Position numbers and translations under genes: made by a program. The notes under the pieces are model-generated. The model was not told where the DNA came from. It saw only the letters and a list, made by a program, of their open reading frames with translations, and did not search any database. A stretch of 64,000 nt of DNA from Methylophilaceae bacterium 11 (lineage in GTDB: Bacteria; Pseudomonadota; Gammaproteobacteria; Burkholderiales; Methylophilaceae), in NCBI GenBank assembly GCA_000525025.1, contig JCKJ01000001.1, positions 1-64,000 of the forward strand, read 5' to 3'. Every line of letters begins with the position of its first letter. Position 1 is the first letter of the stretch. Shown here one piece after another: positions 1 to 64,000 of this stretch.

Positions 1-266
1 ATGGCGTTTGTTTGACGTGTTTTACAAAGCCGTGTATTAGACCCCATTTCACTTATGTATGTCAATGATTTTTTTATTTATTTGATGGATATATTTATTT
101 GGCACAAGCTGTGGATAAGTCTGCATAAACGCGCTAAAATCCTATATGCAAATCACCCCGCATAATAAACCAATTTTTTAATTAAATCAAATGGTTAGGT
201 GATTTTTCTATTGAGATAATAATTCATCGTCTTGAATTCATTCGCTTTTTTAATTTTTGGGTATTC
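1..266. promoter_or_regulatory. dnaA upstream region with a DnaA box
   Basis: AT-rich region before dnaA. It holds one perfect DnaA box (TGTGGATAA, 110-118) and a weaker two-mismatch copy at 120-128. The box probably serves dnaA autoregulation or is part of a bipartite origin. No gene was found here on either strand. The window seems to start at the conventional genome start, so the usual rpmH neighbour would lie at the other end of the chromosome. Confidence 0.5.
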
Positions 267-1691
267 ATGGATAATTTTTGGTCTACTTGCTTGCTGCGGT
301 TTGAGAAAGAGTTGTCGCCGCAACAATTCAATACCTGGATAAAACCATTAAAAGTGGATGTGCAACCGGATGCTATTCGCCTGTTGGCGCCCAATCGTTT
401 TGTGCAGCAATGGATCAAAGATAAGTTTTATTCCAAAATCCAGACGCTGGCTGAAGAGCTTCTCCCTGATAATATTCATATCGAATTAGACGTCCACAAT
501 GGCGATCAGACGCCTACCAAGCCTATCAAAAGTGCGAGTAAAACTACCCACTCCGATGCGCCATCAACGGATATTATTCATACAAAATCCATGTCTGTGG
601 CCCATGCACAAGAAGCGTTACCCAAACTCAATCAGCAGCGGAATAACAATGAGCGCAGATCCAATGAGCGTGCCTCCGGTTTAAATTTAGCGTTTAACTT
701 TGATAACTATGTGACAGGTCGCGCCAATCAGCTAGCACGTGCAGCAGCCATTCAGGTAGCAGACAATCCCGGGCAAGCTTATAACCCCTTATTCATATAC
801 GGTGGGGTGGGGTTGGGTAAAACACATCTATTACAAGCCATTGGCAACCAGCTGAAAAAAGAGAAGCCCAATGCTAACATTCGTTACCTCCATGCTGAAC
901 GCTATGTGTCAGATGTCGTCAAAGCTTATGAGAACAAAGCCTTTGATGAGTTCAAGCAGCAGTACCATTCTCTAGATTTGTTGTTGATTGATGATATTCA
1001 GTTTTTTGCCAAAAAAACACGTACGCAAGAAGAGTTCTTTTACGCGTTTAATACATTGATCGAAGAAAAGAAACAAATCGTGATTACTTGCGATACTTAC
1101 CCGAAAGAAATCATCGATGTAGATGAACGTTTACGCACTCGATTCAGCTGGGGATTAACTGTTGCCATTGAGCCGCCGGAACTTGAAATGCGCGTGGCAA
1201 TTTTGCTTAAAAAGGCTGAAAGCGTTAATATCCATCTGCATGAAGATGTGGCGTTTTTTGTCGCAAAACAGATTCGCTCCAGTGTGCGAGAGCTGGAAGG
1301 TGCGCTCAATCGTATTATTGCCATGGCTAATTTTACCGGGCATCCCATTGATATTCATTTGGCCAAAGATGCCTTACGTGACCTGATTGCGGTACGTGGT
1401 CGTCAAATTACGATTGAGAATATCCAAAAAACCGTTGCGGATTATTACAAAATTAAAGTGAGCGAAATGTATAGTAAAAAACGCGCACGTAATTTCGCCA
1501 GACCCAGACAAATTGCCATGAGTTTGGCGCGTGAGCTTACTAATCATAGTTTTCCAGAAATTGGTGAAGCCTTTGGTAGCCGTCACCACACCACGGTGAT
1601 GCACGCATGTGAAGAAGTAGAACAGTTACGCTTAAATGACCAAACTATTGCGCGTGATATTGGTTTTTTAACGCAAGTTATACGCGATTAA
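267..1691 (+). CDS. dnaA: chromosomal replication initiator protein DnaA
   Basis: The 474-residue protein is the AAA+ ATPase that binds DnaA boxes at oriC, opens the duplex and helps load the DnaB helicase. An N-terminal DnaB-interaction domain (about 1-75) is followed by a variable linker (about 80-135). The AAA+ core has Walker A GGVGLGKTH at about 179-187 and Walker B LLLIDDIQF at about 238-246. The C-terminal DNA-binding domain carries the SRHHTTVMHACEEV signature. The ATG is the first in frame and gives the normal family N-terminus. dnaN and gyrB follow on the same strand, the classical origin order. DnaA boxes lie on both sides, which suits autoregulation. Confidence 0.99.
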   Translation: MDNFWSTCLLRFEKELSPQQFNTWIKPLKVDVQPDAIRLLAPNRFVQQWIKDKFYSKIQTLAEELLPDNIHIELDVHNGDQTPTKPIKSASKTTHSDAPSTDIIHTKSMSVAHAQEALPKLNQQRNNNERRSNERASGLNLAFNFDNYVTGRANQLARAAAIQVADNPGQAYNPLFIYGGVGLGKTHLLQAIGNQLKKEKPNANIRYLHAERYVSDVVKAYENKAFDEFKQQYHSLDLLLIDDIQFFAKKTRTQEEFFYAFNTLIEEKKQIVITCDTYPKEIIDVDERLRTRFSWGLTVAIEPPELEMRVAILLKKAESVNIHLHEDVAFFVAKQIRSSVRELEGALNRIIAMANFTGHPIDIHLAKDALRDLIAVRGRQITIENIQKTVADYYKIKVSEMYSKKRARNFARPRQIAMSLARELTNHSFPEIGEAFGSRHHTTVMHACEEVEQLRLNDQTIARDIGFLTQVIRD

Positions 1692-1950
1692 AGGGTAGGT
1701 AGGGTTGTGGATAAGTAGTGAAATGTGTTGTGTATAAAATATGTATAAGTCTTGAATTTACAAAAAGTAAAATTTAATACACAAATGATGCACAGCAATA
1801 TGAACAGTTTTACACAAGGTTAATATGGTTTAATTGATTGATTATATTGATAAATAAAAGCTATCAACAGATTTAGTCATCATTATTATTACTATTGTTT
1901 TATTTATATATTAAATTATTAATTAGATAAAAAATAAATTAGGTAACATT
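1692..1950. other. candidate oriC between dnaA and dnaN
   Basis: This 259-bp spacer holds a perfect DnaA box, TGTGGATAA, at 1706-1714 and a one-mismatch copy, TGTGTATAA, at 1729-1737. A looser match on the opposite strand lies near 1808-1816. A long stretch of almost pure A/T from about 1840 to 1940 could be the DNA unwinding element. No ORF fills it. The box plus AT-rich layout between dnaA and dnaN is typical of bacterial oriC. A cumulative GC-skew minimum here would confirm it. Confidence 0.6.
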
Positions 1951-3051
1951 ATGCAAATTAAAATAAACAGAGAAGTGTTATTAAAGCCATTAACGAACGT
2001 GACTGGTATTGTTGAAAGACGCCATACGTTACCTATCCTTTCTAACTTATTGTTAGAAGCTAAGAATAATAAAATCCAGCTCACGGCAACCGATCTGGAA
2101 ATGCAAATTTCACTGACGATAGAAAATGCTTCTAGTGGAGATTTATCGACCACTATCTCAGCTAAAAAATTATTAGATATTTGCCGTTCTCTGCCTGATT
2201 CGTCAGAAATTGATTTAACTAGCAAAGATAGCCGTATTTTATTAAAAGCTGGAAAAAGCCGATTCAATTTGCAAACGTTACCAGCAACCGATTATCCGGT
2301 GATGACCAAGGCAGCAGGACAACATATCCAACTCACATTGTCTCAATTGGCGTTTAAAAAACTATTGAAACAAGTGGAATTTGCCATGGCACAACAAGAT
2401 ATCCGTTATTACTTAAACGGTTTGTTGTTAGAGGTGAGTGGCCAACAGTTGAATATTGTGGGTACCGATGGCCACCGTTTAAGCTATACCTCTACCACCC
2501 TTGCGCAAAGTTACGAAAAAACAGAAGTGATTCTGCCGCGTAAAACCGTGCTAGAACTGATTAAATTATTGAATGATAGCGATGAAGAAATCAGCATAGA
2601 GATTGCCAATGGTCAGGTGAATTTTGCGTTTGGTGAAATCAAGTTGATTTCAAAAGTGATTGATGGGAAATTCCCGGATTACAACCGCGTGATCCCACAA
2701 GGGCACCAAAACACCTTTACCGTCAACCGCTTAGCCGTGTTAACGGCCATGCAACGTGCATCGATTTTATCTAATGAAAAATACCGTGGTATTCGCATGG
2801 TGCTCAGTCCAAATCACCTAAAGCTGATTAGCACCAATACGGAACAAGAAGAAGCCGAAGAGGAACTGGATATTGACTACGGCAAAGATACATTGGACAT
2901 TGGATTTAATGTGACATACTTGATCGATGTGCTGAATAATGTCGCAGATGATGATATTGTGTTCTCCTTTGCAGATGCCAATAGCAGTTGTTTAATCACC
3001 ACTTTGCATGATGAAAATTATAAATACGTGGTCATGCCGATGCGTATTTAA
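1951..3051 (+). CDS. dnaN: DNA polymerase III beta subunit (sliding clamp)
   Basis: The 366-residue protein is the processivity clamp of DNA polymerase III. The N-terminus (MQIKINREVLLKPL) and C-terminal end (YKYVVMPMRI) match the family, as does the length. Three clamp domains of about 120 residues fit. The C-terminal VMPMR segment forms part of the hydrophobic groove that binds polymerase and other clamp partners. An AGG-type ribosome site precedes the ATG. It follows the candidate origin and precedes gyrB by 44 nt, so the two may be co-transcribed. Confidence 0.98.
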   Translation: MQIKINREVLLKPLTNVTGIVERRHTLPILSNLLLEAKNNKIQLTATDLEMQISLTIENASSGDLSTTISAKKLLDICRSLPDSSEIDLTSKDSRILLKAGKSRFNLQTLPATDYPVMTKAAGQHIQLTLSQLAFKKLLKQVEFAMAQQDIRYYLNGLLLEVSGQQLNIVGTDGHRLSYTSTTLAQSYEKTEVILPRKTVLELIKLLNDSDEEISIEIANGQVNFAFGEIKLISKVIDGKFPDYNRVIPQGHQNTFTVNRLAVLTAMQRASILSNEKYRGIRMVLSPNHLKLISTNTEQEEAEEELDIDYGKDTLDIGFNVTYLIDVLNNVADDDIVFSFADANSSCLITTLHDENYKYVVMPMRI

Positions 3052-3086
3052 TCCATTCATTTAATTAACACCTAGCAATTCATTAA

Positions 3087-5501
<2,415 letters not shown>

Positions 5502-5502
5502 C

Positions 5503-5518
5503 TGTTCCACGTGAAACA
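5503..5518. promoter_or_regulatory. parS: parS centromere site (ParB binding)
   Basis: TGTTCCACGTGAAACA matches the conserved bacterial parS consensus TGTTNCACGTGAAACA at every fixed position and is palindromic apart from one pair. It starts one base after the gyrB stop codon, about 3.6 kb from the candidate oriC. ParB-CTP nucleates here to organise origin segregation and load SMC. No parA or parB gene is in the window. No other copy was seen by eye. Confidence 0.85.
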
Positions 5519-5530
5519 CAAGTTTGAGCA

Positions 5531-5556
5531 AAAAAAGACCCTTCGGGGTCTTTTTT
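5531..5556 (+). terminator. rho-independent terminator after gyrB
   Basis: The 11-bp stem AAAAAAGACCC / GGGTCTTTTTT closes on a stable TTCG tetraloop and runs into a T tract. It is a strong intrinsic terminator for gyrB and could work on either strand. The remaining stretch from 5557 to 5878 shows no gene or repeat. Confidence 0.9.
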
Positions 5557-5878
5557 ATTGAATGTCGCAGCATTGATGATGTGCTGAACGCGTAGGCTCT
5601 CACCTAAAAACTTAACCTTTCTCATTTTTTAAAAACTGCTAGTGCCCTGTTTAATAGTTCAACCCTAAAATCTCTAAATATCAGTTGAGCCAAAATGAGC
5701 AATCGCTAATCAAAGCGTTTGGAGGCAATATCAATTTGCCTGGGCAAGCAATTGAATATTATAGGGAGCATAATTTGTAAAATTATACGAAGTCAGCTTT
5801 TAGCCATTAAACCATTTGTACAATGAAATTTCATTCATGACGCGTTCATGTATTGGCAATGTACACAGGTGGTTAAAA

Positions 5879-6694
5879 ATGAAAAATAATAAATTGGTGT
5901 TACTAGCCCGTTTTGCAACGCAAGCGAGGCGATTCATAGGTGCGGTGAACGTCACTAAAATGTCTACAGATGAGTCGTACGCACTTCAGACTATTTTGAA
6001 TGCAAAAGTCAGCGATAATGCAGAATTAAAAGAACTGGCAAAAAAAATAAGTCAGTCACTCATTCTTAATCAAAAATTACTAGAGGCTATCGATCATTTT
6101 CTAGCTGGTTATATTGCAGTAGATGAGTTACCCAAAGTTGAATATTTTATACAAAGATTCGCTACCCATATTTATAAGATAACGCCTGAAAGTGGAGACT
6201 ATCGGCACGCAGTGAGCGAGTTTTTGGCTGAAGTAGACGAACACTGTCATCCGTTCTGCACACAGATGATTCGATTATTTTATCCTTATTGGGCTGCCGA
6301 ATTTGCATATCAAGGCAGTGCACAGTATCTGAATTTATCAAGTGACTTAACGAGCTTAACATCCTCACCCAAATCACTTCTGGATTTATGGGAGGAGGCA
6401 GAATCCAGCCTACTTTCAACCACTGAGCAGAGTCTATTGAATTACTTTATGACCGATATGTTGAATAAAGAAATATCGCAGGATGCAGTAGATGCGAGGC
6501 AAAAAATCGCAAAAATATTGACCGTTGAGCTCAGAAATAATCAGGCGGAAACACATTCGGATTATCGTAAAACGGTTGATAAAATTCGAGCCATCATTAA
6601 TAAGCATGATTTAAAAACCTTATTTTTAGAGGTCTCTCGCGACTTTTATTCTTATTGGAGCCGTAGCACCCAGCAACATCAGCATCTGAAATAA
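5879..6694 (+). CDS. hypothetical protein, soluble helical
   Basis: This 271-residue protein was not recognised. The ATG at 5879 is preferred because AGGTGG lies six bases upstream. An in-frame ATG at 5816 would add 21 residues but has no ribosome site. The sequence has no signal peptide, no transmembrane segment and no cysteine-rich motif. It is rich in Leu, Ala, Glu and Lys and looks alpha-helical throughout. It stands alone, with more than 300 bp of spacer upstream and the exported beta-rich gene about 100 bp downstream. Lower GC than gyrB suggests an accessory gene. No function is assigned. Confidence 0.7.
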   Translation: MKNNKLVLLARFATQARRFIGAVNVTKMSTDESYALQTILNAKVSDNAELKELAKKISQSLILNQKLLEAIDHFLAGYIAVDELPKVEYFIQRFATHIYKITPESGDYRHAVSEFLAEVDEHCHPFCTQMIRLFYPYWAAEFAYQGSAQYLNLSSDLTSLTSSPKSLLDLWEEAESSLLSTTEQSLLNYFMTDMLNKEISQDAVDARQKIAKILTVELRNNQAETHSDYRKTVDKIRAIINKHDLKTLFLEVSRDFYSYWSRSTQQHQHLK

Positions 6695-6801
6695 TAAGAT
6701 CCAAGCTTCACTGGCTATTCATTTCATAATTCTTTACAGAACCAAATTTTCCTCTGAGATAGACTTCCGCGCTTGTTTATTTTAATAGCGGGAAGTAGTG
6801 A

Positions 6802-7734
6802 ATGTTGAAGCGTTTTACTCCAATAATTTTGTTGTCAGCAATGAGTTTTTTATTACATATTTGCCAGGCATTCGCAATGAGTGATCAAGTAACGAGTTCT
6901 GGAAACATAGCCGTATCTCATCATAATTACAAAGCCGGTGCAGTAAGCTTTAGCGGCCCAGAAAATGTAGACGGTGGTGTAGGTGCCACTGGGCAATGGA
7001 CAACCGCTATCGGTGAGGATTATGGCTTTCAGTTGGGTGGCTTTGTAGGTGGCACAGACGATCATGGCCTTTTTAATATCACTGCGCATGGATTTAAGCG
7101 TAACTGGGAAAAAGGCATTATCGGCATTGTCGGTAGCGTTAGCTCAGGCACAACCAATCATGATTTTTATTCAAATAATAAGAATATTGAAAACGGTAAA
7201 GTCATTGGTCGCTTAGGCATAGAAAGCAGTCAATATTGGCATCGTTTCAACATTGGCGGCGTGATGGGTGCTGAACATGATTATGAAACTTCACGTACAG
7301 GATTTTATGACAGGCTTGGTGTTGATTACTATGTGACTGACAATTTTAAAACGGGCATTTTTCATCAGTACACAGGTCACCGTCATGGTGGTGGATTAAA
7401 AGCAGAGTACTTATTCAAGTCTGCATCCGATACGCCGCTCTCTTTGTATGGCGAAGTAAACGACGGCAAAGATTATCCATTAACCTTTACCGTGGGAATG
7501 CGTGTGTTATTTGGCGCAGATGGGCATAGAAGTCTACAGACACGTGATCATCATGATTATGTAGAAGACTTCATTCCCAAGCGAATGGGAGATTCACATA
7601 GAAAATCACAGCTAATGATCACGCCTGCAAGCGGGGTGGGTGCCGGTAGTGCGGGTTCGGGTAGTGGTAGTCCTGGCGGCGGCGGTGGATCAAGTGGTGG
7701 CGGTTGTACTGATCCAAGTTGCAGCGGCGGTTAA
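6802..7734 (+). CDS. exported beta-rich protein with Gly/Ser tail and terminal Cys pair
   Basis: This 310-residue protein has a clear N-terminal signal peptide (about 1-24, ending CQAFA). A body of about 230 residues follows with alternating polar and hydrophobic strands and many Gly, Tyr and Trp residues, as in small outer-membrane barrels. Near 235-265 a His/Asp-rich segment (RDHHDYVEDF) marks the end of the barrel-like part. The last 35 residues are almost only Gly and Ser and end in GGGCTDPSCSGG. The tail recalls low-complexity secreted tails; the paired Cys could be crosslinked or modified. The family is unknown to me. A weak ribosome site (GGGAAG) precedes the ATG. Confidence 0.75.
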   Translation: MLKRFTPIILLSAMSFLLHICQAFAMSDQVTSSGNIAVSHHNYKAGAVSFSGPENVDGGVGATGQWTTAIGEDYGFQLGGFVGGTDDHGLFNITAHGFKRNWEKGIIGIVGSVSSGTTNHDFYSNNKNIENGKVIGRLGIESSQYWHRFNIGGVMGAEHDYETSRTGFYDRLGVDYYVTDNFKTGIFHQYTGHRHGGGLKAEYLFKSASDTPLSLYGEVNDGKDYPLTFTVGMRVLFGADGHRSLQTRDHHDYVEDFIPKRMGDSHRKSQLMITPASGVGAGSAGSGSGSPGGGGGSSGGGCTDPSCSGG

Positions 7735-7938
7735 AAGATAGACTTATCATTGCGTTAGCGCTTCAGGAAAATGTCTACAACTTGTGAAGAGCATTCAGTA
7801 GCACGTATGGGATCAATTTGTTATCAATTGTAAATTTCATAATTAAATTGAATATCGGTGTTCCCCGCTTACCGCAACAATCTAGATTGAAATAAAGTCT
7901 CCTTTTATAAGCCTCGATAATGCTTCTGTTATTCCCTG

Positions 7939-8544
7939 TTATTTCGGCCAAGCCTTAAGTGCCAGATTAACCATTTCTAAAAGCTCTTCTTTTGTAGCAC
8001 CGCTGGTTGCTTGTACGGACATGCCTTGGTGCAGGGTAGCCAGATACTTAGCCAAATCCTTAGGATTAGCATCAGATGGTAAATCACTCTCTATTTTTGC
8101 TCTCATAAAACGTTCTGCTAATAAGTTTTCGTATGAGGCTCTTTGTTTAATTAAGACATTACGTACGACTTCAGCACTTTCACCACTGGATAGCGCTCCC
8201 TGAACAATCATGCATCCTTTGGGGTGCTGGGAATCAGTAAGAAATTCTGCAGCTTTAACTAAAAAGGTCTGTGCAACTTTATAAGCGGTCGGTTCACTCA
8301 TGGCGACTTTAACAAACGCTACAGGGCCAGTTGCATATCTTAATAGTGCTTTTTTAAACAACTCTTCTTTATTTCCAAAAGCTGCGTAAAGGCTGGGTTT
8401 ATTAATGCCTAATGTTTCGGTCAGTTCCGCTAAAGATGCACCCTCATAACCTCTTTCCCAAAAAATATTTAGCGCTTTATCAAGTGCTTCATCCATGTCA
8501 AACACTCTGGGTCGACCTCGCGATTTTTTAAGCTCTGTTGTCAT
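7939..8544 (-). CDS. TetR/AcrR family transcriptional regulator
   Basis: The 201-residue protein begins with a typical TetR DNA-binding domain: a basic KKSRGRPR lead, helix 1 (DEALDKALNIFWERGYEGAS) and the HTH (LAELTETLGINKPSLYAAFGNKEELF). The C-terminal ligand domain is of the short type seen in regulators of SDR and efflux genes. It is divergent from the SDR-hydrolase-MFS genes. Two related palindromes lie in the intergenic region, as expected for a local repressor that also controls itself. The ligand is unknown, probably a reactive electrophile or aromatic compound. Confidence 0.93.
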   Translation of the reverse strand: MTTELKKSRGRPRVFDMDEALDKALNIFWERGYEGASLAELTETLGINKPSLYAAFGNKEELFKKALLRYATGPVAFVKVAMSEPTAYKVAQTFLVKAAEFLTDSQHPKGCMIVQGALSSGESAEVVRNVLIKQRASYENLLAERFMRAKIESDLPSDANPKDLAKYLATLHQGMSVQATSGATKEELLEMVNLALKAWPK

Positions 8545-8569
8545 GAATAACCTTTTAAATTAATTAATA

Positions 8570-8637
8570 TACCAATTGTTACAAAAAAAGATTGACATGG
8601 CAATAGTGATTGAATTATATTTATTTACCGATTGGTA
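8570..8637. promoter_or_regulatory. pair of TetR-type operators between divergent genes
   Basis: TACCAATTGTTA (8570-8581) and TACCGATTGGTA (8626-8637) are two related 12-bp palindrome-like sites, about 56 bp apart centre to centre. The outer halves together also form a long-range inverted repeat (ATACCAAT and ATTGGTAT). The left site is next to the TetR gene start, the right one is 45 bp before the SDR start. This fits repression of both divergent genes by the TetR protein. The assignment comes from symmetry and position only. Confidence 0.6.
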
Positions 8638-8681
8638 TTTAATTATCAATTTTCATTATATTTTTAATAGCAGAGGTGAAT

Positions 8682-9479
8682 ATGAGTTCAATACAAAAAC
8701 AGGGCAAAGCATTAATCACAGGCGCATCAACGGGTATAGGGGCTATCTATGCAGATCGACTGGCTAAACGCGGCTATGACCTTATTTTAGTCGCACGTGA
8801 TGAAGCAAAGCTGAACCGGGTTGCCGACAAGATAAAAGCTGATCATGCAGTAAACGTCACAGTGATCTCGGCCGATTTGACTTTGAAAGAAGAGTTAGCG
8901 CGTATCGAAAGCATTCTTCGTGCAGACAGTAGCATTACTTTACTGGTCAATAATGCAGGGCTGGGTGCAGTAACAAAACTTGCGGAATCCAATATCGATG
9001 ATATCGAAACCATGATTTCATTAAATGTTATTGCGCTCACACGATTATCAGCCGCTATTACGCCAGGGTTAATTACAAGTGGTCATGGCGCCATCATCAA
9101 TATTGCATCCATCGTGGCACTGGCACCAGAGCTACTCAATGGCGCATACAGTGGTTCAAAAGCCTACGTAGTGAATTTCACACAATCCATGCATCTTGAG
9201 CTTGCTGATAAAGGTATCAGAGTACAAGCAGTGTTGCCTGGCGCTATCGATACGCCATTTTGGGATAAAAGCGGGTTGCCAGTGAATCATCTCCCAGCCC
9301 AAATCGTCATGAATCCAGAAGCATTGGTCGATGCGGCTTTGGCTGGCTTCGATATGGGAGAGGTCATCACCATTCCATCATTACCAGATTTGAATGATTG
9401 GCATGTGCTAGAAAGTGCACGCAAAGCACTAGCGCCCAATTTATCCCACACAACGCCAGCAAGCCGCTACTTAAGTTAG
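8682..9479 (+). CDS. short-chain dehydrogenase/reductase (SDR)
   Basis: The 265-residue NAD(P)-dependent oxidoreductase has the Rossmann motif TGASTGIG near the N-terminus, the NNAG motif, a catalytic Ser in IINIASIVAL and the YSGSK catalytic Tyr/Lys pair. The ATG at 8682 is preferred because AGAGG sits five bases upstream; an in-frame GTG lies at 8676. The sequence belongs to the classical SDR group often labelled YqjQ/DltE-like. It is the first gene of a probable operon with an exported hydrolase and an MFS exporter, under control of the divergent TetR. The substrate is unknown. Confidence 0.93.
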   Translation: MSSIQKQGKALITGASTGIGAIYADRLAKRGYDLILVARDEAKLNRVADKIKADHAVNVTVISADLTLKEELARIESILRADSSITLLVNNAGLGAVTKLAESNIDDIETMISLNVIALTRLSAAITPGLITSGHGAIINIASIVALAPELLNGAYSGSKAYVVNFTQSMHLELADKGIRVQAVLPGAIDTPFWDKSGLPVNHLPAQIVMNPEALVDAALAGFDMGEVITIPSLPDLNDWHVLESARKALAPNLSHTTPASRYLS

Positions 9480-9535
9480 ACGTAGCGTTAAACACTATTT
9501 TTGTAGTCCAAACACAAACCAAAAAGGAGTTATAT

Positions 9536-10441
9536 ATGCATACATTTTTAAAATCCCTACTGCTGATAGCCACCACGTTTTCAGTGGTCGAATCTGGCTC
9601 TGCTTTAGCTGCTGAAAAATTAGAAACAGCACCTACCAAATATATAGAGGCCAATGGCGTCAAATTTTCGTATCGCACGCTGGGGCCAAAATCAGGAACG
9701 CCTTTAGTGTTGCTACAGCACTTTACTGGCAATATGGATGCTTGGGACCCAGCTGTAGTGAATGCTTTAGCAAAAACTCGCCCTGTTGTGGTATTTAATA
9801 ACAGAGGGGTTGGCGCAACTAACGGCGTGGTTGCAGACAGCGTTGCACAAATGACAACGGATGCTTATGCGTTTATTCAGGCATTGGGGCACAAACAAGT
9901 CGATTTACTCGGCTTTTCTATGGGTGGATTTGTTGCTCAGGAATTAGCTGCTCAACACCCTGAATTAGTACATAAAGTTATTCTTGCCGGGACTACCTAT
10001 CAAGGAGGCGGTAACAATTTGATGAAAGTACTTGGCGAAGCGTTTTCAAGAGCCAATGCACCTGATCCACGCGATTATTTATTCTTCTCGCAAACAGATG
10101 CAGGTAAGCAAGCCGGCAGTGAATTTTTGGCAAGAGTATATGCAAGAACTAAAGACCGGGATCCTGAGAGCGGTAAGGAAATTGCAGATGCTCATGGTAA
10201 AGCGTTAATTGTATTTACCAGTACACCAGACCCTGAGTATAAAGCCTTAAAAGCAATCCACCAGCCTGTATTGGTTGTGACTGGTAGTAACGACACTATG
10301 TTACCTACCGAAGGATCAATCACGATGTATAAGCAACTTAAAAATGCGCAATTAGTGCTTTATCCTGATTCTAATCATGGTTCAATCTTTCAGTATCACG
10401 ATGCATTTGTTAACTCAGCGGATTTTTTCTTGAGTCACTAA
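9536..10441 (+). CDS. exported alpha/beta hydrolase
   Basis: The 301-residue protein has a signal peptide (about 1-26, ending GSALA) followed by an alpha/beta-hydrolase fold. The nucleophile elbow is GFSMGG. A later Asp in the VTGSNDTMLP segment and the His of SNHGS complete the likely triad. The ATG at 9536 has a strong AAGGAG site and gives the signal peptide at the N-terminus. The gene lies 56 bp after the SDR gene. It resembles non-haem chloroperoxidase/esterase-type hydrolases; the actual ester substrate cannot be told from sequence. Confidence 0.92.
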   Translation: MHTFLKSLLLIATTFSVVESGSALAAEKLETAPTKYIEANGVKFSYRTLGPKSGTPLVLLQHFTGNMDAWDPAVVNALAKTRPVVVFNNRGVGATNGVVADSVAQMTTDAYAFIQALGHKQVDLLGFSMGGFVAQELAAQHPELVHKVILAGTTYQGGGNNLMKVLGEAFSRANAPDPRDYLFFSQTDAGKQAGSEFLARVYARTKDRDPESGKEIADAHGKALIVFTSTPDPEYKALKAIHQPVLVVTGSNDTMLPTEGSITMYKQLKNAQLVLYPDSNHGSIFQYHDAFVNSADFFLSH

Positions 10442-10444
10442 TGA

Positions 10445-10475
10445 GCTGGCCACTTATAGAGGAGTGGCCAGTTTC
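10445..10475 (+). terminator. stem-loop between hydrolase and MFS genes
   Basis: A perfect 9-bp stem, CTGGCCACT / AGTGGCCAG, with an 8-nt loop starts a few bases after the hydrolase stop codon and is followed by only a short T run (TTTC). It may be a weak terminator or an mRNA-stabilising hairpin that lowers expression of the downstream exporter. Confidence 0.55.
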
Positions 10476-10508
10476 ACCCATTATTTAGACTGAATAGTGA
10501 GAACATAG

Positions 10509-11933
10509 ATGAAACCAGCAGAGTTTGTATATACCCCAAGCGAGAAAGTAATGCCAGGGGCATGGCGCGTGTTTGCAATTGCATGCATTGCAGTCTTTAT
10601 GGTGTCACTCGATACCACTATCTTGTATGCAGGGTTTAATAATATTCTGCAAAGTTTCCCAACTTCTACGGCTGCCGACTTATCTTGGGCAATGAATGCT
10701 TATTCGATAGTGTATGCAGCCATGCTAATCCCAGCGGGTGGTATTGCTGATAAGTACGGTAGAAAAAAAGTATTTATGTTGGGAGTCACACTCTTTATTA
10801 CAGCATCACTCGCTTGTGGCGCTTCTCCAAGTGTTTTTTGGCTGATTGTAGCTAGAGTCTTTCAGTCCATTGGTGCTTGTTTACTCTCGCCTGCAGCGTT
10901 AGCCATTGTGCTTGAGGCTTTCCCTAGAGAAAAGCGCATGGTTGTCATGGGTGCATGGGGCGCTGTGGGTGCTCTAGCTGCTGCATTAGGCCCAGGGGTC
11001 GGCTCATTTATCATTGATATCGGTGGCTGGCAGTGGGCATTTTTCATCAACATTCCAATTGGTTTGTTTTGTCTATGGCAAAGCATGTCCACATTGCACG
11101 AGTCAACGCAGCCTAGAGACAAAATGCGCTTAGACTGGGTGGGCATGTTGATATTGATTACAGGTATTGGCGCGATTGCCTTCGGCATCGTCGAATTGAA
11201 TTCAGCGCATTGGTCTACACCAGAACTGACGGGCATCATGTTACTTGGCTTGGCTGTGATTTTAAGCTACATCCCTTGGGCTAACATCAATCCAGAACCA
11301 CTGTTTGACCTTGATCTGTTTAAGAACAAAACCTTTCTGTTTTCCAACCTTGCTGGCATCGTTTTTGGCATTGCGTTTTCCATTATGTTTTTTTCATTCT
11401 TTTTTTGGATGAAAAACATCTGGCACTATAGTCAGTCATTGGCTGGCACTGCCATCATGCCCGGGCCATTGGCAGTCGTGCCAACTGCGATTATCGCAGG
11501 CAAACTTGCTTCGAAAATTGGGCATCGACCATTGCTAATCACAGGCTCACTCACTTATGCTTTAAGTGGTTTGTGGTTTATGTTAGTGCCAGATGCAAGC
11601 CCTGACTATGTGACCGAATGGCTTCCAGGCTTAATACTCAGTGGCATCTCTGTAGGCTTGGTCATGCCGTCGATATCGGCTTCTGCAGTCTTTGGCTTGC
11701 CTGCAAAGGATTATGCCGTTGGCAGTGCAATCAATCATGCTGTACGCCAGATTGGCACAGTGATCGGGGTCGCTATCACAGTGCTTTTACTCGCGCAGGC
11801 TAAGCTGCAGATCACGGATTTTATACCGGTATATTCGATTCATATCGCGTTAGCGCTCATCACAGCCATGCTGTGTATTCCAGTGAATACGCATCCTAGA
11901 CAGTTGTTGCCTGTAATCAGCCAGAAAGGTTAA
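10509..11933 (+). CDS. MFS transporter, DHA2 (EmrB/QacA-like) family
   Basis: The 474-residue integral membrane protein has about 14 hydrophobic segments, as in the 14-helix drug:H+ antiporters. Motifs include LDTTILYAGF in helix 1 and the motif-A loop PAGGIADKYGRKKVF between helices 2 and 3, plus a motif-C-like glycine/proline stretch (GALAAALGPGVGSFI) in helix 5. It is the last gene of the TetR-controlled SDR-hydrolase-exporter cluster, which suggests export of a toxic or aromatic compound. No EmrA-type adaptor is nearby. Confidence 0.93.
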   Translation: MKPAEFVYTPSEKVMPGAWRVFAIACIAVFMVSLDTTILYAGFNNILQSFPTSTAADLSWAMNAYSIVYAAMLIPAGGIADKYGRKKVFMLGVTLFITASLACGASPSVFWLIVARVFQSIGACLLSPAALAIVLEAFPREKRMVVMGAWGAVGALAAALGPGVGSFIIDIGGWQWAFFINIPIGLFCLWQSMSTLHESTQPRDKMRLDWVGMLILITGIGAIAFGIVELNSAHWSTPELTGIMLLGLAVILSYIPWANINPEPLFDLDLFKNKTFLFSNLAGIVFGIAFSIMFFSFFFWMKNIWHYSQSLAGTAIMPGPLAVVPTAIIAGKLASKIGHRPLLITGSLTYALSGLWFMLVPDASPDYVTEWLPGLILSGISVGLVMPSISASAVFGLPAKDYAVGSAINHAVRQIGTVIGVAITVLLLAQAKLQITDFIPVYSIHIALALITAMLCIPVNTHPRQLLPVISQKG

Positions 11934-12025
11934 TTGCATAAAACGAATAGTCGTCATTAGCATTGGGGTTGTAAGTTCACAATCGCGTTAGAATAATACT
12001 TAACTCTTTCTTGAATGCGCTAAAT

Positions 12026-12472
12026 ATGCTTATACCCGAGTTTGAGCAATACTTATTCCGCGCGATTCCAATCACGCGCGCACTCGGCATAAAAATTGAT
12101 GCCATTGACGCTAGCCGTGCATCAATATCCGCGCCCATTGCGCTGAATAAAAACCATCTCGATACGGTCTTTGGTGGAAGTTCATCGATGGTATGCATAG
12201 TGACAGCCTGGTCTCTATTCCAGCATCGTATTATTTCCAATCAACTGAATGGGCAACTAATGATTCGCCAGCAAGAAGTGAATTATTTCAAGCCGATTAC
12301 AGGTGATTTTGTATGTCATGCTCATTTTAATGAGGATGTAAACTGGGACGCATTTTTAATGACATTTAAAAACAAACATAAGGCGGGACTAGGCATTACT
12401 GCGAGCATTTATCAGGACGATAAGCTTGCTGTCGAATTTAAAGGGGTCTTTGTCTTACTTAATGCAGATTGA
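12026..12472 (+). CDS. YiiD-type putative thioesterase
   Basis: The 148-residue protein matches the single hot-dog domain found at the C-terminus of E. coli YiiD (thioesterase domain, putative). Recognisable parts are the ALGIKI start of the fold, APIALNKNHLDTVFGGSSSMV with the hot-dog helix, and VNYFKPITGDFVCHA. The ATG at 12026 is chosen; a TTG at 12011 would add five residues and neither has a good ribosome site. It lies 92 bp after the MFS gene and ends before a bidirectional terminator. Acyl-CoA or acyl-ACP hydrolysis is inferred from the fold only. Confidence 0.8.
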   Translation: MLIPEFEQYLFRAIPITRALGIKIDAIDASRASISAPIALNKNHLDTVFGGSSSMVCIVTAWSLFQHRIISNQLNGQLMIRQQEVNYFKPITGDFVCHAHFNEDVNWDAFLMTFKNKHKAGLGITASIYQDDKLAVEFKGVFVLLNAD

Positions 12473-12518
12473 GAAAAAGTGATAAATGACGATCGAAAAC
12501 AGAATGCAGCAATGCAAT

Positions 12519-12545
12519 AAAAAGCGGACTCAACGTCCGCTTTTT
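12519..12545. terminator. bidirectional rho-independent terminator
   Basis: AAAAAGCGGAC and GTCCGCTTTTT form a GC-rich stem with a five-base loop, flanked by A and T tracts on opposite sides. It lies between the convergent thioesterase (+) and split-barrel flavoprotein (-) genes and can stop transcription from both sides. Confidence 0.9.
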
Positions 12546-12554
12546 ATTTGATGA

Positions 12555-13154
12555 CTACACAACACCATTTTCACGCAGAAACGCAATTTCGTCGATCAAT
12601 GGCTGAATAATGCTATCTACTTCAGCCTTGCTATACCGAGGCGTAATATGCTGCGGGCAGTTCCATTCAACAGCTTCAATATGAATGATAATCCCTCGCT
12701 CTACACGTGCTCGGTAGGTAGGCACTTCTAAACGCGCAATGATCTCTGGCTCTTCTGACTCATGCACGATTCGTACAGTCCCCCACAGTTTTAGGCGACG
12801 ACGATTGGGGTAATCCATGAGAATCAGTGAAACTCTAGGGATAGCATTAAGATTACCCACACTCAGATATTGCTTATTACCACTAAAATCAGCATAGCCA
12901 ATGGTCTCATGATCTAATACGCGTAAAAAGCCTGCTGGACCTCCACGATGTTGCACATAGGGCCAGCCATTTTCCGAGATTGTGGCTTGATAAAAGCTGT
13001 CACGTGCTTCTATGAATTCAGTCTCAAATTCGCCTAACGTATTACGAGGGTCATCAGACAGCTCAAAATGCTGATTCCGTTCACGGCTACCGTAACGACT
13101 TTGTGCCGCTTTCACGCTATCAGTAAAACTAATGGTGGCAAATGCTTTTGACAT
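12555..13154 (-). CDS. pyridoxamine 5'-phosphate oxidase family protein
   Basis: The 199-residue protein has the FMN-binding split-barrel fold. It shows FIEARDSFYQATISENGWPYVQHRGGPAGFLRVLD, then IGYADFSGNKQYLSVGNL and LILMDYPNRRRLKLWGTVRI, a pattern typical of the large subgroup annotated as pyridoxamine 5'-phosphate oxidase family rather than true PdxH. The ATG at 13154 has AAGGAGT upstream; a longer reading frame has no ribosome site. It is downstream of an AhpD-like gene, and both are divergent from a LysR gene, a common arrangement for oxidative or electrophile stress genes. Confidence 0.9.
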   Translation of the reverse strand: MSKAFATISFTDSVKAAQSRYGSRERNQHFELSDDPRNTLGEFETEFIEARDSFYQATISENGWPYVQHRGGPAGFLRVLDHETIGYADFSGNKQYLSVGNLNAIPRVSLILMDYPNRRRLKLWGTVRIVHESEEPEIIARLEVPTYRARVERGIIIHIEAVEWNCPQHITPRYSKAEVDSIIQPLIDEIAFLRENGVV

Positions 13155-13224
13155 GGTGGTACTCCTTTGCAACTGGTCATGACAACGACTCATTAACTAA
13201 ATGCTGCTAGTAACGAAAACGCAA

Positions 13225-13770
13225 TTAAGCAGCTACTTTTAAAGCAACCTTAGGAAAGTCAATCTCCAAACGGCTGGCCTTACCTAATATATTGGTCAGA
13301 ATATTCAGGCCAACATGGGTGATGATTTCAACAATGTCCGCATCCGTAAAGCCGGCTTCTCTGGCTTCTATCAGTTCCGCGGTTGTAATCTCACCCGTAT
13401 GTTCAGCCAAAGATAATGCTAACTTCACAGCAATGGCAGCTTTAGCATCTTGGCTTTTCCCAGCGCGGTTTTCTGTCATTTCATCACCACTCAACCCGGT
13501 TTTTCTGCCGATGGCCGTATGTGCAGATACGCAATACTCGCAAGCGTTTTGCTGTGCTAATGCTAGTGCGATACGCTCACGCGTTTGCGGTTCTAAACTG
13601 CCTTCATTTGCAATGCCATGCAGACCTAAAAAGGCGCGTAAAGCAGCGGGTGAATTGGCAAACACTTTGAGAAAGTTGGGCACCATACCCAGCTGCGATT
13701 GAATGGCATCGAGTAATTCTTTTTGTTCTGTATTTGCAGTTTCATTGGTAATCGTTGTAATGCGGCTCAT
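13225..13770 (-). CDS. carboxymuconolactone decarboxylase/AhpD-like protein
   Basis: The 181-residue protein belongs to the uncharacterised peroxidase-related AhpD-like group. The centre has ACEYCVSAHTAIGRKTGL, with the Cys-X2-Cys and His that form the redox site. A start of the MVPNFLKVFANSPAALRAFLG type is typical. A strong GGAGA ribosome site precedes the ATG. It is the first gene of a two-gene operon with the split-barrel flavoprotein and is probably controlled by the divergent LysR protein. Thiol-dependent peroxide reduction is a family-level guess. Confidence 0.93.
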   Translation of the reverse strand: MSRITTITNETANTEQKELLDAIQSQLGMVPNFLKVFANSPAALRAFLGLHGIANEGSLEPQTRERIALALAQQNACEYCVSAHTAIGRKTGLSGDEMTENRAGKSQDAKAAIAVKLALSLAEHTGEITTAELIEAREAGFTDADIVEIITHVGLNILTNILGKASRLEIDFPKVALKVAA

Positions 13771-13792
13771 GATAGATCTCCTTTAAAGTTAA

Positions 13793-13827
13793 CTGAATTT
13801 ACACCGCTTAATTGATTGATTCAGCGG
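13793..13827. promoter_or_regulatory. inverted repeats in the LysR/AhpD-like intergenic region
   Basis: Two interleaved inverted repeats lie here: CTGAAT (13793-13798) with ATTCAG (13819-13824), and CCGCT (13804-13808) with AGCGG (13823-13827). They sit 22-57 bp upstream of the AhpD-like start and between it and the LysR gene, where a LysR recognition site is expected. The assignment is by position and symmetry. Confidence 0.4.
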
Positions 13828-13908
13828 ATGTATGCATTCTTTCACTTTACATTTACAATAAGAATACTTAAAAAATACAATAAACTATTTCATTTATAGG
13901 AATAATCA

Positions 13909-14808
13909 ATGGACAGATTGAATATGATGGCCATTTTTATTGCGGTGGCAGAGCAAGAGGGGTTTGCTGGAGCAGCAAGGCTTTTAAACATATCACCCCC
14001 AGCAGTCACCCGCGCCGTCGCTGCGTTGGAAGCGCATTTAGGTGTTAAGCTTTTTAACCGTACAACGCGATTCGTCAGATTAACAGAGGCTGGTCAGCGG
14101 TATGCGGAAGATGCCCGACGTATTATTGCCGCCGCCGATGAGGCCGATGAAGCGGCAACAGGCATTAACGCAGAACCCAAAGGCCATTTGGTCGTTACTG
14201 CGCCGGTCTTATTTGGTCGCTCATATGTCATACCTGGTATCTCAGACTATCTGCAAAAGTACAAAAATACTGAGGTTACCGCGCTGTTTCTAGACCGTAT
14301 TGTCAATCTGCTAGAAGAGGGGGTAGATGTTGGTATTCGAATAGGGGAGCTTCCTGATTCCAGCTATAAAGCGTTGCGCGTGGGGCAAGTAAGACGTGTG
14401 TTATGTGCATCGCCTTCCTATCTTGCAGAGCACGGGATTCCATCTACACCAGATGCACTTGTAAAACATCAGCTCATCGTGGCTGGTGCAATTAGCGCTA
14501 CGGTAGACTGGCGGTTTGAAAACGATGGCTCACCAGTCAGCATTCGAATTAAACCACGCCTCAGAGTCACCAGTAATGACGCAGCGATTGAAGCTGCGGT
14601 GTTGGGATTAGGCATAACGCGCCTACTTTCGTATCAAATCGCAACACAATTAGCATCTGGCGAACTCAACATCATCATGCGTGAATTTGAGCCAAAGCCT
14701 ATGCCCATCAACATTATTCATCGTGAAGGACGATATGCCTCTGCAAAAATCCGATCTTTTGTTGACTTGATGTCTACGAGATTAAGAAATGACCTTGCGT
14801 TAAGTTAA
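13909..14808 (+). CDS. LysR family transcriptional regulator
   Basis: The 299-residue protein starts with a winged HTH (about 1-60: MDRLNMMAIFIAVAEQEGF, then LNISPPAVTRAVAALEAHLGVKLFNRTTRFVRLTEAG). A linker helix and a periplasmic-binding-like co-inducer domain (about 90-295) follow. The end, FVDLMSTRLRN, is typical of the CrgA/PecT-like subgroup. A TAGGAA ribosome site precedes the ATG. It is divergent from the AhpD-like/split-barrel operon and is its likely regulator. Confidence 0.94.
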   Translation: MDRLNMMAIFIAVAEQEGFAGAARLLNISPPAVTRAVAALEAHLGVKLFNRTTRFVRLTEAGQRYAEDARRIIAAADEADEAATGINAEPKGHLVVTAPVLFGRSYVIPGISDYLQKYKNTEVTALFLDRIVNLLEEGVDVGIRIGELPDSSYKALRVGQVRRVLCASPSYLAEHGIPSTPDALVKHQLIVAGAISATVDWRFENDGSPVSIRIKPRLRVTSNDAAIEAAVLGLGITRLLSYQIATQLASGELNIIMREFEPKPMPINIIHREGRYASAKIRSFVDLMSTRLRNDLALS

Positions 14809-14903
14809 AGGCTTGTATCGTTTGTCTTTACCAACACTTGGGGTGAATAAGCGTGTGACATTAATAAAACTCAGTTATTTATACGGGTTTTGCTTTACTA
14901 GAT

Positions 14904-14928
14904 TTTGATTGTTGTTACAATAATCAAA
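14904..14928. promoter_or_regulatory. 25-bp palindrome over the -10 region and start codon of the UmuD-like gene
   Basis: Two 12-bp arms (TTTGATTGTTGT and ACAATAATCAAA) surround a single central T with one mismatch per arm pair. The palindrome contains a -10-like TACAAT (14916-14921). Its last base is the A of the UmuD-like ATG. A protein bound here would block the promoter. It does not match the LexA consensus CTGT-N8-ACAG, so another repressor is implied. Confidence 0.65.
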
Positions 14929-15554
14929 TGAAAATAGAAAATGAAAAAAAAGCGGGTGGATTACGAGCTGGTTCCGGACGTAAAGTAGGTACCGGAAAAT
15001 TCCAAGAGCCAACAGAAGTTATCCGCATCCCCACAAGTCAAAAATCTGTGATTACAGACTTTTTAAGTGCCTATACACGCAAGCAACATGATAACGCTTT
15101 CAAAGTGGATTTAGATGCAGTGGGTGATTTCGAATTTCCCACGATGCATCACGTACCTTTGAACATCGCTTTATTCAATTCTAAAGTACCGGCGGGCAAT
15201 CCTTCTCCTGCAGATGACCATGTGGAAAGCCGATTAGATCCCAGTGAGTTCCTGGTTGATAAAGTGGATGCGACTTTCTTTGTAACCATTCAAGGCTATT
15301 CCATGATTGATGCTGGCTTATTGCCTGGTGATAAAGCAGTAGTTGACCGTTCCAAATTAGCTGCCATCGGTGACATTGTACTTGCCATGGTCGATGGTGA
15401 TTACACGATTAAAACACTGGCTAGATCTAAAGATGGTCTACCGTTATTACTGCCTGCCAACAAGTCAGGGGAATACAAACCTATCGAAGTAAAAAAACAT
15501 ATGCAGGTTGAGATATGGGGAGTGGTAACAGGGTCGTTTAGACGTTACAAGTAA
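14928..15554 (+). CDS. umuD: LexA/UmuD-type S24 autoprotease (UmuD-like)
   Basis: The 208-residue protein has a UmuD/LexA-type Ser-Lys protease domain. Ala89-Gly90 in KVPAGNPSPADDHVE is the probable self-cleavage site. Ser125 (QGYSMIDAG) and Lys162 (DYTIKTL) are the catalytic pair. The site-to-Ser (36) and Ser-to-Lys (37) spacings equal those of E. coli UmuD. The extra N-terminal 65 residues begin with a basic Gly-rich segment (GLRAGSGRKVGTGKF). No umuC gene follows. No ribosome site precedes the ATG, and a -10-like box lies only a few bases upstream, so the transcript may be leaderless. Confidence 0.88.
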   Translation: MKIENEKKAGGLRAGSGRKVGTGKFQEPTEVIRIPTSQKSVITDFLSAYTRKQHDNAFKVDLDAVGDFEFPTMHHVPLNIALFNSKVPAGNPSPADDHVESRLDPSEFLVDKVDATFFVTIQGYSMIDAGLLPGDKAVVDRSKLAAIGDIVLAMVDGDYTIKTLARSKDGLPLLLPANKSGEYKPIEVKKHMQVEIWGVVTGSFRRYK

Positions 15555-15598
15555 TTGCTGGGGTGGTTTTTGTTTAAAAAATTGATGTAGAGGTGCTT

Positions 15599-16180
15599 TT
15601 ATTCTCTTGGTGTACTAGCATCAGCAGCGATTAACCCTATACCTAAACCACCTGCGCCCGCTGCTGCACCGCCGCCCATTCCGCCGCCACTATTACCACC
15701 ACCTTTAGCTTCCCCACGTCCGCCACCTTCGTCATCGCCACGCGTAGCACGTGTTAAACGTGCTGGACCGGATGCGGGCATGACTACACTACTTGGGATT
15801 TGTTCTAAACCCAATTGCGTACGTAAATCCGCACGTAGCGATTTAATCAAGGGCTGAAAATCAACATATTCATCATTTTTTAAACTGGTAGCACAAGCAA
15901 CGGCTAACTCCACTTGGGCAATGGTGCCAAATAAGATGATATCCGCTAGTGTTTCTTCTAACTGGGGTGTGTGATCTTGTCTTGCTGGCGTAAATGATCC
16001 AGCTAGAGAGCGATAAGCAGCTACCAACGATTTTAATCGTTCTGACTCTTGTCTATTCTCGCGCTGACGCTTTTGTTGCACGCGTTGCATCACGAACACA
16101 CGTATTGCCAACAGAATGACTGCCACGACTAGCGATGCAATCAGCGTTAATGGAAGTGGCCCAATATCAGTAATTTTCAT
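15599..16180 (-). CDS. membrane-anchored protein with Gly-rich tail
   Basis: This 193-residue protein was not recognised. One transmembrane helix (about 8-31) is followed by a basic RVQQKRQRENRQESERLK coiled stretch, a helical domain (about 45-135), and a Gly-rich C-terminus (about 150-185, GGGRGEAKGGGNSGGGMGGG). It lies 45 bp after the TAXI gene on the same strand and could be in one operon with it. The orientation places the soluble part probably in the cytoplasm by the positive-inside rule. Confidence 0.7.
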   Translation of the reverse strand: MKITDIGPLPLTLIASLVVAVILLAIRVFVMQRVQQKRQRENRQESERLKSLVAAYRSLAGSFTPARQDHTPQLEETLADIILFGTIAQVELAVACATSLKNDEYVDFQPLIKSLRADLRTQLGLEQIPSSVVMPASGPARLTRATRGDDEGGGRGEAKGGGNSGGGMGGGAAAGAGGLGIGLIAADASTPRE

Positions 16181-16225
16181 CGCCCACCTTTTAAATAATG
16201 ATAAAGATGATGCATGCGTTGGTTA

Positions 16226-17581
16226 TCATTCCGTTGCATCAGAAATTTGTTCGGCTAACAATCTAGTACGTACAAAGTTAATATGCCCGCGCAATCCATA
16301 AAACATATCGGCAAACGCTGCAGGTATTTTTATTTTACTTAACTTTGCTTCTAGCTCATCCAGATGACTCATGATTTCTTGACGTTTATTCACATCAAGT
16401 GTTGACCCAAATGCATCTTTCTCTAGCTCAAGCAGCGCTTTATAGAAAGGGTAAATAGAGAGTTGGATTTTCCAACGATAGATACTCGGTGCCAATTTTA
16501 CTGCGGGTATCAATATCAACAATAATGGCACCAAAACGACCAGAATTCTGTTGATAAAACTGGCCATCCAAAATGGAAAGTCTCGATATAGAAAGCTTTT
16601 GCCAGATTTGTAATAGCGGGTCGCGTCTGGGCTGATGCGGTATTCCTGCGTGTTGAGATTAGGGAATTCACCGCTTTTAACAAACAGACTAGCAGAGCCA
16701 TGCACCTCATTTGCCACATCTAGCAATAAATCAGATAGCGCTGGATGCAAGGTATCGCGCGCAATCAGCTCAACACTCGGCGCAATCAAATTTAAATCAT
16801 TGACGGGTATATTTTTGCCGAGATCAATAGACCCTTCAGGCAACACCAATTTATGCAGATATTTAATGCGTCTGGTGTAACCATCTGCCTGATTAAAATT
16901 AAAGATATTGATACCTGGTGTTTTAACCAAGTCTTTAATCAATTGCAGTGATACAGAGTCGCCCATCACAAAGATGGCATCGATCTTGTTCTGCAATAAG
17001 TCATCTACTGGATTAAGGCTTGGCTTTTCTATTAACTGGGTGCGGCCGCCTGGCAATATCCCGTTTTCTTTCAACAAATTTAATGCCAAAGAGCGTGTAC
17101 CACTACCGGGTTCGCCAATATTCAATCGTTCACCGGCAAAATCCGCAATCAAACTTTTACTTTCGCCGCGATAAAAAATCATCATGGGTTGATAGGCAAC
17201 ACTACCCAGCGACATGAGTTTGTCGACTTTCACATTGCCGACAACACCACTTTGTACGAAACCAATATCAACCTTGACGTGCTTGTCAGCCAATTTATTG
17301 AGGTTATCGATAGACCCGTTGGATGGCAGTATGGTGAGTTTTACGCCTTCTCTTGCCAGAATAGCTTTGTATTTCAAAGCATTTTTCTGAAAAATGCTAC
17401 CTTCCTCACCGGATGTAATTGTTAATGTTGTGGGTGCGGCTGAATTGAAAAATAAAAATAATGCCAGAGAAACAATTGCAAAAATCCCCAGCATCCAAGC
17501 CAGAAACAGAATGATGCTACCACCATAGATCGCAGCCAATTTTGCCCATATTTTTTTGAAGTGCGCTTTTAATTCAATCAT
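16226..17581 (-). CDS. TAXI-family binding protein with C-terminal membrane extension
   Basis: The 451-residue protein has an N-terminal membrane helix (about 18-44) and then a TAXI-type (TRAP-associated) substrate-binding domain: TLTITSGEEGSIFQKNA, VDIGFVQSGVVGN, LNIGEPGSGTRSLALNLL. A second hydrophobic helix at about 343-365 is followed by about 85 helical residues on the other side. The classic TRAP membrane subunits (DctQM) are absent nearby. The ATG at 17581 is chosen; a GTG at 17602 is possible and neither has a clear ribosome site. It could signal or feed a remote transporter; the ligand is unknown. Confidence 0.85.
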   Translation of the reverse strand: MIELKAHFKKIWAKLAAIYGGSIILFLAWMLGIFAIVSLALFLFFNSAAPTTLTITSGEEGSIFQKNALKYKAILAREGVKLTILPSNGSIDNLNKLADKHVKVDIGFVQSGVVGNVKVDKLMSLGSVAYQPMMIFYRGESKSLIADFAGERLNIGEPGSGTRSLALNLLKENGILPGGRTQLIEKPSLNPVDDLLQNKIDAIFVMGDSVSLQLIKDLVKTPGINIFNFNQADGYTRRIKYLHKLVLPEGSIDLGKNIPVNDLNLIAPSVELIARDTLHPALSDLLLDVANEVHGSASLFVKSGEFPNLNTQEYRISPDATRYYKSGKSFLYRDFPFWMASFINRILVVLVPLLLILIPAVKLAPSIYRWKIQLSIYPFYKALLELEKDAFGSTLDVNKRQEIMSHLDELEAKLSKIKIPAAFADMFYGLRGHINFVRTRLLAEQISDATE

Positions 17582-17717
17582 AGTTGATAAGACACCATAC
17601 ACAGTGATTGATTACCATCTAGTTTTAATTTAAATAACATGAATAACGAAGTCAGCAAAAAATTCTCCAGAAACATCTAATTAGATGTCTGACAATACAG
17701 ATTAGCAAAGTTTCTGA

Positions 17718-20312
17718 CTACTCTTTTAATACACGCTTGTGTAGCAATGCTTCAAAGTCTGCGGCGGGTAACGGCTTAGAGAATAGGTAGCCTTGCGCAT
17801 AGTCACACCCAATTTGGATTAATAAATCACGCTGTTGCTCTGTTTCTACGCCCTCTGCAATGACTTTGATATTGAGCCTGTGTGCCATGACGACAATGGC
17901 TTCACATAATGCAAACTCGGTAGTATCTAAGGACAAATTGCGGGTAAAAGAGCGATCAATTTTGATGTAATCCACATCAAACTTTTTGAGATAAGACAAT
18001 GAGGAATAGCCGGTGCCAAAATCATCAATCGCCATTTGAAAGCCAGCATCACGAAAAGCCATCAATTTGTCCGGGACGTCGCCTACCACATCCATTAACA
18101 GGCCCTCTGTGATTTCAATCACCATATTATGGGCGGGTAAGTTGATTTCCTGAAGTAGTGTAATCCAGTTGTGAATGACTTCATCGTTACTTTTAAACTG
18201 AATGGGAGATTTGTTCACAGCAATCTGGAAATCAATCCCCACTAACGTTTTGATATGGCCGGCTTGTTTTGCGGCCTCTACAAACACCCAGTTGCCAATT
18301 TCATGGATAGTGCCGTTATCTTCAGCGATGGGAATAAAAATTTCTGGGCTTACAAGACCTAGTTCGGGATGTTGCCATCGTAGCAAAGCTTCTGCTTTGT
18401 GAATGTGCCCTGTGTTGAGTTCGACAATAGGTTGGTAATGCACGATAAATTGCTGCGTGTATAACGCTTGGCGCAGGTCGTTGGATAAGCGGATTCGGTA
18501 ATCAGATTCTTGCTGCATGTGTTTAGTAAAAAAACGGTAACAGCCGCGACCAGCATTTTTTGCAACATACATGGCTTGATCGGCCACTTTGAGAAGTTCA
18601 ATGGTGTTCTTCGCATCTTGCGGATAAAACGCAATGCCAATGCTGGCGGAGACAAAAGCTTCATGTGTATCTAGATGAAAGGACTCGGACAAGCGGTCAA
18701 TGATTCTTTGTGCGGTATGTGCAATCGTCAGGTTATCTTTCATATCCCCCAAGATAATAGTGAACTCGTCACCGCCAAGACGCGCAACAGTATCAGACTC
18801 GCGTACGCAAGATTTGATGCGCGCCGCTGCTTCAATCAGTAGCGAATCCCCCATATTGTGTCCGAGCGTATCGTTGACTTCTTTAAAACGGTCTAAATCA
18901 ATAAACAAGAGCGTCGTCGAGTTAAACTCTCGCTGGGATTTTTTAATGGCTTGTTCAAGCCGATCATTAAACAAACGGCGATTAGGTAGCTTGGTGAGTT
19001 GATCATAATTGGCCTGTTTTAAAATCAACTCTTCCGCTTTTTTAATGGCAGAGATATCCGAAAATAAGGCCACACGCCGATGCACAGAACCATCATTGTG
19101 ATAAGAGGTATTGATGGTCAACCATTCTGGAAAAACCTCTCCACTTTTACGTTTGTTCCAAACCTCACCTTGCCATTGACCAGTCGATCGGATTGAATCT
19201 GACATGGCTCTGTAAAAATCTGCACTATGGTAATCCGATTGCAAAATGACATAGGTTTTACCTTCTATTTCGTTAAGTTCATAACCAGTCATTTTGGTAA
19301 AAGCGGGGTTGATGGCAAGCAGTTGACCTTTCTCATCGGTCACTGCCATTGCCTCGCTACTGTTTTTGTATACCAAGCCTGCCAGTTTAAGCTCTTCTTC
19401 GGCAAGTTTTCGGTCGCCAATGTCTTGTACTGCACTAATAAAGTACAGCGGCACACCCTTATTGTTGCGCAATAGTTGTACGGAGAGGTTGACCCAAACA
19501 ATACTGCCATCTTTATGAATATAGCGTTTTTCGGTGACATATTTGTCATCGTCGCCGTTGAGCAAGCGCTCAATACTTAGCATGTCTGCAGGCAAATCTT
19601 CGGGTAATGTGATTTGTTGAAATGTAAAATGCTGTGCTAGCACCTCTTCTTGCGAATAACCAATAATCCGGCAGTATTCTCGATTGATTTGTAAAAAGTG
19701 ACCGGTGATAGCCACTTGTGCAATGCCTACGGCTGCATTCTCAAACACGGCATGAAACAAAGTCTCGTTATCGCGCAAAGCATCGCGTGCTTTGTCTCTT
19801 TGTCTAAAAGCAAGGCTGGATTCATAGATATTTTCTAAGCTTAATTGAATGCTGTCACGAAACCGTTCCATTAAATCCATGGTTTTTTTGTTGTAAGCAT
19901 TTTCTTTTTTATCGAGTATGCAGATCGTGCCGAACACATCTCCGCTGGGCCAACTGAGAGGAAGCCCATAGTAGGAGATCATCCCCATTGTCACATCCGG
20001 ATTGCTTACCCATTCTGGATCTGTAAGCGCATTGGGCACAAGCAGTTTGTGCTGAGTACTAATAACGGTTTCACAATAAAGCCCGGTATTGAGGCTGGCT
20101 TTTTCACCACAATGGTATGCGTTATCTTTGCTATGGCTGGATACGAATACTTCAATTTCCGTATCGTGTACGCGCATGATCAATGCGGCTGGAATGTTGC
20201 TGATATTCGCCAGCAAATCGGCTGTGATTTGCCAGCTTTCCAGTACATCTTCAGGGACTTCAATATCATCTAAAATCGGAAATTTTGCTGGATGAGATGC
20301 AGGATCCATCAT
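17718..20312 (-). CDS. GAF-PAS-PAS-GGDEF-EAL cyclic di-GMP protein
   Basis: This 864-residue cytoplasmic protein has a GAF domain (about 20-170), two PAS domains (about 180-305 and 310-430), a GGDEF domain (about 435-598) and an EAL domain (about 610-860). The GGDEF motif is intact, with an RESD I-site five residues before it. EAL residues AEALLRW, IEITEGLLMD, IDDFGTGYSSLSYLKK and EGVETEQQ are all present, so both diguanylate cyclase and phosphodiesterase activities are possible. There is no membrane segment. It is divergent from another GGDEF/EAL gene at 20565. The PAS and GAF ligands are unknown. Confidence 0.95.
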   Translation of the reverse strand: MMDPASHPAKFPILDDIEVPEDVLESWQITADLLANISNIPAALIMRVHDTEIEVFVSSHSKDNAYHCGEKASLNTGLYCETVISTQHKLLVPNALTDPEWVSNPDVTMGMISYYGLPLSWPSGDVFGTICILDKKENAYNKKTMDLMERFRDSIQLSLENIYESSLAFRQRDKARDALRDNETLFHAVFENAAVGIAQVAITGHFLQINREYCRIIGYSQEEVLAQHFTFQQITLPEDLPADMLSIERLLNGDDDKYVTEKRYIHKDGSIVWVNLSVQLLRNNKGVPLYFISAVQDIGDRKLAEEELKLAGLVYKNSSEAMAVTDEKGQLLAINPAFTKMTGYELNEIEGKTYVILQSDYHSADFYRAMSDSIRSTGQWQGEVWNKRKSGEVFPEWLTINTSYHNDGSVHRRVALFSDISAIKKAEELILKQANYDQLTKLPNRRLFNDRLEQAIKKSQREFNSTTLLFIDLDRFKEVNDTLGHNMGDSLLIEAAARIKSCVRESDTVARLGGDEFTIILGDMKDNLTIAHTAQRIIDRLSESFHLDTHEAFVSASIGIAFYPQDAKNTIELLKVADQAMYVAKNAGRGCYRFFTKHMQQESDYRIRLSNDLRQALYTQQFIVHYQPIVELNTGHIHKAEALLRWQHPELGLVSPEIFIPIAEDNGTIHEIGNWVFVEAAKQAGHIKTLVGIDFQIAVNKSPIQFKSNDEVIHNWITLLQEINLPAHNMVIEITEGLLMDVVGDVPDKLMAFRDAGFQMAIDDFGTGYSSLSYLKKFDVDYIKIDRSFTRNLSLDTTEFALCEAIVVMAHRLNIKVIAEGVETEQQRDLLIQIGCDYAQGYLFSKPLPAADFEALLHKRVLKE

Positions 20313-20564
20313 TTGGCTTGCCCCCGATTTGAATGGCGATGTTATGAATTATGTTCTCTACATTACGCCTATTCAATAATGGGCACTAGGTGCGTGCTTG
20401 GACCAACTCAAGCATTTAACAAAAATTTACCATCTCTTGTAAGGGGCTGTCACAAAGAGAAGCGGCGCGCATTTTCATTGTGTAAACAGCGGCTTATCTA
20501 CTAAAGAATCTCCATTTTTAACCGTAGCTAGTAACATAAACGAGAATTACTTAGGGAATGGCAA

Positions 20565-22502
20565 TTGAAGATAGCTACTGAACCAATGGCGCTGGATACA
20601 GAAATCGTAGAGATGCTGTATTCAAATAATCAAAGATCACTGATGGCAGCATGTGTGGTCATGATTGCATTGGTATTCATACAATATGATCTGATTCAAT
20701 TGAACATATTAGCCATGTGGGCGGCAGCTTTTCTATTGGCTTACGGTGCACGTGCTTACATCACCTATCAATATTATCAAGACCGTAAAAGAGAGCATCA
20801 TATCCAAAAATGGCTTAGCCGCTTTAGAGTAAATTCTGGGTTATGTGGAGCGATTTGGGGATTGGCGGGCATATTGCTTTTTCCTGTATCGGATACCGCA
20901 CATCAAGCATTTTTGATTTTTGCATTGGTGGGCGTTGCAGGCGCAGGCATCGTCGTGTATTCGGTAGATAGTGTTTCCTCCAATCTGTTTATTGGCGGGC
21001 TATTAGCGTTAATGATCCCTCGTTTTTTAATTCATGGCAGCCAACTCTCTGTCGCGCTTGCAATCTTGTTCATTGTCTATGTAGTTTACGTCACCATTGC
21101 GGGGCGTAGCCTTGCCAAAAGTCTACGCGAAAATATTACGTTACGCATTGCTTCCAACTTGGACAATAAAAAAGTGCATCAGCTGGCGTATTATGATTTT
21201 TTAACCAACTTACCTAATAGAAGATTGCTTGCAGACCGCTTGAACCAAGCGTTTGTGAGGTGTGCACGTAGCAAAGCCTATGGCGCAGTATTGTCTTTGG
21301 ATTTAAATAACTTTAAAGGCTTGAACGACAGCAAAGGGCATTTGGCCGGAGATGAACTACTGCAGCAAGTGGCATACCGGTTGCAACATGCTTTGCGTAA
21401 AAAAGATACGATTGCTAGAGCAGGGGGTGATGAATTTATCGCCGTGCTGGATGATTTGGGCCGTGATAAAGAGCATGCGATCAGCGCAGCGCAAGCAACC
21501 GCAGAAAAACTCATGCAGGCATTTGCGCAGCCGTTTCAATTAAAAAACTGTAAATATCGCACCATCCCCAGCATCGGTATTTGCATATTTTATGGGGATG
21601 AGTCTAACGAAGCCGAAGTGCTCAGACGTGCAGATATCGCTATGTATCAAGCCAAGAAATCCGAAAAACTCAACAGCGTGCAGGTATATGACGAGGCACA
21701 GCATCCGGCTATTGAATTACGCGCTACGTTAGAAAACGATTTGGCGTTTGCACTACAGGCCAATCAATTTTTACTCTACTACCAATTACAGGTAGATCAA
21801 GCCCAGCAACCGATTGGGGCAGAGGTGCTGCTACGCTGGCAACACCCAAACTTAGGTATGGTGCCGCCTAATCAATTTATCCCTATCGCAGAAGAGTCCG
21901 GAGTGATTGTATCCATCGGTAACTGGGTGTTGATGCAAGCGTGTTTGCAACTCAAGGCTTGGGAAAAAATACCGACAATGAACAGGTTGAAACTATCTGT
22001 GAACGTGAGTGCATTGCAATTTAGCCAACCCGACTTTGTGGAAACCGTGACCCATACGGTGGAAGACAGCGGGTGTAACCCAACATACTTAAAGCTAGAG
22101 TTAACGGAAAGCTTGATCGTCAAAAACATTGACGATGTGATCGACAAAATTAAGGTGCTGAAGAAACTAGGCATCACATTCTCGTTAGATGATTTTGGCA
22201 TTGGCCAATCGTCACTGTCGGTCTTAAAACGGTTGCCACTGGATGAGCTTAAAATTGATAAAAGTTTTATTAACGATATTTTGCATAACAATTACGATAC
22301 TTTTATTGTAGAAACCATCATCAATATGGGTAAAAATCTAGGGCATCACGTGATTGCAGAAGGTGTTGAGCTTAGACAACAAAAAAGCCTGTTAGAAAAA
22401 TTAGGATGCAATGCCTATCAAGGGTTTTTGTTTTGCAAACCAATACCCTTGAGTGAGTTTGAGGCAAAGTTACTCCGACTTAGCACGCTTAAACCAGCGT
22501 AA
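20565..22502 (+). CDS. membrane GGDEF-EAL cyclic di-GMP protein
   Basis: This 645-residue protein has an N-terminal block of about five to six hydrophobic helices (about 25-185, a MASE-like sensor of unknown type), then GGDEF (about 200-365) and EAL (about 385-635). The GGDEF motif is intact, with RKKD five residues before it. The catalytic EAL motif reads EVL (AEVLLRWQHP), a common active variant, and SLDDFGIGQSSLS and EGVELRQQ are conserved. The TTG at 20565 is used because AGGGA lies eight bases upstream; the ATG at 20586 has no ribosome site. Both enzymatic activities are possible. Confidence 0.93.
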   Translation: MKIATEPMALDTEIVEMLYSNNQRSLMAACVVMIALVFIQYDLIQLNILAMWAAAFLLAYGARAYITYQYYQDRKREHHIQKWLSRFRVNSGLCGAIWGLAGILLFPVSDTAHQAFLIFALVGVAGAGIVVYSVDSVSSNLFIGGLLALMIPRFLIHGSQLSVALAILFIVYVVYVTIAGRSLAKSLRENITLRIASNLDNKKVHQLAYYDFLTNLPNRRLLADRLNQAFVRCARSKAYGAVLSLDLNNFKGLNDSKGHLAGDELLQQVAYRLQHALRKKDTIARAGGDEFIAVLDDLGRDKEHAISAAQATAEKLMQAFAQPFQLKNCKYRTIPSIGICIFYGDESNEAEVLRRADIAMYQAKKSEKLNSVQVYDEAQHPAIELRATLENDLAFALQANQFLLYYQLQVDQAQQPIGAEVLLRWQHPNLGMVPPNQFIPIAEESGVIVSIGNWVLMQACLQLKAWEKIPTMNRLKLSVNVSALQFSQPDFVETVTHTVEDSGCNPTYLKLELTESLIVKNIDDVIDKIKVLKKLGITFSLDDFGIGQSSLSVLKRLPLDELKIDKSFINDILHNNYDTFIVETIINMGKNLGHHVIAEGVELRQQKSLLEKLGCNAYQGFLFCKPIPLSEFEAKLLRLSTLKPA

Positions 22503-22591
22503 GGCTGTCATGCTTATCAAAGCTTTTTACTGTGTAAGTCGGTGGTAATAAAGGGTTGAATCAAAATAATCAGACTTAAATAACGCACCAT

Positions 22592-22613
22592 AAAAGCCCT
22601 GAAGGGCTTTTTT
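22592..22613 (+). terminator. rho-independent terminator
   Basis: GCCC-TGAA-GGGC with flanking AAAA and TTTTTT forms a compact terminator 90 bp after the GGDEF-EAL gene and 47 bp before the antiporter gene. Confidence 0.85.
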
Positions 22614-22659
22614 GTTTTATGATGTCCTTCAACATCACGCAACATTGATTTAGGCCATT

Positions 22660-24447
22660 ATGGATTCCTCTGATTTTTTAGTTCAAGCCACCATTTATCT
22701 TTCATCTGCCATTCTGCTGGTGCCCATTTTTAAACGTCTGGGCCTGGGTTCTGTGTTGGGCTATCTATTGGCCGGTATTTTAATTGGGCCATATGCGCTC
22801 AAACTGATTGCGGATTCAGAACATGTGTTGCACTTTGCAGAGTTTGGCGTGGTGTTGATGCTGTTTTTGGTGGGCTTGGAGCTGGAATCTCAAAAAATAT
22901 GGGAGCTGCGCAAAATCTTGTTCGGCTTAGGCGGGCTGCAAGTCACGCTCACCATCTTGTTGGTCACGCAGATTGCACACCTGATGGGCTTGGCATGGCC
23001 AGTCGCGTTGGTGATTGGCATGGGCGTGGCCATGTCCTCCACCGCCATTGGTCTCACTACGTTGATTGAGAAGAAGCAGCTGGAGACTGCGGGTGGACAG
23101 GCTTCATTTGCAACCCTGTTATTTCAAGATTTATCCGTCATCCCGCTCTTTATGTTGCTTGCGGTGATTGCACCTAGCAGCACGAAGGAAGGGTTTGATT
23201 TCATGGCTGTGGTCAAAGCCATTGCCGTGATTGTCGCTATTATTTTCGCCAGCAGAATCTTGTTACGCCCAGTCATGAGAGTCATCGCACAAACCGGTAT
23301 CCGGGAGATTTTTGTCGCCTTTTCATTACTGCTCGTCATTGGCGTTTCACTCGCCATGGAATCGGTAGGTTTATCCATGGCGCTAGGTACATTTTTAGCG
23401 GGTGTGTTGCTTGCCGATTCTGAATACCGCTACGAACTCAGGCTAGATATTGAGCCAGTAAAAGGTTTGTTATTAGGGCTGTTTTTTATTGCCGTTGGCA
23501 TGTCGGTGGATCTATCACTGCTGACCAACTCGCCCTGGTTGATTTTTGGGTTTGCATTCCTGCTGGTCGTCACAAAAGCGCTTATTTTGATGGGTTTGGG
23601 CTATTTGTTTAAATACCCGTTTAGAGATACCTTGCTATACGGTGTGATGCTCTCGCAAATTGGTGAATTTGCCTTTGTGATTTTTGGCATTGCACTTACA
23701 CAACAAAGTATTTCGCGTGAGCTGTATAACATCCTCAATGCCATCGTTGCCGTTTCCATGCTCATTACCCCTTTGCTGGTGCTGCTGTACGACCGCGTGG
23801 TGAACATGCAGTGCAGCGAGCGACCCAAAGATACCATCACGGAAAATTCTGAGGTGATTATTGCCGGGTTTGGTCGATTTGGCCAAATTGTGGGGCGCGT
23901 ATTATTAGCCAAAGGCATCAACGCTACGTTGATTGACAATGATCCAAATCAAGTCGATTTAATGCGTCAATTTGGCTGGCGTTGTTACTATGGTGATGCT
24001 TCAAGATTGGATTTGTTAGAAGAGGCTGGCATTGCCAAAGCTAAGCTGCTGGTGATTGCCGTGAATGATTCTACGGCCGCATTGGAAATGGCTAAGTTGG
24101 TGAAAGCGCGTTGGCCAGAACTTGCCATTGTGGCACGTGCGCGCAGTAGAACTGATGCATTTGATTTACGTGATGTAGGCTTGCAACCGATTCGAGAAAC
24201 GTTCTATTCATCGTTAGAAGCTGCACGCCAAGCATTAATCGCCATTGGTGAGACAGCAGCCTCTGCCAGTAAAGCCATTAAGCGCTTTGAGGCGCATGAT
24301 ATAGAGCAGCTAGAAGCCACACGGAAAATCAGGCATGACATGACGGCTGTGTTGAGCCTGTCGCAACAAGGGCGTCAGGACCTTAAAACTTTATTTGAGT
24401 TAGAGCAGGCGGAATACGAAGGTAAGCCGCCCACCACGCCTGCATAA
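22660..24447 (+). CDS. CPA2 family monovalent cation:H+ antiporter (Kef-like)
   Basis: The 595-residue protein has 12-13 membrane helices (about 1-385) of the Na+/H+ exchanger type, with GYLLAGILIGPY, LFQDLSVIPLF and LSQIGEFAFVIFG. A cytosolic Rossmann KTN/TrkA-N domain (about 400-520: VIIAGFGRFGQIVGRVLL, TLIDNDPNQVD) follows. The order matches KefB/KefC/YbaL. Ligand-gated K+ efflux during electrophile stress is the known role of Kef; the exact member cannot be told. The stop codon lies 4 bp from that of the convergent small lipoprotein gene. Confidence 0.94.
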   Translation: MDSSDFLVQATIYLSSAILLVPIFKRLGLGSVLGYLLAGILIGPYALKLIADSEHVLHFAEFGVVLMLFLVGLELESQKIWELRKILFGLGGLQVTLTILLVTQIAHLMGLAWPVALVIGMGVAMSSTAIGLTTLIEKKQLETAGGQASFATLLFQDLSVIPLFMLLAVIAPSSTKEGFDFMAVVKAIAVIVAIIFASRILLRPVMRVIAQTGIREIFVAFSLLLVIGVSLAMESVGLSMALGTFLAGVLLADSEYRYELRLDIEPVKGLLLGLFFIAVGMSVDLSLLTNSPWLIFGFAFLLVVTKALILMGLGYLFKYPFRDTLLYGVMLSQIGEFAFVIFGIALTQQSISRELYNILNAIVAVSMLITPLLVLLYDRVVNMQCSERPKDTITENSEVIIAGFGRFGQIVGRVLLAKGINATLIDNDPNQVDLMRQFGWRCYYGDASRLDLLEEAGIAKAKLLVIAVNDSTAALEMAKLVKARWPELAIVARARSRTDAFDLRDVGLQPIRETFYSSLEAARQALIAIGETAASASKAIKRFEAHDIEQLEATRKIRHDMTAVLSLSQQGRQDLKTLFELEQAEYEGKPPTTPA

Positions 24448-24451
24448 GGTC

Positions 24452-24664
24452 TTATTTATCGGTCGCGTTTTCCACTTTGTCACCGGCTTGTTCTACCGCT
24501 TTGCTGGCATCATCGGTGGCGTCTTCAATTTTATCGCCTGCGTTTTCTACAGCATTATCAAGCTGCTCCCCAGCGCGTTCTGCCGGGCCTTTTTGCTCAC
24601 ATGCGCTTAATGCAAGCAGTGATAATAAAGCAGCCGCCGCTAATAAAGATTTATGTAATGTCAT
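24452..24664 (-). CDS. small lipoprotein with amphipathic repeats
   Basis: This 70-residue lipoprotein has a signal peptide with the lipobox LSAC (acylated Cys near residue 21). The rest, 49 residues, consists of Glu/Asp/Lys/Ala-rich amphipathic units of about 11 residues (AGDKIEDATDD and AGDKVENATDK are nearly identical). This pattern resembles small LEA/YtxH-like or entericidin-like proteins. The ATG at 24664 has GGGAG upstream. It is convergent to the antiporter gene. Periplasmic membrane association is predicted; the function is unknown. Confidence 0.8.
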   Translation of the reverse strand: MTLHKSLLAAAALLSLLALSACEQKGPAERAGEQLDNAVENAGDKIEDATDDASKAVEQAGDKVENATDK

Positions 24665-24756
24665 TTGTTGTACTCCCAAAAATAAAGATAATAAACACCT
24701 ACACTGGCAGTGTAGTAAAAAGATGCTGCTGCCACTAGTCTAGTTTAGCTGAATAT

Positions 24757-24778
24757 GCTGTCAGTATTATCTGACAGC
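24757..24778. repeat. perfect 8-bp hairpin
   Basis: GCTGTCAG and CTGACAGC surround TATTAT. It lies between the lipoprotein and phospholipase-D genes, about 90 bp upstream of the former. It has no T tract on either side, so it is not a clear terminator. Confidence 0.5.
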
Positions 24779-24832
24779 GCAAGCGATTAAATGGCTAATG
24801 GCATGCAAGGGTTTGGTTAAGGCGCAGCACAC

Positions 24833-26221
24833 TTACAGATATTGTTGAAAAATGCGATAGAACTTTTCTTTTACTTTTTCCAATAACGGTCTTTTTCTAA
24901 ACGTGGCCAAATCAATGCGCTTTACCTTTTGGATATCTTGGTTAAATTTTTGTTTAAGTGCTGTTGCCGTATCGGTGCCCAATATGACGACGTCGATTTC
25001 TTGGTTTGAAGCTGCACTCCGGTAATCAAAATTGGAGCTGCCCACGACAGACCATACACCATCTATGGTCACGGTTTTGGCGTGCAGGACTTCAGTATCG
25101 CTTTCAAAAATATGAATATTATTTTCTAGTAAATCTTCATAGTGGGAATGTTGCACCCGCATGGCAACGGCTGAATCACTGACGCCGGGTAGCAATAAGT
25201 TGACATCTACCCCGCGCTTAGCTGCCTTGATCAGCATTTTTTTCTGATCAGACGTGGGTACAAAATAGGCAGAGCTTAGAAAAATCTCTTTTTCCGCTTG
25301 TTGAATGGCAGATACCAGCGTGGCGTAATACAAGGGCAAGCCTTTAGTCGGCGCGCTACCAATCACCCTCACCAGCTCTTTACCTTTATTGTCGAGAGCA
25401 GGGTAGAAGTGTGACTGGTCAATGGACTGTTTTGAGTCCCAATGTGCAACGAACAGTTTTTGTACTTCTGCCACTGCTGGGCCTTGTATTACCATATTGG
25501 TATCTTTCCAATGTGCTTGCTGTACATCGGTGATGGATTTTTCCCGCATGCCCAAATTAGATTTACTTTGGTATGTGCTGCTTAAATTAACGCCGCCCAC
25601 AATGGCCAGTTTCCCATCGGACACTAGAATCTTTCTATGATCACGTTGATTGATTTTAGATACATTTTCGATATCAAATGGATGAAATTCATGAATTTTA
25701 ACGCCATGATCTTTTAACTCTTTAAAGAGTTCTGGTGGTGTAGTGACCGAACCAAATGCATCGTAAATCACACACACTTGCACGCCTTGCGCAGCTTTTT
25801 TGATCAGCAAGGTTTTCAGGTCTGTTTCCTTGAATTGAATATTTTCAAAAATAAAATATTCCAAATTAATTTGATATTTAGCATTGTTGATTGCACGGTA
25901 AATAGCATTGAAGGTTTGTTCACCATCAAATACCAAATCCACTTGATTGCCTGCAACCAGCGGGCTGCTTGCAATGGTTTGCTCAATGGCCAAATGTTTT
26001 TTGAGTAAATCTTCTGTGTTTGTTTTGGTTGCAATGTTGTCGATGATTTTTTCTGCTTTTTGATCAGACACCGTCTGGTTGTTTGCTTGGATTTCAACGG
26101 TATCGGTTTGGGCATGTGCATCCTGAATCATTTTAGGTGCATCCGGCACTGACACACAGCCAGCGCAGCACATATAAGCAATCCACACGCACGCGTTCAA
26201 AAAAGTAAGTGGTTTCATCAT
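24833..26221 (-). CDS. phospholipase D / cardiolipin synthase family lipoprotein
   Basis: This 462-residue protein has two HKD motifs, HRKILVSDGKLAIVGG and HAKTVTIDGVWSVVGSSNFD, each followed by the GG/GSS-N sequence of the PLD superfamily. The N-terminus is a signal sequence with a Cys in a lipobox-like context (CCAGC near residue 22). The domain arrangement resembles bacterial ClsB/ClsC-type cardiolipin synthases, but the lipoprotein leader suggests activity at the periplasmic face. Two consecutive ATG codons start the gene, with AGAAGG ahead. A low-complexity Thr/Gln/Glu linker precedes the first PLD domain. Confidence 0.88.
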   Translation of the reverse strand: MMKPLTFLNACVWIAYMCCAGCVSVPDAPKMIQDAHAQTDTVEIQANNQTVSDQKAEKIIDNIATKTNTEDLLKKHLAIEQTIASSPLVAGNQVDLVFDGEQTFNAIYRAINNAKYQINLEYFIFENIQFKETDLKTLLIKKAAQGVQVCVIYDAFGSVTTPPELFKELKDHGVKIHEFHPFDIENVSKINQRDHRKILVSDGKLAIVGGVNLSSTYQSKSNLGMREKSITDVQQAHWKDTNMVIQGPAVAEVQKLFVAHWDSKQSIDQSHFYPALDNKGKELVRVIGSAPTKGLPLYYATLVSAIQQAEKEIFLSSAYFVPTSDQKKMLIKAAKRGVDVNLLLPGVSDSAVAMRVQHSHYEDLLENNIHIFESDTEVLHAKTVTIDGVWSVVGSSNFDYRSAASNQEIDVVILGTDTATALKQKFNQDIQKVKRIDLATFRKRPLLEKVKEKFYRIFQQYL

Positions 26222-26383
26222 GGCAACCTTCTATGGTTTAACTCTTGTATGGTTTAACTGCGTGATGGACGATGTCATATATTAATTGGTAAGTAAAAGG
26301 GTTTTTTATAGGTGAGATGATAAGGGGTATGTGGCTGCGGTTTTAGTGGAGTATGGCTGAATAGCTTGTAGGCGCTATCTGAC

Positions 26384-26436
26384 TGTAATCCACATTGATA
26401 GATTACATTTTTGACAGTAATGTGAAAAGTTCACAT
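26384..26436. promoter_or_regulatory. two palindromes upstream of the 26470 gene
   Basis: TGTAATC (26384-26390) pairs with GATTACA (26401-26407) across ten bases. ATGTGAA (26420-26426) pairs with TTCACAT (26430-26436) across three bases. Both are perfect. They end 33 bp before the ATG of the unknown membrane protein and probably bind a regulator. No candidate regulator is adjacent. Confidence 0.5.
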
Positions 26437-26469
26437 ATGATGCTAACAACATAAAGTGAGTCCCATCCT

Positions 26470-27168
26470 ATGCCCTCTATTGATCAGCACAAAGATGAAA
26501 TGCCGAACCGTTATACGGCGCTTCTGCTTGCTATTAAACAAATTCCGCAAGCCTTTGCAGCCAACAGAAAACTCATTGGATGGAGTTTGGTGCCACCCTT
26601 TATGGTGCTGCTGTTGGCGGTGTTGATTAATGTCTTTAGAGGCATCACGATTGGCTACCTGACACGTGACCCCAACGCGATTGGCGGTAATACTTACTAT
26701 GCAGGATTTATTTCCCAGTTAGGCATTTTCTTTTGGGCCGGTACCGCAGCTATCTGCTGGTTTAGCTATTGGCTACTTAAACAAGCAAAGACAACATCAG
26801 ACAACATCGTATTGATCGCTTGTGCTGGCGCATTAACGCTATTGTTAGGGTTTGACGATGTGTTTCAATTACATGAAGGCTTTTTCCCCCATATCGGCAT
26901 ATCGGAGAACGTCGTGCTAGCCAGCTATTTGGTCGTGATGATGTGTTTTCTTATTCGATTCCAGCACGTCATTTTGCGTTCAAATTATGTGTTGTTTGGT
27001 ATCGCGCTGAGCTTTTTTGCGCTTTCGATGGTGGTGGATGTGTTCTCTTTGTTTGAACCAATCCGCCATCTACTGGAAGATGGTTTTAAGCTATTTGGTA
27101 TTGTGACTTGGTCAGCCTATTTTGCTGAAATATGTTGGATTGAATTAAGCGGCGTGAAAGCGTCATGA
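26470..27168 (+). CDS. unknown six-helix membrane protein
   Basis: This 232-residue protein was not recognised. About six hydrophobic segments occur (near 40-60, 78-96, 112-126, 140-158, 166-185 and 210-225). Acidic and His residues sit within or next to helices: GFDDVFQLHEGF at about 117-129, VVDVF at about 194, and LEDGFKLFG at about 202-211. Conserved-looking DD/HE/D/ED patterns of this kind occur in metal-dependent membrane hydrolases; this is only an analogy. Its end overlaps the convergent GGDEF-EAL gene by six bases. Confidence 0.75.
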   Translation: MPSIDQHKDEMPNRYTALLLAIKQIPQAFAANRKLIGWSLVPPFMVLLLAVLINVFRGITIGYLTRDPNAIGGNTYYAGFISQLGIFFWAGTAAICWFSYWLLKQAKTTSDNIVLIACAGALTLLLGFDDVFQLHEGFFPHIGISENVVLASYLVVMMCFLIRFQHVILRSNYVLFGIALSFFALSMVVDVFSLFEPIRHLLEDGFKLFGIVTWSAYFAEICWIELSGVKAS

Positions 27169-29310
27169 CACCAGCAAGTTTTCCTCAATCAGACGATCAA
27201 AATGCGCTTCTGGTAATGGCTTGCTAAAGTAGTAGCCTTGCACTTCATCGCAACCTACTGATTTCACAAAGTCGAATTGAAACTCGGTCTCAACACCCTC
27301 AGCCACCACGCGCAGCCCCAAGCTTTGTCCTAAAATAATAATCGCTTTGAGTATCGCCATATTATTGGCATCTTCTTCAATCGCGTGTACAAAAGCACGG
27401 TCTACTTTCAGTTGGTCGATAGGGAAATCTTTGAGGTAGGACAAGCTGGAATAGCCGGTGCCAAAATCATCCAGAGATAATTTCACGCCAATTGCTTTGA
27501 GCTGTTGCAGGGTCTCAATAAATTTAGGCGTATCTTCAATCATGATGTTTTCAGTGATTTCCAGCTCCAGCAACTCTGGTTTTAGATCACTTAGAATCAG
27601 TGCATCCTGCACAATTTCAACAAAATTGGGTTGTCGGAATTGTTTGGGCGATACATTAATGGCAATTGGGATGGCCTTGCCGGTTACTTGTTGCAGCTGT
27701 TTTGCTTTTTTGCATGCGGTGTTAAGTACCCATTGCCCGATTTTGACAATCAGCCCAGTTTCTTCGGCTACTTGTATAAACGTCAATGGGTAAATCGTCT
27801 CATAATCACTAGGTTGCCAGCGGATTAACGCTTCTGCACCACTGATTTGACCGGTGCTCAGATTGAACTTAGGTTGGTAGTGCAATACAAATTCTTTGTG
27901 CTCAATGGCGCGCCTAAGTTTGTATTCCAAATTAAAGCGGTCGGTGAGCTTTTCGTTCAACTCAGGCGTAAAAAACTGAAAGTTATTGCGGCCGGTATGC
28001 TTGGCTTTAAACATGGCCGAATCCGCATTTTTTAACAGCGTATCCGGGTCTTTGCCGTCATCTGGGTACACGCTAATGCCCATGCTGCAGGTGATGCTGA
28101 AATTGAAATCATTGATATTGAGCGGAGCAGACATATGATTGAGCAGCCTGCCTAGGCTTAACTCAATGTCTTGGCGGGTTTGTACGTTTGGGATCAAAAT
28201 CACAAACTCATCACCCCCCAGCCTTACCACGGTATCAATATCACGCACATTATTAGAAATGCGCTTGGAGACAGACACCAACAGCTGATCGCCCACAGAG
28301 TGGCCCATGCTGTCATTAATCAATTTGAATTGATCTAGATCGACAAACACTATGGCCAGTTTGGTGTTGTAACGGCTGGCAAAGTTAATAGATTGCTGTA
28401 AACGGTCGTTTAAAATATAGCGGTTAGGCAAACCCGTTAAGTTATCGTGCGTGGCTTGATACTCAATTTCCACCGCGTGATTTTTGAGCTCGGTAATGTC
28501 TTCAACGGTACCTTCGTAATAAATCGGCTGATTGTCTTTATCGTACACAAGGCGTGCGTTTTCCGAGATCCAAATGATGCTTTTATCTTTTCTATAAATT
28601 TGCGATTGGAAATTATGGACTTTGCCTTTGGTGGTGATTTCTTTGACGAACTCATCACGTCGTGTGGGGAGCACGTAAAGTTGGTGCTGTATGTTATTCA
28701 GCGCACTAATCAGTGCTGCGCTGGACTCGTATCCATAAATGGCGGCCAGTGCGGGGTTCGCCACCAAGTACTGTCCATCTAAGGTGCTTTGGAAAATGCC
28801 TTCAATGGCGTTTTCAAAAATCGAGCGGTAACGCGATTCTGCTTTTTTAAGCGAGGCTTCTACGTTTTTGCGGTCGGAAATGTCTTGTATATAGCCCTCA
28901 AGCGCCTGTACCCGGCCATGGTCATCGTAGACCGGGTAGCCACGCTCGCTCACCCAAATCACACTACCATTGGCGTGATGAATAGGATACTCAATCTCAA
29001 ACGAGGTGTTTGTTTCAACCGCTTTAGCAATTTCTACGCGCACATAGCTACGGTATTCCGGCGCAATCACCTCTTCATAAGAGATGTTTTGATTATGAAT
29101 CAATTGATCTGGCGAATAGCCAGTGAGCCCTTCACAGCCATTGCTGATGTACAACATTGTCCAATGCTCGTCATAAATGTTGCAATAGACCATGCCTTTT
29201 AAGTTGTCGACAAGGTTGTTGAGCATTTGCTGACGGTTATGCACAAAAGGCGTTGCTGGGCGCGCTTGAATGTTGGGTTGAGTAGAAATAACAATATCCT
29301 TAAATACCAA
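27163..29310 (-). CDS. PAS-PAS-GGDEF-EAL cyclic di-GMP protein
   Basis: This 715-residue protein has two PAS/PAC domains (about 30-155 and 160-285), GGDEF (about 290-450) and EAL (about 465-710). GGDEF is intact, with RDID five residues before it. EAL residues AEALIRW, LEITENIM, SLDDFGTGYSSLSYLKD and EGVETEFQ are present. No membrane segment is seen. The start is unclear: the frame opens at a TTG (29310), with no in-frame ATG until residue 29. A good AAGGA sequence points instead to an unusual ATT a few codons on. Dual activity is possible. Confidence 0.92.
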   Translation of the reverse strand: MVFKDIVISTQPNIQARPATPFVHNRQQMLNNLVDNLKGMVYCNIYDEHWTMLYISNGCEGLTGYSPDQLIHNQNISYEEVIAPEYRSYVRVEIAKAVETNTSFEIEYPIHHANGSVIWVSERGYPVYDDHGRVQALEGYIQDISDRKNVEASLKKAESRYRSIFENAIEGIFQSTLDGQYLVANPALAAIYGYESSAALISALNNIQHQLYVLPTRRDEFVKEITTKGKVHNFQSQIYRKDKSIIWISENARLVYDKDNQPIYYEGTVEDITELKNHAVEIEYQATHDNLTGLPNRYILNDRLQQSINFASRYNTKLAIVFVDLDQFKLINDSMGHSVGDQLLVSVSKRISNNVRDIDTVVRLGGDEFVILIPNVQTRQDIELSLGRLLNHMSAPLNINDFNFSITCSMGISVYPDDGKDPDTLLKNADSAMFKAKHTGRNNFQFFTPELNEKLTDRFNLEYKLRRAIEHKEFVLHYQPKFNLSTGQISGAEALIRWQPSDYETIYPLTFIQVAEETGLIVKIGQWVLNTACKKAKQLQQVTGKAIPIAINVSPKQFRQPNFVEIVQDALILSDLKPELLELEITENIMIEDTPKFIETLQQLKAIGVKLSLDDFGTGYSSLSYLKDFPIDQLKVDRAFVHAIEEDANNMAILKAIIILGQSLGLRVVAEGVETEFQFDFVKSVGCDEVQGYYFSKPLPEAHFDRLIEENLLVS

Positions 29311-29518
29311 ACGTACAAATCATAAGTACGTAAACCAAATTTTGAGTAAGCACTTTTCATGCCTAATTAAATGGTAATGAAAATACAGTGTGTTAGCGCG
29401 GTTAGTTGAGAGTTGGCTTAAGATTTTTAGGTGGCAATATGACGAAAACCACTGTGCATATCTGGTGCAATAGGGCGTGAGCTCGCACCAAAAAGACTCA
29501 GGAAAAGCGATTTTTTCT
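29311..29518. other. intergenic region between divergent signalling genes
   Basis: No ORF, repeat or terminator was found in this part of the spacer. It should contain the promoters of the divergent GGDEF-EAL gene and of the small ORF plus Cache/CheW gene. GAGCTCGCACC and nearby GC-richer sequence around 29480 are not explained. Confidence 0.4.
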
Positions 29519-29623
29519 ATGAAACCAATCTTAAACAGCTATTTTGGGCTGGCGTATATTTTGCTGATAGTTATTTTATCCATACATATTTTACCCGCTA
29601 TTTACTCAACGGAAACTTCATGA
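29519..29623 (+). CDS. 34-residue membrane peptide coupled to the Cache/CheW gene
   Basis: An ATG ORF of 34 codons (starting MKPILNSYFG) encodes a single hydrophobic helix (about 8-27) and a short polar end. Its TGA overlaps the ATG of the next gene as ATGA, the hallmark of translational coupling. The upstream GGAAAAG is a weak and rather distant ribosome site. It could be a real small membrane protein or only a leader; conservation would decide. Confidence 0.45.
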   Translation: MKPILNSYFGLAYILLIVILSIHILPAIYSTETS

Positions 29624-32160
29624 CGCAAATCAACAGTAACCAAACAGAAAACTTTCTCCCTTACATGCGCGATGTGGTGAGATGCGAGCAGTCTTTACAT
29701 GAACTCAATTTAATGTGGCGCATTATTGAGTCTTCCGCAAAAATGAATTGCAGTGAAGAGGCCAAAAGTATTTTGCCCACGATGGCAGAAACTAGGCTGG
29801 GATTTAATCGGTTGGAACGTGAGTTAGTCTTAAGTCTGGTGAGCGAAAAAGTATCGACGGTGCTAGAAGAAATTGGTACCAAAGCCCATTACGTGATTGA
29901 TATTCTCGTGAGGAATTTATACGAACGAACCGCGGATGTTGGGTTTCTAGCCACAGACAATGAGCTATGTGCGTTTGTTGCTGGCCTGCAAGGTAATCAA
30001 GATGCCACTCGCTTAAGATTGCGCGCCTATGCGAGTAAATATACGGTCTATGACGAGATTATATTGCTGGATACCGACGGCAATGTGCTTGTACAGATTA
30101 ACAATGAAACGCCGATTGAAGGCAGTACCGACCCACTGATTAAAGCGACACTTGAAACAGAGGGCTATGTGGAAACGTACCGTGCCACTGATTTGCGGCC
30201 CAACAAAGACAAAGCGCTGATTTACTCCAAGCGCATGCATCACCCAGAAACCGGTGCAGTGATTGGTGTGCTGTGCTTGTGCTTTAATTTCACGCAAGAA
30301 ATGGCCGGTATTTTTCAGTCGCATGGCGATCCTACAGGCCGTTCGGTGATGCTATTGGTGGATGCCCACAATACTGTGATTGAGTCGAGCAATCATCGGT
30401 GGATTGCCAAAGGAAGTGAGATTACGAGCTGTGACCATCAGCAAGGGGCTATTGTTGTCTATTGTGGCCGCCAGTACCTAGCGTGCTGTTTCTACGCAGA
30501 GCAATATCAAGGCTACCAAGGGCCACCCGGCTGGCGGGGCATGGTGATGTCACCTATTGATATCGCATTTACCTCGCAAGAGACGGAAGCGTTAACAGGC
30601 TTGAACCCTATTATTGCAGAGGGTTTGTTATCGCACGCCAAATCATTTTGTCCGCCATTGTATGAAATTATCAATGCGGCAGAGGCCATTAAACGCGTGG
30701 TGTGGAACGGACAAGTCACTACGGCAGGCCAGGGTGAAGAGTCTTCCAGATTAAAGACCATTCTGGATCAAATTAGCGAGACCGGTGTGAGAAGCAATGA
30801 GTTGTTCTCGCAATCCATTAACGAGCTTTATGAAACGGTATTGGCTTCTAAGTTACAAGAGTCGGAGTTCGTGTCTACATTGCTGGTGGATCTGCTGGAC
30901 CGTAACTTATATGAGCGATCGAATGATTGCCGCTGGTGGGCGCTGACGCCAGAGTTAAAAACTGCACTTTCTTCTGAGCAGATCAATCCCGCCGAAGTAG
31001 AAAAAATCACAGGCATATTGGAATACATTAACCAGCTGTATACCGTGTACACCAGAATATTTGTCTACGATAAGACCGGTACCATTATTGCCAGCACAGG
31101 CAAAGTAAAAGAACATAAGTCGGTAGTTGGCACAACAATAGACGAGCACACATTAGACAATGTGCTGATGCTGCGACAAGAACAACAATATGTGGTGACT
31201 GCGTTTGAAGCATCGGACTTATACAACCAAGCGCCCACCTATGTGTATCACGCAGCCATTCGTGTGCCAGAAAATACTGCGGTGGTGGGCGGGATTGGCA
31301 TTGTGTTTGATTCCACGCCAGAGCTATTGGCAATGCTAAATTCTGGCTTTAAAAGCAGCGATGTAGTCAGGGGCTTTTACGTCGATAGCACTGGAAAAAT
31401 TATTTCGAGCACAGATCCAACGCGCCCCGTCGGCAGTCAATTGGCGATGGCACCGGAACTATTGGCGCTAAAAAATGGTGAGAGTGCTTCTAAAATCATT
31501 GTGCATGACGATCACTATGCCATCATGGGATGTAGCGTGTCCAATGGATACCGAGAATTCAAAGTATCGGATGGCTATCAAGAAGATGTCATCGCCGTGG
31601 TGATTTATATGCTGGGAGAGGAAAAAGAATTTAACGAGCAGCATGCCGGGCTCATCATTCAAGGCGCAGCCTCTAAAAACCAAACCATGGAATTTGCCAT
31701 TTTTACGGTAGATGGCAGCTTATTTGCATTAGAAGTGGAATATGTATTAGAGGCCATCGCCGCGTCAGAAATATCGATGGTGTCACTGGGTGCAAGTGTA
31801 GAGCGTGTAGGCCTGTTGCCCACAGATACACAATCGGAAAGCAGTTATGTATGGGTCTATGATTTGGGCTATTTACTGACAGGGGTGCCAACGCAAATTA
31901 GCACGGCCAGCCAAGTGGTGGTGGTGAAGTTTGAAGGTCAGAAAATTGGCTTGTTGGTAAATGCTTTAAACTCAGTCACTGCGTTTGATATGAGCCAAAT
32001 CTCTACTTCACCGCTTATTGCCGATGGTAAGCAAGTATTGATTAAAAAGATCATTCAAGCCAATCAAGGCAATGTGCTGATTCAATGGTTGGATATGCGT
32101 GTGCTGTATACATTTTTAAGAAGCCATGTCGTCAGCACGGCTGTTGAATCAAGCGATTAA
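29620..32160 (+). CDS. double Cache-like sensor with CheW domain, cytosolic
   Basis: This 846-residue protein has two related sensor units. Unit one starts near residue 80-110 with VLEEIGTKAHYVIDILVRNLYERTADVGFLATD; unit two near residue 408-440 with FVSTLLVDLLDRNLYERSNDCRWWALT. Each is followed by a Cache/PAS-like beta region (LLDTDGNVLVQIN; VYDKTGTIIAST). The last 150 residues (about 690-835, EFAIFTVDGSLFALEVEYVLEAI) form a CheW-like domain. There is no signal peptide or membrane helix. A CheW domain should bind CheA or chemoreceptors, so the protein may be a soluble chemosensory adaptor. No che genes are in the window. Confidence 0.82.
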   Translation: MTQINSNQTENFLPYMRDVVRCEQSLHELNLMWRIIESSAKMNCSEEAKSILPTMAETRLGFNRLERELVLSLVSEKVSTVLEEIGTKAHYVIDILVRNLYERTADVGFLATDNELCAFVAGLQGNQDATRLRLRAYASKYTVYDEIILLDTDGNVLVQINNETPIEGSTDPLIKATLETEGYVETYRATDLRPNKDKALIYSKRMHHPETGAVIGVLCLCFNFTQEMAGIFQSHGDPTGRSVMLLVDAHNTVIESSNHRWIAKGSEITSCDHQQGAIVVYCGRQYLACCFYAEQYQGYQGPPGWRGMVMSPIDIAFTSQETEALTGLNPIIAEGLLSHAKSFCPPLYEIINAAEAIKRVVWNGQVTTAGQGEESSRLKTILDQISETGVRSNELFSQSINELYETVLASKLQESEFVSTLLVDLLDRNLYERSNDCRWWALTPELKTALSSEQINPAEVEKITGILEYINQLYTVYTRIFVYDKTGTIIASTGKVKEHKSVVGTTIDEHTLDNVLMLRQEQQYVVTAFEASDLYNQAPTYVYHAAIRVPENTAVVGGIGIVFDSTPELLAMLNSGFKSSDVVRGFYVDSTGKIISSTDPTRPVGSQLAMAPELLALKNGESASKIIVHDDHYAIMGCSVSNGYREFKVSDGYQEDVIAVVIYMLGEEKEFNEQHAGLIIQGAASKNQTMEFAIFTVDGSLFALEVEYVLEAIAASEISMVSLGASVERVGLLPTDTQSESSYVWVYDLGYLLTGVPTQISTASQVVVVKFEGQKIGLLVNALNSVTAFDMSQISTSPLIADGKQVLIKKIIQANQGNVLIQWLDMRVLYTFLRSHVVSTAVESSD

Positions 32161-32182
32161 ACAGACTGAACTATTGGTAAGC

Positions 32183-32209
32183 AAAAAGGCGCAATTTGCG
32201 CCTTTTTTT
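32183..32209. terminator. bidirectional terminator
   Basis: GGCGCA and TGCGCC form a stem closed by AAAAA and TTTTTTT tracts. It lies between the Cache/CheW gene (+) and the small membrane peptide gene (-), and serves both. Confidence 0.9.
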
Positions 32210-32216
32210 GTAGCCA

Positions 32217-32312
32217 TTACTTGATAAGCTTTGCTGCGGTAATGAGCAAAACACCAATCACCGCGCACACTAATAACAATGTCCAAATGCCCCCTGCACC
32301 TAAAAAATCCAT
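32217..32312 (-). CDS. 31-residue membrane peptide (paralogue of that at 48733)
   Basis: This 31-codon ORF encodes a peptide starting MDFLGAGGIWTL with one hydrophobic helix and a C-terminal KLIK. A strong AGGAGGG ribosome site sits upstream at optimal distance. A second gene at 48733 encodes a peptide of the same length with 15 of 31 identical residues and the pattern MDxxGAxGIxTL, VIGxLL and a final K. Both are followed at their 3' end by a terminator that is shared with a convergent signalling gene. The function is unknown. It is too short for normal gene calling. Confidence 0.8.
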   Translation of the reverse strand: MDFLGAGGIWTLLLVCAVIGVLLITAAKLIK

Positions 32313-32557
32313 ATTAACCCTCCTAAACAGTCTGTTTGACAAGCTAATAATTGTTTCTACTGCGCTTTAAGCATAGCACTAAGTGATTGTTGCGCAAATC
32401 ATTTTCTAGCTTTGTGTGGCATGAGATAACGTTAAATTAAGCGCGTTTTATCCCTCTTATTCATCAATGATTTACCCTCAAGTTTTTTGATAATGCTATA
32501 AGCGCAGGTTTGCCTGCCATTTGCTAACCACAAAACTAACCATAAACAAGGCTGTTG
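32313..32557. other. promoter region between peptide gene and glycosylation locus
   Basis: This 245-bp spacer should hold the divergent promoters of the small membrane peptide and of the large glycosyltransferase operon. No further gene or clear repeat was seen. Confidence 0.4.
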
Positions 32558-35500
32558 ATGATTACCACACAAGAGCAACCCATGACATCCAATACGATGA
32601 CGCCACACACGCTGACAAATCAGCCGATGGCTGCTGCAGGCAAATCAAAAGGTATACCTTCTCCTGTGGTATTGAATCAGCTCATTCAGCACTTCAATCA
32701 AGGCGCGCAGACAGAAGCGCAAACCTTGGCGTTAGCGCTGACACAAGAATATCCCAAGCATGGCATGGCCTGGAAAATATTAGGGGTGATATATCAACAA
32801 GTGTCGCAATTAGAGGCTGCCGAGCAAGCCTTGAAACATGCAGCGGAATTGTTGCCCAAAGACCCAGAGGCACAATACAACTATGCCAATTGTTTATACG
32901 ATCTTCGCAAGTTGCAAAGCGCACAAAGTTATTATCAAAAGGCCATCAAGCTGGCACCACAATTTGTACAGGCACTGTTTAACTTGGCCGATGTGCAAAA
33001 AGAACTCAAACAATGGGCGTTGGCAGAAGCCAATTACCGCAAAGCGTTTCACTTAGCGCCGCAACATGTACACATGCATTTTAATTTTGGTGTGGTGCTG
33101 CAAGAGCAAGGCAAGCACAAAGAAGCCATTAAACAATATGAAAAAGCATTGAATGCCGATGCTGACAATGCGTCGATTCACCTCAATTTAGGCGCTGCCT
33201 ACAAGGCGCTGGGTGAACTAGCGCTAGCTGAGCAACATTACCGCACGGCCATCCGTTGTAATCCAGCCCATGTCGGTGCGCATAATAACTTGGGCATTGT
33301 GCTCAAAGCATTAGAACGTAATGACGAATCGGAACAAGCCTATTTACAAGCCATTGCCATCGATGAAAGCTATTTACCTGCCTATAAGAATTTAGGCATG
33401 TTGTACAAAGAAACCGGCCAAGTGCAAGCCGCAGAACATTGCTATATCAAGGCCTTGAGTTTAGAGCCACCTACCGCAGAAACCCTCAACAATATGGGTG
33501 TAGTGATGATGAACCAAGGGCGTTATGCAGAGGCTGAGGAAGCGGTGCGTAAGGCATTGGATTTAGCGCCAAAGCTGGGTGATGCTTGGAATAATTTAGG
33601 CCTGATTTTACAAGCCAAAATGGTGAATGTGGAAGCTGAACAAGCCTTTGAACAAGCTTTAAAATTTCAACCGAATGATGCAAGAACGCTGAGTAATTAT
33701 AGTGTGACGCTCAAGCTGTTAGGCAAGCTTAGCCAGGCAGAGGCATGCTTGAAAAAAGCCATTAGCAAAGACCCTCATTATGCCGATGCCTATTTGAATT
33801 TAGGCAATATTTATCTCGATCAAGGCATGATTGCAGAAGCCATTGCCAGCACGCAGCGCGTATTAGCGATTGCGCCAAACAATGTGAGTGGACATGACAA
33901 CTTGTTGTTTGCCATGACGTACAGTGATGACTTTACGCCAGAAGCGCGTCTAGAAATTGCGCATCAGTATGGTCAGCTGACTAAATCGCTGGCACATACC
34001 CCTTATGCACAATGGAATGTCAGTGCGCAAGACCAGCGTTTAAGAGTGGGCTTGGTATCGGGCGATTTGCGCCAACACCCTGTGGCCTACTTTTTAAAAG
34101 CGTGGCTAGCCCATGTAGACCCCAACAAAATCGAGTTGTTTGCTTACTCTACCGATGGGCGTGAAGACGCCACTACAGCCACACTCAAACCGTATTTCGC
34201 TCATTGGCAATCGTTGGCTGGTCACAATGATCAAGCAGCGGCAGCCATGATTCATGCCGATCAATTGCATATTTTATTGGATTTATCTGGCCATACCGGC
34301 GGTAATAAATTGCCATTATTTGCTTGGAATCCTGCGCCAGTACAAGCGAGTTGGCTAGGCTATTGGGCCACCACAGGCATACAAGCCATGGATTATGTGC
34401 TGGTGGACGCAGTGGGTGTACCCACCGAACATCAAGCCCAGTTTACGGAAACGATTCAATACTTGCCGGATACGCGCATGTGCTTTACCGCGCCGGAACA
34501 AGCGCCAGAAGTGGCAGCATTGCCAGCATTGCACAATGGCTATATCACCTTTGGTTGTTTTCAAAACATGACGAAAGTGAGCGACGACGTATTAAAAGTG
34601 TGGGCAGAGATAATGCAAGCCTTGCCTACAGCCAAATTGCGCTGGCAATCCAAATCATTTGCCGATGCGCACATTGTGGCTGCCGTGCACAAACGCTTAC
34701 AACAGTGTGGCATTGCACCAGCACGCGTGACTTTACTGGGTAAAGTGAGTCGCCAAGAATATTTAGCCGGTTATGCGGATGTTGATATGGTGCTTGATAG
34801 CTTTCCATTCACCGGTGGCACCACCACGTGTGAAGCTTTATGGATGGGTGTGCCTACACTGACATTAGCGGGCAGTACTTTAATTGCCAGACAAGGCGCG
34901 AGCATGATGAGCGCGGCAGGTTTGGTGGATTGGGTGGTGAACACGCCAGCGCAGTATGTACAGCAAGCATTACACCTTGCAAAAGATATCAGCAAATTAA
35001 CTCAACTCCGAGCAGGGTTGAGGGCGCAGGTACAGCATTCTCCTCTCATGGATGGCCAACGTTTTGCCCACCAGATGGAGACAGTACTGCGTGGCATGTG
35101 GGAGAGCAAAGCGCCGCAGTTGGCAAAATTTGCACAGATTAGTCATGTGGCTAGCGCAGCTGCACAAGATAATAAGCAAGCACTTACTTCTAATGTACAG
35201 CTTACTGTGGAAGTGATCAGCGCAACGCGCATGACAGAACAAGCATTTTGGCAAGCGTCAGCGCTTGGGCAATCACTCAAAACACATATGGCCAATGACA
35301 GCCGCATTGCTGTACGTGTGGCGTATGAAAATAGCCGTGGCCTACCAGAGATTTTTAACACATGCATTGCACAAGCGGACGATGATGCCGTATTGGTATT
35401 TGTGCATGACGATGTCTGGCTAGATCAGCCAGATTTTGTGGATGCTGTACTGGCAGGGCTCAATCAGTTTGACGTGATTGGCGTGGCAGGCAATAAACGT

Positions 35501-38500
35501 AGATTGCCCAAACAACCGGCATGGCCGTTTATCAATACCCAATTTGTGTGGGATGACCATAAATACTTAAGCGGTAAAGTGGGGCATGGTGAACATGCCA
35601 ATGGTGAAGTGTCTGACTACGGTGCTGTACCTGCGGCTTGCGAGTTGATGGATGGTGTATTTTTTGCCACCAAAAAAGCAACGTTAGCTAAACACCAAGT
35701 CGCGTTCGATACGCAGTTCGATTTCCATTTTTATGATTTAGATTTTTGCAGAAGCGCACGCAATGCAGGCATGACCTTAGGCACTTGGCATATCCAACTT
35801 ACCCATCAAAGTGGCGGTGCGTTTGGCAGTGAATCTTGGCAACGCCATTACCAAGGCTACTTACAAAAATGGCAAGAGCAGGATTTGCCGGACAATGATG
35901 TGGCTGCAGCATTGGATATTCACACGTTTGAATTGACGACCGTGGATGACACGGTGAAAGCATTCAAGGCAACGCAGCTTTACCCAGCGGCGGAATACAC
36001 CACGCAGATTATCCCGATATTTGGTAAACCTAGCCCCAACCCGTTGGTGCAGTCTACCCACGTGTTGCAACACCCACCCATTTATATGGCAGAAGTCACT
36101 AACTTTAAAGTGATTGGCAGTGCTGCGTTTCCGATTGTGCAAGATAAGTGCATTCAACCGCAGAACTTTACGCCAGAGACTTGGGAAACCGCAGAGCAAG
36201 GCTTGGGCTATTGCAGTGTGCGTACCGATATCAATTTAGTGGGTTATGCCAACTTGGGTGAGCTTGTTGACCATGATTGCAAAGTGATTAGTTTAATTGG
36301 CAATGGCGCTATTAATTATGCGCATTGGCTGACTGAGTTTTTGCCACAAATTGTGGTGTTGCAGCAGGCTGGTGTGGACATATCTCAATATCATATCTTA
36401 GTGGATGCACAATCGTATCCAAGCCAGCTGGAGTCATTGTATTTGTTAGGGGTCAGCCCTGAACAACTTATCATGGTGGCGCCATTTTCATTGCATCACT
36501 TTCCACAAGCGATGTGGTTGAGCCCGATTGCCAATGTGGTGTTTCAACGCCCCAAAGCGTCTCATGGGGTGGGCAAAGACATTACTTCAGCACCAGACCG
36601 TGCGATTTATCATCCAGCTGCCTTATTGGCATTACGTAACGCCATGCTGGATAAAATGAGCACTGAAATACGCGCTACTCAAGCAGAAAAAATATTCATT
36701 CGGCGTACACGCGGCAATGCCATTAATGCACGCTTGCTGGTGAATGAACAAGCCATTGAGGCACTATTGGTCGCCAATGGTTTTGTGGGTATTGACCCTA
36801 GTGCATTGGGGTTTTTAGAGCAAGTTACCGCATTTAGTAATGCCAAATATATTGTGGCCGCATCTGGTGCAGCCATTTTGAATATGTTGTGGGCACCTGC
36901 CGATGCGCATGTCTTGGTGATGATGAATGACACGCGTTATGCCAACTACTGGTATTTTGGCAATGTGGCCTCGCCGATTGGGCAAACACTTACGTATATC
37001 TTGGGTGAAACCTTAGAGGCGCAATTGGGCGGCGATGTCGTCCACTCGAATTTTACGATAGACCCACAAGCCGTGCTGGATGCATTGCAATACAGAGGCC
37101 TCACCGATGTCGTCCACCCAGCAAAATCCCTACACGATGCGTTGCAAGAAGTATTGGATTTGGCGATAGAGCAACAAAACGCTGGTGATCTGGTGATGGC
37201 AGAGCAGCTGTATCAAGAAGTATTAAACGTACAACCGCATCATGCGGAAGCCAATCACCACCTGGCGATCATCGAAACGCATACTGAACGTTTAGCAGAA
37301 GCTATTCCTAGATTTGAATTAGCGATTGCGGCAAACCCGGCGCATGAGCAATATTGGGTGAGCTACGTCGATGCATTGATGCTGGCAGGCAATGTGGATA
37401 AAGCCGTCAAGACTTTAGAAATTGGTCAGCAGTTTGGATTAAGTGCTGAGACAGCACAGCAACTGGCCGCAGAATTTGTTGCACAGTTAGAAGCACAACC
37501 ACCGCAAAATGATGTCGTTTCTGGCGGGCAAGCGAAACCGATATTGGCGACCTTAGTCCCGGCTTATAAACATGCGTTTATTCCACAGCTATTAGTCAGT
37601 TTAGCTACGCAAAGCTACCCCACCGGCCAAATCATTATTTCGGATGACAGTCCTAATGGCGAAGTCAGCCAAGTGATTGCAGACCCGGCACTTGCGCATA
37701 TCGTAGAAAAATTAGACATCACCATTATTCCTGGGCCTAAGCAAGGCACCATGTCTAACGTGGTGCATTTGCTAGAGCACTGGCAACAATCTAGCCAGTT
37801 AGTACATATTTTGTTTGATGATGACATTTTGTACCCTACGTTCTATGCAGAGCATGTGCAAGCGCACACGCAAGAGGCTATTGGCGCATCGGTTAGCTAT
37901 CGCTGGTTTACCAATGAGCTAGGGCAGCCTTATGCCGCCAGCGCAGTACCCGCTTTTGTGCAGCAAAGTACCAATCAAACTGATTTCATTGGCGCAGACC
38001 AATTGTTTGCATCGGTAGTGCCAACTTGCGATAACTGGTTAGGTGAGTTCTCGAATACCGTATTTAGTGCCGATGCCGTACAACTATACAAACGCTCTCG
38101 CCTGGAAGACATTGCCTATTACGGTTTGGGCGATGTGGGCTTGTTATTAGAAATCTCCCTATATGCCAAAGTGGCATTGATTAAAAACTACTTGGGTGGC
38201 TTTAGGCAAAACGCCCAACAAAATACCGTCAATTACGATTCACCCGTGTTCAAGTGTGGCACAGTGGCTTGGGTGGCGCTGGCGCTGGCTTCTTACAGGC
38301 TAGGCAAAATCAGCGCGCAACAATTGCAACAGTCAGTGCAGTTGATTCAAGGTGCGGTCAATGCACGTTTCCAGCAATCTGCAGACATGCAGGGCTTTAT
38401 CCAACTGTTTAATACCCATGCGTCAGACAGTGCAGCTTTTGAGCAAAATTTCTTGCCGTTATGGCAACAATTGTTAGCATGCAAAGATTGGCTGCATGCA

Positions 38501-38524
38501 CAACAGATAGGGCAATTTGCATGA
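32558..38524 (+). CDS. TPR-OGT-GT-GT61-TPR-GT2 multi-domain glycosyltransferase
   Basis: This protein of 1988 residues contains about 11 TPRs (about 50-455), an OGT/SPINDLY-like GT41 catalytic region (about 490-850: LRVGLVSGDLRQHPVAYFL with the catalytic-site His, GCFQNMTKVSDDVLKVW with the UDP-site Lys, DSFPFTGGTTTCEALWMG), a GT-A-like module (about 880-1115, FVHDDVWL), a GT61 module (about 1240-1510, NGAINYAHWLTEF, AASGAAILNMLWAP), TPRs (about 1530-1640) and a GT2 module (about 1660-1988, LVPAYKHAF, LFDDDILY). The ATG at 32558 has AAGG six bases upstream. It is the first gene of a coupled operon; the next ATG overlaps its TGA. Confidence 0.92.
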   Translation: MITTQEQPMTSNTMTPHTLTNQPMAAAGKSKGIPSPVVLNQLIQHFNQGAQTEAQTLALALTQEYPKHGMAWKILGVIYQQVSQLEAAEQALKHAAELLPKDPEAQYNYANCLYDLRKLQSAQSYYQKAIKLAPQFVQALFNLADVQKELKQWALAEANYRKAFHLAPQHVHMHFNFGVVLQEQGKHKEAIKQYEKALNADADNASIHLNLGAAYKALGELALAEQHYRTAIRCNPAHVGAHNNLGIVLKALERNDESEQAYLQAIAIDESYLPAYKNLGMLYKETGQVQAAEHCYIKALSLEPPTAETLNNMGVVMMNQGRYAEAEEAVRKALDLAPKLGDAWNNLGLILQAKMVNVEAEQAFEQALKFQPNDARTLSNYSVTLKLLGKLSQAEACLKKAISKDPHYADAYLNLGNIYLDQGMIAEAIASTQRVLAIAPNNVSGHDNLLFAMTYSDDFTPEARLEIAHQYGQLTKSLAHTPYAQWNVSAQDQRLRVGLVSGDLRQHPVAYFLKAWLAHVDPNKIELFAYSTDGREDATTATLKPYFAHWQSLAGHNDQAAAAMIHADQLHILLDLSGHTGGNKLPLFAWNPAPVQASWLGYWATTGIQAMDYVLVDAVGVPTEHQAQFTETIQYLPDTRMCFTAPEQAPEVAALPALHNGYITFGCFQNMTKVSDDVLKVWAEIMQALPTAKLRWQSKSFADAHIVAAVHKRLQQCGIAPARVTLLGKVSRQEYLAGYADVDMVLDSFPFTGGTTTCEALWMGVPTLTLAGSTLIARQGASMMSAAGLVDWVVNTPAQYVQQALHLAKDISKLTQLRAGLRAQVQHSPLMDGQRFAHQMETVLRGMWESKAPQLAKFAQISHVASAAAQDNKQALTSNVQLTVEVISATRMTEQAFWQASALGQSLKTHMANDSRIAVRVAYENSRGLPEIFNTCIAQADDDAVLVFVHDDVWLDQPDFVDAVLAGLNQFDVIGVAGNKRRLPKQPAWPFINTQFVWDDHKYLSGKVGHGEHANGEVSDYGAVPAACELMDGVFFATKKATLAKHQVAFDTQFDFHFYDLDFCRSARNAGMTLGTWHIQLTHQSGGAFGSESWQRHYQGYLQKWQEQDLPDNDVAAALDIHTFELTTVDDTVKAFKATQLYPAAEYTTQIIPIFGKPSPNPLVQSTHVLQHPPIYMAEVTNFKVIGSAAFPIVQDKCIQPQNFTPETWETAEQGLGYCSVRTDINLVGYANLGELVDHDCKVISLIGNGAINYAHWLTEFLPQIVVLQQAGVDISQYHILVDAQSYPSQLESLYLLGVSPEQLIMVAPFSLHHFPQAMWLSPIANVVFQRPKASHGVGKDITSAPDRAIYHPAALLALRNAMLDKMSTEIRATQAEKIFIRRTRGNAINARLLVNEQAIEALLVANGFVGIDPSALGFLEQVTAFSNAKYIVAASGAAILNMLWAPADAHVLVMMNDTRYANYWYFGNVASPIGQTLTYILGETLEAQLGGDVVHSNFTIDPQAVLDALQYRGLTDVVHPAKSLHDALQEVLDLAIEQQNAGDLVMAEQLYQEVLNVQPHHAEANHHLAIIETHTERLAEAIPRFELAIAANPAHEQYWVSYVDALMLAGNVDKAVKTLEIGQQFGLSAETAQQLAAEFVAQLEAQPPQNDVVSGGQAKPILATLVPAYKHAFIPQLLVSLATQSYPTGQIIISDDSPNGEVSQVIADPALAHIVEKLDITIIPGPKQGTMSNVVHLLEHWQQSSQLVHILFDDDILYPTFYAEHVQAHTQEAIGASVSYRWFTNELGQPYAASAVPAFVQQSTNQTDFIGADQLFASVVPTCDNWLGEFSNTVFSADAVQLYKRSRLEDIAYYGLGDVGLLLEISLYAKVALIKNYLGGFRQNAQQNTVNYDSPVFKCGTVAWVALALASYRLGKISAQQLQQSVQLIQGAVNARFQQSADMQGFIQLFNTHASDSAAFEQNFLPLWQQLLACKDWLHAQQIGQFA

Positions 38525-39459
38525 GCTTTACATTCAAACCTTACCGCCCCGAAGACTTAGAGACCTGGAATCGTTTCAACCAAGCCAGCCGTAACGGTAC
38601 GTTTTTGTTCGACCGCGGCTATATGGATTACCACGCAGACCGCTTTACTGATGCCTCTTTAATGATTGAAAAAGAAGGGCAGTTGGTCGCTATGCTGCCT
38701 GCCAGTCGCGATGGCGATACCGTGGTATCGCACGGCGGGCTCACCTTTGGCGGACTTATGTTGGCGGATAAAACTGGCGCGGCGGATGTGAAAACCATCT
38801 TCGAGCAACTCAAAGATTGGCTCATTGCCGCCGGTGTGCGTAAATTGATTTATAAACCAGTCCCGCATATTTACCACCGCGTGCCTAGCGAAGAAGATTT
38901 ATATGCATTACACCGCTTAGGTGCCAACACCACGCGGGTGGATGTATCGACCACCATTCAGCAATCTGCACGCTTGCCTTTGGCCAAAGGCAGAAAACAC
39001 GCCATTGGAAAAGCCAAAAAAGCGGGTATTACCGTACAAAAAAGTGAGGATTACGCTAGTTTTTGGCAAATGCTCACACAGAATCTGGAAGACCGGCATG
39101 CGGTAAAACCTACGCACAGCTTGCAAGAAATGCAGCTGTTGGCGTCACGTTTTCCTCAAATCCAATTGTATTTGGCTTACCTTGCTGACCAGCCGGTAGC
39201 AGGCGTAGTGGTGTACGACTATGCCGAGGTAACGCATACCCAATACATCGGCCTAACCGATGCGGCGCGCGAAACTGGCGCGTTGGATGCGTTGCTGGAA
39301 CATTTGATTTCAGACGCCTTTGCGCATAAACCCTATTTTAATTTTGGCATTTCCACCTGTAACCGCGGCTTATCTTTCAATGAAGGCTTAGCGGCACAAA
39401 AAGAAATGTTTGGCGGCAGAACCACTATTTTGCAATGGCTAGAATTGGAGTTGGCATGA
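38521..39459 (+). CDS. FemAB-like GNAT acyltransferase
   Basis: This 312-residue protein belongs to the FemAB/GNAT superfamily: FKPYRPEDLETWNRFNQAS near the start, FLFDRGYMDYHADRFTDASLM, GLTFGGLML, and later YLADQPVAGVVVYDYAEVTHTQYIGLTDAARETGALDALLEHLISDAF. The start ATGA overlaps the stop of the giant glycosyltransferase gene, which supports this choice. Such proteins acylate amino sugars or attach amino acids. Here the neighbouring amino-sugar genes make N-acylation of a 3-amino-deoxyhexose a sound guess. The family also includes peptidoglycan-bridge enzymes. Confidence 0.8.
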   Translation: MSFTFKPYRPEDLETWNRFNQASRNGTFLFDRGYMDYHADRFTDASLMIEKEGQLVAMLPASRDGDTVVSHGGLTFGGLMLADKTGAADVKTIFEQLKDWLIAAGVRKLIYKPVPHIYHRVPSEEDLYALHRLGANTTRVDVSTTIQQSARLPLAKGRKHAIGKAKKAGITVQKSEDYASFWQMLTQNLEDRHAVKPTHSLQEMQLLASRFPQIQLYLAYLADQPVAGVVVYDYAEVTHTQYIGLTDAARETGALDALLEHLISDAFAHKPYFNFGISTCNRGLSFNEGLAAQKEMFGGRTTILQWLELELA

Positions 39460-40229
39460 GTTTGACCACCAAACAACAAGAGATAGAGGCATACCAAAGC
39501 GCGTATTCCGCCAGCAATTTTGAGGTGATACAAGCGCAGTATCGCAAACGCTTATTGTTGGAGTTATTAGAGACACATCAACCCAAACGTATCTTAGAAG
39601 TGGGTTGCGGCTGGGATACCATTGCCAATAGCTGGCAGGGCTTTGAGCATTTATGCATTGTGGAGCCTGGTAGTGAGTTTGCCGAAAAAGCCAGACAAGA
39701 CATGGCGCAAAACAACAAGGTAAAACAAAACAATAAGGTAAAAATAGTACAGCACTTTTTGGAAGAGGCTACCGAGCAGTTGCAAGGTGATTACGATTTG
39801 ATTTTACTCAGTAGCTTACTGCACGAAGTACCCGACGTAGAAGCGCTGATGCTCAGTGCCAAAGCGCTGTGTTCTGCGCATACGCTGGTGCACGTGAATG
39901 TGCCGAATGCGAAATCCATGCACCGCCTATTGGCCTTAGAAATGGGCTTGATCGATACACTGTATGCACCTTCTGAGTTGCAAAAAACCTTTAAACAACC
40001 CCGTATTTTTGATTTACAAAGTCTCAAGACATTGGCTGACCTCACTGGGTTTACAGTGGTGTCAGAAGGCTCGTTTTTTATGAAACCGTTTACCCATGCA
40101 CAAATGCACACACTGGCGCAAACCGGTTTTGCTAACCATGCCATGTTGGATGGCTTATGGGCGTTAACCAAACATTTTCCGGAAAACGGCTCCGAAATTT
40201 ACATTAACCTTCAACGTAAGGAATCCTAA
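39456..40229 (+). CDS. SAM-dependent methyltransferase
   Basis: This 257-residue class I methyltransferase has the SAM motif I (RILEVGCGWDTIA), an acidic residue after strand 2 (CIVEPGSEF) and the motif DLILLSSLLHEVPD. The ATGA start overlaps the upstream gene end by four bases, and its stop overlaps the next ATG by one base. An 18-bp tandem duplication (39708-39743) adds six residues (NNKVKQ twice) in a loop. The position in the operon suggests O- or N-methylation of the sugar or of the glycan made here. Confidence 0.88.
   Translation: MSLTTKQQEIEAYQSAYSASNFEVIQAQYRKRLLLELLETHQPKRILEVGCGWDTIANSWQGFEHLCIVEPGSEFAEKARQDMAQNNKVKQNNKVKIVQHFLEEATEQLQGDYDLILLSSLLHEVPDVEALMLSAKALCSAHTLVHVNVPNAKSMHRLLALEMGLIDTLYAPSELQKTFKQPRIFDLQSLKTLADLTGFTVVSEGSFFMKPFTHAQMHTLAQTGFANHAMLDGLWALTKHFPENGSEIYINLQRKES
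39708..39743 (+). repeat. 18-bp in-frame tandem duplication
   Basis: Two copies of an 18-bp unit follow each other with a single C/T difference (39716 versus 39734). They code for NNKVKQ NNKVKI in the methyltransferase. The near identity points to a recent replication-slippage duplication. Confidence 0.9.
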
Positions 40230-41689
40230 TGATGACTAACCACACAGTAATTGTAGGCAACGCATTGGCCGGCATGATTGCCGCATTAGAACTGGCTGAA
40301 CAGGGTAAACAAGTCACGCTGGTGAACCCGGGCGGCCCATTGGGTGGCTACTTTGCTGGTTTGCAGATTGATGGCGTGATGTTTGATGCCGGTTTGGTCA
40401 AGTTTGAGTTGGATGGCTACCTGAATCAAGCCAAATGGTCTGAGCTGGCAACCTACGATGCTACGGTACGCAACGATGTGGGCCGCTTTTTAAATATCGT
40501 GCATGAGTGGGCACTCAAGTACAGCACGCTCAATCAATTCAGCATGCCCAAAATGATGGTGGATGGCGCCGTGTACGACGACGTGATTCTGAGCAACGCT
40601 TACAACAGCTTTAGCCAGTTTCCTTTTGCAAAAGATTGTATTGCCGAATTACAGCAAGCGCAGCCAGAAGCCTCTATCCATGCGCGTCAAAAATCGAATG
40701 GCGATGCCTATGAAACCTTGGATTATGCCACGGCTTCCATCGCCAACCATGGTAAAACCATGCATGAAAAAATCATTGCGCCTTACTTGCTGAAAGCACA
40801 AGGCGTAACGGCAGATCGTATGCTGGCACGTTATCATCGTGTGGCATGGTTGCCCTTGTTTTATCCGGAAACCCTGTTGGAGAGCTACCAAGGTAAACCA
40901 GTGAACTTGGCACCTACCAAATTCCATTATCCAAAATTAAGCAGTGTGGGTGCGATTGTGACCCAAGTAAAAGCAGAAGTGCTGGCACACAAAAACATTC
41001 ATTACGTGACGCAAGCCGTGCAACAAGTGACTAAAACAGAAACCGGCTGGCAAGTGCGTTGTGCTGACTCTGAACTCAATGCAACGGATTTGGTATGGAC
41101 CTATCAGCCATCACAGCTATTGAAATGCTTAGGCTTGCCACCTACACCAGTGCAGGAAACAAAGTCTGCCATTGCCGTGTCATTCTTCCGCATTAAAAAA
41201 GCCGATATCCGCAATGTGTACACGCTACTCAATGTGGTGGACTTGAATTGCAGCTTGTACCGCATCACCAACCAAACCGCTTGTGCAGAAGACCATGGCG
41301 ATTTTATGAATATCGCGGCTGAATTTAATAGCGACTATTTCCGTAAGTTGTATGGTGATTCAACCGATGATGCACTCATCATTGAGAAACTATTGGCTGA
41401 GTTAGCGCATATGGGACTAATTGCAGCAGATACCGTACCTGTCATCGCCGCCATCAAACGTATTCCCGGTGGCTTTTTGGTGCCGGATGCTGCAGCACGT
41501 GACGCTTGGGAGCTCGACCAACGCACGATTATCCAGCACTACCCAGAGATTGCGTTGCTGGCCATGTCGAGTGGTTTCTTTGCGACTTCACTCAATGACC
41601 AAGTGGTGCAAGGCCTGCATTATGCTGCAACGAAACAGCATATCTTGCCAGTCGATATTTCTGAACAAGCATTGGCCATAAGTGCATAA
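40229..41689 (+). CDS. FAD/NAD(P)-binding oxidoreductase, amine-oxidase/UGM-like
   Basis: This 486-residue protein has an N-terminal dinucleotide-binding fold (HTVIVGNALAGMIAALELAEQGKQVTLVN) and a GPLGGYFAGLQIDGVMFDAGLVKFEL segment like that of flavin amine oxidases and UDP-galactopyranose mutases. The C-terminal part (AIKRIPGGFLVPDAAARDAWELDQRTI, then SGFFATSLNDQVVQG) fits the conserved closing FAD site of this superfamily. The ATG overlaps the upstream stop by one base (TAATG), with AAGGAA before it. In this locus a sugar-oxidation or ring-contraction role is possible, but the substrate is unknown. Confidence 0.8.
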   Translation: MMTNHTVIVGNALAGMIAALELAEQGKQVTLVNPGGPLGGYFAGLQIDGVMFDAGLVKFELDGYLNQAKWSELATYDATVRNDVGRFLNIVHEWALKYSTLNQFSMPKMMVDGAVYDDVILSNAYNSFSQFPFAKDCIAELQQAQPEASIHARQKSNGDAYETLDYATASIANHGKTMHEKIIAPYLLKAQGVTADRMLARYHRVAWLPLFYPETLLESYQGKPVNLAPTKFHYPKLSSVGAIVTQVKAEVLAHKNIHYVTQAVQQVTKTETGWQVRCADSELNATDLVWTYQPSQLLKCLGLPPTPVQETKSAIAVSFFRIKKADIRNVYTLLNVVDLNCSLYRITNQTACAEDHGDFMNIAAEFNSDYFRKLYGDSTDDALIIEKLLAELAHMGLIAADTVPVIAAIKRIPGGFLVPDAAARDAWELDQRTIIQHYPEIALLAMSSGFFATSLNDQVVQGLHYAATKQHILPVDISEQALAISA

Positions 41690-41827
41690 ATGCAAAAGCG
41701 AAATTTGACGGGATAAACGCCTTCTGATTACTAAAAAGTAGCGCTTGCACGTATGGCATGATGCAAACATAAGCCAAAGCCTATTGATATGTTGAGAAAG
41801 CGCGTTACACGCTGAGATGGAGTACCT

Positions 41828-42241
41828 ATGCCACTAGAAGATTGCAGAATTATTGAATTGCCTAAAATTCATGACCCACATGGGAATTTAACCTTTGTGG
41901 AAAACAGCTCGCAAATTCCGTTTGAAATGCAGCGTGTCTATTACGTCTACGATGTGCCGGGTGGCGCAGAACGTGGCGGTCATGCGCACAAAGGCTTGCA
42001 CCAGTTTATTGTCGCCATGTCTGGTAGTTTTGACATCACCTTGGATGATGGCAAAAACAAACGCAAATTTCATTTAGCGCGCTCTTATTACGGCTTATAT
42101 GTATGCCCGATGATTTGGCGCGAAATTGATAATTTCTCTTCCGGCTCTGTGCTCATGTGCCTAGCCTCTAACAAATACAGCGAAGAAGACTACTACCGTA
42201 ATTACGATGATTTTATGCGTGCACGTTGGGCTGCAGCTTAA
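41828..42241 (+). CDS. fdtA: FdtA-like dTDP-6-deoxy-hexose 3,4-ketoisomerase (WxcM-like)
   Basis: This 137-residue cupin has the FdtA/QdtA/WxcM-C pattern: RIIELPKIHDPHGNLTFVE, VYYVYDVPGGAERGGHAHKGLHQFIVA (active-site His pair HAH), SFDITLDDG and LYVCPMIWREIDNFSSGSVLMCLASNKYSEEDYYRNYDDF. It should convert dTDP-6-deoxy-D-xylo-4-hexulose to the 3-keto isomer. A GGAG site precedes the ATG. The next gene encodes the matching aminotransferase. The galacto (Fuc3N) or gluco (Qui3N) product cannot be told from this reading, so the symbol is tentative. Confidence 0.88.
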   Translation: MPLEDCRIIELPKIHDPHGNLTFVENSSQIPFEMQRVYYVYDVPGGAERGGHAHKGLHQFIVAMSGSFDITLDDGKNKRKFHLARSYYGLYVCPMIWREIDNFSSGSVLMCLASNKYSEEDYYRNYDDFMRARWAAA

Positions 42242-42270
42242 TTCCGCACTATTGATTAGATATTACTGAA

Positions 42271-43368
42271 GTGATTCCCTTTTTAGATTTAAAAGCCGCT
42301 TATCATGCGCTGGCCAAAGAGCTGGATGAAGCGGTATTACGTGCCAGCCGCTCCGGTTGGTATATTGGCGGCCCTGAGGTTGAAGCCTTTGAAGCTGCCT
42401 TTGCACAATACACACATACGCAACATTGTGTAGGCGTAGGCAATGGCCTAGATGCGTTAACACTGGCTTTGCGTGCGCTCGATATTGGGCCAGGCGATGA
42501 AGTGATTGTGCCTTCGCACACCTTTATTGCAACTTGGCTGGCAGTGAGTGCGGTAGGTGCCACGCCTGTCCCGGTAGAGCCTGCCTCTGGACAATATATT
42601 ATTACCGCCACAGATATCGCGCCATATATTACCAGCCGTACCAAAGCCATTATGCCGGTGCACTTGTACGGCATGCCCGCAGACATGCCAGCCATTTGTG
42701 ACTTGGCAAAACAACACGGTTTGTATGTGGTAGAAGATGCCGCACAAGCACATGGTGCAGCAATTCAAGGCCAACGCATTGGTAGCCATGGCGATGTAGT
42801 GGCATGGAGTTTTTACCCAGGTAAGAATTTAGGTGCCTTGGGTGATGGCGGTGCGGTGACTACACAAAATCCAGCACTCGCAAAGCGTATTAGGCAATTA
42901 GGCAATTACGGTTCTGCAGTCAAGTATTACAACGATGAATTGGGTGTGAACAGTCGCTTAGATCCCATCCAAGCAGCCGTATTAACGGTTAAGTTGAAAT
43001 ACTTAGACGCATGGAATGCACGCAGACAAGCCATTGCCGCACGTTATCAAGCTGCATTGGCTGATTTGCCGTTAACATTACCAATAACACCAACTGGCGC
43101 AAACCCAGTGTGGCACTTATATGTGCTGGCGACTGCGCAACGCGATGCCTTACAACAACATCTCACACAATCCGGCGTACAAACCTTGATTCATTATCCA
43201 GTACCGCCACATAAGCAACAGGCATATCAACATAGCCCAGTGGCGCAAACCAATTACCCTTTGGCTGAGCAATATGCACTGCAAACACTCAGCTTACCTA
43301 TCGGCCCTCAACTATCAGATGCCGAAGTAGAAACTACCATTGCTGCAGTCCGCGCTTTTTTCGCTTAA
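42271..43368 (+). CDS. fdtB: DegT/DnrJ/EryC1-type sugar aminotransferase (FdtB-like)
   Basis: This 365-residue PLP-dependent aminotransferase has the PFLDLKAAYHALAKELDEAVLRASRSGWYIGGPEVEAFE start, GVGNGLDALTLALRAL, the VVEDAAQAHGA Asp and the catalytic Lys in SFYPGKNLGALGDGGAV. It starts at GTG. Together with the FdtA-like isomerase it should make a dTDP-3-amino-3,6-dideoxyhexose (Fuc3N or Qui3N). No RmlA, RmlB or dedicated FdtC-type acetyltransferase is present in the window. The symbol is tentative. Confidence 0.88.
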   Translation: MIPFLDLKAAYHALAKELDEAVLRASRSGWYIGGPEVEAFEAAFAQYTHTQHCVGVGNGLDALTLALRALDIGPGDEVIVPSHTFIATWLAVSAVGATPVPVEPASGQYIITATDIAPYITSRTKAIMPVHLYGMPADMPAICDLAKQHGLYVVEDAAQAHGAAIQGQRIGSHGDVVAWSFYPGKNLGALGDGGAVTTQNPALAKRIRQLGNYGSAVKYYNDELGVNSRLDPIQAAVLTVKLKYLDAWNARRQAIAARYQAALADLPLTLPITPTGANPVWHLYVLATAQRDALQQHLTQSGVQTLIHYPVPPHKQQAYQHSPVAQTNYPLAEQYALQTLSLPIGPQLSDAEVETTIAAVRAFFA

Positions 43369-43463
43369 ATAAGCACGTTTCACCCCTACTGTTTTTGTAA
43401 TCGTATAGAACTCGCACCTATAGGCTTTGTCACATACGCAATTCTTTATAAGTGAGCTGATAA

Positions 43464-44210
43464 ATGCGTATCAAACGTAGTATTTGGGTAGTACTGTTCA
43501 GTGGTTTATCGCAATTATCAGATGCCGCTTGTTTAAGTGCCTCTCAATTAAATTTGCTCGCTCAAAACGAGCAGACATTTTTGCTTAACCGTATTCCACC
43601 TGCATTTGCTCATGCAGTGAGTGATCAGCAAGTCAAATTCAACGTCACCGAGGCAAGCGCAGACTCATGCACCGCCGTATTGGCATTGAGTGTACCGGCT
43701 CAACATCTGGATGAAGCTAACGCTGTATTAGATGCCGACCCTGCAAAAAAAATCATGTTATCTGCGCAGGGCTATGTGATACCCAGAACTACCAATATAG
43801 AAGCAACGTTCAAAGTAGATCCTGCTACCTTGCATATTCCGGCAATAGAAACGCTGCAAACTTCAGCTTTAGGGCAGTTGCGTGCAAGTGTAGAAATGTT
43901 GTATTCGCTGATTACACAATCGCGAGCCAACATCACAGACAGCACAAAAAATGCAACGCCATGGAGCGCTACCTATCAGCAAGCAAGTGTCAATCGTTGT
44001 ACAGAAAAGTTGGTTGCACAAGCGGGTCAAGAGATTGCAGCAGCTTGTGCCTGTCGTGTAAATCAATTGTCAGCGCAAGTGAGTGAGCGGCAAATGGCTT
44101 ATATTGATTATGTGAGATCGAATCCGTATGCAGTCGCTACGGGTAGCAGTCAACATTACGTCAGCTTAGAGAGCCAAGCTAACTCAGCATGCGGCTTAAT
44201 TGTTAAATGA
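43464..44210 (+). CDS. hypothetical exported protein
   Basis: This 248-residue protein was not recognised. A signal peptide (about 1-21, ending SDA) is followed by a mainly helical and beta-mixed body with six Cys in the mature protein: ACLSASQL, SCTAVL, NRCTEKL, AACACRV, SACGLIV. The pattern allows three disulfide bonds. It lies 95 bp after the aminotransferase gene, and its stop lies 9 bp from that of the convergent DUF3034 gene. The periplasmic location is likely. Function unknown. Confidence 0.7.
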   Translation: MRIKRSIWVVLFSGLSQLSDAACLSASQLNLLAQNEQTFLLNRIPPAFAHAVSDQQVKFNVTEASADSCTAVLALSVPAQHLDEANAVLDADPAKKIMLSAQGYVIPRTTNIEATFKVDPATLHIPAIETLQTSALGQLRASVEMLYSLITQSRANITDSTKNATPWSATYQQASVNRCTEKLVAQAGQEIAAACACRVNQLSAQVSERQMAYIDYVRSNPYAVATGSSQHYVSLESQANSACGLIVK

Positions 44211-44218
44211 TGAGGCCA

Positions 44219-45091
44219 TTAGTAGCTGAATTGCCCGGATAAATACCAGGCCGTTTGATTGGTTTTATCTGCCACATCGCCCAAATTCACTGCCGCAGCT
44301 GTGATAGATAGGCGCTTGTGCGGAAACCAAGTCACAAACACATCTTTGGCATCATTTTCATTGAATGCAGATAAATTGTCGGGTTTGTAGCGGTACTCCA
44401 AGCCTAGCAGCAAGTTATCCGTCAGCATCACTGCAGCTGAGTACGAAGGCTTGATTTGATAGTCATCGTGTAAGTCGCCACCAAATCCTAGCAAGCCAAA
44501 TTGATTGGCTTTGGTGGCAATCAGCGTACCGCCTAAAATAATATTTCTACCAAACAGTGCATCTAAATACAGTTTAGACGCTGCTAAATAGTAATCCACG
44601 CCAGTGGCATCTTTTGCCCCAATCAGTTTGGGGACAAAATCAAAATCTTCATTGTGCTTAATCAGTGCGCCTACTGCCACTTGCGGCACCCAGCTATCTT
44701 GCTCATAAATAGCATCGCCAAACAAACGCAGCTTGATGCCCAGTGTGTTCAAGCGAATCGATTCATGTGGAATCGTGTTGCCTAGCTCAAATTTGGTTTG
44801 GCTCACGCTGAGCTCGATGCGATTGTAAAACCCCACCGCAACACCGCCGGTATTCAATTCAAAAGCATCTTGTGTTCTGGCATGGGTATAAAAGGCGGAG
44901 CCGCCAATTTGGTCATCGGTACCATAGCCCGCAATTAGCGCCCAAGGCGTTAAACCACCGCCACCTGCACCTTCAATTTGCGATACGCCACCTGTTGCCA
45001 GTAAGCGATCGCCCGCATGTGCAGTCAATGCGCTTAAGCCAAGTATGCAGCTCAGCACGAATGCAGGTGATGTTAAATAAAAAATTCTCAT
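44219..45091 (-). CDS. DUF3034 family outer-membrane-like protein
   Basis: This 290-residue protein matches DUF3034, with GGVSQIEGAGGGGLTPWALIAGYGTDDQIGGSAF near the mature N-terminus and an AlaAlaHis-type signal peptide (about 1-26). Alternating beta strands and an aromatic C-terminal residue (GQFSY) suggest an outer-membrane beta-barrel. It is divergent from, and faces, the truncated-globin/cupredoxin/EAL genes. That gene group recurs in betaproteobacteria by my recollection, but its function is not described. A transport or surface role is a guess. Confidence 0.85.
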   Translation of the reverse strand: MRIFYLTSPAFVLSCILGLSALTAHAGDRLLATGGVSQIEGAGGGGLTPWALIAGYGTDDQIGGSAFYTHARTQDAFELNTGGVAVGFYNRIELSVSQTKFELGNTIPHESIRLNTLGIKLRLFGDAIYEQDSWVPQVAVGALIKHNEDFDFVPKLIGAKDATGVDYYLAASKLYLDALFGRNIILGGTLIATKANQFGLLGFGGDLHDDYQIKPSYSAAVMLTDNLLLGLEYRYKPDNLSAFNENDAKDVFVTWFPHKRLSITAAAVNLGDVADKTNQTAWYLSGQFSY

Positions 45092-45245
45092 GACAAATAT
45101 CCTAAACCGATGCTATGTTTCAATTGTGAATGATTAATGCGCAAACTATTTGTAAGAGCTAAGCAATTATTAGGCCTTAGTTTGCGTCAATGAATTGCAG
45201 CTAATAGGCATAAGATGCCAATATCAGAAAAGTCCGGAGTATCAA

Positions 45246-45671
45246 ATGAAAGCACGTTGGTTATGGTTAAGCCTGCTACTTTGCATCACTGCCTGTAAAA
45301 CAACCCATACGCAGGATGCCAGTTTGTACAGCCGCATTGGCGGTAAAGAAGTGTTGTATAAAATCTCTGCGCAAACGCTAGACATTGTGGCGACAAACCC
45401 AGCAACCAAGCGCTCTTTCGACGGTATTAAGATGCCTGCATTAAAACAATCATTGGCTGATTTTTTGTGCGTAAAAACCGGTGGCGATTGTGTGTATGAA
45501 GGCGAGACGATGAAAAATTCGCACGCTGACTTGCATATCACCACGGCAGAATTTGAGCTGATGGTACAAGCCTTGCGCGATACTTTGGACGCCAACCACA
45601 TTGGCACGCGTGAAAAAAACGAATTACTGAAAATTTTAGCGCCAATGAAGCGTGATGTGGTGGCGAAATAA
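45246..45671 (+). CDS. truncated globin (group 1) lipoprotein
   Basis: This 141-residue protein starts with a lipoprotein signal peptide (lipobox ITAC, acylated Cys near 18). The globin part runs LYSRIGGKEVLYKISAQTL, then the proximal-His segment MKNSHADLHITTAEFELMVQALRDTLD, as in group 1 truncated haemoglobins. A good GGAG site precedes the ATG. The stop overlaps the next start (TAATG). A membrane-anchored periplasmic globin is unusual, since most are cytosolic. Oxygen, NO or electron-transfer sensing are the plausible roles. Confidence 0.9.
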   Translation: MKARWLWLSLLLCITACKTTHTQDASLYSRIGGKEVLYKISAQTLDIVATNPATKRSFDGIKMPALKQSLADFLCVKTGGDCVYEGETMKNSHADLHITTAEFELMVQALRDTLDANHIGTREKNELLKILAPMKRDVVAK

Positions 45672-46306
45672 TGACAACACTGGCTTGCTATCGTGCGCTC
45701 GTTCCATTGACGCTCCTTGTCTTATTCGGCATGCATCAAGTCTATGCCGCAGAGTTATTGGTAGAAGTACAAGACAGCAAAGGCGCCAAGCTAAAAGATG
45801 CGGTGGTGTTTGTTGAAAATACCAAGACCGCGGGCATTGCACCAACTGCCGGCTATGAGCTAGAACAAAAGTCCAAGCAGTTCAACCCGCAAGTATCGGT
45901 GGTGCAAGTGGGCACCAGTATCAATTTCCCTAATCGCGACAAAGTAAGGCATCACGTCTATTCTTTCTCACCTGCCAAAAAGTTTGAGCTCAAGCTCTAT
46001 TCAGGCGTGCCTGCGAACCCGGTGTTATTTGACAAGGCAGGCACAGTGGTGCTTGGCTGCAATATTCATGACACCATGCTGGCGTATGTTTATATTGTGG
46101 ATACTCCCTATTTTGCTAAAACCGATAGCAATGGCGTAGCCAAGCTGGCCAATGTACCAGAAGAAAACTACATACTTAAGGTGTGGCATTACGCCTTGCA
46201 GCAAGAGAACAAGGTGGTTGAGCAGTCGATTTCTGTCAAATCCTCTAATAAAGCCATCCCGGTAAAATTAGAGATTAATCATGCGAACCTCATTCAAGGG
46301 GAATAG
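45671..46306 (+). CDS. periplasmic cupredoxin-like protein
   Basis: This 211-residue protein has a signal peptide (about 1-26, ending VYA) and a plastocyanin-like copper domain. Probable ligands are the His of RHHVYSF and the Cys, His and Met of GCNIHDTMLAYV. This family is often annotated as methylamine utilisation protein. The C-terminal part (TDSNGVAKLANVPEENYILKVWHY) is a carboxypeptidase-regulatory-like beta domain. It is coupled to the truncated-globin gene (TAATG) and followed six bases on by the c-di-GMP phosphodiesterase gene. Electron transfer or copper sensing is likely. Confidence 0.88.
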   Translation: MTTLACYRALVPLTLLVLFGMHQVYAAELLVEVQDSKGAKLKDAVVFVENTKTAGIAPTAGYELEQKSKQFNPQVSVVQVGTSINFPNRDKVRHHVYSFSPAKKFELKLYSGVPANPVLFDKAGTVVLGCNIHDTMLAYVYIVDTPYFAKTDSNGVAKLANVPEENYILKVWHYALQQENKVVEQSISVKSSNKAIPVKLEINHANLIQGE

Positions 46307-46312
46307 CGCACC

Positions 46313-48691
46313 ATGAAATTCAGCAGCCTAAAACAGCAAATTATCGTCATTTTCTTGACGCTGATTTTAGGTATTCAGCTGGCCGGATTGATACCCATTC
46401 AGTACAGCGTGGATAAAAATGTACGCAAATTGGTGGGTAAAGAGTTAGACGTAGGTGAAAAGGTGTTCTTAAACCTATTAGAAAGCAATACAGAAAACAT
46501 CACGAATGGCGCCAAAATTTTGGCGGCAGATTATGGGTTTCGCGAGGCGATTGCCTCAAACGATCAAGAAACGATACTCTCCGCCTTAAATAATTTCCAA
46601 AGCCGCATTCATGCCGATATCGCCATCTTTTATGGGGTACAGAATGACAGTATGACCGTCTCTGGTAACCTGACTGAGCAAGAAGCCAAACCGGTGGTGA
46701 ATCATTTGATCGACACACATTCTGCCTCTGCAAAAAAAATTGATTTTGAGATTTTTAATGATATGCCATACCAGCTGGTGGCGGTGCCCATTAAAGCACC
46801 GATTATTATTGGCTGGATGGTGGTTGGGTTTGAGATAGACGATGCGCTGGCTGAAAAACTGAATAAATTAAGCAGCTTGCAAGTCACGTTTTTGCAACGC
46901 GCAGAAAAAGGTGCATGGCTATCTAGTGCGTCTACCTTGAGTCGGGATGACCAGTTATCACTGATTGATTATTTTGAACATAAAGCAAAGCCAGACTTAG
47001 CCAACAATGAAGTACGTATCAATGATGACGTGTTTGATTCTAAAACGCTGACCTTGCATCACGATAGTGACAACATGCTATTGGCGGTATTACAGCGCTC
47101 TATTACTGCTGAGATTTCCAACTATCAAACCCTTAAATACACCCTGCTTATCCTCACCATTTTTGGGCTTGGCGTGTTTACTGTGGCCATTATTTATGTG
47201 TCTAACTATATTGCAGCGCCCATTGCAAAACTGTCAGAAACCGCCAAACAATTAGAGCAAGGCAATTACGATCTGACGATACAGACCGATCGCCATGATG
47301 AGATTGGTGATTTAAGCAAAGCCTTTAACTCCATGCGCGATGCGATTGCAACGCGGGAAGCCAAAGTCGCTCGTCTAGCATTTTGGGATGATGTGACTAA
47401 CTTGCCGAATCGGGTTGCATTTATTAAACATCTGGGCGAAAAGATTGCAGCGCACCAACAACGTGGTTTACCGCTCACCATCATCGTGTTGAATCTGGAT
47501 CGTTTTAAAGAGGTCAATAAAATTTTGGGGCGCGATTTGGGCGATGAGTTGCTTAACCGCGTGGCACAAAGCTTAAAGGCCATGGTCAGAACCGACGATA
47601 TGGTGGCGCGGTTGGGCGCAGACGAATATGGCTTGTTGCTTGCCTCCGCTGGATTAGAAGAAGGCTTGGCGGTAGCCCATAAATTGCAAAAAATCTTTGA
47701 TACAGCCATAGATCTGGCTGCGCAAAAAATTGATGTGACAGCAGGCATTGGGCTGGCAGTGTATCCGCAACATGGGGATAGCGATGAGCAATTGCTGCAC
47801 AATGCAGAGACTGCATTGCATGTCTCCAAAAGCAAACATTCTGGCGTAGTGCTCTATGACGCTGCGTTTGATTTAGGCATTCAAGAGAACTTGAGCTTAG
47901 CCAGCGAACTGAAAACCGCGATTCAAGGGCGCCAGTTAGCTTTGTATTTGCAACCTAAAGTCAATCTTAAAACCAAGCGTGGCTACGCGGCAGAGGCGCT
48001 GGTACGTTGGATTCATCCGGAAAAAGGATTGATCTTTCCGGATCAGTTTATCCCATTTGCAGAGCAGACCGGGTTGATTAAAGACATCACGCTGTGGATG
48101 TTGGAAGAGGCTTGCCGGGTGCATACAGAACTGAAAACAGAAGGTATTGAACTCACCATTGCCGTCAATATTTCTACACGCGATTTGATTGACTCGGATT
48201 TCCCCGACAAGGTAGAAGCCATTTTTAAACGCTTTAATATTGCGGAAAATGCGATCTCATTGGAAATCACCGAAAGTAGCATCATGGATGACCCAGTAAG
48301 GGCGGAAGCCACGTTGCATCGACTAGCGAACATGGGATTGAAAATTGCGATTGATGATTTTGGTACAGGGTACTCGTCGCTTGGCTATTTAAAACGCTTA
48401 CCGGTAAAAGAGCTCAAAATTGATAAATCGTTTGTGATGAACATGGAAAAAAATGATAACGATACGATTATTGTGCGCTCTACCGTTGATTTAGGGCACA
48501 ACCTCAATTTGAAAGTGGTGGCAGAGGGTATTGAAAACATTGAAGTGTGGAATATTTTAGCCAAGATGGGCTGTGATTACGGTCAAGGCTATTTTATGGG
48601 CAAACCGATGCCGGAAAAAGACTTCAAAAGCTGGCTAGACAAGTGGGAGGCACAATCGCAAGACATGGCGCCTAAAAAATTGTCTGCATAA
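46313..48691 (+). CDS. membrane c-di-GMP phosphodiesterase (sensor-HAMP-degenerate GGDEF-EAL)
   Basis: This 792-residue protein has an N-terminal helix (about 10-30), a periplasmic sensor domain of about 230 residues, a second helix (about 268-292), HAMP (about 293-350), GGDEF (about 355-525) and EAL (about 540-780). The GGDEF motif has become GADEY, so cyclase activity is probably lost, although the RTDD inhibitory site is kept. EAL residues AEALVRW, LEITESSIMDD, IDDFGTGYSSLGYLKR and EGIENIEV are intact, so it should cleave c-di-GMP. An AAGGGGA site precedes it. Its periplasmic domain may sense the coupled globin or cupredoxin. Confidence 0.93.
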   Translation: MKFSSLKQQIIVIFLTLILGIQLAGLIPIQYSVDKNVRKLVGKELDVGEKVFLNLLESNTENITNGAKILAADYGFREAIASNDQETILSALNNFQSRIHADIAIFYGVQNDSMTVSGNLTEQEAKPVVNHLIDTHSASAKKIDFEIFNDMPYQLVAVPIKAPIIIGWMVVGFEIDDALAEKLNKLSSLQVTFLQRAEKGAWLSSASTLSRDDQLSLIDYFEHKAKPDLANNEVRINDDVFDSKTLTLHHDSDNMLLAVLQRSITAEISNYQTLKYTLLILTIFGLGVFTVAIIYVSNYIAAPIAKLSETAKQLEQGNYDLTIQTDRHDEIGDLSKAFNSMRDAIATREAKVARLAFWDDVTNLPNRVAFIKHLGEKIAAHQQRGLPLTIIVLNLDRFKEVNKILGRDLGDELLNRVAQSLKAMVRTDDMVARLGADEYGLLLASAGLEEGLAVAHKLQKIFDTAIDLAAQKIDVTAGIGLAVYPQHGDSDEQLLHNAETALHVSKSKHSGVVLYDAAFDLGIQENLSLASELKTAIQGRQLALYLQPKVNLKTKRGYAAEALVRWIHPEKGLIFPDQFIPFAEQTGLIKDITLWMLEEACRVHTELKTEGIELTIAVNISTRDLIDSDFPDKVEAIFKRFNIAENAISLEITESSIMDDPVRAEATLHRLANMGLKIAIDDFGTGYSSLGYLKRLPVKELKIDKSFVMNMEKNDNDTIIVRSTVDLGHNLNLKVVAEGIENIEVWNILAKMGCDYGQGYFMGKPMPEKDFKSWLDKWEAQSQDMAPKKLSA

Positions 48692-48718
48692 AAAAAGGCG
48701 CTGACGCGCCTTTGTTTT
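48691..48718. terminator. bidirectional terminator
   Basis: GGCGC-TGAC-GCGCC sits between A7 on the left and TTTGTTTT on the right. It closes the EAL gene (+) and the small membrane peptide gene (-). Confidence 0.85.
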
Positions 48719-48732
48719 GGATAGCCTTAATC

Positions 48733-48828
48733 TTATTTGACTACTTTTACGCATACATAGAGTAATGCGCCAATGACTACCAATATACCAATCAACGTAT
48801 AAATACCCACTGCACCTACCATGTCCAT
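48733..48828 (-). CDS. 31-residue membrane peptide (paralogue of that at 32217)
   Basis: This 31-codon ORF gives a peptide starting MDMVGAVGIYTL, with one hydrophobic helix and a final Lys. AAGGA lies upstream of the ATG. Fifteen of 31 residues match the peptide at 32217, including MD, GA, GI, TL, VIG, LL and the Lys at positions 28 and 31. Two such similar genes with good ribosome sites make chance unlikely. Each sits convergent to a signalling gene with a shared terminator. Confidence 0.8.
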   Translation of the reverse strand: MDMVGAVGIYTLIGILVVIGALLYVCVKVVK

Positions 48829-48969
48829 TTATCCTTAATGTAAAGTTAAAAAATTACGTATCTGCGAATAATAGAATATTCTGCGAGCAGCATTTTAACG
48901 GATTCAGCCATAATCTCAATAACGGAATCATCGCTTTGTGTAATACCGCTTGCATCTCACTTGCAATTT

Positions 48970-49134
48970 CTAGAATTCAACCATTTCAAATTCTGCTTTA
49001 CTCACACCGCACTCTGGGCATACCCAATCCGCAGGCACGTCCTCCCAGCGAGTGCCCGGGGCAATACCATCTTCTGGCCAACCTTTGTCTTCTTCATAAA
49101 TCAGGCCGCATACGGTACACATCCATGATTTCAT
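48970..49134 (-). CDS. rubA: rubredoxin
   Basis: This 54-residue protein is a rubredoxin: MCTVCG and VCPECG supply Cys6, Cys9, Cys39 and Cys42 for one iron. Between them are the usual [16 protein letters not shown] and [15 protein letters not shown] lies upstream of the ATG. It lies about 140 bp after the stop of katA on the same strand, beyond a terminator. It may donate electrons to peroxide or oxygen detoxification, or to a hydroxylase; no reductase is adjacent. Confidence 0.97.
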
Positions 49135-49216
49135 TATCGATTCCTTTCACGTTATATGGCATAAGCACGACATTGTACTAATGTCGCTCTATGAAGAGAA
49201 TCATTACACAAAGACG

Positions 49217-49242
49217 AAAAAAAAGCCCGCATAAAGCGGGCT
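49217..49242 (-). terminator. rho-independent terminator after katA
   Basis: AGCCCGC and GCGGGCT surround ATAAA. On the minus strand the stem is followed by seven T residues. It is placed 30 bp after the catalase stop codon. Confidence 0.9.
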
Positions 49243-49271
49243 AAAGGGAGGAGCCAACAACTAAACCTTCA

Positions 49272-50759
49272 CTAAATTTTGCTGAGAGCTTGTTTCACAC
49301 CTTCTGCATATGCCGGGTCTGCTTTGGCAAATTGCGCTAACATCCGTGCTTGAATATCTGCATTGGCTTGGGATAAACCACCGGCAATATTATTAAATAA
49401 TTGCTGTTGTTGGCTATCGTTCATAATGCGGAACAAAGCACCTGCTTGTGAGTAATAGTCCTCCTGACTTTGGTCGTGGTAACCAATCCATGCGTCTTCC
49501 AATACTGGCATCGGCGGCACTGCAACTTGGGGTGTCGGTACCGGTGCACCTTGGCCAACTCTATCGTTAGGATAGAAATTCGATGCACTGACATAGCCAG
49601 CAGCGTTGGCGTAGTTTGTATCGCCAGCACTATGTCCCACTGGGCATCCCATTCCCGCAAATGCGCCATCACGTTGATAATGATTGACCGGGCATTTACC
49701 TGCATTGACCGGAATCTGGTTGAAGTTAGCACCAATACGATAACGGTGCGCATCCTGATACGCTAACAAGCGTGCTTGCAACATTTTGTCCGGTGATGCG
49801 GCAATGCCAGGCACAAAGTTGCTCGGTGCAAATGCCACTTGCTCGGTTTCGGCAAAGTAGTTATGCACGTTTTTGTTTAATTCCAACTGACCAATCTCTA
49901 CCACCGGCACCTCTTTGTAAGGCCACACTTTGGTTAAATCAAACGGGTTGATGTGGAAGCTACGTGCTTGTGTTTCTGACATGATTTGCACTTGCACCGT
50001 CCAACTTGGAAACTCGCCACGGTCAATGGCATTCACCAAATCTTGTTGCGCACCATGTGCAGGCATCTTGGCCGCTTCTTCATTGGTCAAGGTTTTAATG
50101 CCTTGATTAGTTTTAAAGTGCCATTTCACCCAATGACGCTCACCTTTGGCATTATAAAAACTCAAGGTATGGCTGCTAAAGCCATGCACATGGCGGTATG
50201 AAGCAGGAATGCCACGGTCCGACATCAAAATCGTCATTTGATGTAAGGATTGCGGATGATTGGCCCAGAATTCAAACGCATTGGCTGGGTTGGGCGTATT
50301 GGTACGCGCATCTTTCTTCTGGCTATGGATAAAGTCCGGGAACTTGATCGGGTCATTTAAAAAGAACACTGGCGTATTGTTGCCCACCATGTCCCAGTTG
50401 CCTTGTTTGGTATAAAACTTCACGGCAAAGCCACGTGGGTCGCGTGCATAGTCGCTAGAATCCTGCCCGCCACCTACAGTTGAAAAGCGCAAAAACACTT
50501 CTGTTTGCTGACCAACCACTTGAAGGAAGTCAGCAATCGTGACATCTTTTAAGCTCTTAGTGACCGTAAATGTGCCGTAAGCCGCAGTACCACGCGCATG
50601 CACCACACGTTCTGGGATACGCTCGCGGTTAAAGTGCGCTAATTTTTCAAATAAATAATGGTTATCAAACGTCAATGGGCCGCGTGCACCTACGGAAATA
50701 CTATTGTTGTCATCGGCAACAGGTGCGCCAGCAGAAGTGGTTAATACAGTGTTTGTCAT
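49272..50759 (-). CDS. katA: haem catalase (KatA-type, monofunctional)
   Basis: This 495-residue protein belongs to the small-subunit monofunctional catalases. The distal His is His54 in RVVHARGTAAYG; the catalytic Asn is in VGNNTPVFF (about 127); the proximal Tyr is in RLLAYQDAHRYRIG. Residues 1-20 are a variable lead. It dismutates hydrogen peroxide. It is divergent from oxyR, with a 28-codon ORF in between, so OxyR control is likely. Confidence 0.98.
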   Translation of the reverse strand: MTNTVLTTSAGAPVADDNNSISVGARGPLTFDNHYLFEKLAHFNRERIPERVVHARGTAAYGTFTVTKSLKDVTIADFLQVVGQQTEVFLRFSTVGGGQDSSDYARDPRGFAVKFYTKQGNWDMVGNNTPVFFLNDPIKFPDFIHSQKKDARTNTPNPANAFEFWANHPQSLHQMTILMSDRGIPASYRHVHGFSSHTLSFYNAKGERHWVKWHFKTNQGIKTLTNEEAAKMPAHGAQQDLVNAIDRGEFPSWTVQVQIMSETQARSFHINPFDLTKVWPYKEVPVVEIGQLELNKNVHNYFAETEQVAFAPSNFVPGIAASPDKMLQARLLAYQDAHRYRIGANFNQIPVNAGKCPVNHYQRDGAFAGMGCPVGHSAGDTNYANAAGYVSASNFYPNDRVGQGAPVPTPQVAVPPMPVLEDAWIGYHDQSQEDYYSQAGALFRIMNDSQQQQLFNNIAGGLSQANADIQARMLAQFAKADPAYAEGVKQALSKI

Positions 50760-50804
50760 TGGTTGTTTTCCTTTAAGTCGTCTATGAGTAATATTTCAAT
50801 GGTG

Positions 50805-50891
50805 TTAGTGGCTTAGTGCGTAGCCAGCTAGCAGTTCAATCACCACTTGACGATTCAGTTGTTGGCTGCCGATTCGATAGATGGTTTGCAT
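50805..50891 (-). CDS. 28-residue ORF upstream of katA
   Basis: This ORF begins MQTIYRIGSQQLNRQVVIEL and ends ALSH. AAGGAG lies six bases before its ATG, a better ribosome site than that of katA. Its stop lies 45 bp before the katA ATG on the same strand, so it would be the first cistron of the katA transcript. It is not hydrophobic. A regulatory leader peptide or a small stress protein are both possible. Confidence 0.6.
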   Translation of the reverse strand: MQTIYRIGSQQLNRQVVIELLAGYALSH

Positions 50892-50974
50892 TTTCTTCTC
50901 CTTAAATATGTCGTTGTCGCAACGCATGAGAAGCATTCTAAAAAGAAGGCGCTTATTTGTATAATTGTATGTTT

Positions 50975-51013
50975 TGATATTGTTGATAAATTAAACTTAT
51001 CAGTTTATGATAA
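50975..51013. promoter_or_regulatory. OxyR-type operator between katA and oxyR
   Basis: TGATAA (50984-50989) and TTATCA (50997-51002) form a perfect inverted repeat around seven bases, the spacing of the OxyR ATAG-N7-CTAT core. A further TGATAA (51008-51013) and a TGATAT (50975-50980) lie at about ten-base spacing, as expected for an OxyR tetramer. It starts 84 bp from the small ORF and ends 28 bp before oxyR, so it could activate katA and repress oxyR. Inferred by symmetry. Confidence 0.55.
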
Positions 51014-51041
51014 GTCATCTTCAATCATCAGTGAGCCAGCA

Positions 51042-51929
51042 ATGACACTCATCGAGCTCAAGTTTGTAGTCGCGGTGGCGCAAGAACGTAACTTTCGGCG
51101 TGCGGCCGAAAAGTGTTTTGTGACGCAACCCGCCCTAAGTTTGGGTATTAAAAAGCTAGAAGAAGAGCTATGTGTCTCTATTTTCGAGCGTAGCCGTTCA
51201 GAAGTAACACCCACCGAAATTGGTGAAAAAATTATCGAGCAAGCGAATGTGGTACTTGAGCAAGCCTCGCGTTTAAAAGAATTGGCTAAGCTTGGGACGA
51301 ACCCCTTACATGGCCTGTTCAAATTGGGCATGATTCATTCGGTAGGGCCTTATTTGTTACCGGAGATTATTCCTATCTTGCGTGTTTCAACGCCGGATAT
51401 GCCACTGGAAGTAGAGGAAAACCTCACGGCTAATTTAGAGACGCAATTAAGAAACGGGGTGATCGATGCTGCGATTATCGCGTTGCCGTTTGATGTGCCC
51501 GGGATTCAAGTGCACAGCCTATATGATGAGGAGTTTAAAGTGGTGGTGCCTTCAGACCACCATTGGGCTACACGCAAAGAGATCGATCCGGCCGAGCTTT
51601 CCGATGAAAAGGTCTTGTTATTGAACAGTGGGCATTGTTTTAGTAACCAAGTGACGCAAGCGTGTCCGGAACTATCGCGTAAGGGTGAGGTGCTGCAAGG
51701 TAACTCGTTGGAAACCATCCGCAATATGGTGGCCTCCAATTTGGGTATTACCGTATTGCCTGCTTCGGCTACCGTCGAGCGTTACCAAAACCCATTGGTA
51801 AAAGTGGTGCCATTTATTAAACCAGCGCCGATTCGCCGGATTGCCATTGCTTGGCGTAAAAGCTTTGTCAGGACGTCTGCCATCGAAAAACTAATCGAAG
51901 CGATTGAGTTAGCCAACCAGAGAATGTAG
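51042..51929 (+). CDS. oxyR: hydrogen-peroxide sensor OxyR
   Basis: This 295-residue LysR-type regulator has a winged HTH (MTLIELKFVVAVAQERNFRRAA, FVTQPALSLGIKKLEEEL) and the redox pair Cys199 (LLNSGHCFSNQ) and Cys208 (VTQACPE) at the same numbers as E. coli OxyR. That agreement fixes the start at 51042 rather than at an earlier in-frame codon. It is divergent from katA. Oxidation by H2O2 forms the disulfide and switches on katA. Another TTATCA/TGATAA repeat upstream suggests autoregulation. Confidence 0.96.
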   Translation: MTLIELKFVVAVAQERNFRRAAEKCFVTQPALSLGIKKLEEELCVSIFERSRSEVTPTEIGEKIIEQANVVLEQASRLKELAKLGTNPLHGLFKLGMIHSVGPYLLPEIIPILRVSTPDMPLEVEENLTANLETQLRNGVIDAAIIALPFDVPGIQVHSLYDEEFKVVVPSDHHWATRKEIDPAELSDEKVLLLNSGHCFSNQVTQACPELSRKGEVLQGNSLETIRNMVASNLGITVLPASATVERYQNPLVKVVPFIKPAPIRRIAIAWRKSFVRTSAIEKLIEAIELANQRM

Positions 51930-51986
51930 ATGTCAAAGCGTGTGGGTGAGTGAATTTCGGCCCGGCAAGGTCTGTATTCAACCAAT

Positions 51987-52015
51987 AAAAAAGGCGCTGA
52001 TAAGCGCCTCTTTTT
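51987..52015. terminator. bidirectional terminator
   Basis: GGCGCT-GATA-AGCGCC is flanked by AAAAAA and TCTTTTT. It ends oxyR (+) and pqqA (-). Confidence 0.9.
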
Positions 52016-52033
52016 ACGAACACGTTAATTAGA

Positions 52034-52105
52034 TTAACGGTTGCAAACGTACATGGTCACTTCAAAGCCAAAACGCATTTCTGTAGCAGCTGGTGTAGTC
52101 CACAT
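52034..52105 (-). CDS. pqqA: PQQ precursor peptide PqqA
   Basis: This 23-codon gene encodes a peptide starting MWTTPAATEMRFGFEVTMY and ending VCNR. The E-V-T-M-Y segment contains the Glu and Tyr that are crosslinked by PqqE and become pyrroloquinoline quinone. An AAGGAG site lies upstream; three consecutive in-frame ATGs follow it, and the third gives the best spacing. PQQ is the cofactor of methanol dehydrogenase, so it fits a methylotroph. No pqqBCDE genes are in the window, so this copy is isolated. Confidence 0.95.
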   Translation of the reverse strand: MWTTPAATEMRFGFEVTMYVCNR

Positions 52106-52282
52106 CATCATTCTCCTTAAAAACTCACTTAGAAAAACACACTTAGTTAATTCACTTTGGGTTCAAACTATGGATACAGTGTATAACGCAGCTGAATATT
52201 TAACGTATGGGTAATGCGCAAATTGATCTCAAGAAAATCATGAGAGTCAGTAGCGGATAGTGTAGAGGTTGTGGGAAATCGA

Positions 52283-53170
52283 TTAGGGGTAGTGAAGTGC
52301 AACGCGATAGCCAGCTACGGCAATGTCGCTGGTATTCAACTGAAGCTTGATGCGCACCTCTTCTTTTGCTGCAATGCCGCTATCAGTGCTCGCCGCCTGA
52401 TGAATATAATCAGCGGGCTTGAGTGTGCGCCTTAACACGGGCTCATCATCCACATTGGTCAAGGTCAGCTCGATGTTCGGGTAGGCTTGTGGAAAATCGG
52501 CATGGTTAATCAAGGTACTAGTGAACACCAGCACTTGTGCATAAGTGAGGTGTTCTTGCATGTCCGAATCATCAATGGTGAGTAAATCGATATTGTTTGG
52601 CAGGGCAATCGTGCATTTTGCATATTGGCATGCTTGTGTGAGCCACGGCTTGGTTTGCGGGTAATACGCAGCAATTTCAGTACGTTTAAAATAAATGCCT
52701 TGTACCAGCAATACCAAGAGCAGAAATAAGCTTGAGCCAAACAGCGGCCAGCTAAACGGTACGCGGCGTAGCGGCTTGGCAACAGGTTCATCAATCGCCA
52801 AGTCATTCAAAAAGCTAGGGGTATGTGCGGTGCCAGTAGCGGCTTGAGTTTCAGCAGTCGTATCTTCTTGTGTGGCAGGTTCGGTTGGCGCGTCTTGATT
52901 GAACTGTGCCTGGAGCGCATCAGGTGCAGTCATTTCAATATGTTCGGTCGGTAGTGTTTGCGTATCGGGGTTGAGTGAAATATCGCTCAATACTGCTTCT
53001 ACTTTGGTAGGCGTTACTTTTTTACTTCGGGATTGTTTAACCAGATATTCTTTTGCATTGAACACATGCTGGCATGTGCCGCAGCGCACTTGCCCATCGT
53101 AAGCTTTAAGCTGTTCTTTTTTAACAACAAATTGCGTATTACATTCAGGGCAAGATGTAATGAGTGGCAT
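52283..53170 (-). CDS. zinc-ribbon, DUF3426-type membrane protein
   Basis: This 295-residue protein starts with an MJ0042-type zinc ribbon (CPECNTQF and RCGTCQHVF, two CXXC pairs). A low-complexity Thr/Glu/Gln stretch (about 65-130) is followed by one membrane helix (about 145-165) and a periplasmic DUF3426-like domain (about 175-295, VLVFTSTLINHADFPQAYPNIELTLTNVDDEP). The ATG lies one base after the prmA stop, so the two are translationally coupled; an earlier in-frame start has no support. Its role is unknown. Confidence 0.9.
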   Translation of the reverse strand: MPLITSCPECNTQFVVKKEQLKAYDGQVRCGTCQHVFNAKEYLVKQSRSKKVTPTKVEAVLSDISLNPDTQTLPTEHIEMTAPDALQAQFNQDAPTEPATQEDTTAETQAATGTAHTPSFLNDLAIDEPVAKPLRRVPFSWPLFGSSLFLLLVLLVQGIYFKRTEIAAYYPQTKPWLTQACQYAKCTIALPNNIDLLTIDDSDMQEHLTYAQVLVFTSTLINHADFPQAYPNIELTLTNVDDEPVLRRTLKPADYIHQAASTDSGIAAKEEVRIKLQLNTSDIAVAGYRVALHYP

Positions 53171-53171
53171 G

Positions 53172-54056
53172 TTATCTTTTGGTTCCAGTGAGTAATACCC
53201 ATCCATCTTTCACAGCGGGGGTGTCGACATCAAACCACTCACTATACTGCGCTGTGAGTGCTTCTTTCTGGGTTTCAAGAATACCAGACAACGCCATTTT
53301 GCCGCCGGACTTACAAGATTTAGCAATGACGGGTGCCAACACCATGAGTGCGCTGGATAGGATATTGGCTACTACCGTGTCATATTCATGATGCAAATAC
53401 GCATTTGAATCATAAAACGCAATGTCGACCTGATTGTTTTCCGCATTGTATTTGCTGGCAATCACTGCCTGCGGGTCAATGTCTACGCCAGTCACTTCGC
53501 TAGCGCCTAGTTTTTTGGCAGCAATGGCCAAAATACCAGAACCGCAGCCGTAATCTAGTACGCGTTGCAATGCAGGCTGTTGCGTTAACCAAGCCAGGCA
53601 TAAGTGTGTGGTGGGGTGGCTGCCAGTACCAAAAGCCAAACCAGGGTCTAGGATAATGTTAATCGCATCCGGTGTCGGTGCTTCGTGCCAAGTGGGGACA
53701 ATCCACAATTTGGGTGTAATCTGAATCGGCTCGAATTGCGCTTGGGTCAAGCGCACCCAATCTTGCTCTTCAATGGTTTCGGTGCTGTAGCTAAAGCCAG
53801 ATATTTGTGTTTCTTGCTCCAGTGATGTCAGTAACTGCATCACATCGGCATCAGCTTCCAGCATAGCGGTGACCACGTTTTGATGCCAAATACCGGGAGG
53901 CGGATCTCCCGGTTCACCAAATATCGCTTGCTCGGCTTGCGTTTCAGCATTGGCATCTTCAATGCTTGCTGAAAGCGCTCCTAACTCCATCAATGCATCG
54001 CTAATTGCGTCGGCATTGGTGTCGTTCGCCTGAATTTTAAGTAATAGCCAACTCAA
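53172..54056 (-). CDS. prmA: ribosomal protein L11 methyltransferase
   Basis: This 294-residue SAM enzyme trimethylates ribosomal protein L11. The start is TTG, which gives the family N-terminus (M)SWLLLKIQAN; no ATG fits. Motifs are the SAM site LDYGCGSGILAIAAKKLGA and the downstream VVANILSSALMVLAP, with LDPGLAFGTGSHPTT upstream. It lies 3 bp after accC and is followed directly by the zinc-ribbon gene. A conserved accB-accC-prmA order is known in proteobacteria. Confidence 0.97.
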   Translation of the reverse strand: MSWLLLKIQANDTNADAISDALMELGALSASIEDANAETQAEQAIFGEPGDPPPGIWHQNVVTAMLEADADVMQLLTSLEQETQISGFSYSTETIEEQDWVRLTQAQFEPIQITPKLWIVPTWHEAPTPDAINIILDPGLAFGTGSHPTTHLCLAWLTQQPALQRVLDYGCGSGILAIAAKKLGASEVTGVDIDPQAVIASKYNAENNQVDIAFYDSNAYLHHEYDTVVANILSSALMVLAPVIAKSCKSGGKMALSGILETQKEALTAQYSEWFDVDTPAVKDGWVLLTGTKR

Positions 54057-54059
54057 GAT

Positions 54060-55409
54060 TTACTTACTGTGGATGCCCAGTTTTTGCTCTAGATAATGGA
54101 TGCTGGTACCACCAAGGTGGAACGCTGCATCTGCCATCAAATCAGCATGCAATGAAATGTTGGTTTTAATGCCTTCCACATACATTTCCGATAAAGCAAT
54201 GCGCATACGCGCAATGGCTTGCTCACGGGTATCCCCATAAGTAATCAACTTGCCTATCATAGAGTCGTAATGTGGGGGGACGATATAACCACCATACGCA
54301 TGTGTGTCGATACGTACGCCTGGTCCGCCCGGCATATGGAATCGGCTGATGGTGCCAGGAGATGGTACAAAGTTGTAAGGGTCTTCCGCATTAATACGGC
54401 ACTCAATAGCATGACCGCGCAACTGCACATCTTTTTGACGGAATTGCAGTTTCTCACCGGCGGCTACAAAAATTTGCTGTTGTACCAAATCAATGCCGGT
54501 AATCATTTCGGTCACCGTATGCTCTACCTGCAAGCGGGTGTTCATCTCAATAAAGTAGAACTCACCATTCTCATACAAGAATTCAAATGTACCAGCGCCA
54601 CGGTATTTAATTTTGCGGCAAGCTTCGGCACAGCGTTCGCCAATCTTGTCGCGCAACTTAGGGTTTAATAAAGGTGAGGGCGCTTCTTCAATAATTTTTT
54701 GATGGCGACGCTGCATCGAGCAATCACGGTCACCTAAAAATACGGCGTTACCATGCTGATCTGCCAAAATTTGAATTTCAATATGACGTGGATTCTCTAG
54801 AAACTTCTCCATGTACACCATGGGGTTGCCAAACGCCGCTTGCGCTTCTGCTTTGGTCATGGATACCGCGTTAATCAAGGCTGCCTCGGTATGCACTACA
54901 CGCATGCCGCGACCACCACCACCGCCCGCCGCTTTAATAATGACAGGGTAGCCAACTCTTTTGGCGGTTTTAATGATCTCGACAGGGTCATCGGGTAGTG
55001 CGCCCTCTGAACCTGGTACGCAAGGTACGCCCGCTTTACGCATCGCATCTTTGGCCGACACTTTGTCGCCCATCAGGCGAATCGTCTCAGCACGTGGGCC
55101 AATAAACACAAAACCGCTTTGTTCTACGCGCTCGGCAAAGTCGGCATTTTCAGATAAAAAGCCGTAGCCGGGATGAATGGCTTGCGCATCTGTCACTTCA
55201 GCTGCGCTAATCACAGCGGGGATATTTAAGTAGCTTTGACTAGAAGGCGCTGGCCCAATACATACGGATTCATCCGCCAATTTGACATATTTGGCTTCTC
55301 GGTCTGCTTCAGAATGCACGGCGACAGTACGGATGCCCAATTCACGGCACGCACGTTGCACACGTAGCGCAATCTCGCCGCGGTTGGCAATAAGGATTTT
55401 TTCAAACAT
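54060..55409 (-). CDS. accC: acetyl-CoA carboxylase biotin carboxylase subunit
   Basis: This 449-residue ATP-grasp enzyme carboxylates the biotin on AccB. The first 115 residues form the biotin-carboxylase N-domain ([17 protein letters not shown]). The ATP-grasp site includes the Gly-rich loop [10 protein letters not shown] and the [18 protein letters not shown] strand. Its start lies 6 bp after accB. The whole accB-accC-prmA-DUF3426 set is one operon, with fatty-acid synthesis as the role of the first two. Confidence 0.98.
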
Positions 55410-55415
55410 AAGTCA

Positions 55416-55865
55416 TTAACCAATCAAGAATAAAGGTTCACCGTATTCAACAGGTTGGCCGTTTTCAACAAAGATTTTCTTCACAACACCTGAGTATTCG
55501 CTTTCAATCTCGTTGAGTAGCTTCATTGCTTCAATGATGCACAACGTTTCGCCAGAAGAAACACTGGAGCCGATATCCACAAAAGACTTGGCATCTGGAG
55601 AAGAGGCACGGTAGAACGTACCGACCATTGGAGATTTTACAACTTGACCTTCTTCGACTACTGGCACTGGTACAACTGGGGCACTTGCAGCTGGCGCAGC
55701 AGCAGCTTGTTGTTGGGGCGCGGAGACATAGTGCGTCACAGGTGCAGCACTATGCATCAACGCTCGGCTAATGCGTACCTTCTCTTCGCCTTCTGTGAGT
55801 TCCAGCTCAGAGATGCCAGATTCCTCGACTAGATCAATGAGTTTTTTGAGTTTGCGTAAATCCAT
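55416..55865 (-). CDS. accB: biotin carboxyl carrier protein of acetyl-CoA carboxylase
   Basis: This 149-residue protein ends with a biotinyl domain. The biotin-accepting Lys is in [10 protein letters not shown]. The N-terminal part [32 protein letters not shown] is typical, followed by an Ala/Pro-rich linker (about 50-70). It is followed by accC. Its ATG lies 38 bp after aroQ, so aroQ may be in the same transcript. Confidence 0.98.
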
Positions 55866-55903
55866 ATAGACCTCGGTATTAACTGAATATAATTATAATA
55901 ATG

Positions 55904-56341
55904 TTATGGTTTTGTGATGTAACGGTAGGCAGCAAAGTAACCTTCGGCGCCTAACCCGCTGATAACGCCAATAGCAATGTCGCTAAAAAACGAGTGATGT
56001 CTAAATTGTTCTCGTGCATATACGTTAGAGAGATGTACCTCAATAAAGGGAATGTTCACTGCTGAAATAGCATCTCGTATGGCAACAGAAGTGTGCGTGA
56101 ATGCGGCTGGATTAATAATCAGGGCATCCACACGATTCACCATTAAGGATTGAATCTTTGTCACAATCTCAGCTTCGGCGTTGCTTTGAAACGCTTCCAG
56201 CATATGACCATCTTGTTTGGCCATCTGTGTTAAAGCCGTGTTGATATCCAATAAGGTCAGCGTGCCATAATGCGCAGGTTCACGCGTGCCTAACATATTG
56301 AGGTTAGGCCCATGAATGACTAAAATGGATTTAGCCGACAT
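55904..56341 (-). CDS. aroQ: type II 3-dehydroquinate dehydratase
   Basis: This 145-residue enzyme performs the third step of the shikimate pathway. Features are [17 protein letters not shown] (with the catalytic-loop Arg and Asn), [25 protein letters not shown] and [36 protein letters not shown], all of AroQ. The aroQ-accB-accC order is common in proteobacteria. The 145-bp upstream spacer should hold the operon promoter. Confidence 0.97.
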
Positions 56342-56486
56342 TTGATACGCTCAAACAACAATGTAGACAGTTTTGCATAGCAGCAAGTTTGCCGAAGTTA
56401 TGATTCTTTGTCCAGCTAAATCACAGCATTTGAGCGAAGATAGGCATTAAAAAATAGTTAACTTATTGATTGTTTTGGCTAAAGCA

Positions 56487-57020
56487 TTACAGAAGCGGCA
56501 GCAGCGATTTTTCTAATAAATCTTTCGAAATACGCCCAAAATAGGTTTTGTGGACGGTGCCATCGGCCTTAATTATCACGGTATATGGCAGTACCCCTTT
56601 ATTATTGCCTAAGTTGGAGGCCAACTCCATGCCAGTCATGTCGGCTGCAAACAATGGGTATTTCACTTGAGTCTGCTTGGTAAACTCGTTAATCGCGTTC
56701 ACGTCATCAATCGCAATGCCCAATACCACCACATTTTTATTGGCATAGGCCTCGTGTAATGCGGAGAGCTCCGGCATTTCTTCACGGCATGGTTCACACC
56801 AAGTTGCCCAAAAGTTAAGTACTACAATCTTGCCTTGATAAGCGTTAAGCGGCTTGTTTTCACCGTGCTCATTGGGAAAGCTGGCCGCAAATAATGGGGC
56901 TGTCGATTGCTGTTGGCCGTTTTTTACTTCTTGCTTGTTTAAAAAAAAGTGAAATATCGCAAACCCTAAACTTGCAATGAGTATCAGGTAGATAAGGGGT
57001 GTTTTGAGCTTTGTAAACAT
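56487..57020 (-). CDS. TlpA-like thiol-disulfide oxidoreductase
   Basis: This 177-residue protein has an N-terminal membrane anchor (about 8-27) and a periplasmic thioredoxin-like fold with active site WCEPC (LNFWATWCEPCREEM). It matches TlpA/ResA/DsbE-like reductases. The ATG directly follows the dsbD stop codon, so DsbD should be its electron donor. Cytochrome-c maturation or envelope disulfide reduction are the likely roles. Confidence 0.93.
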   Translation of the reverse strand: MFTKLKTPLIYLILIASLGFAIFHFFLNKQEVKNGQQQSTAPLFAASFPNEHGENKPLNAYQGKIVVLNFWATWCEPCREEMPELSALHEAYANKNVVVLGIAIDDVNAINEFTKQTQVKYPLFAADMTGMELASNLGNNKGVLPYTVIIKADGTVHKTYFGRISKDLLEKSLLPLL

Positions 57021-58844
57021 TTAGGGTTGTACCGTATTGAGAATGGCTAAAAATTCATCGGCATTTTTATAGCCAATGACTTGGGCAGGGTTTTTTTTGC
57101 CATCTTGATTAAAAAACAAAATGCCTGGTGGGCCAAATAATCCAAAGCGTTTTAATAGGGCAGCGTCGTCTGCATTGTTGGCGGTTACATCTGCTTGTAG
57201 TAATACGGCTTGTTTTAGTTTGGCTTGTACACGCGGGTCAGTAAACACAAACTGTTCGTATTCTTTGCAGGAAACACACCAGTCTGCGTAAAAATCAAAC
57301 ATGACATATTGACCTTTGGCTGCTTGAATCGCTTGGTCAAGCTCTGCCACGGAGCGTACGCGCTTGAAGTTTAATGCGTGCTGTGCGGATGATGCGTTGG
57401 TGTTGGCAAGCACGCCACTTAATGGTTGTAAGGGCGATTTAGCACCAGACAGCGCGCCAATGAGCAAAGCAATGCCAGTAATGAGCATCATGATTGCCAC
57501 GCCTTTCCACAATTTGAGGATGGGCTTGGCATCGCCTGGCAAGTTGTCCAGTGCATGCATATAGATGGCGGGGACAATCAACAAAGCTGCCCACAGTGCC
57601 AATTGCAGATTCATCGGGATAATCGGGCCAATCAACCATACAGCCACGCCTAACATCAATACGCCAAATAGTTGGCGTACGGCATTCATCCACGCACCCA
57701 CACGCGGAAGCAATGTACCGGCAGATGCGCCAATCAGCAATAGAGGGAAGCCCATGCCGAGTGACAGTGAGAATAAGGCGACACCGCCTAGCACCACATC
57801 ATGGGTCTTGCTAATATAAAGTAGTGCGCCAGCCAATGGCGCAGCGACACATGGGCTGATAATGAGGGCAGATAATACGCCCATTAAAAAATCGCCAAAA
57901 AATTGACCACCTTTAATACGATTACTTAGATTAAAAATACTGTTTTCTAAGTGGCTAGGCAATTTCAGCTCATAAAAGCCAAACATCGATAGTGCAAGTA
58001 ACACAAAGACAATGGCGCCAAAGCTCAATGCCCATGGGGTTTGTAGCGCATTGCTCAATAGTTGGCCAGATAAGCCAGCTGCAATGCCCAATAAGGTGTA
58101 AGTGAGACACATACCCAAGGTGTAAGCGAGTGAAAGATTAAAGGCATGCAGGCGTGAAACATGTGCGTTCTTGCCAATGATCATGCTGGATAAAATCGGA
58201 ATCATGGGGAATACGCAGGGGGTAAAGGCAAGCAAGAGACCTGCACCAAAGAACCCTAATATAATCAACCACCAGTGGCCGCTTTTAAGTAGATTGGAGG
58301 CTTGGCTGTCATCGCCACTTTCTGCAATAGGCTCAGCTCCGATTGGATTTGGTGTGGCAGCAGACGCATCATTCACCACACCAAATGTGAAAGTCTTGGT
58401 TTGTGGCGCATAACACAGCCCCTTTTCACTACAGCCCTGATAGGTGACTTTAACCGCTAAGTTTTCGGTGCTAGAAACACCTACTTTGGTTGAAAAGTCA
58501 TGGTGATAGACTTCCTGTTTACCAAAGTTTGGGTCGTCTTTAATTTCACCAGCCGGTAAATCCATTGCAGTAATCAGTGCGGTTTCTGGTGATTCCACAT
58601 TCAATTTAATGCGTTGTTTGTATAAATAATAGCCGGGCTCTACTTTAAAGTTTGCCTGTAGCGTTTGTGCATCTGTAGGCGCAATAGTTACTTGGAATGC
58701 AATGTCTGGAGATAAAAAATCGTCTTCGCTGGTTTCTTCCGTAAATAGGTTTTTGATCGCGCTGCTGGTATTGCCAGCAACACTCATGGGCGAAAGCAGG
58801 GTAATCGTCCAAAAACTTATCAGGGTAATCAATACTCTTAGCAT
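57021..58844 (-). CDS. dsbD: thiol:disulfide interchange protein DsbD
   Basis: This 607-residue protein passes electrons from cytosolic thioredoxin to the periplasm. It has a signal peptide, an N-terminal immunoglobulin-like domain (Cys pair in YQGCSEKGLCYAP), about eight membrane helices with redox Cys in FTPCVFPMIP and SPCVAAPL, and a C-terminal thioredoxin domain with YADWCVSCKEYEQFVF. The ATG at 58844 has AGGAG upstream, overlapping the cutA stop (TAGGAG). It lies between cutA and the TlpA-like gene. Confidence 0.97.
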   Translation of the reverse strand: MLRVLITLISFWTITLLSPMSVAGNTSSAIKNLFTEETSEDDFLSPDIAFQVTIAPTDAQTLQANFKVEPGYYLYKQRIKLNVESPETALITAMDLPAGEIKDDPNFGKQEVYHHDFSTKVGVSSTENLAVKVTYQGCSEKGLCYAPQTKTFTFGVVNDASAATPNPIGAEPIAESGDDSQASNLLKSGHWWLIILGFFGAGLLLAFTPCVFPMIPILSSMIIGKNAHVSRLHAFNLSLAYTLGMCLTYTLLGIAAGLSGQLLSNALQTPWALSFGAIVFVLLALSMFGFYELKLPSHLENSIFNLSNRIKGGQFFGDFLMGVLSALIISPCVAAPLAGALLYISKTHDVVLGGVALFSLSLGMGFPLLLIGASAGTLLPRVGAWMNAVRQLFGVLMLGVAVWLIGPIIPMNLQLALWAALLIVPAIYMHALDNLPGDAKPILKLWKGVAIMMLITGIALLIGALSGAKSPLQPLSGVLANTNASSAQHALNFKRVRSVAELDQAIQAAKGQYVMFDFYADWCVSCKEYEQFVFTDPRVQAKLKQAVLLQADVTANNADDAALLKRFGLFGPPGILFFNQDGKKNPAQVIGYKNADEFLAILNTVQP

Positions 58845-58851
58845 GGTGCTC

Positions 58852-59178
58852 CTAGTGCGGGATTTGTGCATTTACCCATTGTAAATAAGCAGGTAAACCA
58901 CCATCTACATTGAGACACAGAATGTCAGGAAGTTCGTACGGGTGATGTTTTAAAATACAAGACTCAACTTCTGCATATTTTTGACGAATTGTTTTAATGG
59001 TCACAGGCCATTCGGTGGTGTGTTCAACCACGTTGTTCCATGCATATACCGATTGGCAAGGGCTTTGAATGTTAACACACGCTGCCAGTTGATGTTGAAT
59101 GAGCATCTCCGCAATTTTATTTGCGCACGTTTCATCTGGCACATGGGTCAACACGATTATAATTTCGGCATTATCCAT
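58852..59178 (-). CDS. cutA: divalent-cation tolerance protein CutA
   Basis: This 108-residue protein is a small trimeric CutA1 protein, with IIIVLTHVPDE, ACVNIQSPCQSVYAWNN, EWPVTIKTI and HHPYELPDI. A role in copper tolerance is known but its biochemistry is unclear. It is divergent from fxsA, with only 36 bp between the start codons, so the two promoters must overlap. Confidence 0.96.
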   Translation of the reverse strand: MDNAEIIIVLTHVPDETCANKIAEMLIQHQLAACVNIQSPCQSVYAWNNVVEHTTEWPVTIKTIRQKYAEVESCILKHHPYELPDILCLNVDGGLPAYLQWVNAQIPH

Positions 59179-59214
59179 GGTGTGCGAAAGCGGTCTCCAA
59201 TTAAAGGGTTAATC

Positions 59215-59655
59215 ATGCGTTTATTTATTACGCTTATTTTACTTGCTTTTCCAATTGCAGAAATAGTGCTGTTGATCAAGCTCGCTGACCAATACGGTTG
59301 GTGGTTATTATTGTACTTAGTCGTCATCGGCTATCTGGGCTTACAACTGATTCGCGGTGAAAAAGTACTGATGGCGCCAAAAATGATGCAGAGCTTGGCT
59401 GGCGGCAATCCTGTTAAAGCCTTGTTGGGCACAGCCCGCAATATGGTGGCAGGTGTGTTATTGCTAATACCTGGTGTGATCAGCGATGTCATTGCAGTAG
59501 TATTATTGTTAATTCCCATTGAACAAAATAAGCCGCCAGTACAAGAAGAGGTTAGTGGAAAAGCTTATCGTAAGCCTCGCTATCAGCAATCCGCCAATGA
59601 CGATGTGATCGAAGGCGAGTTCACGCATATTAGAGAAGATCTGGAAAAGAAATAA
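59215..59655 (+). CDS. fxsA: FxsA family membrane protein
   Basis: This 146-residue protein has the FxsA pattern: MRLFITLILLAFPIAEIVLLIKLADQYGWWLLL, then LIRGEKVLMAPKMMQSLAGGNPVKALLGTARNMVAGVLLLIPGVISDVIAVVLLL. Three to four membrane helices, and a polar tail from about 105. It is known as a suppressor of phage F exclusion in E. coli; its native role is unknown. Its stop overlaps the next ATG (TAATG). Confidence 0.95.
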   Translation: MRLFITLILLAFPIAEIVLLIKLADQYGWWLLLYLVVIGYLGLQLIRGEKVLMAPKMMQSLAGGNPVKALLGTARNMVAGVLLLIPGVISDVIAVVLLLIPIEQNKPPVQEEVSGKAYRKPRYQQSANDDVIEGEFTHIREDLEKK

Positions 59656-60680
59656 TGACCTCAGTAAATCATCCTACCGTGACCATCCAAAACAGTGGTC
59701 ACCAATTCCCAGTACGCCCTAGTCAAACCGTACTAGAAGCCGCGATTGAAGCGGGTATTAACTTGCCATACGGTTGTCGTAATGGTGCGTGTGGTGCCTG
59801 TAAAGGTAAGTTGATCTCCGGCAAGCTGATGCATGATGATTATCAAGGCAGCGCCATGACCGATGCTGAATTGGCGGCGGGTCAAGCGCTGTTTTGCTGT
59901 GCGCGACCATTGGAAGACTTAGTGATTGAGTGTCGTGAACTGAGCGGTATCAATGGCATTAAACCTAGAATATTGCCTGTGCGTGTGCAGAAAAAAGAAC
60001 AACTCTCTGGTGATGTGATGGTGTTGTTTTTACAATTGCCGGCGACCGAGCGTTTACAGTTTGTGGCCGGGCAGTATCTGGAATTTATTCTTAAGGATGG
60101 CAAGCGCAGAGCGTTTTCTATCGCCAATGCCCCGCATGATGACGCGCTGATTGAGCTGCATTTGCGACTAATCGCAGGCGGCCAATTTACACAATACGTG
60201 TTTGAAGAAATGCCAGAAAAAGCCATTTTGCGCATTGAAGCGCCCCTAGGTACCTTCTATTTGCGCGAAGAATCCAATAAGCCGCTAGTGTTTGTGGCTG
60301 GTGGTACAGGCTTTGCGCCGATCAAAGGCATTATTGAGCACATGATACATTTGGGTATGCAACGTGAAGTAGTGCTATACCGTGGCGGACGCACACAACA
60401 AGATTTGTACATGGATGATCTCTGTCGGCGTTGGGCAGCGTTTTTGCCTCATCTTACTTATATCCCAGTGCTATCAGAAGAGCCGGCAGACACAGGTTGG
60501 CAAGGTAGAAGGGGGCTGGTGCATGAAGCCGTATTGGCGGATTATGCGGATTTAAGCGCGTACCAAGCTTATGTATGTGGCGCACCTGGCATGGTAGACA
60601 TTGCACATAAAACGTTTGTAGAACAAGGCTTGAAAGCAGACGAATTTTTCAGTGATGCGTTTACGTTTGCGCCTAAGTAG
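59655..60680 (+). CDS. 2Fe-2S ferredoxin-NAD(P)H flavoprotein reductase
   Basis: This 341-residue protein has an N-terminal plant-type 2Fe-2S domain (PYGCRNGACGACKGKL plus ALFCCARP), an FAD-binding barrel (GQYLEFILKDGKRRAFSIAN with the RxFS FAD motif) and an NAD(P) domain (VFVAGGTGFAPIKGI). It resembles CDP-6-deoxy-delta-3,4-glucoseen reductase (AscD/DdhD) and aromatic-oxygenase reductases. The ATG overlaps the fxsA stop by one base. The electron acceptor is unknown; it could support a deoxysugar step or a diiron enzyme. Confidence 0.93.
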   Translation: MTSVNHPTVTIQNSGHQFPVRPSQTVLEAAIEAGINLPYGCRNGACGACKGKLISGKLMHDDYQGSAMTDAELAAGQALFCCARPLEDLVIECRELSGINGIKPRILPVRVQKKEQLSGDVMVLFLQLPATERLQFVAGQYLEFILKDGKRRAFSIANAPHDDALIELHLRLIAGGQFTQYVFEEMPEKAILRIEAPLGTFYLREESNKPLVFVAGGTGFAPIKGIIEHMIHLGMQREVVLYRGGRTQQDLYMDDLCRRWAAFLPHLTYIPVLSEEPADTGWQGRRGLVHEAVLADYADLSAYQAYVCGAPGMVDIAHKTFVEQGLKADEFFSDAFTFAPK

Positions 60681-60688
60681 TCAAATTC

Positions 60689-61423
60689 TCATTCGCTAAA
60701 TCTTACTTTTTTGAGGATTTCGCCATTTGATTTTCTATAAAGTATCCATTCAGCATCTTTTGAAGCATGTAAATTATAGATATTGATCGTTAAATCTAGA
60801 GGCGTATCTAATTTAGGTAAGCTTCGACCATTCCTATATGTGTAACAAGGTGATGCTAGTTTTGTCTTTATCGCAATAGTCAAGTCATCCTTTAATTGTT
60901 TGGCACGACTTCTTGGATATTCAAACTTCATATTTAGCGGGAATCTTTTAGAAATAATCTGTAAAGTTAAGTGTTGTATAGACTTAACTTCAACATTTGA
61001 ATTTACGCCAAACTTATTTGAGGCGATATAACCTTGGCTATCTTGGCTTTGTTTAAACAGCTCGAAGTCTGTTGACGTTGGATGGCCACCCTTAAGCCAA
61101 GCCACACCTTCACCATAATAGATAGTGCTAGGGTCAATGTAAAAAAGCTCTTTATCAGCGTCATAACTAAATAAGTCCGATACTCTCGCTAGGTTAATAG
61201 GAAATATTAAAGGTGTGTCACGTTGATTTCCTAGTTTTTTATAAAGCAGGTCACACTTTCTGTCGTTAAATTCCGAGCTGGTTTCGAACTTATCTTTATT
61301 TAATCCTTCTAATTGCTGCAAAGATGTAAAAACTTTTGCATAGTCTAAGGGTTGTGTTTCTACAGTTTTTGCACATACGCAGGTGGCAAAAGTAAATAGC
61401 AGTATAAATAAGATTTTCCGCAT
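60689..61423 (-). CDS. AT-rich hypothetical exported protein
   Basis: This 244-residue protein was not recognised. A signal peptide (about 1-18, ending CVCA) is followed by a mixed polar body without clear motifs, e.g. LQQLEGLNKDKFETSSEFNDRKCDLLYKKLGN. The coding sequence is clearly richer in A and T than its hemC, hemD and reductase neighbours, which suggests separate origin. It lies between the reductase (convergent) and hemD, in the same strand as hemD and 20 bp after it. Confidence 0.7.
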   Translation of the reverse strand: MRKILFILLFTFATCVCAKTVETQPLDYAKVFTSLQQLEGLNKDKFETSSEFNDRKCDLLYKKLGNQRDTPLIFPINLARVSDLFSYDADKELFYIDPSTIYYGEGVAWLKGGHPTSTDFELFKQSQDSQGYIASNKFGVNSNVEVKSIQHLTLQIISKRFPLNMKFEYPRSRAKQLKDDLTIAIKTKLASPCYTYRNGRSLPKLDTPLDLTINIYNLHASKDAEWILYRKSNGEILKKVRFSE

Positions 61424-61442
61424 TCCATCATCCTAACAATAT

Positions 61443-62192
61443 CTACTTTATTAATAATTCGAACATAGCTTTATCGCCCGGCGCTTCGGCTACTCGTACT
61501 TGTAAACCCAGTGCCAGCGGTTGCTCGGCAATCCTTGCATGATTCACACAGATCGTTATATGTTTTAACCAAGTAGTATCCCGCGCTAAATCCAGCAAAT
61601 GACGCATGGCCTCGGAGCTGGTGACCACTATTGCGTGTAGTTGTTGATTTAACCAAGCTTGGGTCAACACATCCAGATTGCTTTGCGGGTTGATGCGTTG
61701 ATAGCATTCCGCAAACGTGACGGACGCGCCACGTGATTTCAATGTATCTGCCAGCACTTCACGCCCGCCAATTCCGCGGACTATCATCACTTTTTTGCCC
61801 TGCATATCATGCATTTCTGGCAAAGAGAGTAAAGACTCACTATCAAACCTGTTCTCTGGGATTAACACTTTTTGAATACCAAATGTTTGTAGTTCTTTGG
61901 CAGTAACCGGGCCAATCGCGGCAAATTTCAAATGGCTGGGCAGTGGTTGTTTTAGTAGGCGTGGCATGCCATTCTGTACTGCGTTACTGCTGATAAATAT
62001 GATCCAATCGTATGCAGAAATATCGGCAATCACGTGTTCAAAGTCGCTGTAATTATCAAGGGGGGCAATTTCAATCAGCGGAAATGGAGTGACGTGACCA
62101 CCCGCGGTTTCAATCAATTGTGTGAGTTTTTTGGCTTGATCGCTCGGTCGTGTGATGGCTATGCCGATGCCTGCGAGCGTTGGTTCCGACAT
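61443..62192 (-). CDS. hemD: uroporphyrinogen-III synthase
   Basis: This 249-residue protein closes and inverts ring D of the linear tetrapyrrole. The family is divergent, but GIAITRPSDQAKKLTQLI, WIIFISSNAVQNGM, FAAIGPVTAKEL and ATAATSS-like VVTSSEAMRHLL segments fit it, as does its place one base after hemC. The start ATG and the hemC stop are adjacent (TAACATG). It belongs to the haem, sirohaem and B12 precursor pathway. Confidence 0.93.
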   Translation of the reverse strand: MSEPTLAGIGIAITRPSDQAKKLTQLIETAGGHVTPFPLIEIAPLDNYSDFEHVIADISAYDWIIFISSNAVQNGMPRLLKQPLPSHLKFAAIGPVTAKELQTFGIQKVLIPENRFDSESLLSLPEMHDMQGKKVMIVRGIGGREVLADTLKSRGASVTFAECYQRINPQSNLDVLTQAWLNQQLHAIVVTSSEAMRHLLDLARDTTWLKHITICVNHARIAEQPLALGLQVRVAEAPGDKAMFELLIK

Positions 62193-62193
62193 G

Positions 62194-63132
62194 TTATTTG
62201 ATGTGATCTAGCGCTGATAATATTTTATTTGCGCCCAGACTGACCAATTTATCCGCCAAGGCTTTACCTACAGCCTCAGCATCCGTCAGGTTGCCGGTAA
62301 TTTGCTGACGCAACATTTGTTGGCCATCCACGCTGGCCACAAACCCCGTCATATGGATCTGCTCGCCGACCCGCGTAGCATACGCACCTAAAGGCACCGT
62401 GCAACTGCCAGCTAATGCACGGCTAAAGCCACGCTCTGCCTCTACACATAATTGCGTATCTAAATGATTGAGTGGCGCCAGAATTTCAATCAAATCGGTT
62501 CTGTGCGCGTTAATTTCGATACCTAACGCGCCTTGCCCAACCGCTGGAATACTGTCTTCTGGCGCAATAAAACCGCGAATCCTATCGCCTAACCCTAATC
62601 GAATCAGTCCGGCGGCGGCTAGGATAATGGCTGCGTATTGGCCTTCGTCTAATTTGCGTAAGCGCGTTTGCACGTTGCCACGCAGTGACTCTATTTTGAG
62701 ATGCGGGAAGCGCGCTTGAATCTGGCTTTGACGACGTAAGCTAGAAGTACCAACTATGCTGCCATGGGGCAATGCGGCGAGTGAATCAAACTGGTTAGAT
62801 ACAAAGGCATCGCGTGGATCTTCGCGTTCGCCGGTGGCTACTAAAGCAAAGCCCTCTGGCAAGTTCATCGGCACATCCTTCATGCTATGTACCGCTAAAT
62901 CGGCACTGCCATTTTCTAGTGCAGTTTCTAACTCTTTCACAAACAAACCCTTACCACCAATCCGTGCTAGAGGTGAATCTAAAATCTGATCCCCTGTGGT
63001 GGTCATGCCCAATATCTGCACATCGCATTGTGGGTACAATGCTTGCAACTTGGCTTGAATATGTTTGGCTTGCCACATGGCAAGTGCGCTTTCACGCGAG
63101 GCGATGACGAGTTTTTGCGGTGCATTTTTCAT
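62194..63132 (-). CDS. hemC: hydroxymethylbilane synthase (porphobilinogen deaminase)
   Basis: This 312-residue enzyme polymerises four porphobilinogens. Features are [65 protein letters not shown] and the cofactor-binding Cys in [15 protein letters not shown]. It is followed by hemD as in most betaproteobacteria. It is divergent from the channel-like gene at 63274. Confidence 0.98.
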
Positions 63133-63273
63133 AGCTTAAATTTTAGCACATGCGCTTATGAACCAACATTTGGATATGACTTTGCATTTGGAGTTAAGCT
63201 TATTTCTAAGTTATTATCCAGTGTCCTAGTGCTGAAAAGTGAAGTGTTGTATTACAAATTATAGGAGGTTACT

Positions 63274-63951
63274 ATGCAATATCAGGTCGATATTTTTCTC
63301 GCATCTCTCAATCAATTTTGGCTACAACTGGTAAATTTTGTGCCACGTTTGTTAGCGGTATTGGTGATTCTATTTTTTGGCTGGATTATTGCCAAGCTTG
63401 TAAGAAGCGGCGTAAAACGTTTGCTAGAGTTGATGCAGTTTGATCAATTTGCGCGTAAATCTGGCTTAGAAGCCTTTATGAATAGTGGCAATATGCACGT
63501 AACCTTGAGCGGCATCATTAGCCAAGTCGTCTACTGGTTAGTCATTCTACTGTTTGTGATTACAGGTGCAAATGCGCTGGAATTGAGCGCAGTAGCTGGT
63601 TTGTTACAACAGTTAGCGGTGTATCTGCCGCATATTATTGTGGCGATTCTGATACTGGTGTTTGGTACTTTACTAGCGCGCTTTATGAATCGTATTGTGT
63701 TTGCCTGGTTGCATAGCATTAAATTTCCTGAGGCTCTGGCGGTGAGCACTTCTACCGAGTATGGCATTCAAATTTTGGCGGTGTTTGTGGCGCTAGAGCA
63801 GTTGGGTATTGGCATGCAGCTCATTTACTCATTGTTTGTGATTGTATTTGGTGCTGTGTTCTTAGCGCTGGCGATTGCTTTTGGTCTGGGCGGTAGAGAT
63901 TGGGCCGCCAAAGTCATTGCGGACATGAGCGAAAGAAAAAACAAATATTGA
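63274..63951 (+). CDS. membrane protein, mechanosensitive-channel-like (TM-helix repeat)
   Basis: This 225-residue protein has about five membrane helices. The start FLASLNQFWLQLVNFVPRLLAVLVILFFGWIIAKLVRSGVKRLLE and the repeated block (LAVYLPHIIVAILILVFGTLLARFMNRIV) match the conserved TM-helix repeat family related to small MscS channels. The usual MscS beta domain is absent. AGGAGG lies five bases upstream of the ATG. It may be an accessory membrane protein. Confidence 0.85.
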   Translation: MQYQVDIFLASLNQFWLQLVNFVPRLLAVLVILFFGWIIAKLVRSGVKRLLELMQFDQFARKSGLEAFMNSGNMHVTLSGIISQVVYWLVILLFVITGANALELSAVAGLLQQLAVYLPHIIVAILILVFGTLLARFMNRIVFAWLHSIKFPEALAVSTSTEYGIQILAVFVALEQLGIGMQLIYSLFVIVFGAVFLALAIAFGLGGRDWAAKVIADMSERKNKY

Positions 63952-64000
63952 AGCGTGGCGTTGCTAGATTGTTTTGATAAGGTGTTGCTGACGCCGGCTC
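63952..64000. other. window end, nothing identified
   Basis: The last 49 bases follow the stop of the TM-repeat gene. No start, stem-loop or motif could be supported. Confidence 0.3.

Follow-up and report, generated by a model that had tools for sequence, protein, structure and literature searches.

Can a single polypeptide both start a glycan on a protein and then lengthen it? Protein glycans are normally made by separate transferases, their order being set by acceptor specificity, and the question is raised by an open reading frame of 1988 residues in the 64,000 nucleotide stretch of Methylophilaceae DNA analysed here (the window). An earlier note on this DNA had claimed four glycosyltransferase modules in a single frame of 5.97 kb without a frameshift, and on inspection the frame (32558-38524, + strand) is open throughout, with zero internal stops. 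A TTG at 32555 is in frame as well, and there is another ATG at residue 9. From the N- to the C-terminus of this giant protein the order is TPR, GT41, GT2-like (PF13712), GT61, TPR and GT2; the TPRs that had been placed at both ends of the middle modules are there, one block before GT41 and the other between GT61 and GT2. The gene and its parts are:

32558..38524, + strand: multi-glycosyltransferase gene (1988 aa; ATG 32558 preceded by AAGG)
32699..33883, + strand: N-terminal TPR superhelix (residues ~48-442; TPR_1 in 11 stretches, 198.6 bits; OGT/SPY TPR chains as matches)
33935..35107, + strand: GT41 module, SPINDLY-like (residues ~460-850; His507 and Lys673 present)
35195..35905, + strand: GT2-like PF13712 (Glyco_tranf_2_5) module (residues ~880-1116; HDD motif)
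35915..37111, + strand: GT61 module (residues ~1120-1518; Pfam core 1254-1452)
37112..37492, + strand: inner TPR block (residues ~1519-1645; seven predicted helices)
37505..38521, + strand: C-terminal GT2 module (residues ~1650-1988; FDDD)

How good is the case for each transferase? In the profile search, which had been proposed for the separate segments, all four modules exceed their own Pfam curated cut-offs: Glyco_transf_41 with 178.7 bits against 25, PF13712 with 38.2 against 27 (residues 937-1076), Glyco_transf_61 with 72.7 against 27 (77.7 in another profile run) and Glycos_transf_2 with 33.6 against 23.3 (residues 1667-1791). The OGT-type His and Lys and the FVHDD and FDDD motifs pointed out earlier are all present and conserved in relatives. 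His507, which we equate with the catalytic OGT His498, is kept in 38 of 39 alignment rows, as is Lys673, which aligns with SPY Lys665, presumably the catalytic Lys; His950-Asp951-Asp952 of FVHDD is in 12 of 12 rows, and Asp1754-1756 of FDDD in all five distinct sequences, locus L034 included (two alignments of four distinct sequences each, with L001 left out as a truncated copy of the window protein). PF13712 exceeds its cut-off in relatives too, GT61 is found there as separate proteins, and PF00535 reaches 39.2 bits in genome G021 and 33.7 in L034, even though the TPR-GT2 part of the latter is just 37% identical to the giant. Curated profiles, conserved catalytic motifs and the same-order orthologue described below together bear out the four modules in one chain.

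The description of the first module as OGT-like stands as to family, GT41, but not as to closeness to OGT itself: its top PDB match is plant SPINDLY, an O-fucosyltransferase (E 1.1e-76), followed by the bacterial OGT-like protein 5djs (E 6.8e-70), with human OGT lower at about 1e-44, a nearness in sequence to SPY over human OGT that does not fix the donor. The GT41 module would be the initiating protein O-glycosyltransferase, and the N-terminal TPR superhelix the part that binds the acceptor. For the later modules, PDB sequences gave 2qgi/2nxv at E 0.1 at best with the PF13712 segment and zero matches with the C-terminal GT2 segment; a match of the GT61 segment to a MazG-like protein (E 0.0007, 22 bits) was set aside as unrelated. 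GT folds are not readable from the AlphaFold model of residues 875-1518 (mean pLDDT 47.3, alignment of 6 rows), nor is the GT2 fold from that of 1519-1988 (58.9, 4 rows), in which the first 90 residues of the inner TPR block have pLDDT 79-95 as 10-residue block means. The model of that block resembles designed TPR proteins (Foldseek TM 0.75-0.82, normalised by target); the close Foldseek matches of the 1519-1988 model, i.e., those with rmsd under 3, are all TPR proteins, with none for the GT2 part.

Is the fusion perhaps an artefact of assembly? It is not, because an orthologue on an independent contig, from a Methylophilus metagenome-assembled genome (MAG) and found by the search for same-order orthologues that the earlier note had proposed, keeps the four-module order in one frame (L033; 1980 aa, 87% identical). 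In two further MAG loci the order is the same with the frame broken, in L032 by a stop within the PF13712 module and in L034 by runs of N. The possibility had been raised that orthologues would prove to be separate genes. This does not apply to L033, which is fused, whereas most relatives have the later modules rearranged or as separate genes, and for that reason the exact order of the giant is a local variant: among the 20 of 100 family genomes, in three genera, with a contiguous GT41+PF13712 fusion, it occurs in two, plus L032 and L034. The relatives reshuffle modules and have from two to five recognised GTs in a chain; a relative of 3040 aa, in genome G081, has five GT modules and lies near three flagellin genes. 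A plasmid origin was considered and set aside: of the 39 records that tblastn of the giant found in PLSDB, none reaches 80% coverage of the query, and the matches listed (10 of the 39) span the TPR-GT41 part alone. Judged by title and abstract, the papers listed by searches of the open-licence PMC literature describe neither such a fusion nor flagellin glycosylation in Methylophilaceae, and the available text of PMC13303613 has 0 occurrences of ‘glycosyl’.

What protein might be the acceptor, which the first reading left unnamed? The new point is that flagellin is a likely candidate. It is present in 20 of 20 fusion genomes against 47 of 100 family genomes overall (E<=1e-25), and 18 of the 20 have it at a distance of 2-31 kb from the fusion (17 within 20 kb), though these genomes are related, in three genera, and do not count as 20 independent events. 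The two unlinked ones are the window genome and that of the L033 orthologue (G048). Since 995 kb separates giant and flagellin in the window genome, their link there is by family only; the place at a flagellin locus that marks a flagellin glycosylation island is seen in the 18 other fusion genomes and not in these two, and the giant's cluster may work like such an island while not being placed like one. In G027 and G040 the giant follows a pair of genes encoding proteins of 479 and 215 aa, the latter response-regulator-like (named by reading alone); in G051 the 215-aa gene precedes it, and the 479-aa gene is not on the contig. In the window genome and G048 flagellin comes straight after that pair and the giant is absent from the site, and in the window genome none of the ORFs listed over the 19 kb surrounding its flagellin matches the GT-module queries. 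That flagellin has a sigma-28-like site (score 22.0); the best score upstream of the giant, 17.0, is below the maximum of 19.5 among 300 random 440-bp pieces, and such a site is absent also at the five flagellin-linked giants scored (15.5-16.5). At 1379 kb the window genome encodes another TPR-GT41 protein, 600 aa long. G084 (genus g7) has flagellin and no fusion. Outside the family the fusion occurs in two genomes, neither flagellin-linked: G329, with flagellin on contigs other than the fusion's, and G363, whose fusion frame contains one TAG and which has no flagellin at E<=1e-15. Maf-like PF01973 was found in 0 of 7 genomes, a weak null result since the model rings in archaeal controls only.

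Which sugars could be involved? Downstream of the giant are:

38521..39459, + strand: GNAT/FemAB-like acyltransferase (longest ORF from 38461; ATG 38521 overlaps the giant's stop as ATGA)
39456..40229, + strand: SAM-dependent methyltransferase (longest ORF from 39435; ATG 39456 overlaps the preceding stop, ATGA)
40229..41689, + strand: FAD/NAD(P)-binding oxidoreductase-like protein (TAATG overlap with the preceding gene)
41828..42241, + strand: FdtA-type dTDP-sugar ketoisomerase (PF05523, 192.9 bits against a cut-off of 23)
42271..43368, + strand: DegT/DnrJ sugar aminotransferase, FdtB-like by position (395.1 bits against a cut-off of 19.8)

The giant and the next three genes thus overlap serially (ATGA/ATGA/TAATG), and the DegT/DnrJ gene is the last of the cluster, since elsewhere in the genus the downstream block is conserved with no DegT gene ahead of it. 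With RmlB elsewhere in the genome (G000:C1:1422338; 500.2 bits, cut-off 365.1), the RmlB, FdtA and DegT aminotransferase members of the FdtA/FdtB dTDP-aminosugar pathway are all present in the window genome, and their product would be an amino-dideoxyhexose. Several relatives have homologues of the GNAT, methyltransferase, FAD enzyme, FdtA and DegT genes near flagellin. Within the stretches scanned, 7 of the 18 linked genomes (G021, G040, G060, G069, G078, G081 and G099) have homologues of both FdtA and DegT together with flagellin and a giant, and in G099 those of the other three are there too. Among 16 window products scanned, from 24.8 to 50.8 kb, there are no flagellin, pilin or S-layer families and no flippase, polymerase or ligase families, two of the 16 (26470-27168 and 43464-44210) having zero profile matches.

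The giant is likely to equip a protein with a short glycan, because of the initiator type of its GT41 module and the linkage to flagellin in the family (18 of 20 genomes), and it probably does so on the flagellum; we hold it to be reasonably probable that the cluster here is one for flagellin O-glycosylation that has been relocated, with the giant as its central enzyme. Its best reading, from sequence, is as an FlmG-like initiator fused to chain-extending transferases, where the target, donors, activity, order of addition and linkage are what we infer. Within the cytoplasm the N-terminal TPR superhelix would bind flagellin, and the GT41 module, SPINDLY-like, would attach the first sugar to Ser/Thr. 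The remaining transferase modules of the giant (PF13712, GT61 and GT2) would add later sugars successively, with the inner TPR holding the acceptor close during extension, prior to export. A dTDP-3-(acyl)amino-3,6-dideoxyhexose is likely to be among the sugars added; RmlB, FdtA and DegT would make it, perhaps together with the coupled GNAT, and the coupled methyltransferase might methylate it.

Caulobacter crescentus FlmG (596 aa, TPR + GT), as described in the available text of PMC7591256, glycosylates flagellin in the cytoplasm, both parts being needed; its N-terminal TPR holds the flagellin specificity, its C-terminal part is GT-B, and there is no Maf ortholog. The likeness is one of layout: TPR, then a GT-B-type (GT41) transferase. 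However, FlmG transfers pseudaminic acid with a single GT (PMC7591256), in contrast to the giant with its three further GT modules, inner TPR and neighbours pointing to an amino-dideoxyhexose. SPINDLY and OGT (PDB 7y4i, 8dtf, 5djs, 3pe3) share the TPR + GT41 layout and the active-site His and Lys, but SPY and human OGT, each with a single GT, work in the nucleus and cytoplasm of eukaryotes. Streptococcus parasanguinis dGT1, a dual glycosyltransferase for the adhesin Fap1, also has more than one GT in its chain, its two acting successively on a protein-bound glycan. They differ in kind from the giant's, one being a DUF1792 GT-D and the other a GT-A bearing a helical domain; dGT1 lengthens a glycan that it does not start, and the abstracts on it do not mention TPR (PMC5063993, PMC5207161). 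Flagellin islands of Enterobacteriaceae group GT41 (SPINDLY-domain) enzymes, most bearing a methyltransferase domain, with FdtB/DegT and methyltransferases; each has one to three GTs, all of one GT family, and a GT41+PF13712+GT61+GT2 fusion is not mentioned in the text available (PMC4875605).

Might the relocated giant, on the same working principle, now serve another secreted or surface protein, such as a pilin, S-layer protein or adhesin, with flagellin left to the 600-aa TPR-GT41 or bare? The 995 kb, the giant's want of a sigma-28-like promoter, the second GT41 itself and the G363 fusion with no flagellin match would suit this, but no ORF listed in the 19 kb around the flagellin matches the GT-module queries, the accessory genes kept in the relocated cluster have counterparts close to flagellin in relatives, and the scanned neighbours, bar the two without any match, offer no such surface protein family; we think it unlikely. 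It is distinctly improbable that only GT41 and one or two other modules work, the rest being degenerate scaffold and the glycan a mono- or disaccharide. Modest PF13712 and C-terminal GT2 scores, and AlphaFold models that resolved no GT fold, fit such decay, but the HDD and DDD residues kept in every row or distinct sequence counted, the score of so divergent a part as that of L034, and the existence of modules separately or in other fusions argue against it.

FdtA/DegT, GT2 and GT61 enzymes are also known from LPS and capsule clusters, and RmlB is common to such paths. A giant making part of a polysaccharide or LPS rather than a protein glycan is nevertheless hardly to be expected, given that the characterised TPR-GT41 enzymes SPY, OGT and FlmG modify proteins, that the scanned window products (two without a match) include no flippase, polymerase or ligase family, and that the family is linked to flagellin. 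As to the favoured flagellin reading, could it be a family-wide principle? That TPR-tethered proteins, as single-chain assembly lines, initiate and extend whole flagellin glycans, with two to five GT modules exchanged between species, is a tentative extension from sequence, with rather less than an even chance of being right. If it is true, the window protein would yield a tetrasaccharide and the G081 relative a five-step product, and species would alter the glycan by swapping, adding or splitting modules, a logic comparable to that of modular synthases. If one chain initiates and extends, with species differing by modules, module order may read as glycan sequence; flagellin glycans would be predictable from genomes, and there would be single-gene tools to attach defined oligosaccharides in the cytoplasm. 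SPINDLY-like GT41 enzymes would also be extended to a bacterial setting, a methylotroph, in which donor and acceptor are directly testable.

The single stop-free frame at 32558-38524 on the forward strand, within the initial 64 kb of a 2.79-Mb genome on one contig, specifies 1988 residues, and the giant protein with four glycosyltransferase (GT) modules that it encodes is both real and unusual. That the four share one frame, with TPRs before and between them, was the claim of an earlier note, and it holds: all four Pfam matches exceed their curated cut-offs, and no stop intervenes.

Modules of the giant (residues, all encoded on the forward strand)
~48-442, N-terminal TPRs (Pfam)
~460-850, GT41 (Pfam, over the curated cut-off)
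937-1076, PF13712, GT2-like (Pfam, over the curated cut-off)
1254-1452, GT61 (Pfam, over the curated cut-off)
~1519-1645, inner TPR block (predicted structure)
1667-1791, GT2 (Pfam, over the curated cut-off)

Compared with PDB sequences, the GT41 part alone matches the plant O-fucosyltransferase SPINDLY (SPY; E 1.1e-76), 5djs, whose title names a Thermobaculum OGT (E 6.8e-70), and human OGT (E ~1e-44). The OGT-type histidine and lysine and the acidic motifs pointed out earlier proved to be conserved: His507, within an HPVAYF segment, and Lys673, aligned to SPY Lys665, each in 38 of 39 rows of aligned relatives, the HDD of the PF13712 module in 12 of 12 rows covering the required 60% of it, and the DDD of the C-terminal GT2 module in all five distinct sequences (four in one alignment, excluding a fifth row that is a truncated copy of the window, plus the locus L034). 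PF13712 is above cut-off also in relatives from G019, G040, G021 and G007, and PF00535 in L034 and G021. Predicted structures of 875-1518 (mean pLDDT 47.3) and 1519-1988 (58.9) did not confirm GT folds. Orthologues with the same order do exist: a Methylophilus genome of the window's genus, G048, has all six parts in a single 1980-aa frame (87% identity), and the order is kept in L032 (88% over a 267-aa GT61 query), whose frame a stop within PF13712 interrupts, and in L034 (58%), broken by N runs.

How widespread is the core of this arrangement? A GT41+PF13712 query (666 aa) matched 37 of 100 family genomes at E<=1e-60, and counting only a single match of >=640 residues without a stop as a fusion, 20 of these have it, the other 17 having partial matches, mostly to the GT41 part. 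It is present in 11/11 sampled genomes of the window's genus, 8/10 of g7 and 1/1 of g21. Beyond GT41-PF13712, seven giants have no further recognised GT, two add GT2, eight a second GT41 (followed in seven by a methyltransferase domain), two, those of the window and G048, GT61-GT2, and one, the 3040-aa protein of G081 near three flagellins, a second GT41 and GT61-GT2; such counts are lower bounds because long C-terminal parts of several relatives are not assigned. In G021, G040, G060 and G078 a protein of its own carries GT61. Among the three flagellin genes of G081 (giant at L088 8479-17598) is a DegT gene, and FdtA lies next to this group. A frame in G004 (L044 9231-12416) continues from GT41 into sequence that matches DegT aminotransferase at 110 bits, a possible fusion of transferase to sugar-making enzyme. 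The GT61-TPR proteins at L041 3781-6417 and L080 9078-11747 end in a CDP-glycerol glycerophosphotransferase-like module (PF04464 in L041, its homologue in L080), which would fit a CDP-linked donor.

The genes for the giant, a GNAT protein, a methyltransferase and an FAD enzyme overlap successively (ATGA, ATGA, TAATG), FdtA and DegT genes follow, and an RmlB gene is elsewhere in the genome. In seven of the 18 genomes where giant and flagellin are linked, homologues of FdtA and DegT lie near both within the stretches scanned, for G027, G019, G036 and G057 only that around the giant. In G099 the GNAT, methyltransferase and FAD-enzyme genes are also near both, and in G007, with flagellin on another contig, all five accessory genes are flanked on one side by a PF13712-TPR protein and on the other by a GT41 protein. 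Just upstream of the window's giant, at 29620-32160, lies a protein of 846 aa that has a dCache sensor and a CheW-like C-terminus and whose Pfam matches include no kinase or MCP signalling domain; a second TPR-GT41 protein, of 600 aa, is encoded at G000:C1:1378981-1380741 (L047) of the same genome.

Of the 100 family genomes, 47 have flagellin (PF00669, E<=1e-25), among them all 20 with the fusion, and at these thresholds none of the 53 flagellin-less genomes has the fusion; of the g7 genomes without it, G006 is flagellin-less and G084 flagellin-positive. The two genes are 1.9-30.6 kb apart in 18 of the 20 (<20 kb in 17). Being related, the 20 genomes are not countable as independent events; the linkage is common to three genera. 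The exceptions are G048, with giant and flagellin on different contigs, and the window genome, where 995 kb separates them. In these two, flagellin directly follows the genes of two proteins, one of 479 aa and one, response-regulator-like, of 215 aa; the pair has homologues ahead of the giant in G027 (496 and 306 bits, flagellin 31 kb beyond the giant) and G040 (501 and 307 bits), and the 215-aa protein alone has one there in G051 (306 bits), where the contig ends. All nine further genomes of the window's genus have the DUF3034 gene, adjoined in eight by a homologue of 43464-44210, and DegT or other cluster genes are in none of the nine, in a stretch extending only ~0.6 kb beyond. From the gene pair and this right flank, the 32.5-43.4 kb cluster is best read as having been inserted at its present site in the window lineage.

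In several relatives a further set of genes lies beside giant and flagellin or between them, at L042 12241-16217 in G027 and with similar ORF starts in L036, L037, L038, L043 and L057-L059: a 432-aa fusion of PEP mutase with a cytidylyltransferase, a TPP enzyme resembling phosphonopyruvate decarboxylase, a small cytidylyltransferase and an ORF, without Pfam match, read as resembling AEP transaminase. From such genes near flagellin it is proposed that the flagellin glycans of these relatives may carry phosphonate, e.g., 2-aminoethylphosphonate, of which a search of open-licence papers found no report.

Is flagellin then the acceptor? The nearest known systems are FlmG, the TPR + GT flagellin glycosyltransferase of Caulobacter (PMC7591256), dGT1 (PMC5063993, PMC5207161) and enterobacterial flagellin islands (PMC4875605); no description of a GT41-PF13712-GT61-GT2 fusion was found in titles and abstracts of the open-licence literature. 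Flagellin of another Methylophilus strain runs at 31 kDa on a gel, the available text not mentioning glycan (PMC13303613), and that of the window genome (266 residues) is estimated at 27-28 kDa, which, the strains being different, is only a hint of a glycan. That an FlmG-like fusion of initiator and extenders acts on some other protein is unlikely, though what speaks for it is that no sigma-28-like site was found upstream of the giant, while the flagellin gene of its genome has one. A wider search (300 genomes of the order, E<=1e-110) matched 16 outside the family; 12 have flagellin, within 30 kb of the matched GT41 in four (G191, G203, G290, G319). Two, G329 and G363, carry GT41+PF13712, the frame of G363 containing a single stop, and flagellin linkage is visible in neither; G363 has no flagellin match at E<=1e-15. 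The wider family thus shows no fixed association with flagellin, and it is Methylophilus and its relatives that support the link. The best explanation of the window's giant is an FlmG-like initiator joined to extenders in one chain, with flagellin as its probable acceptor.
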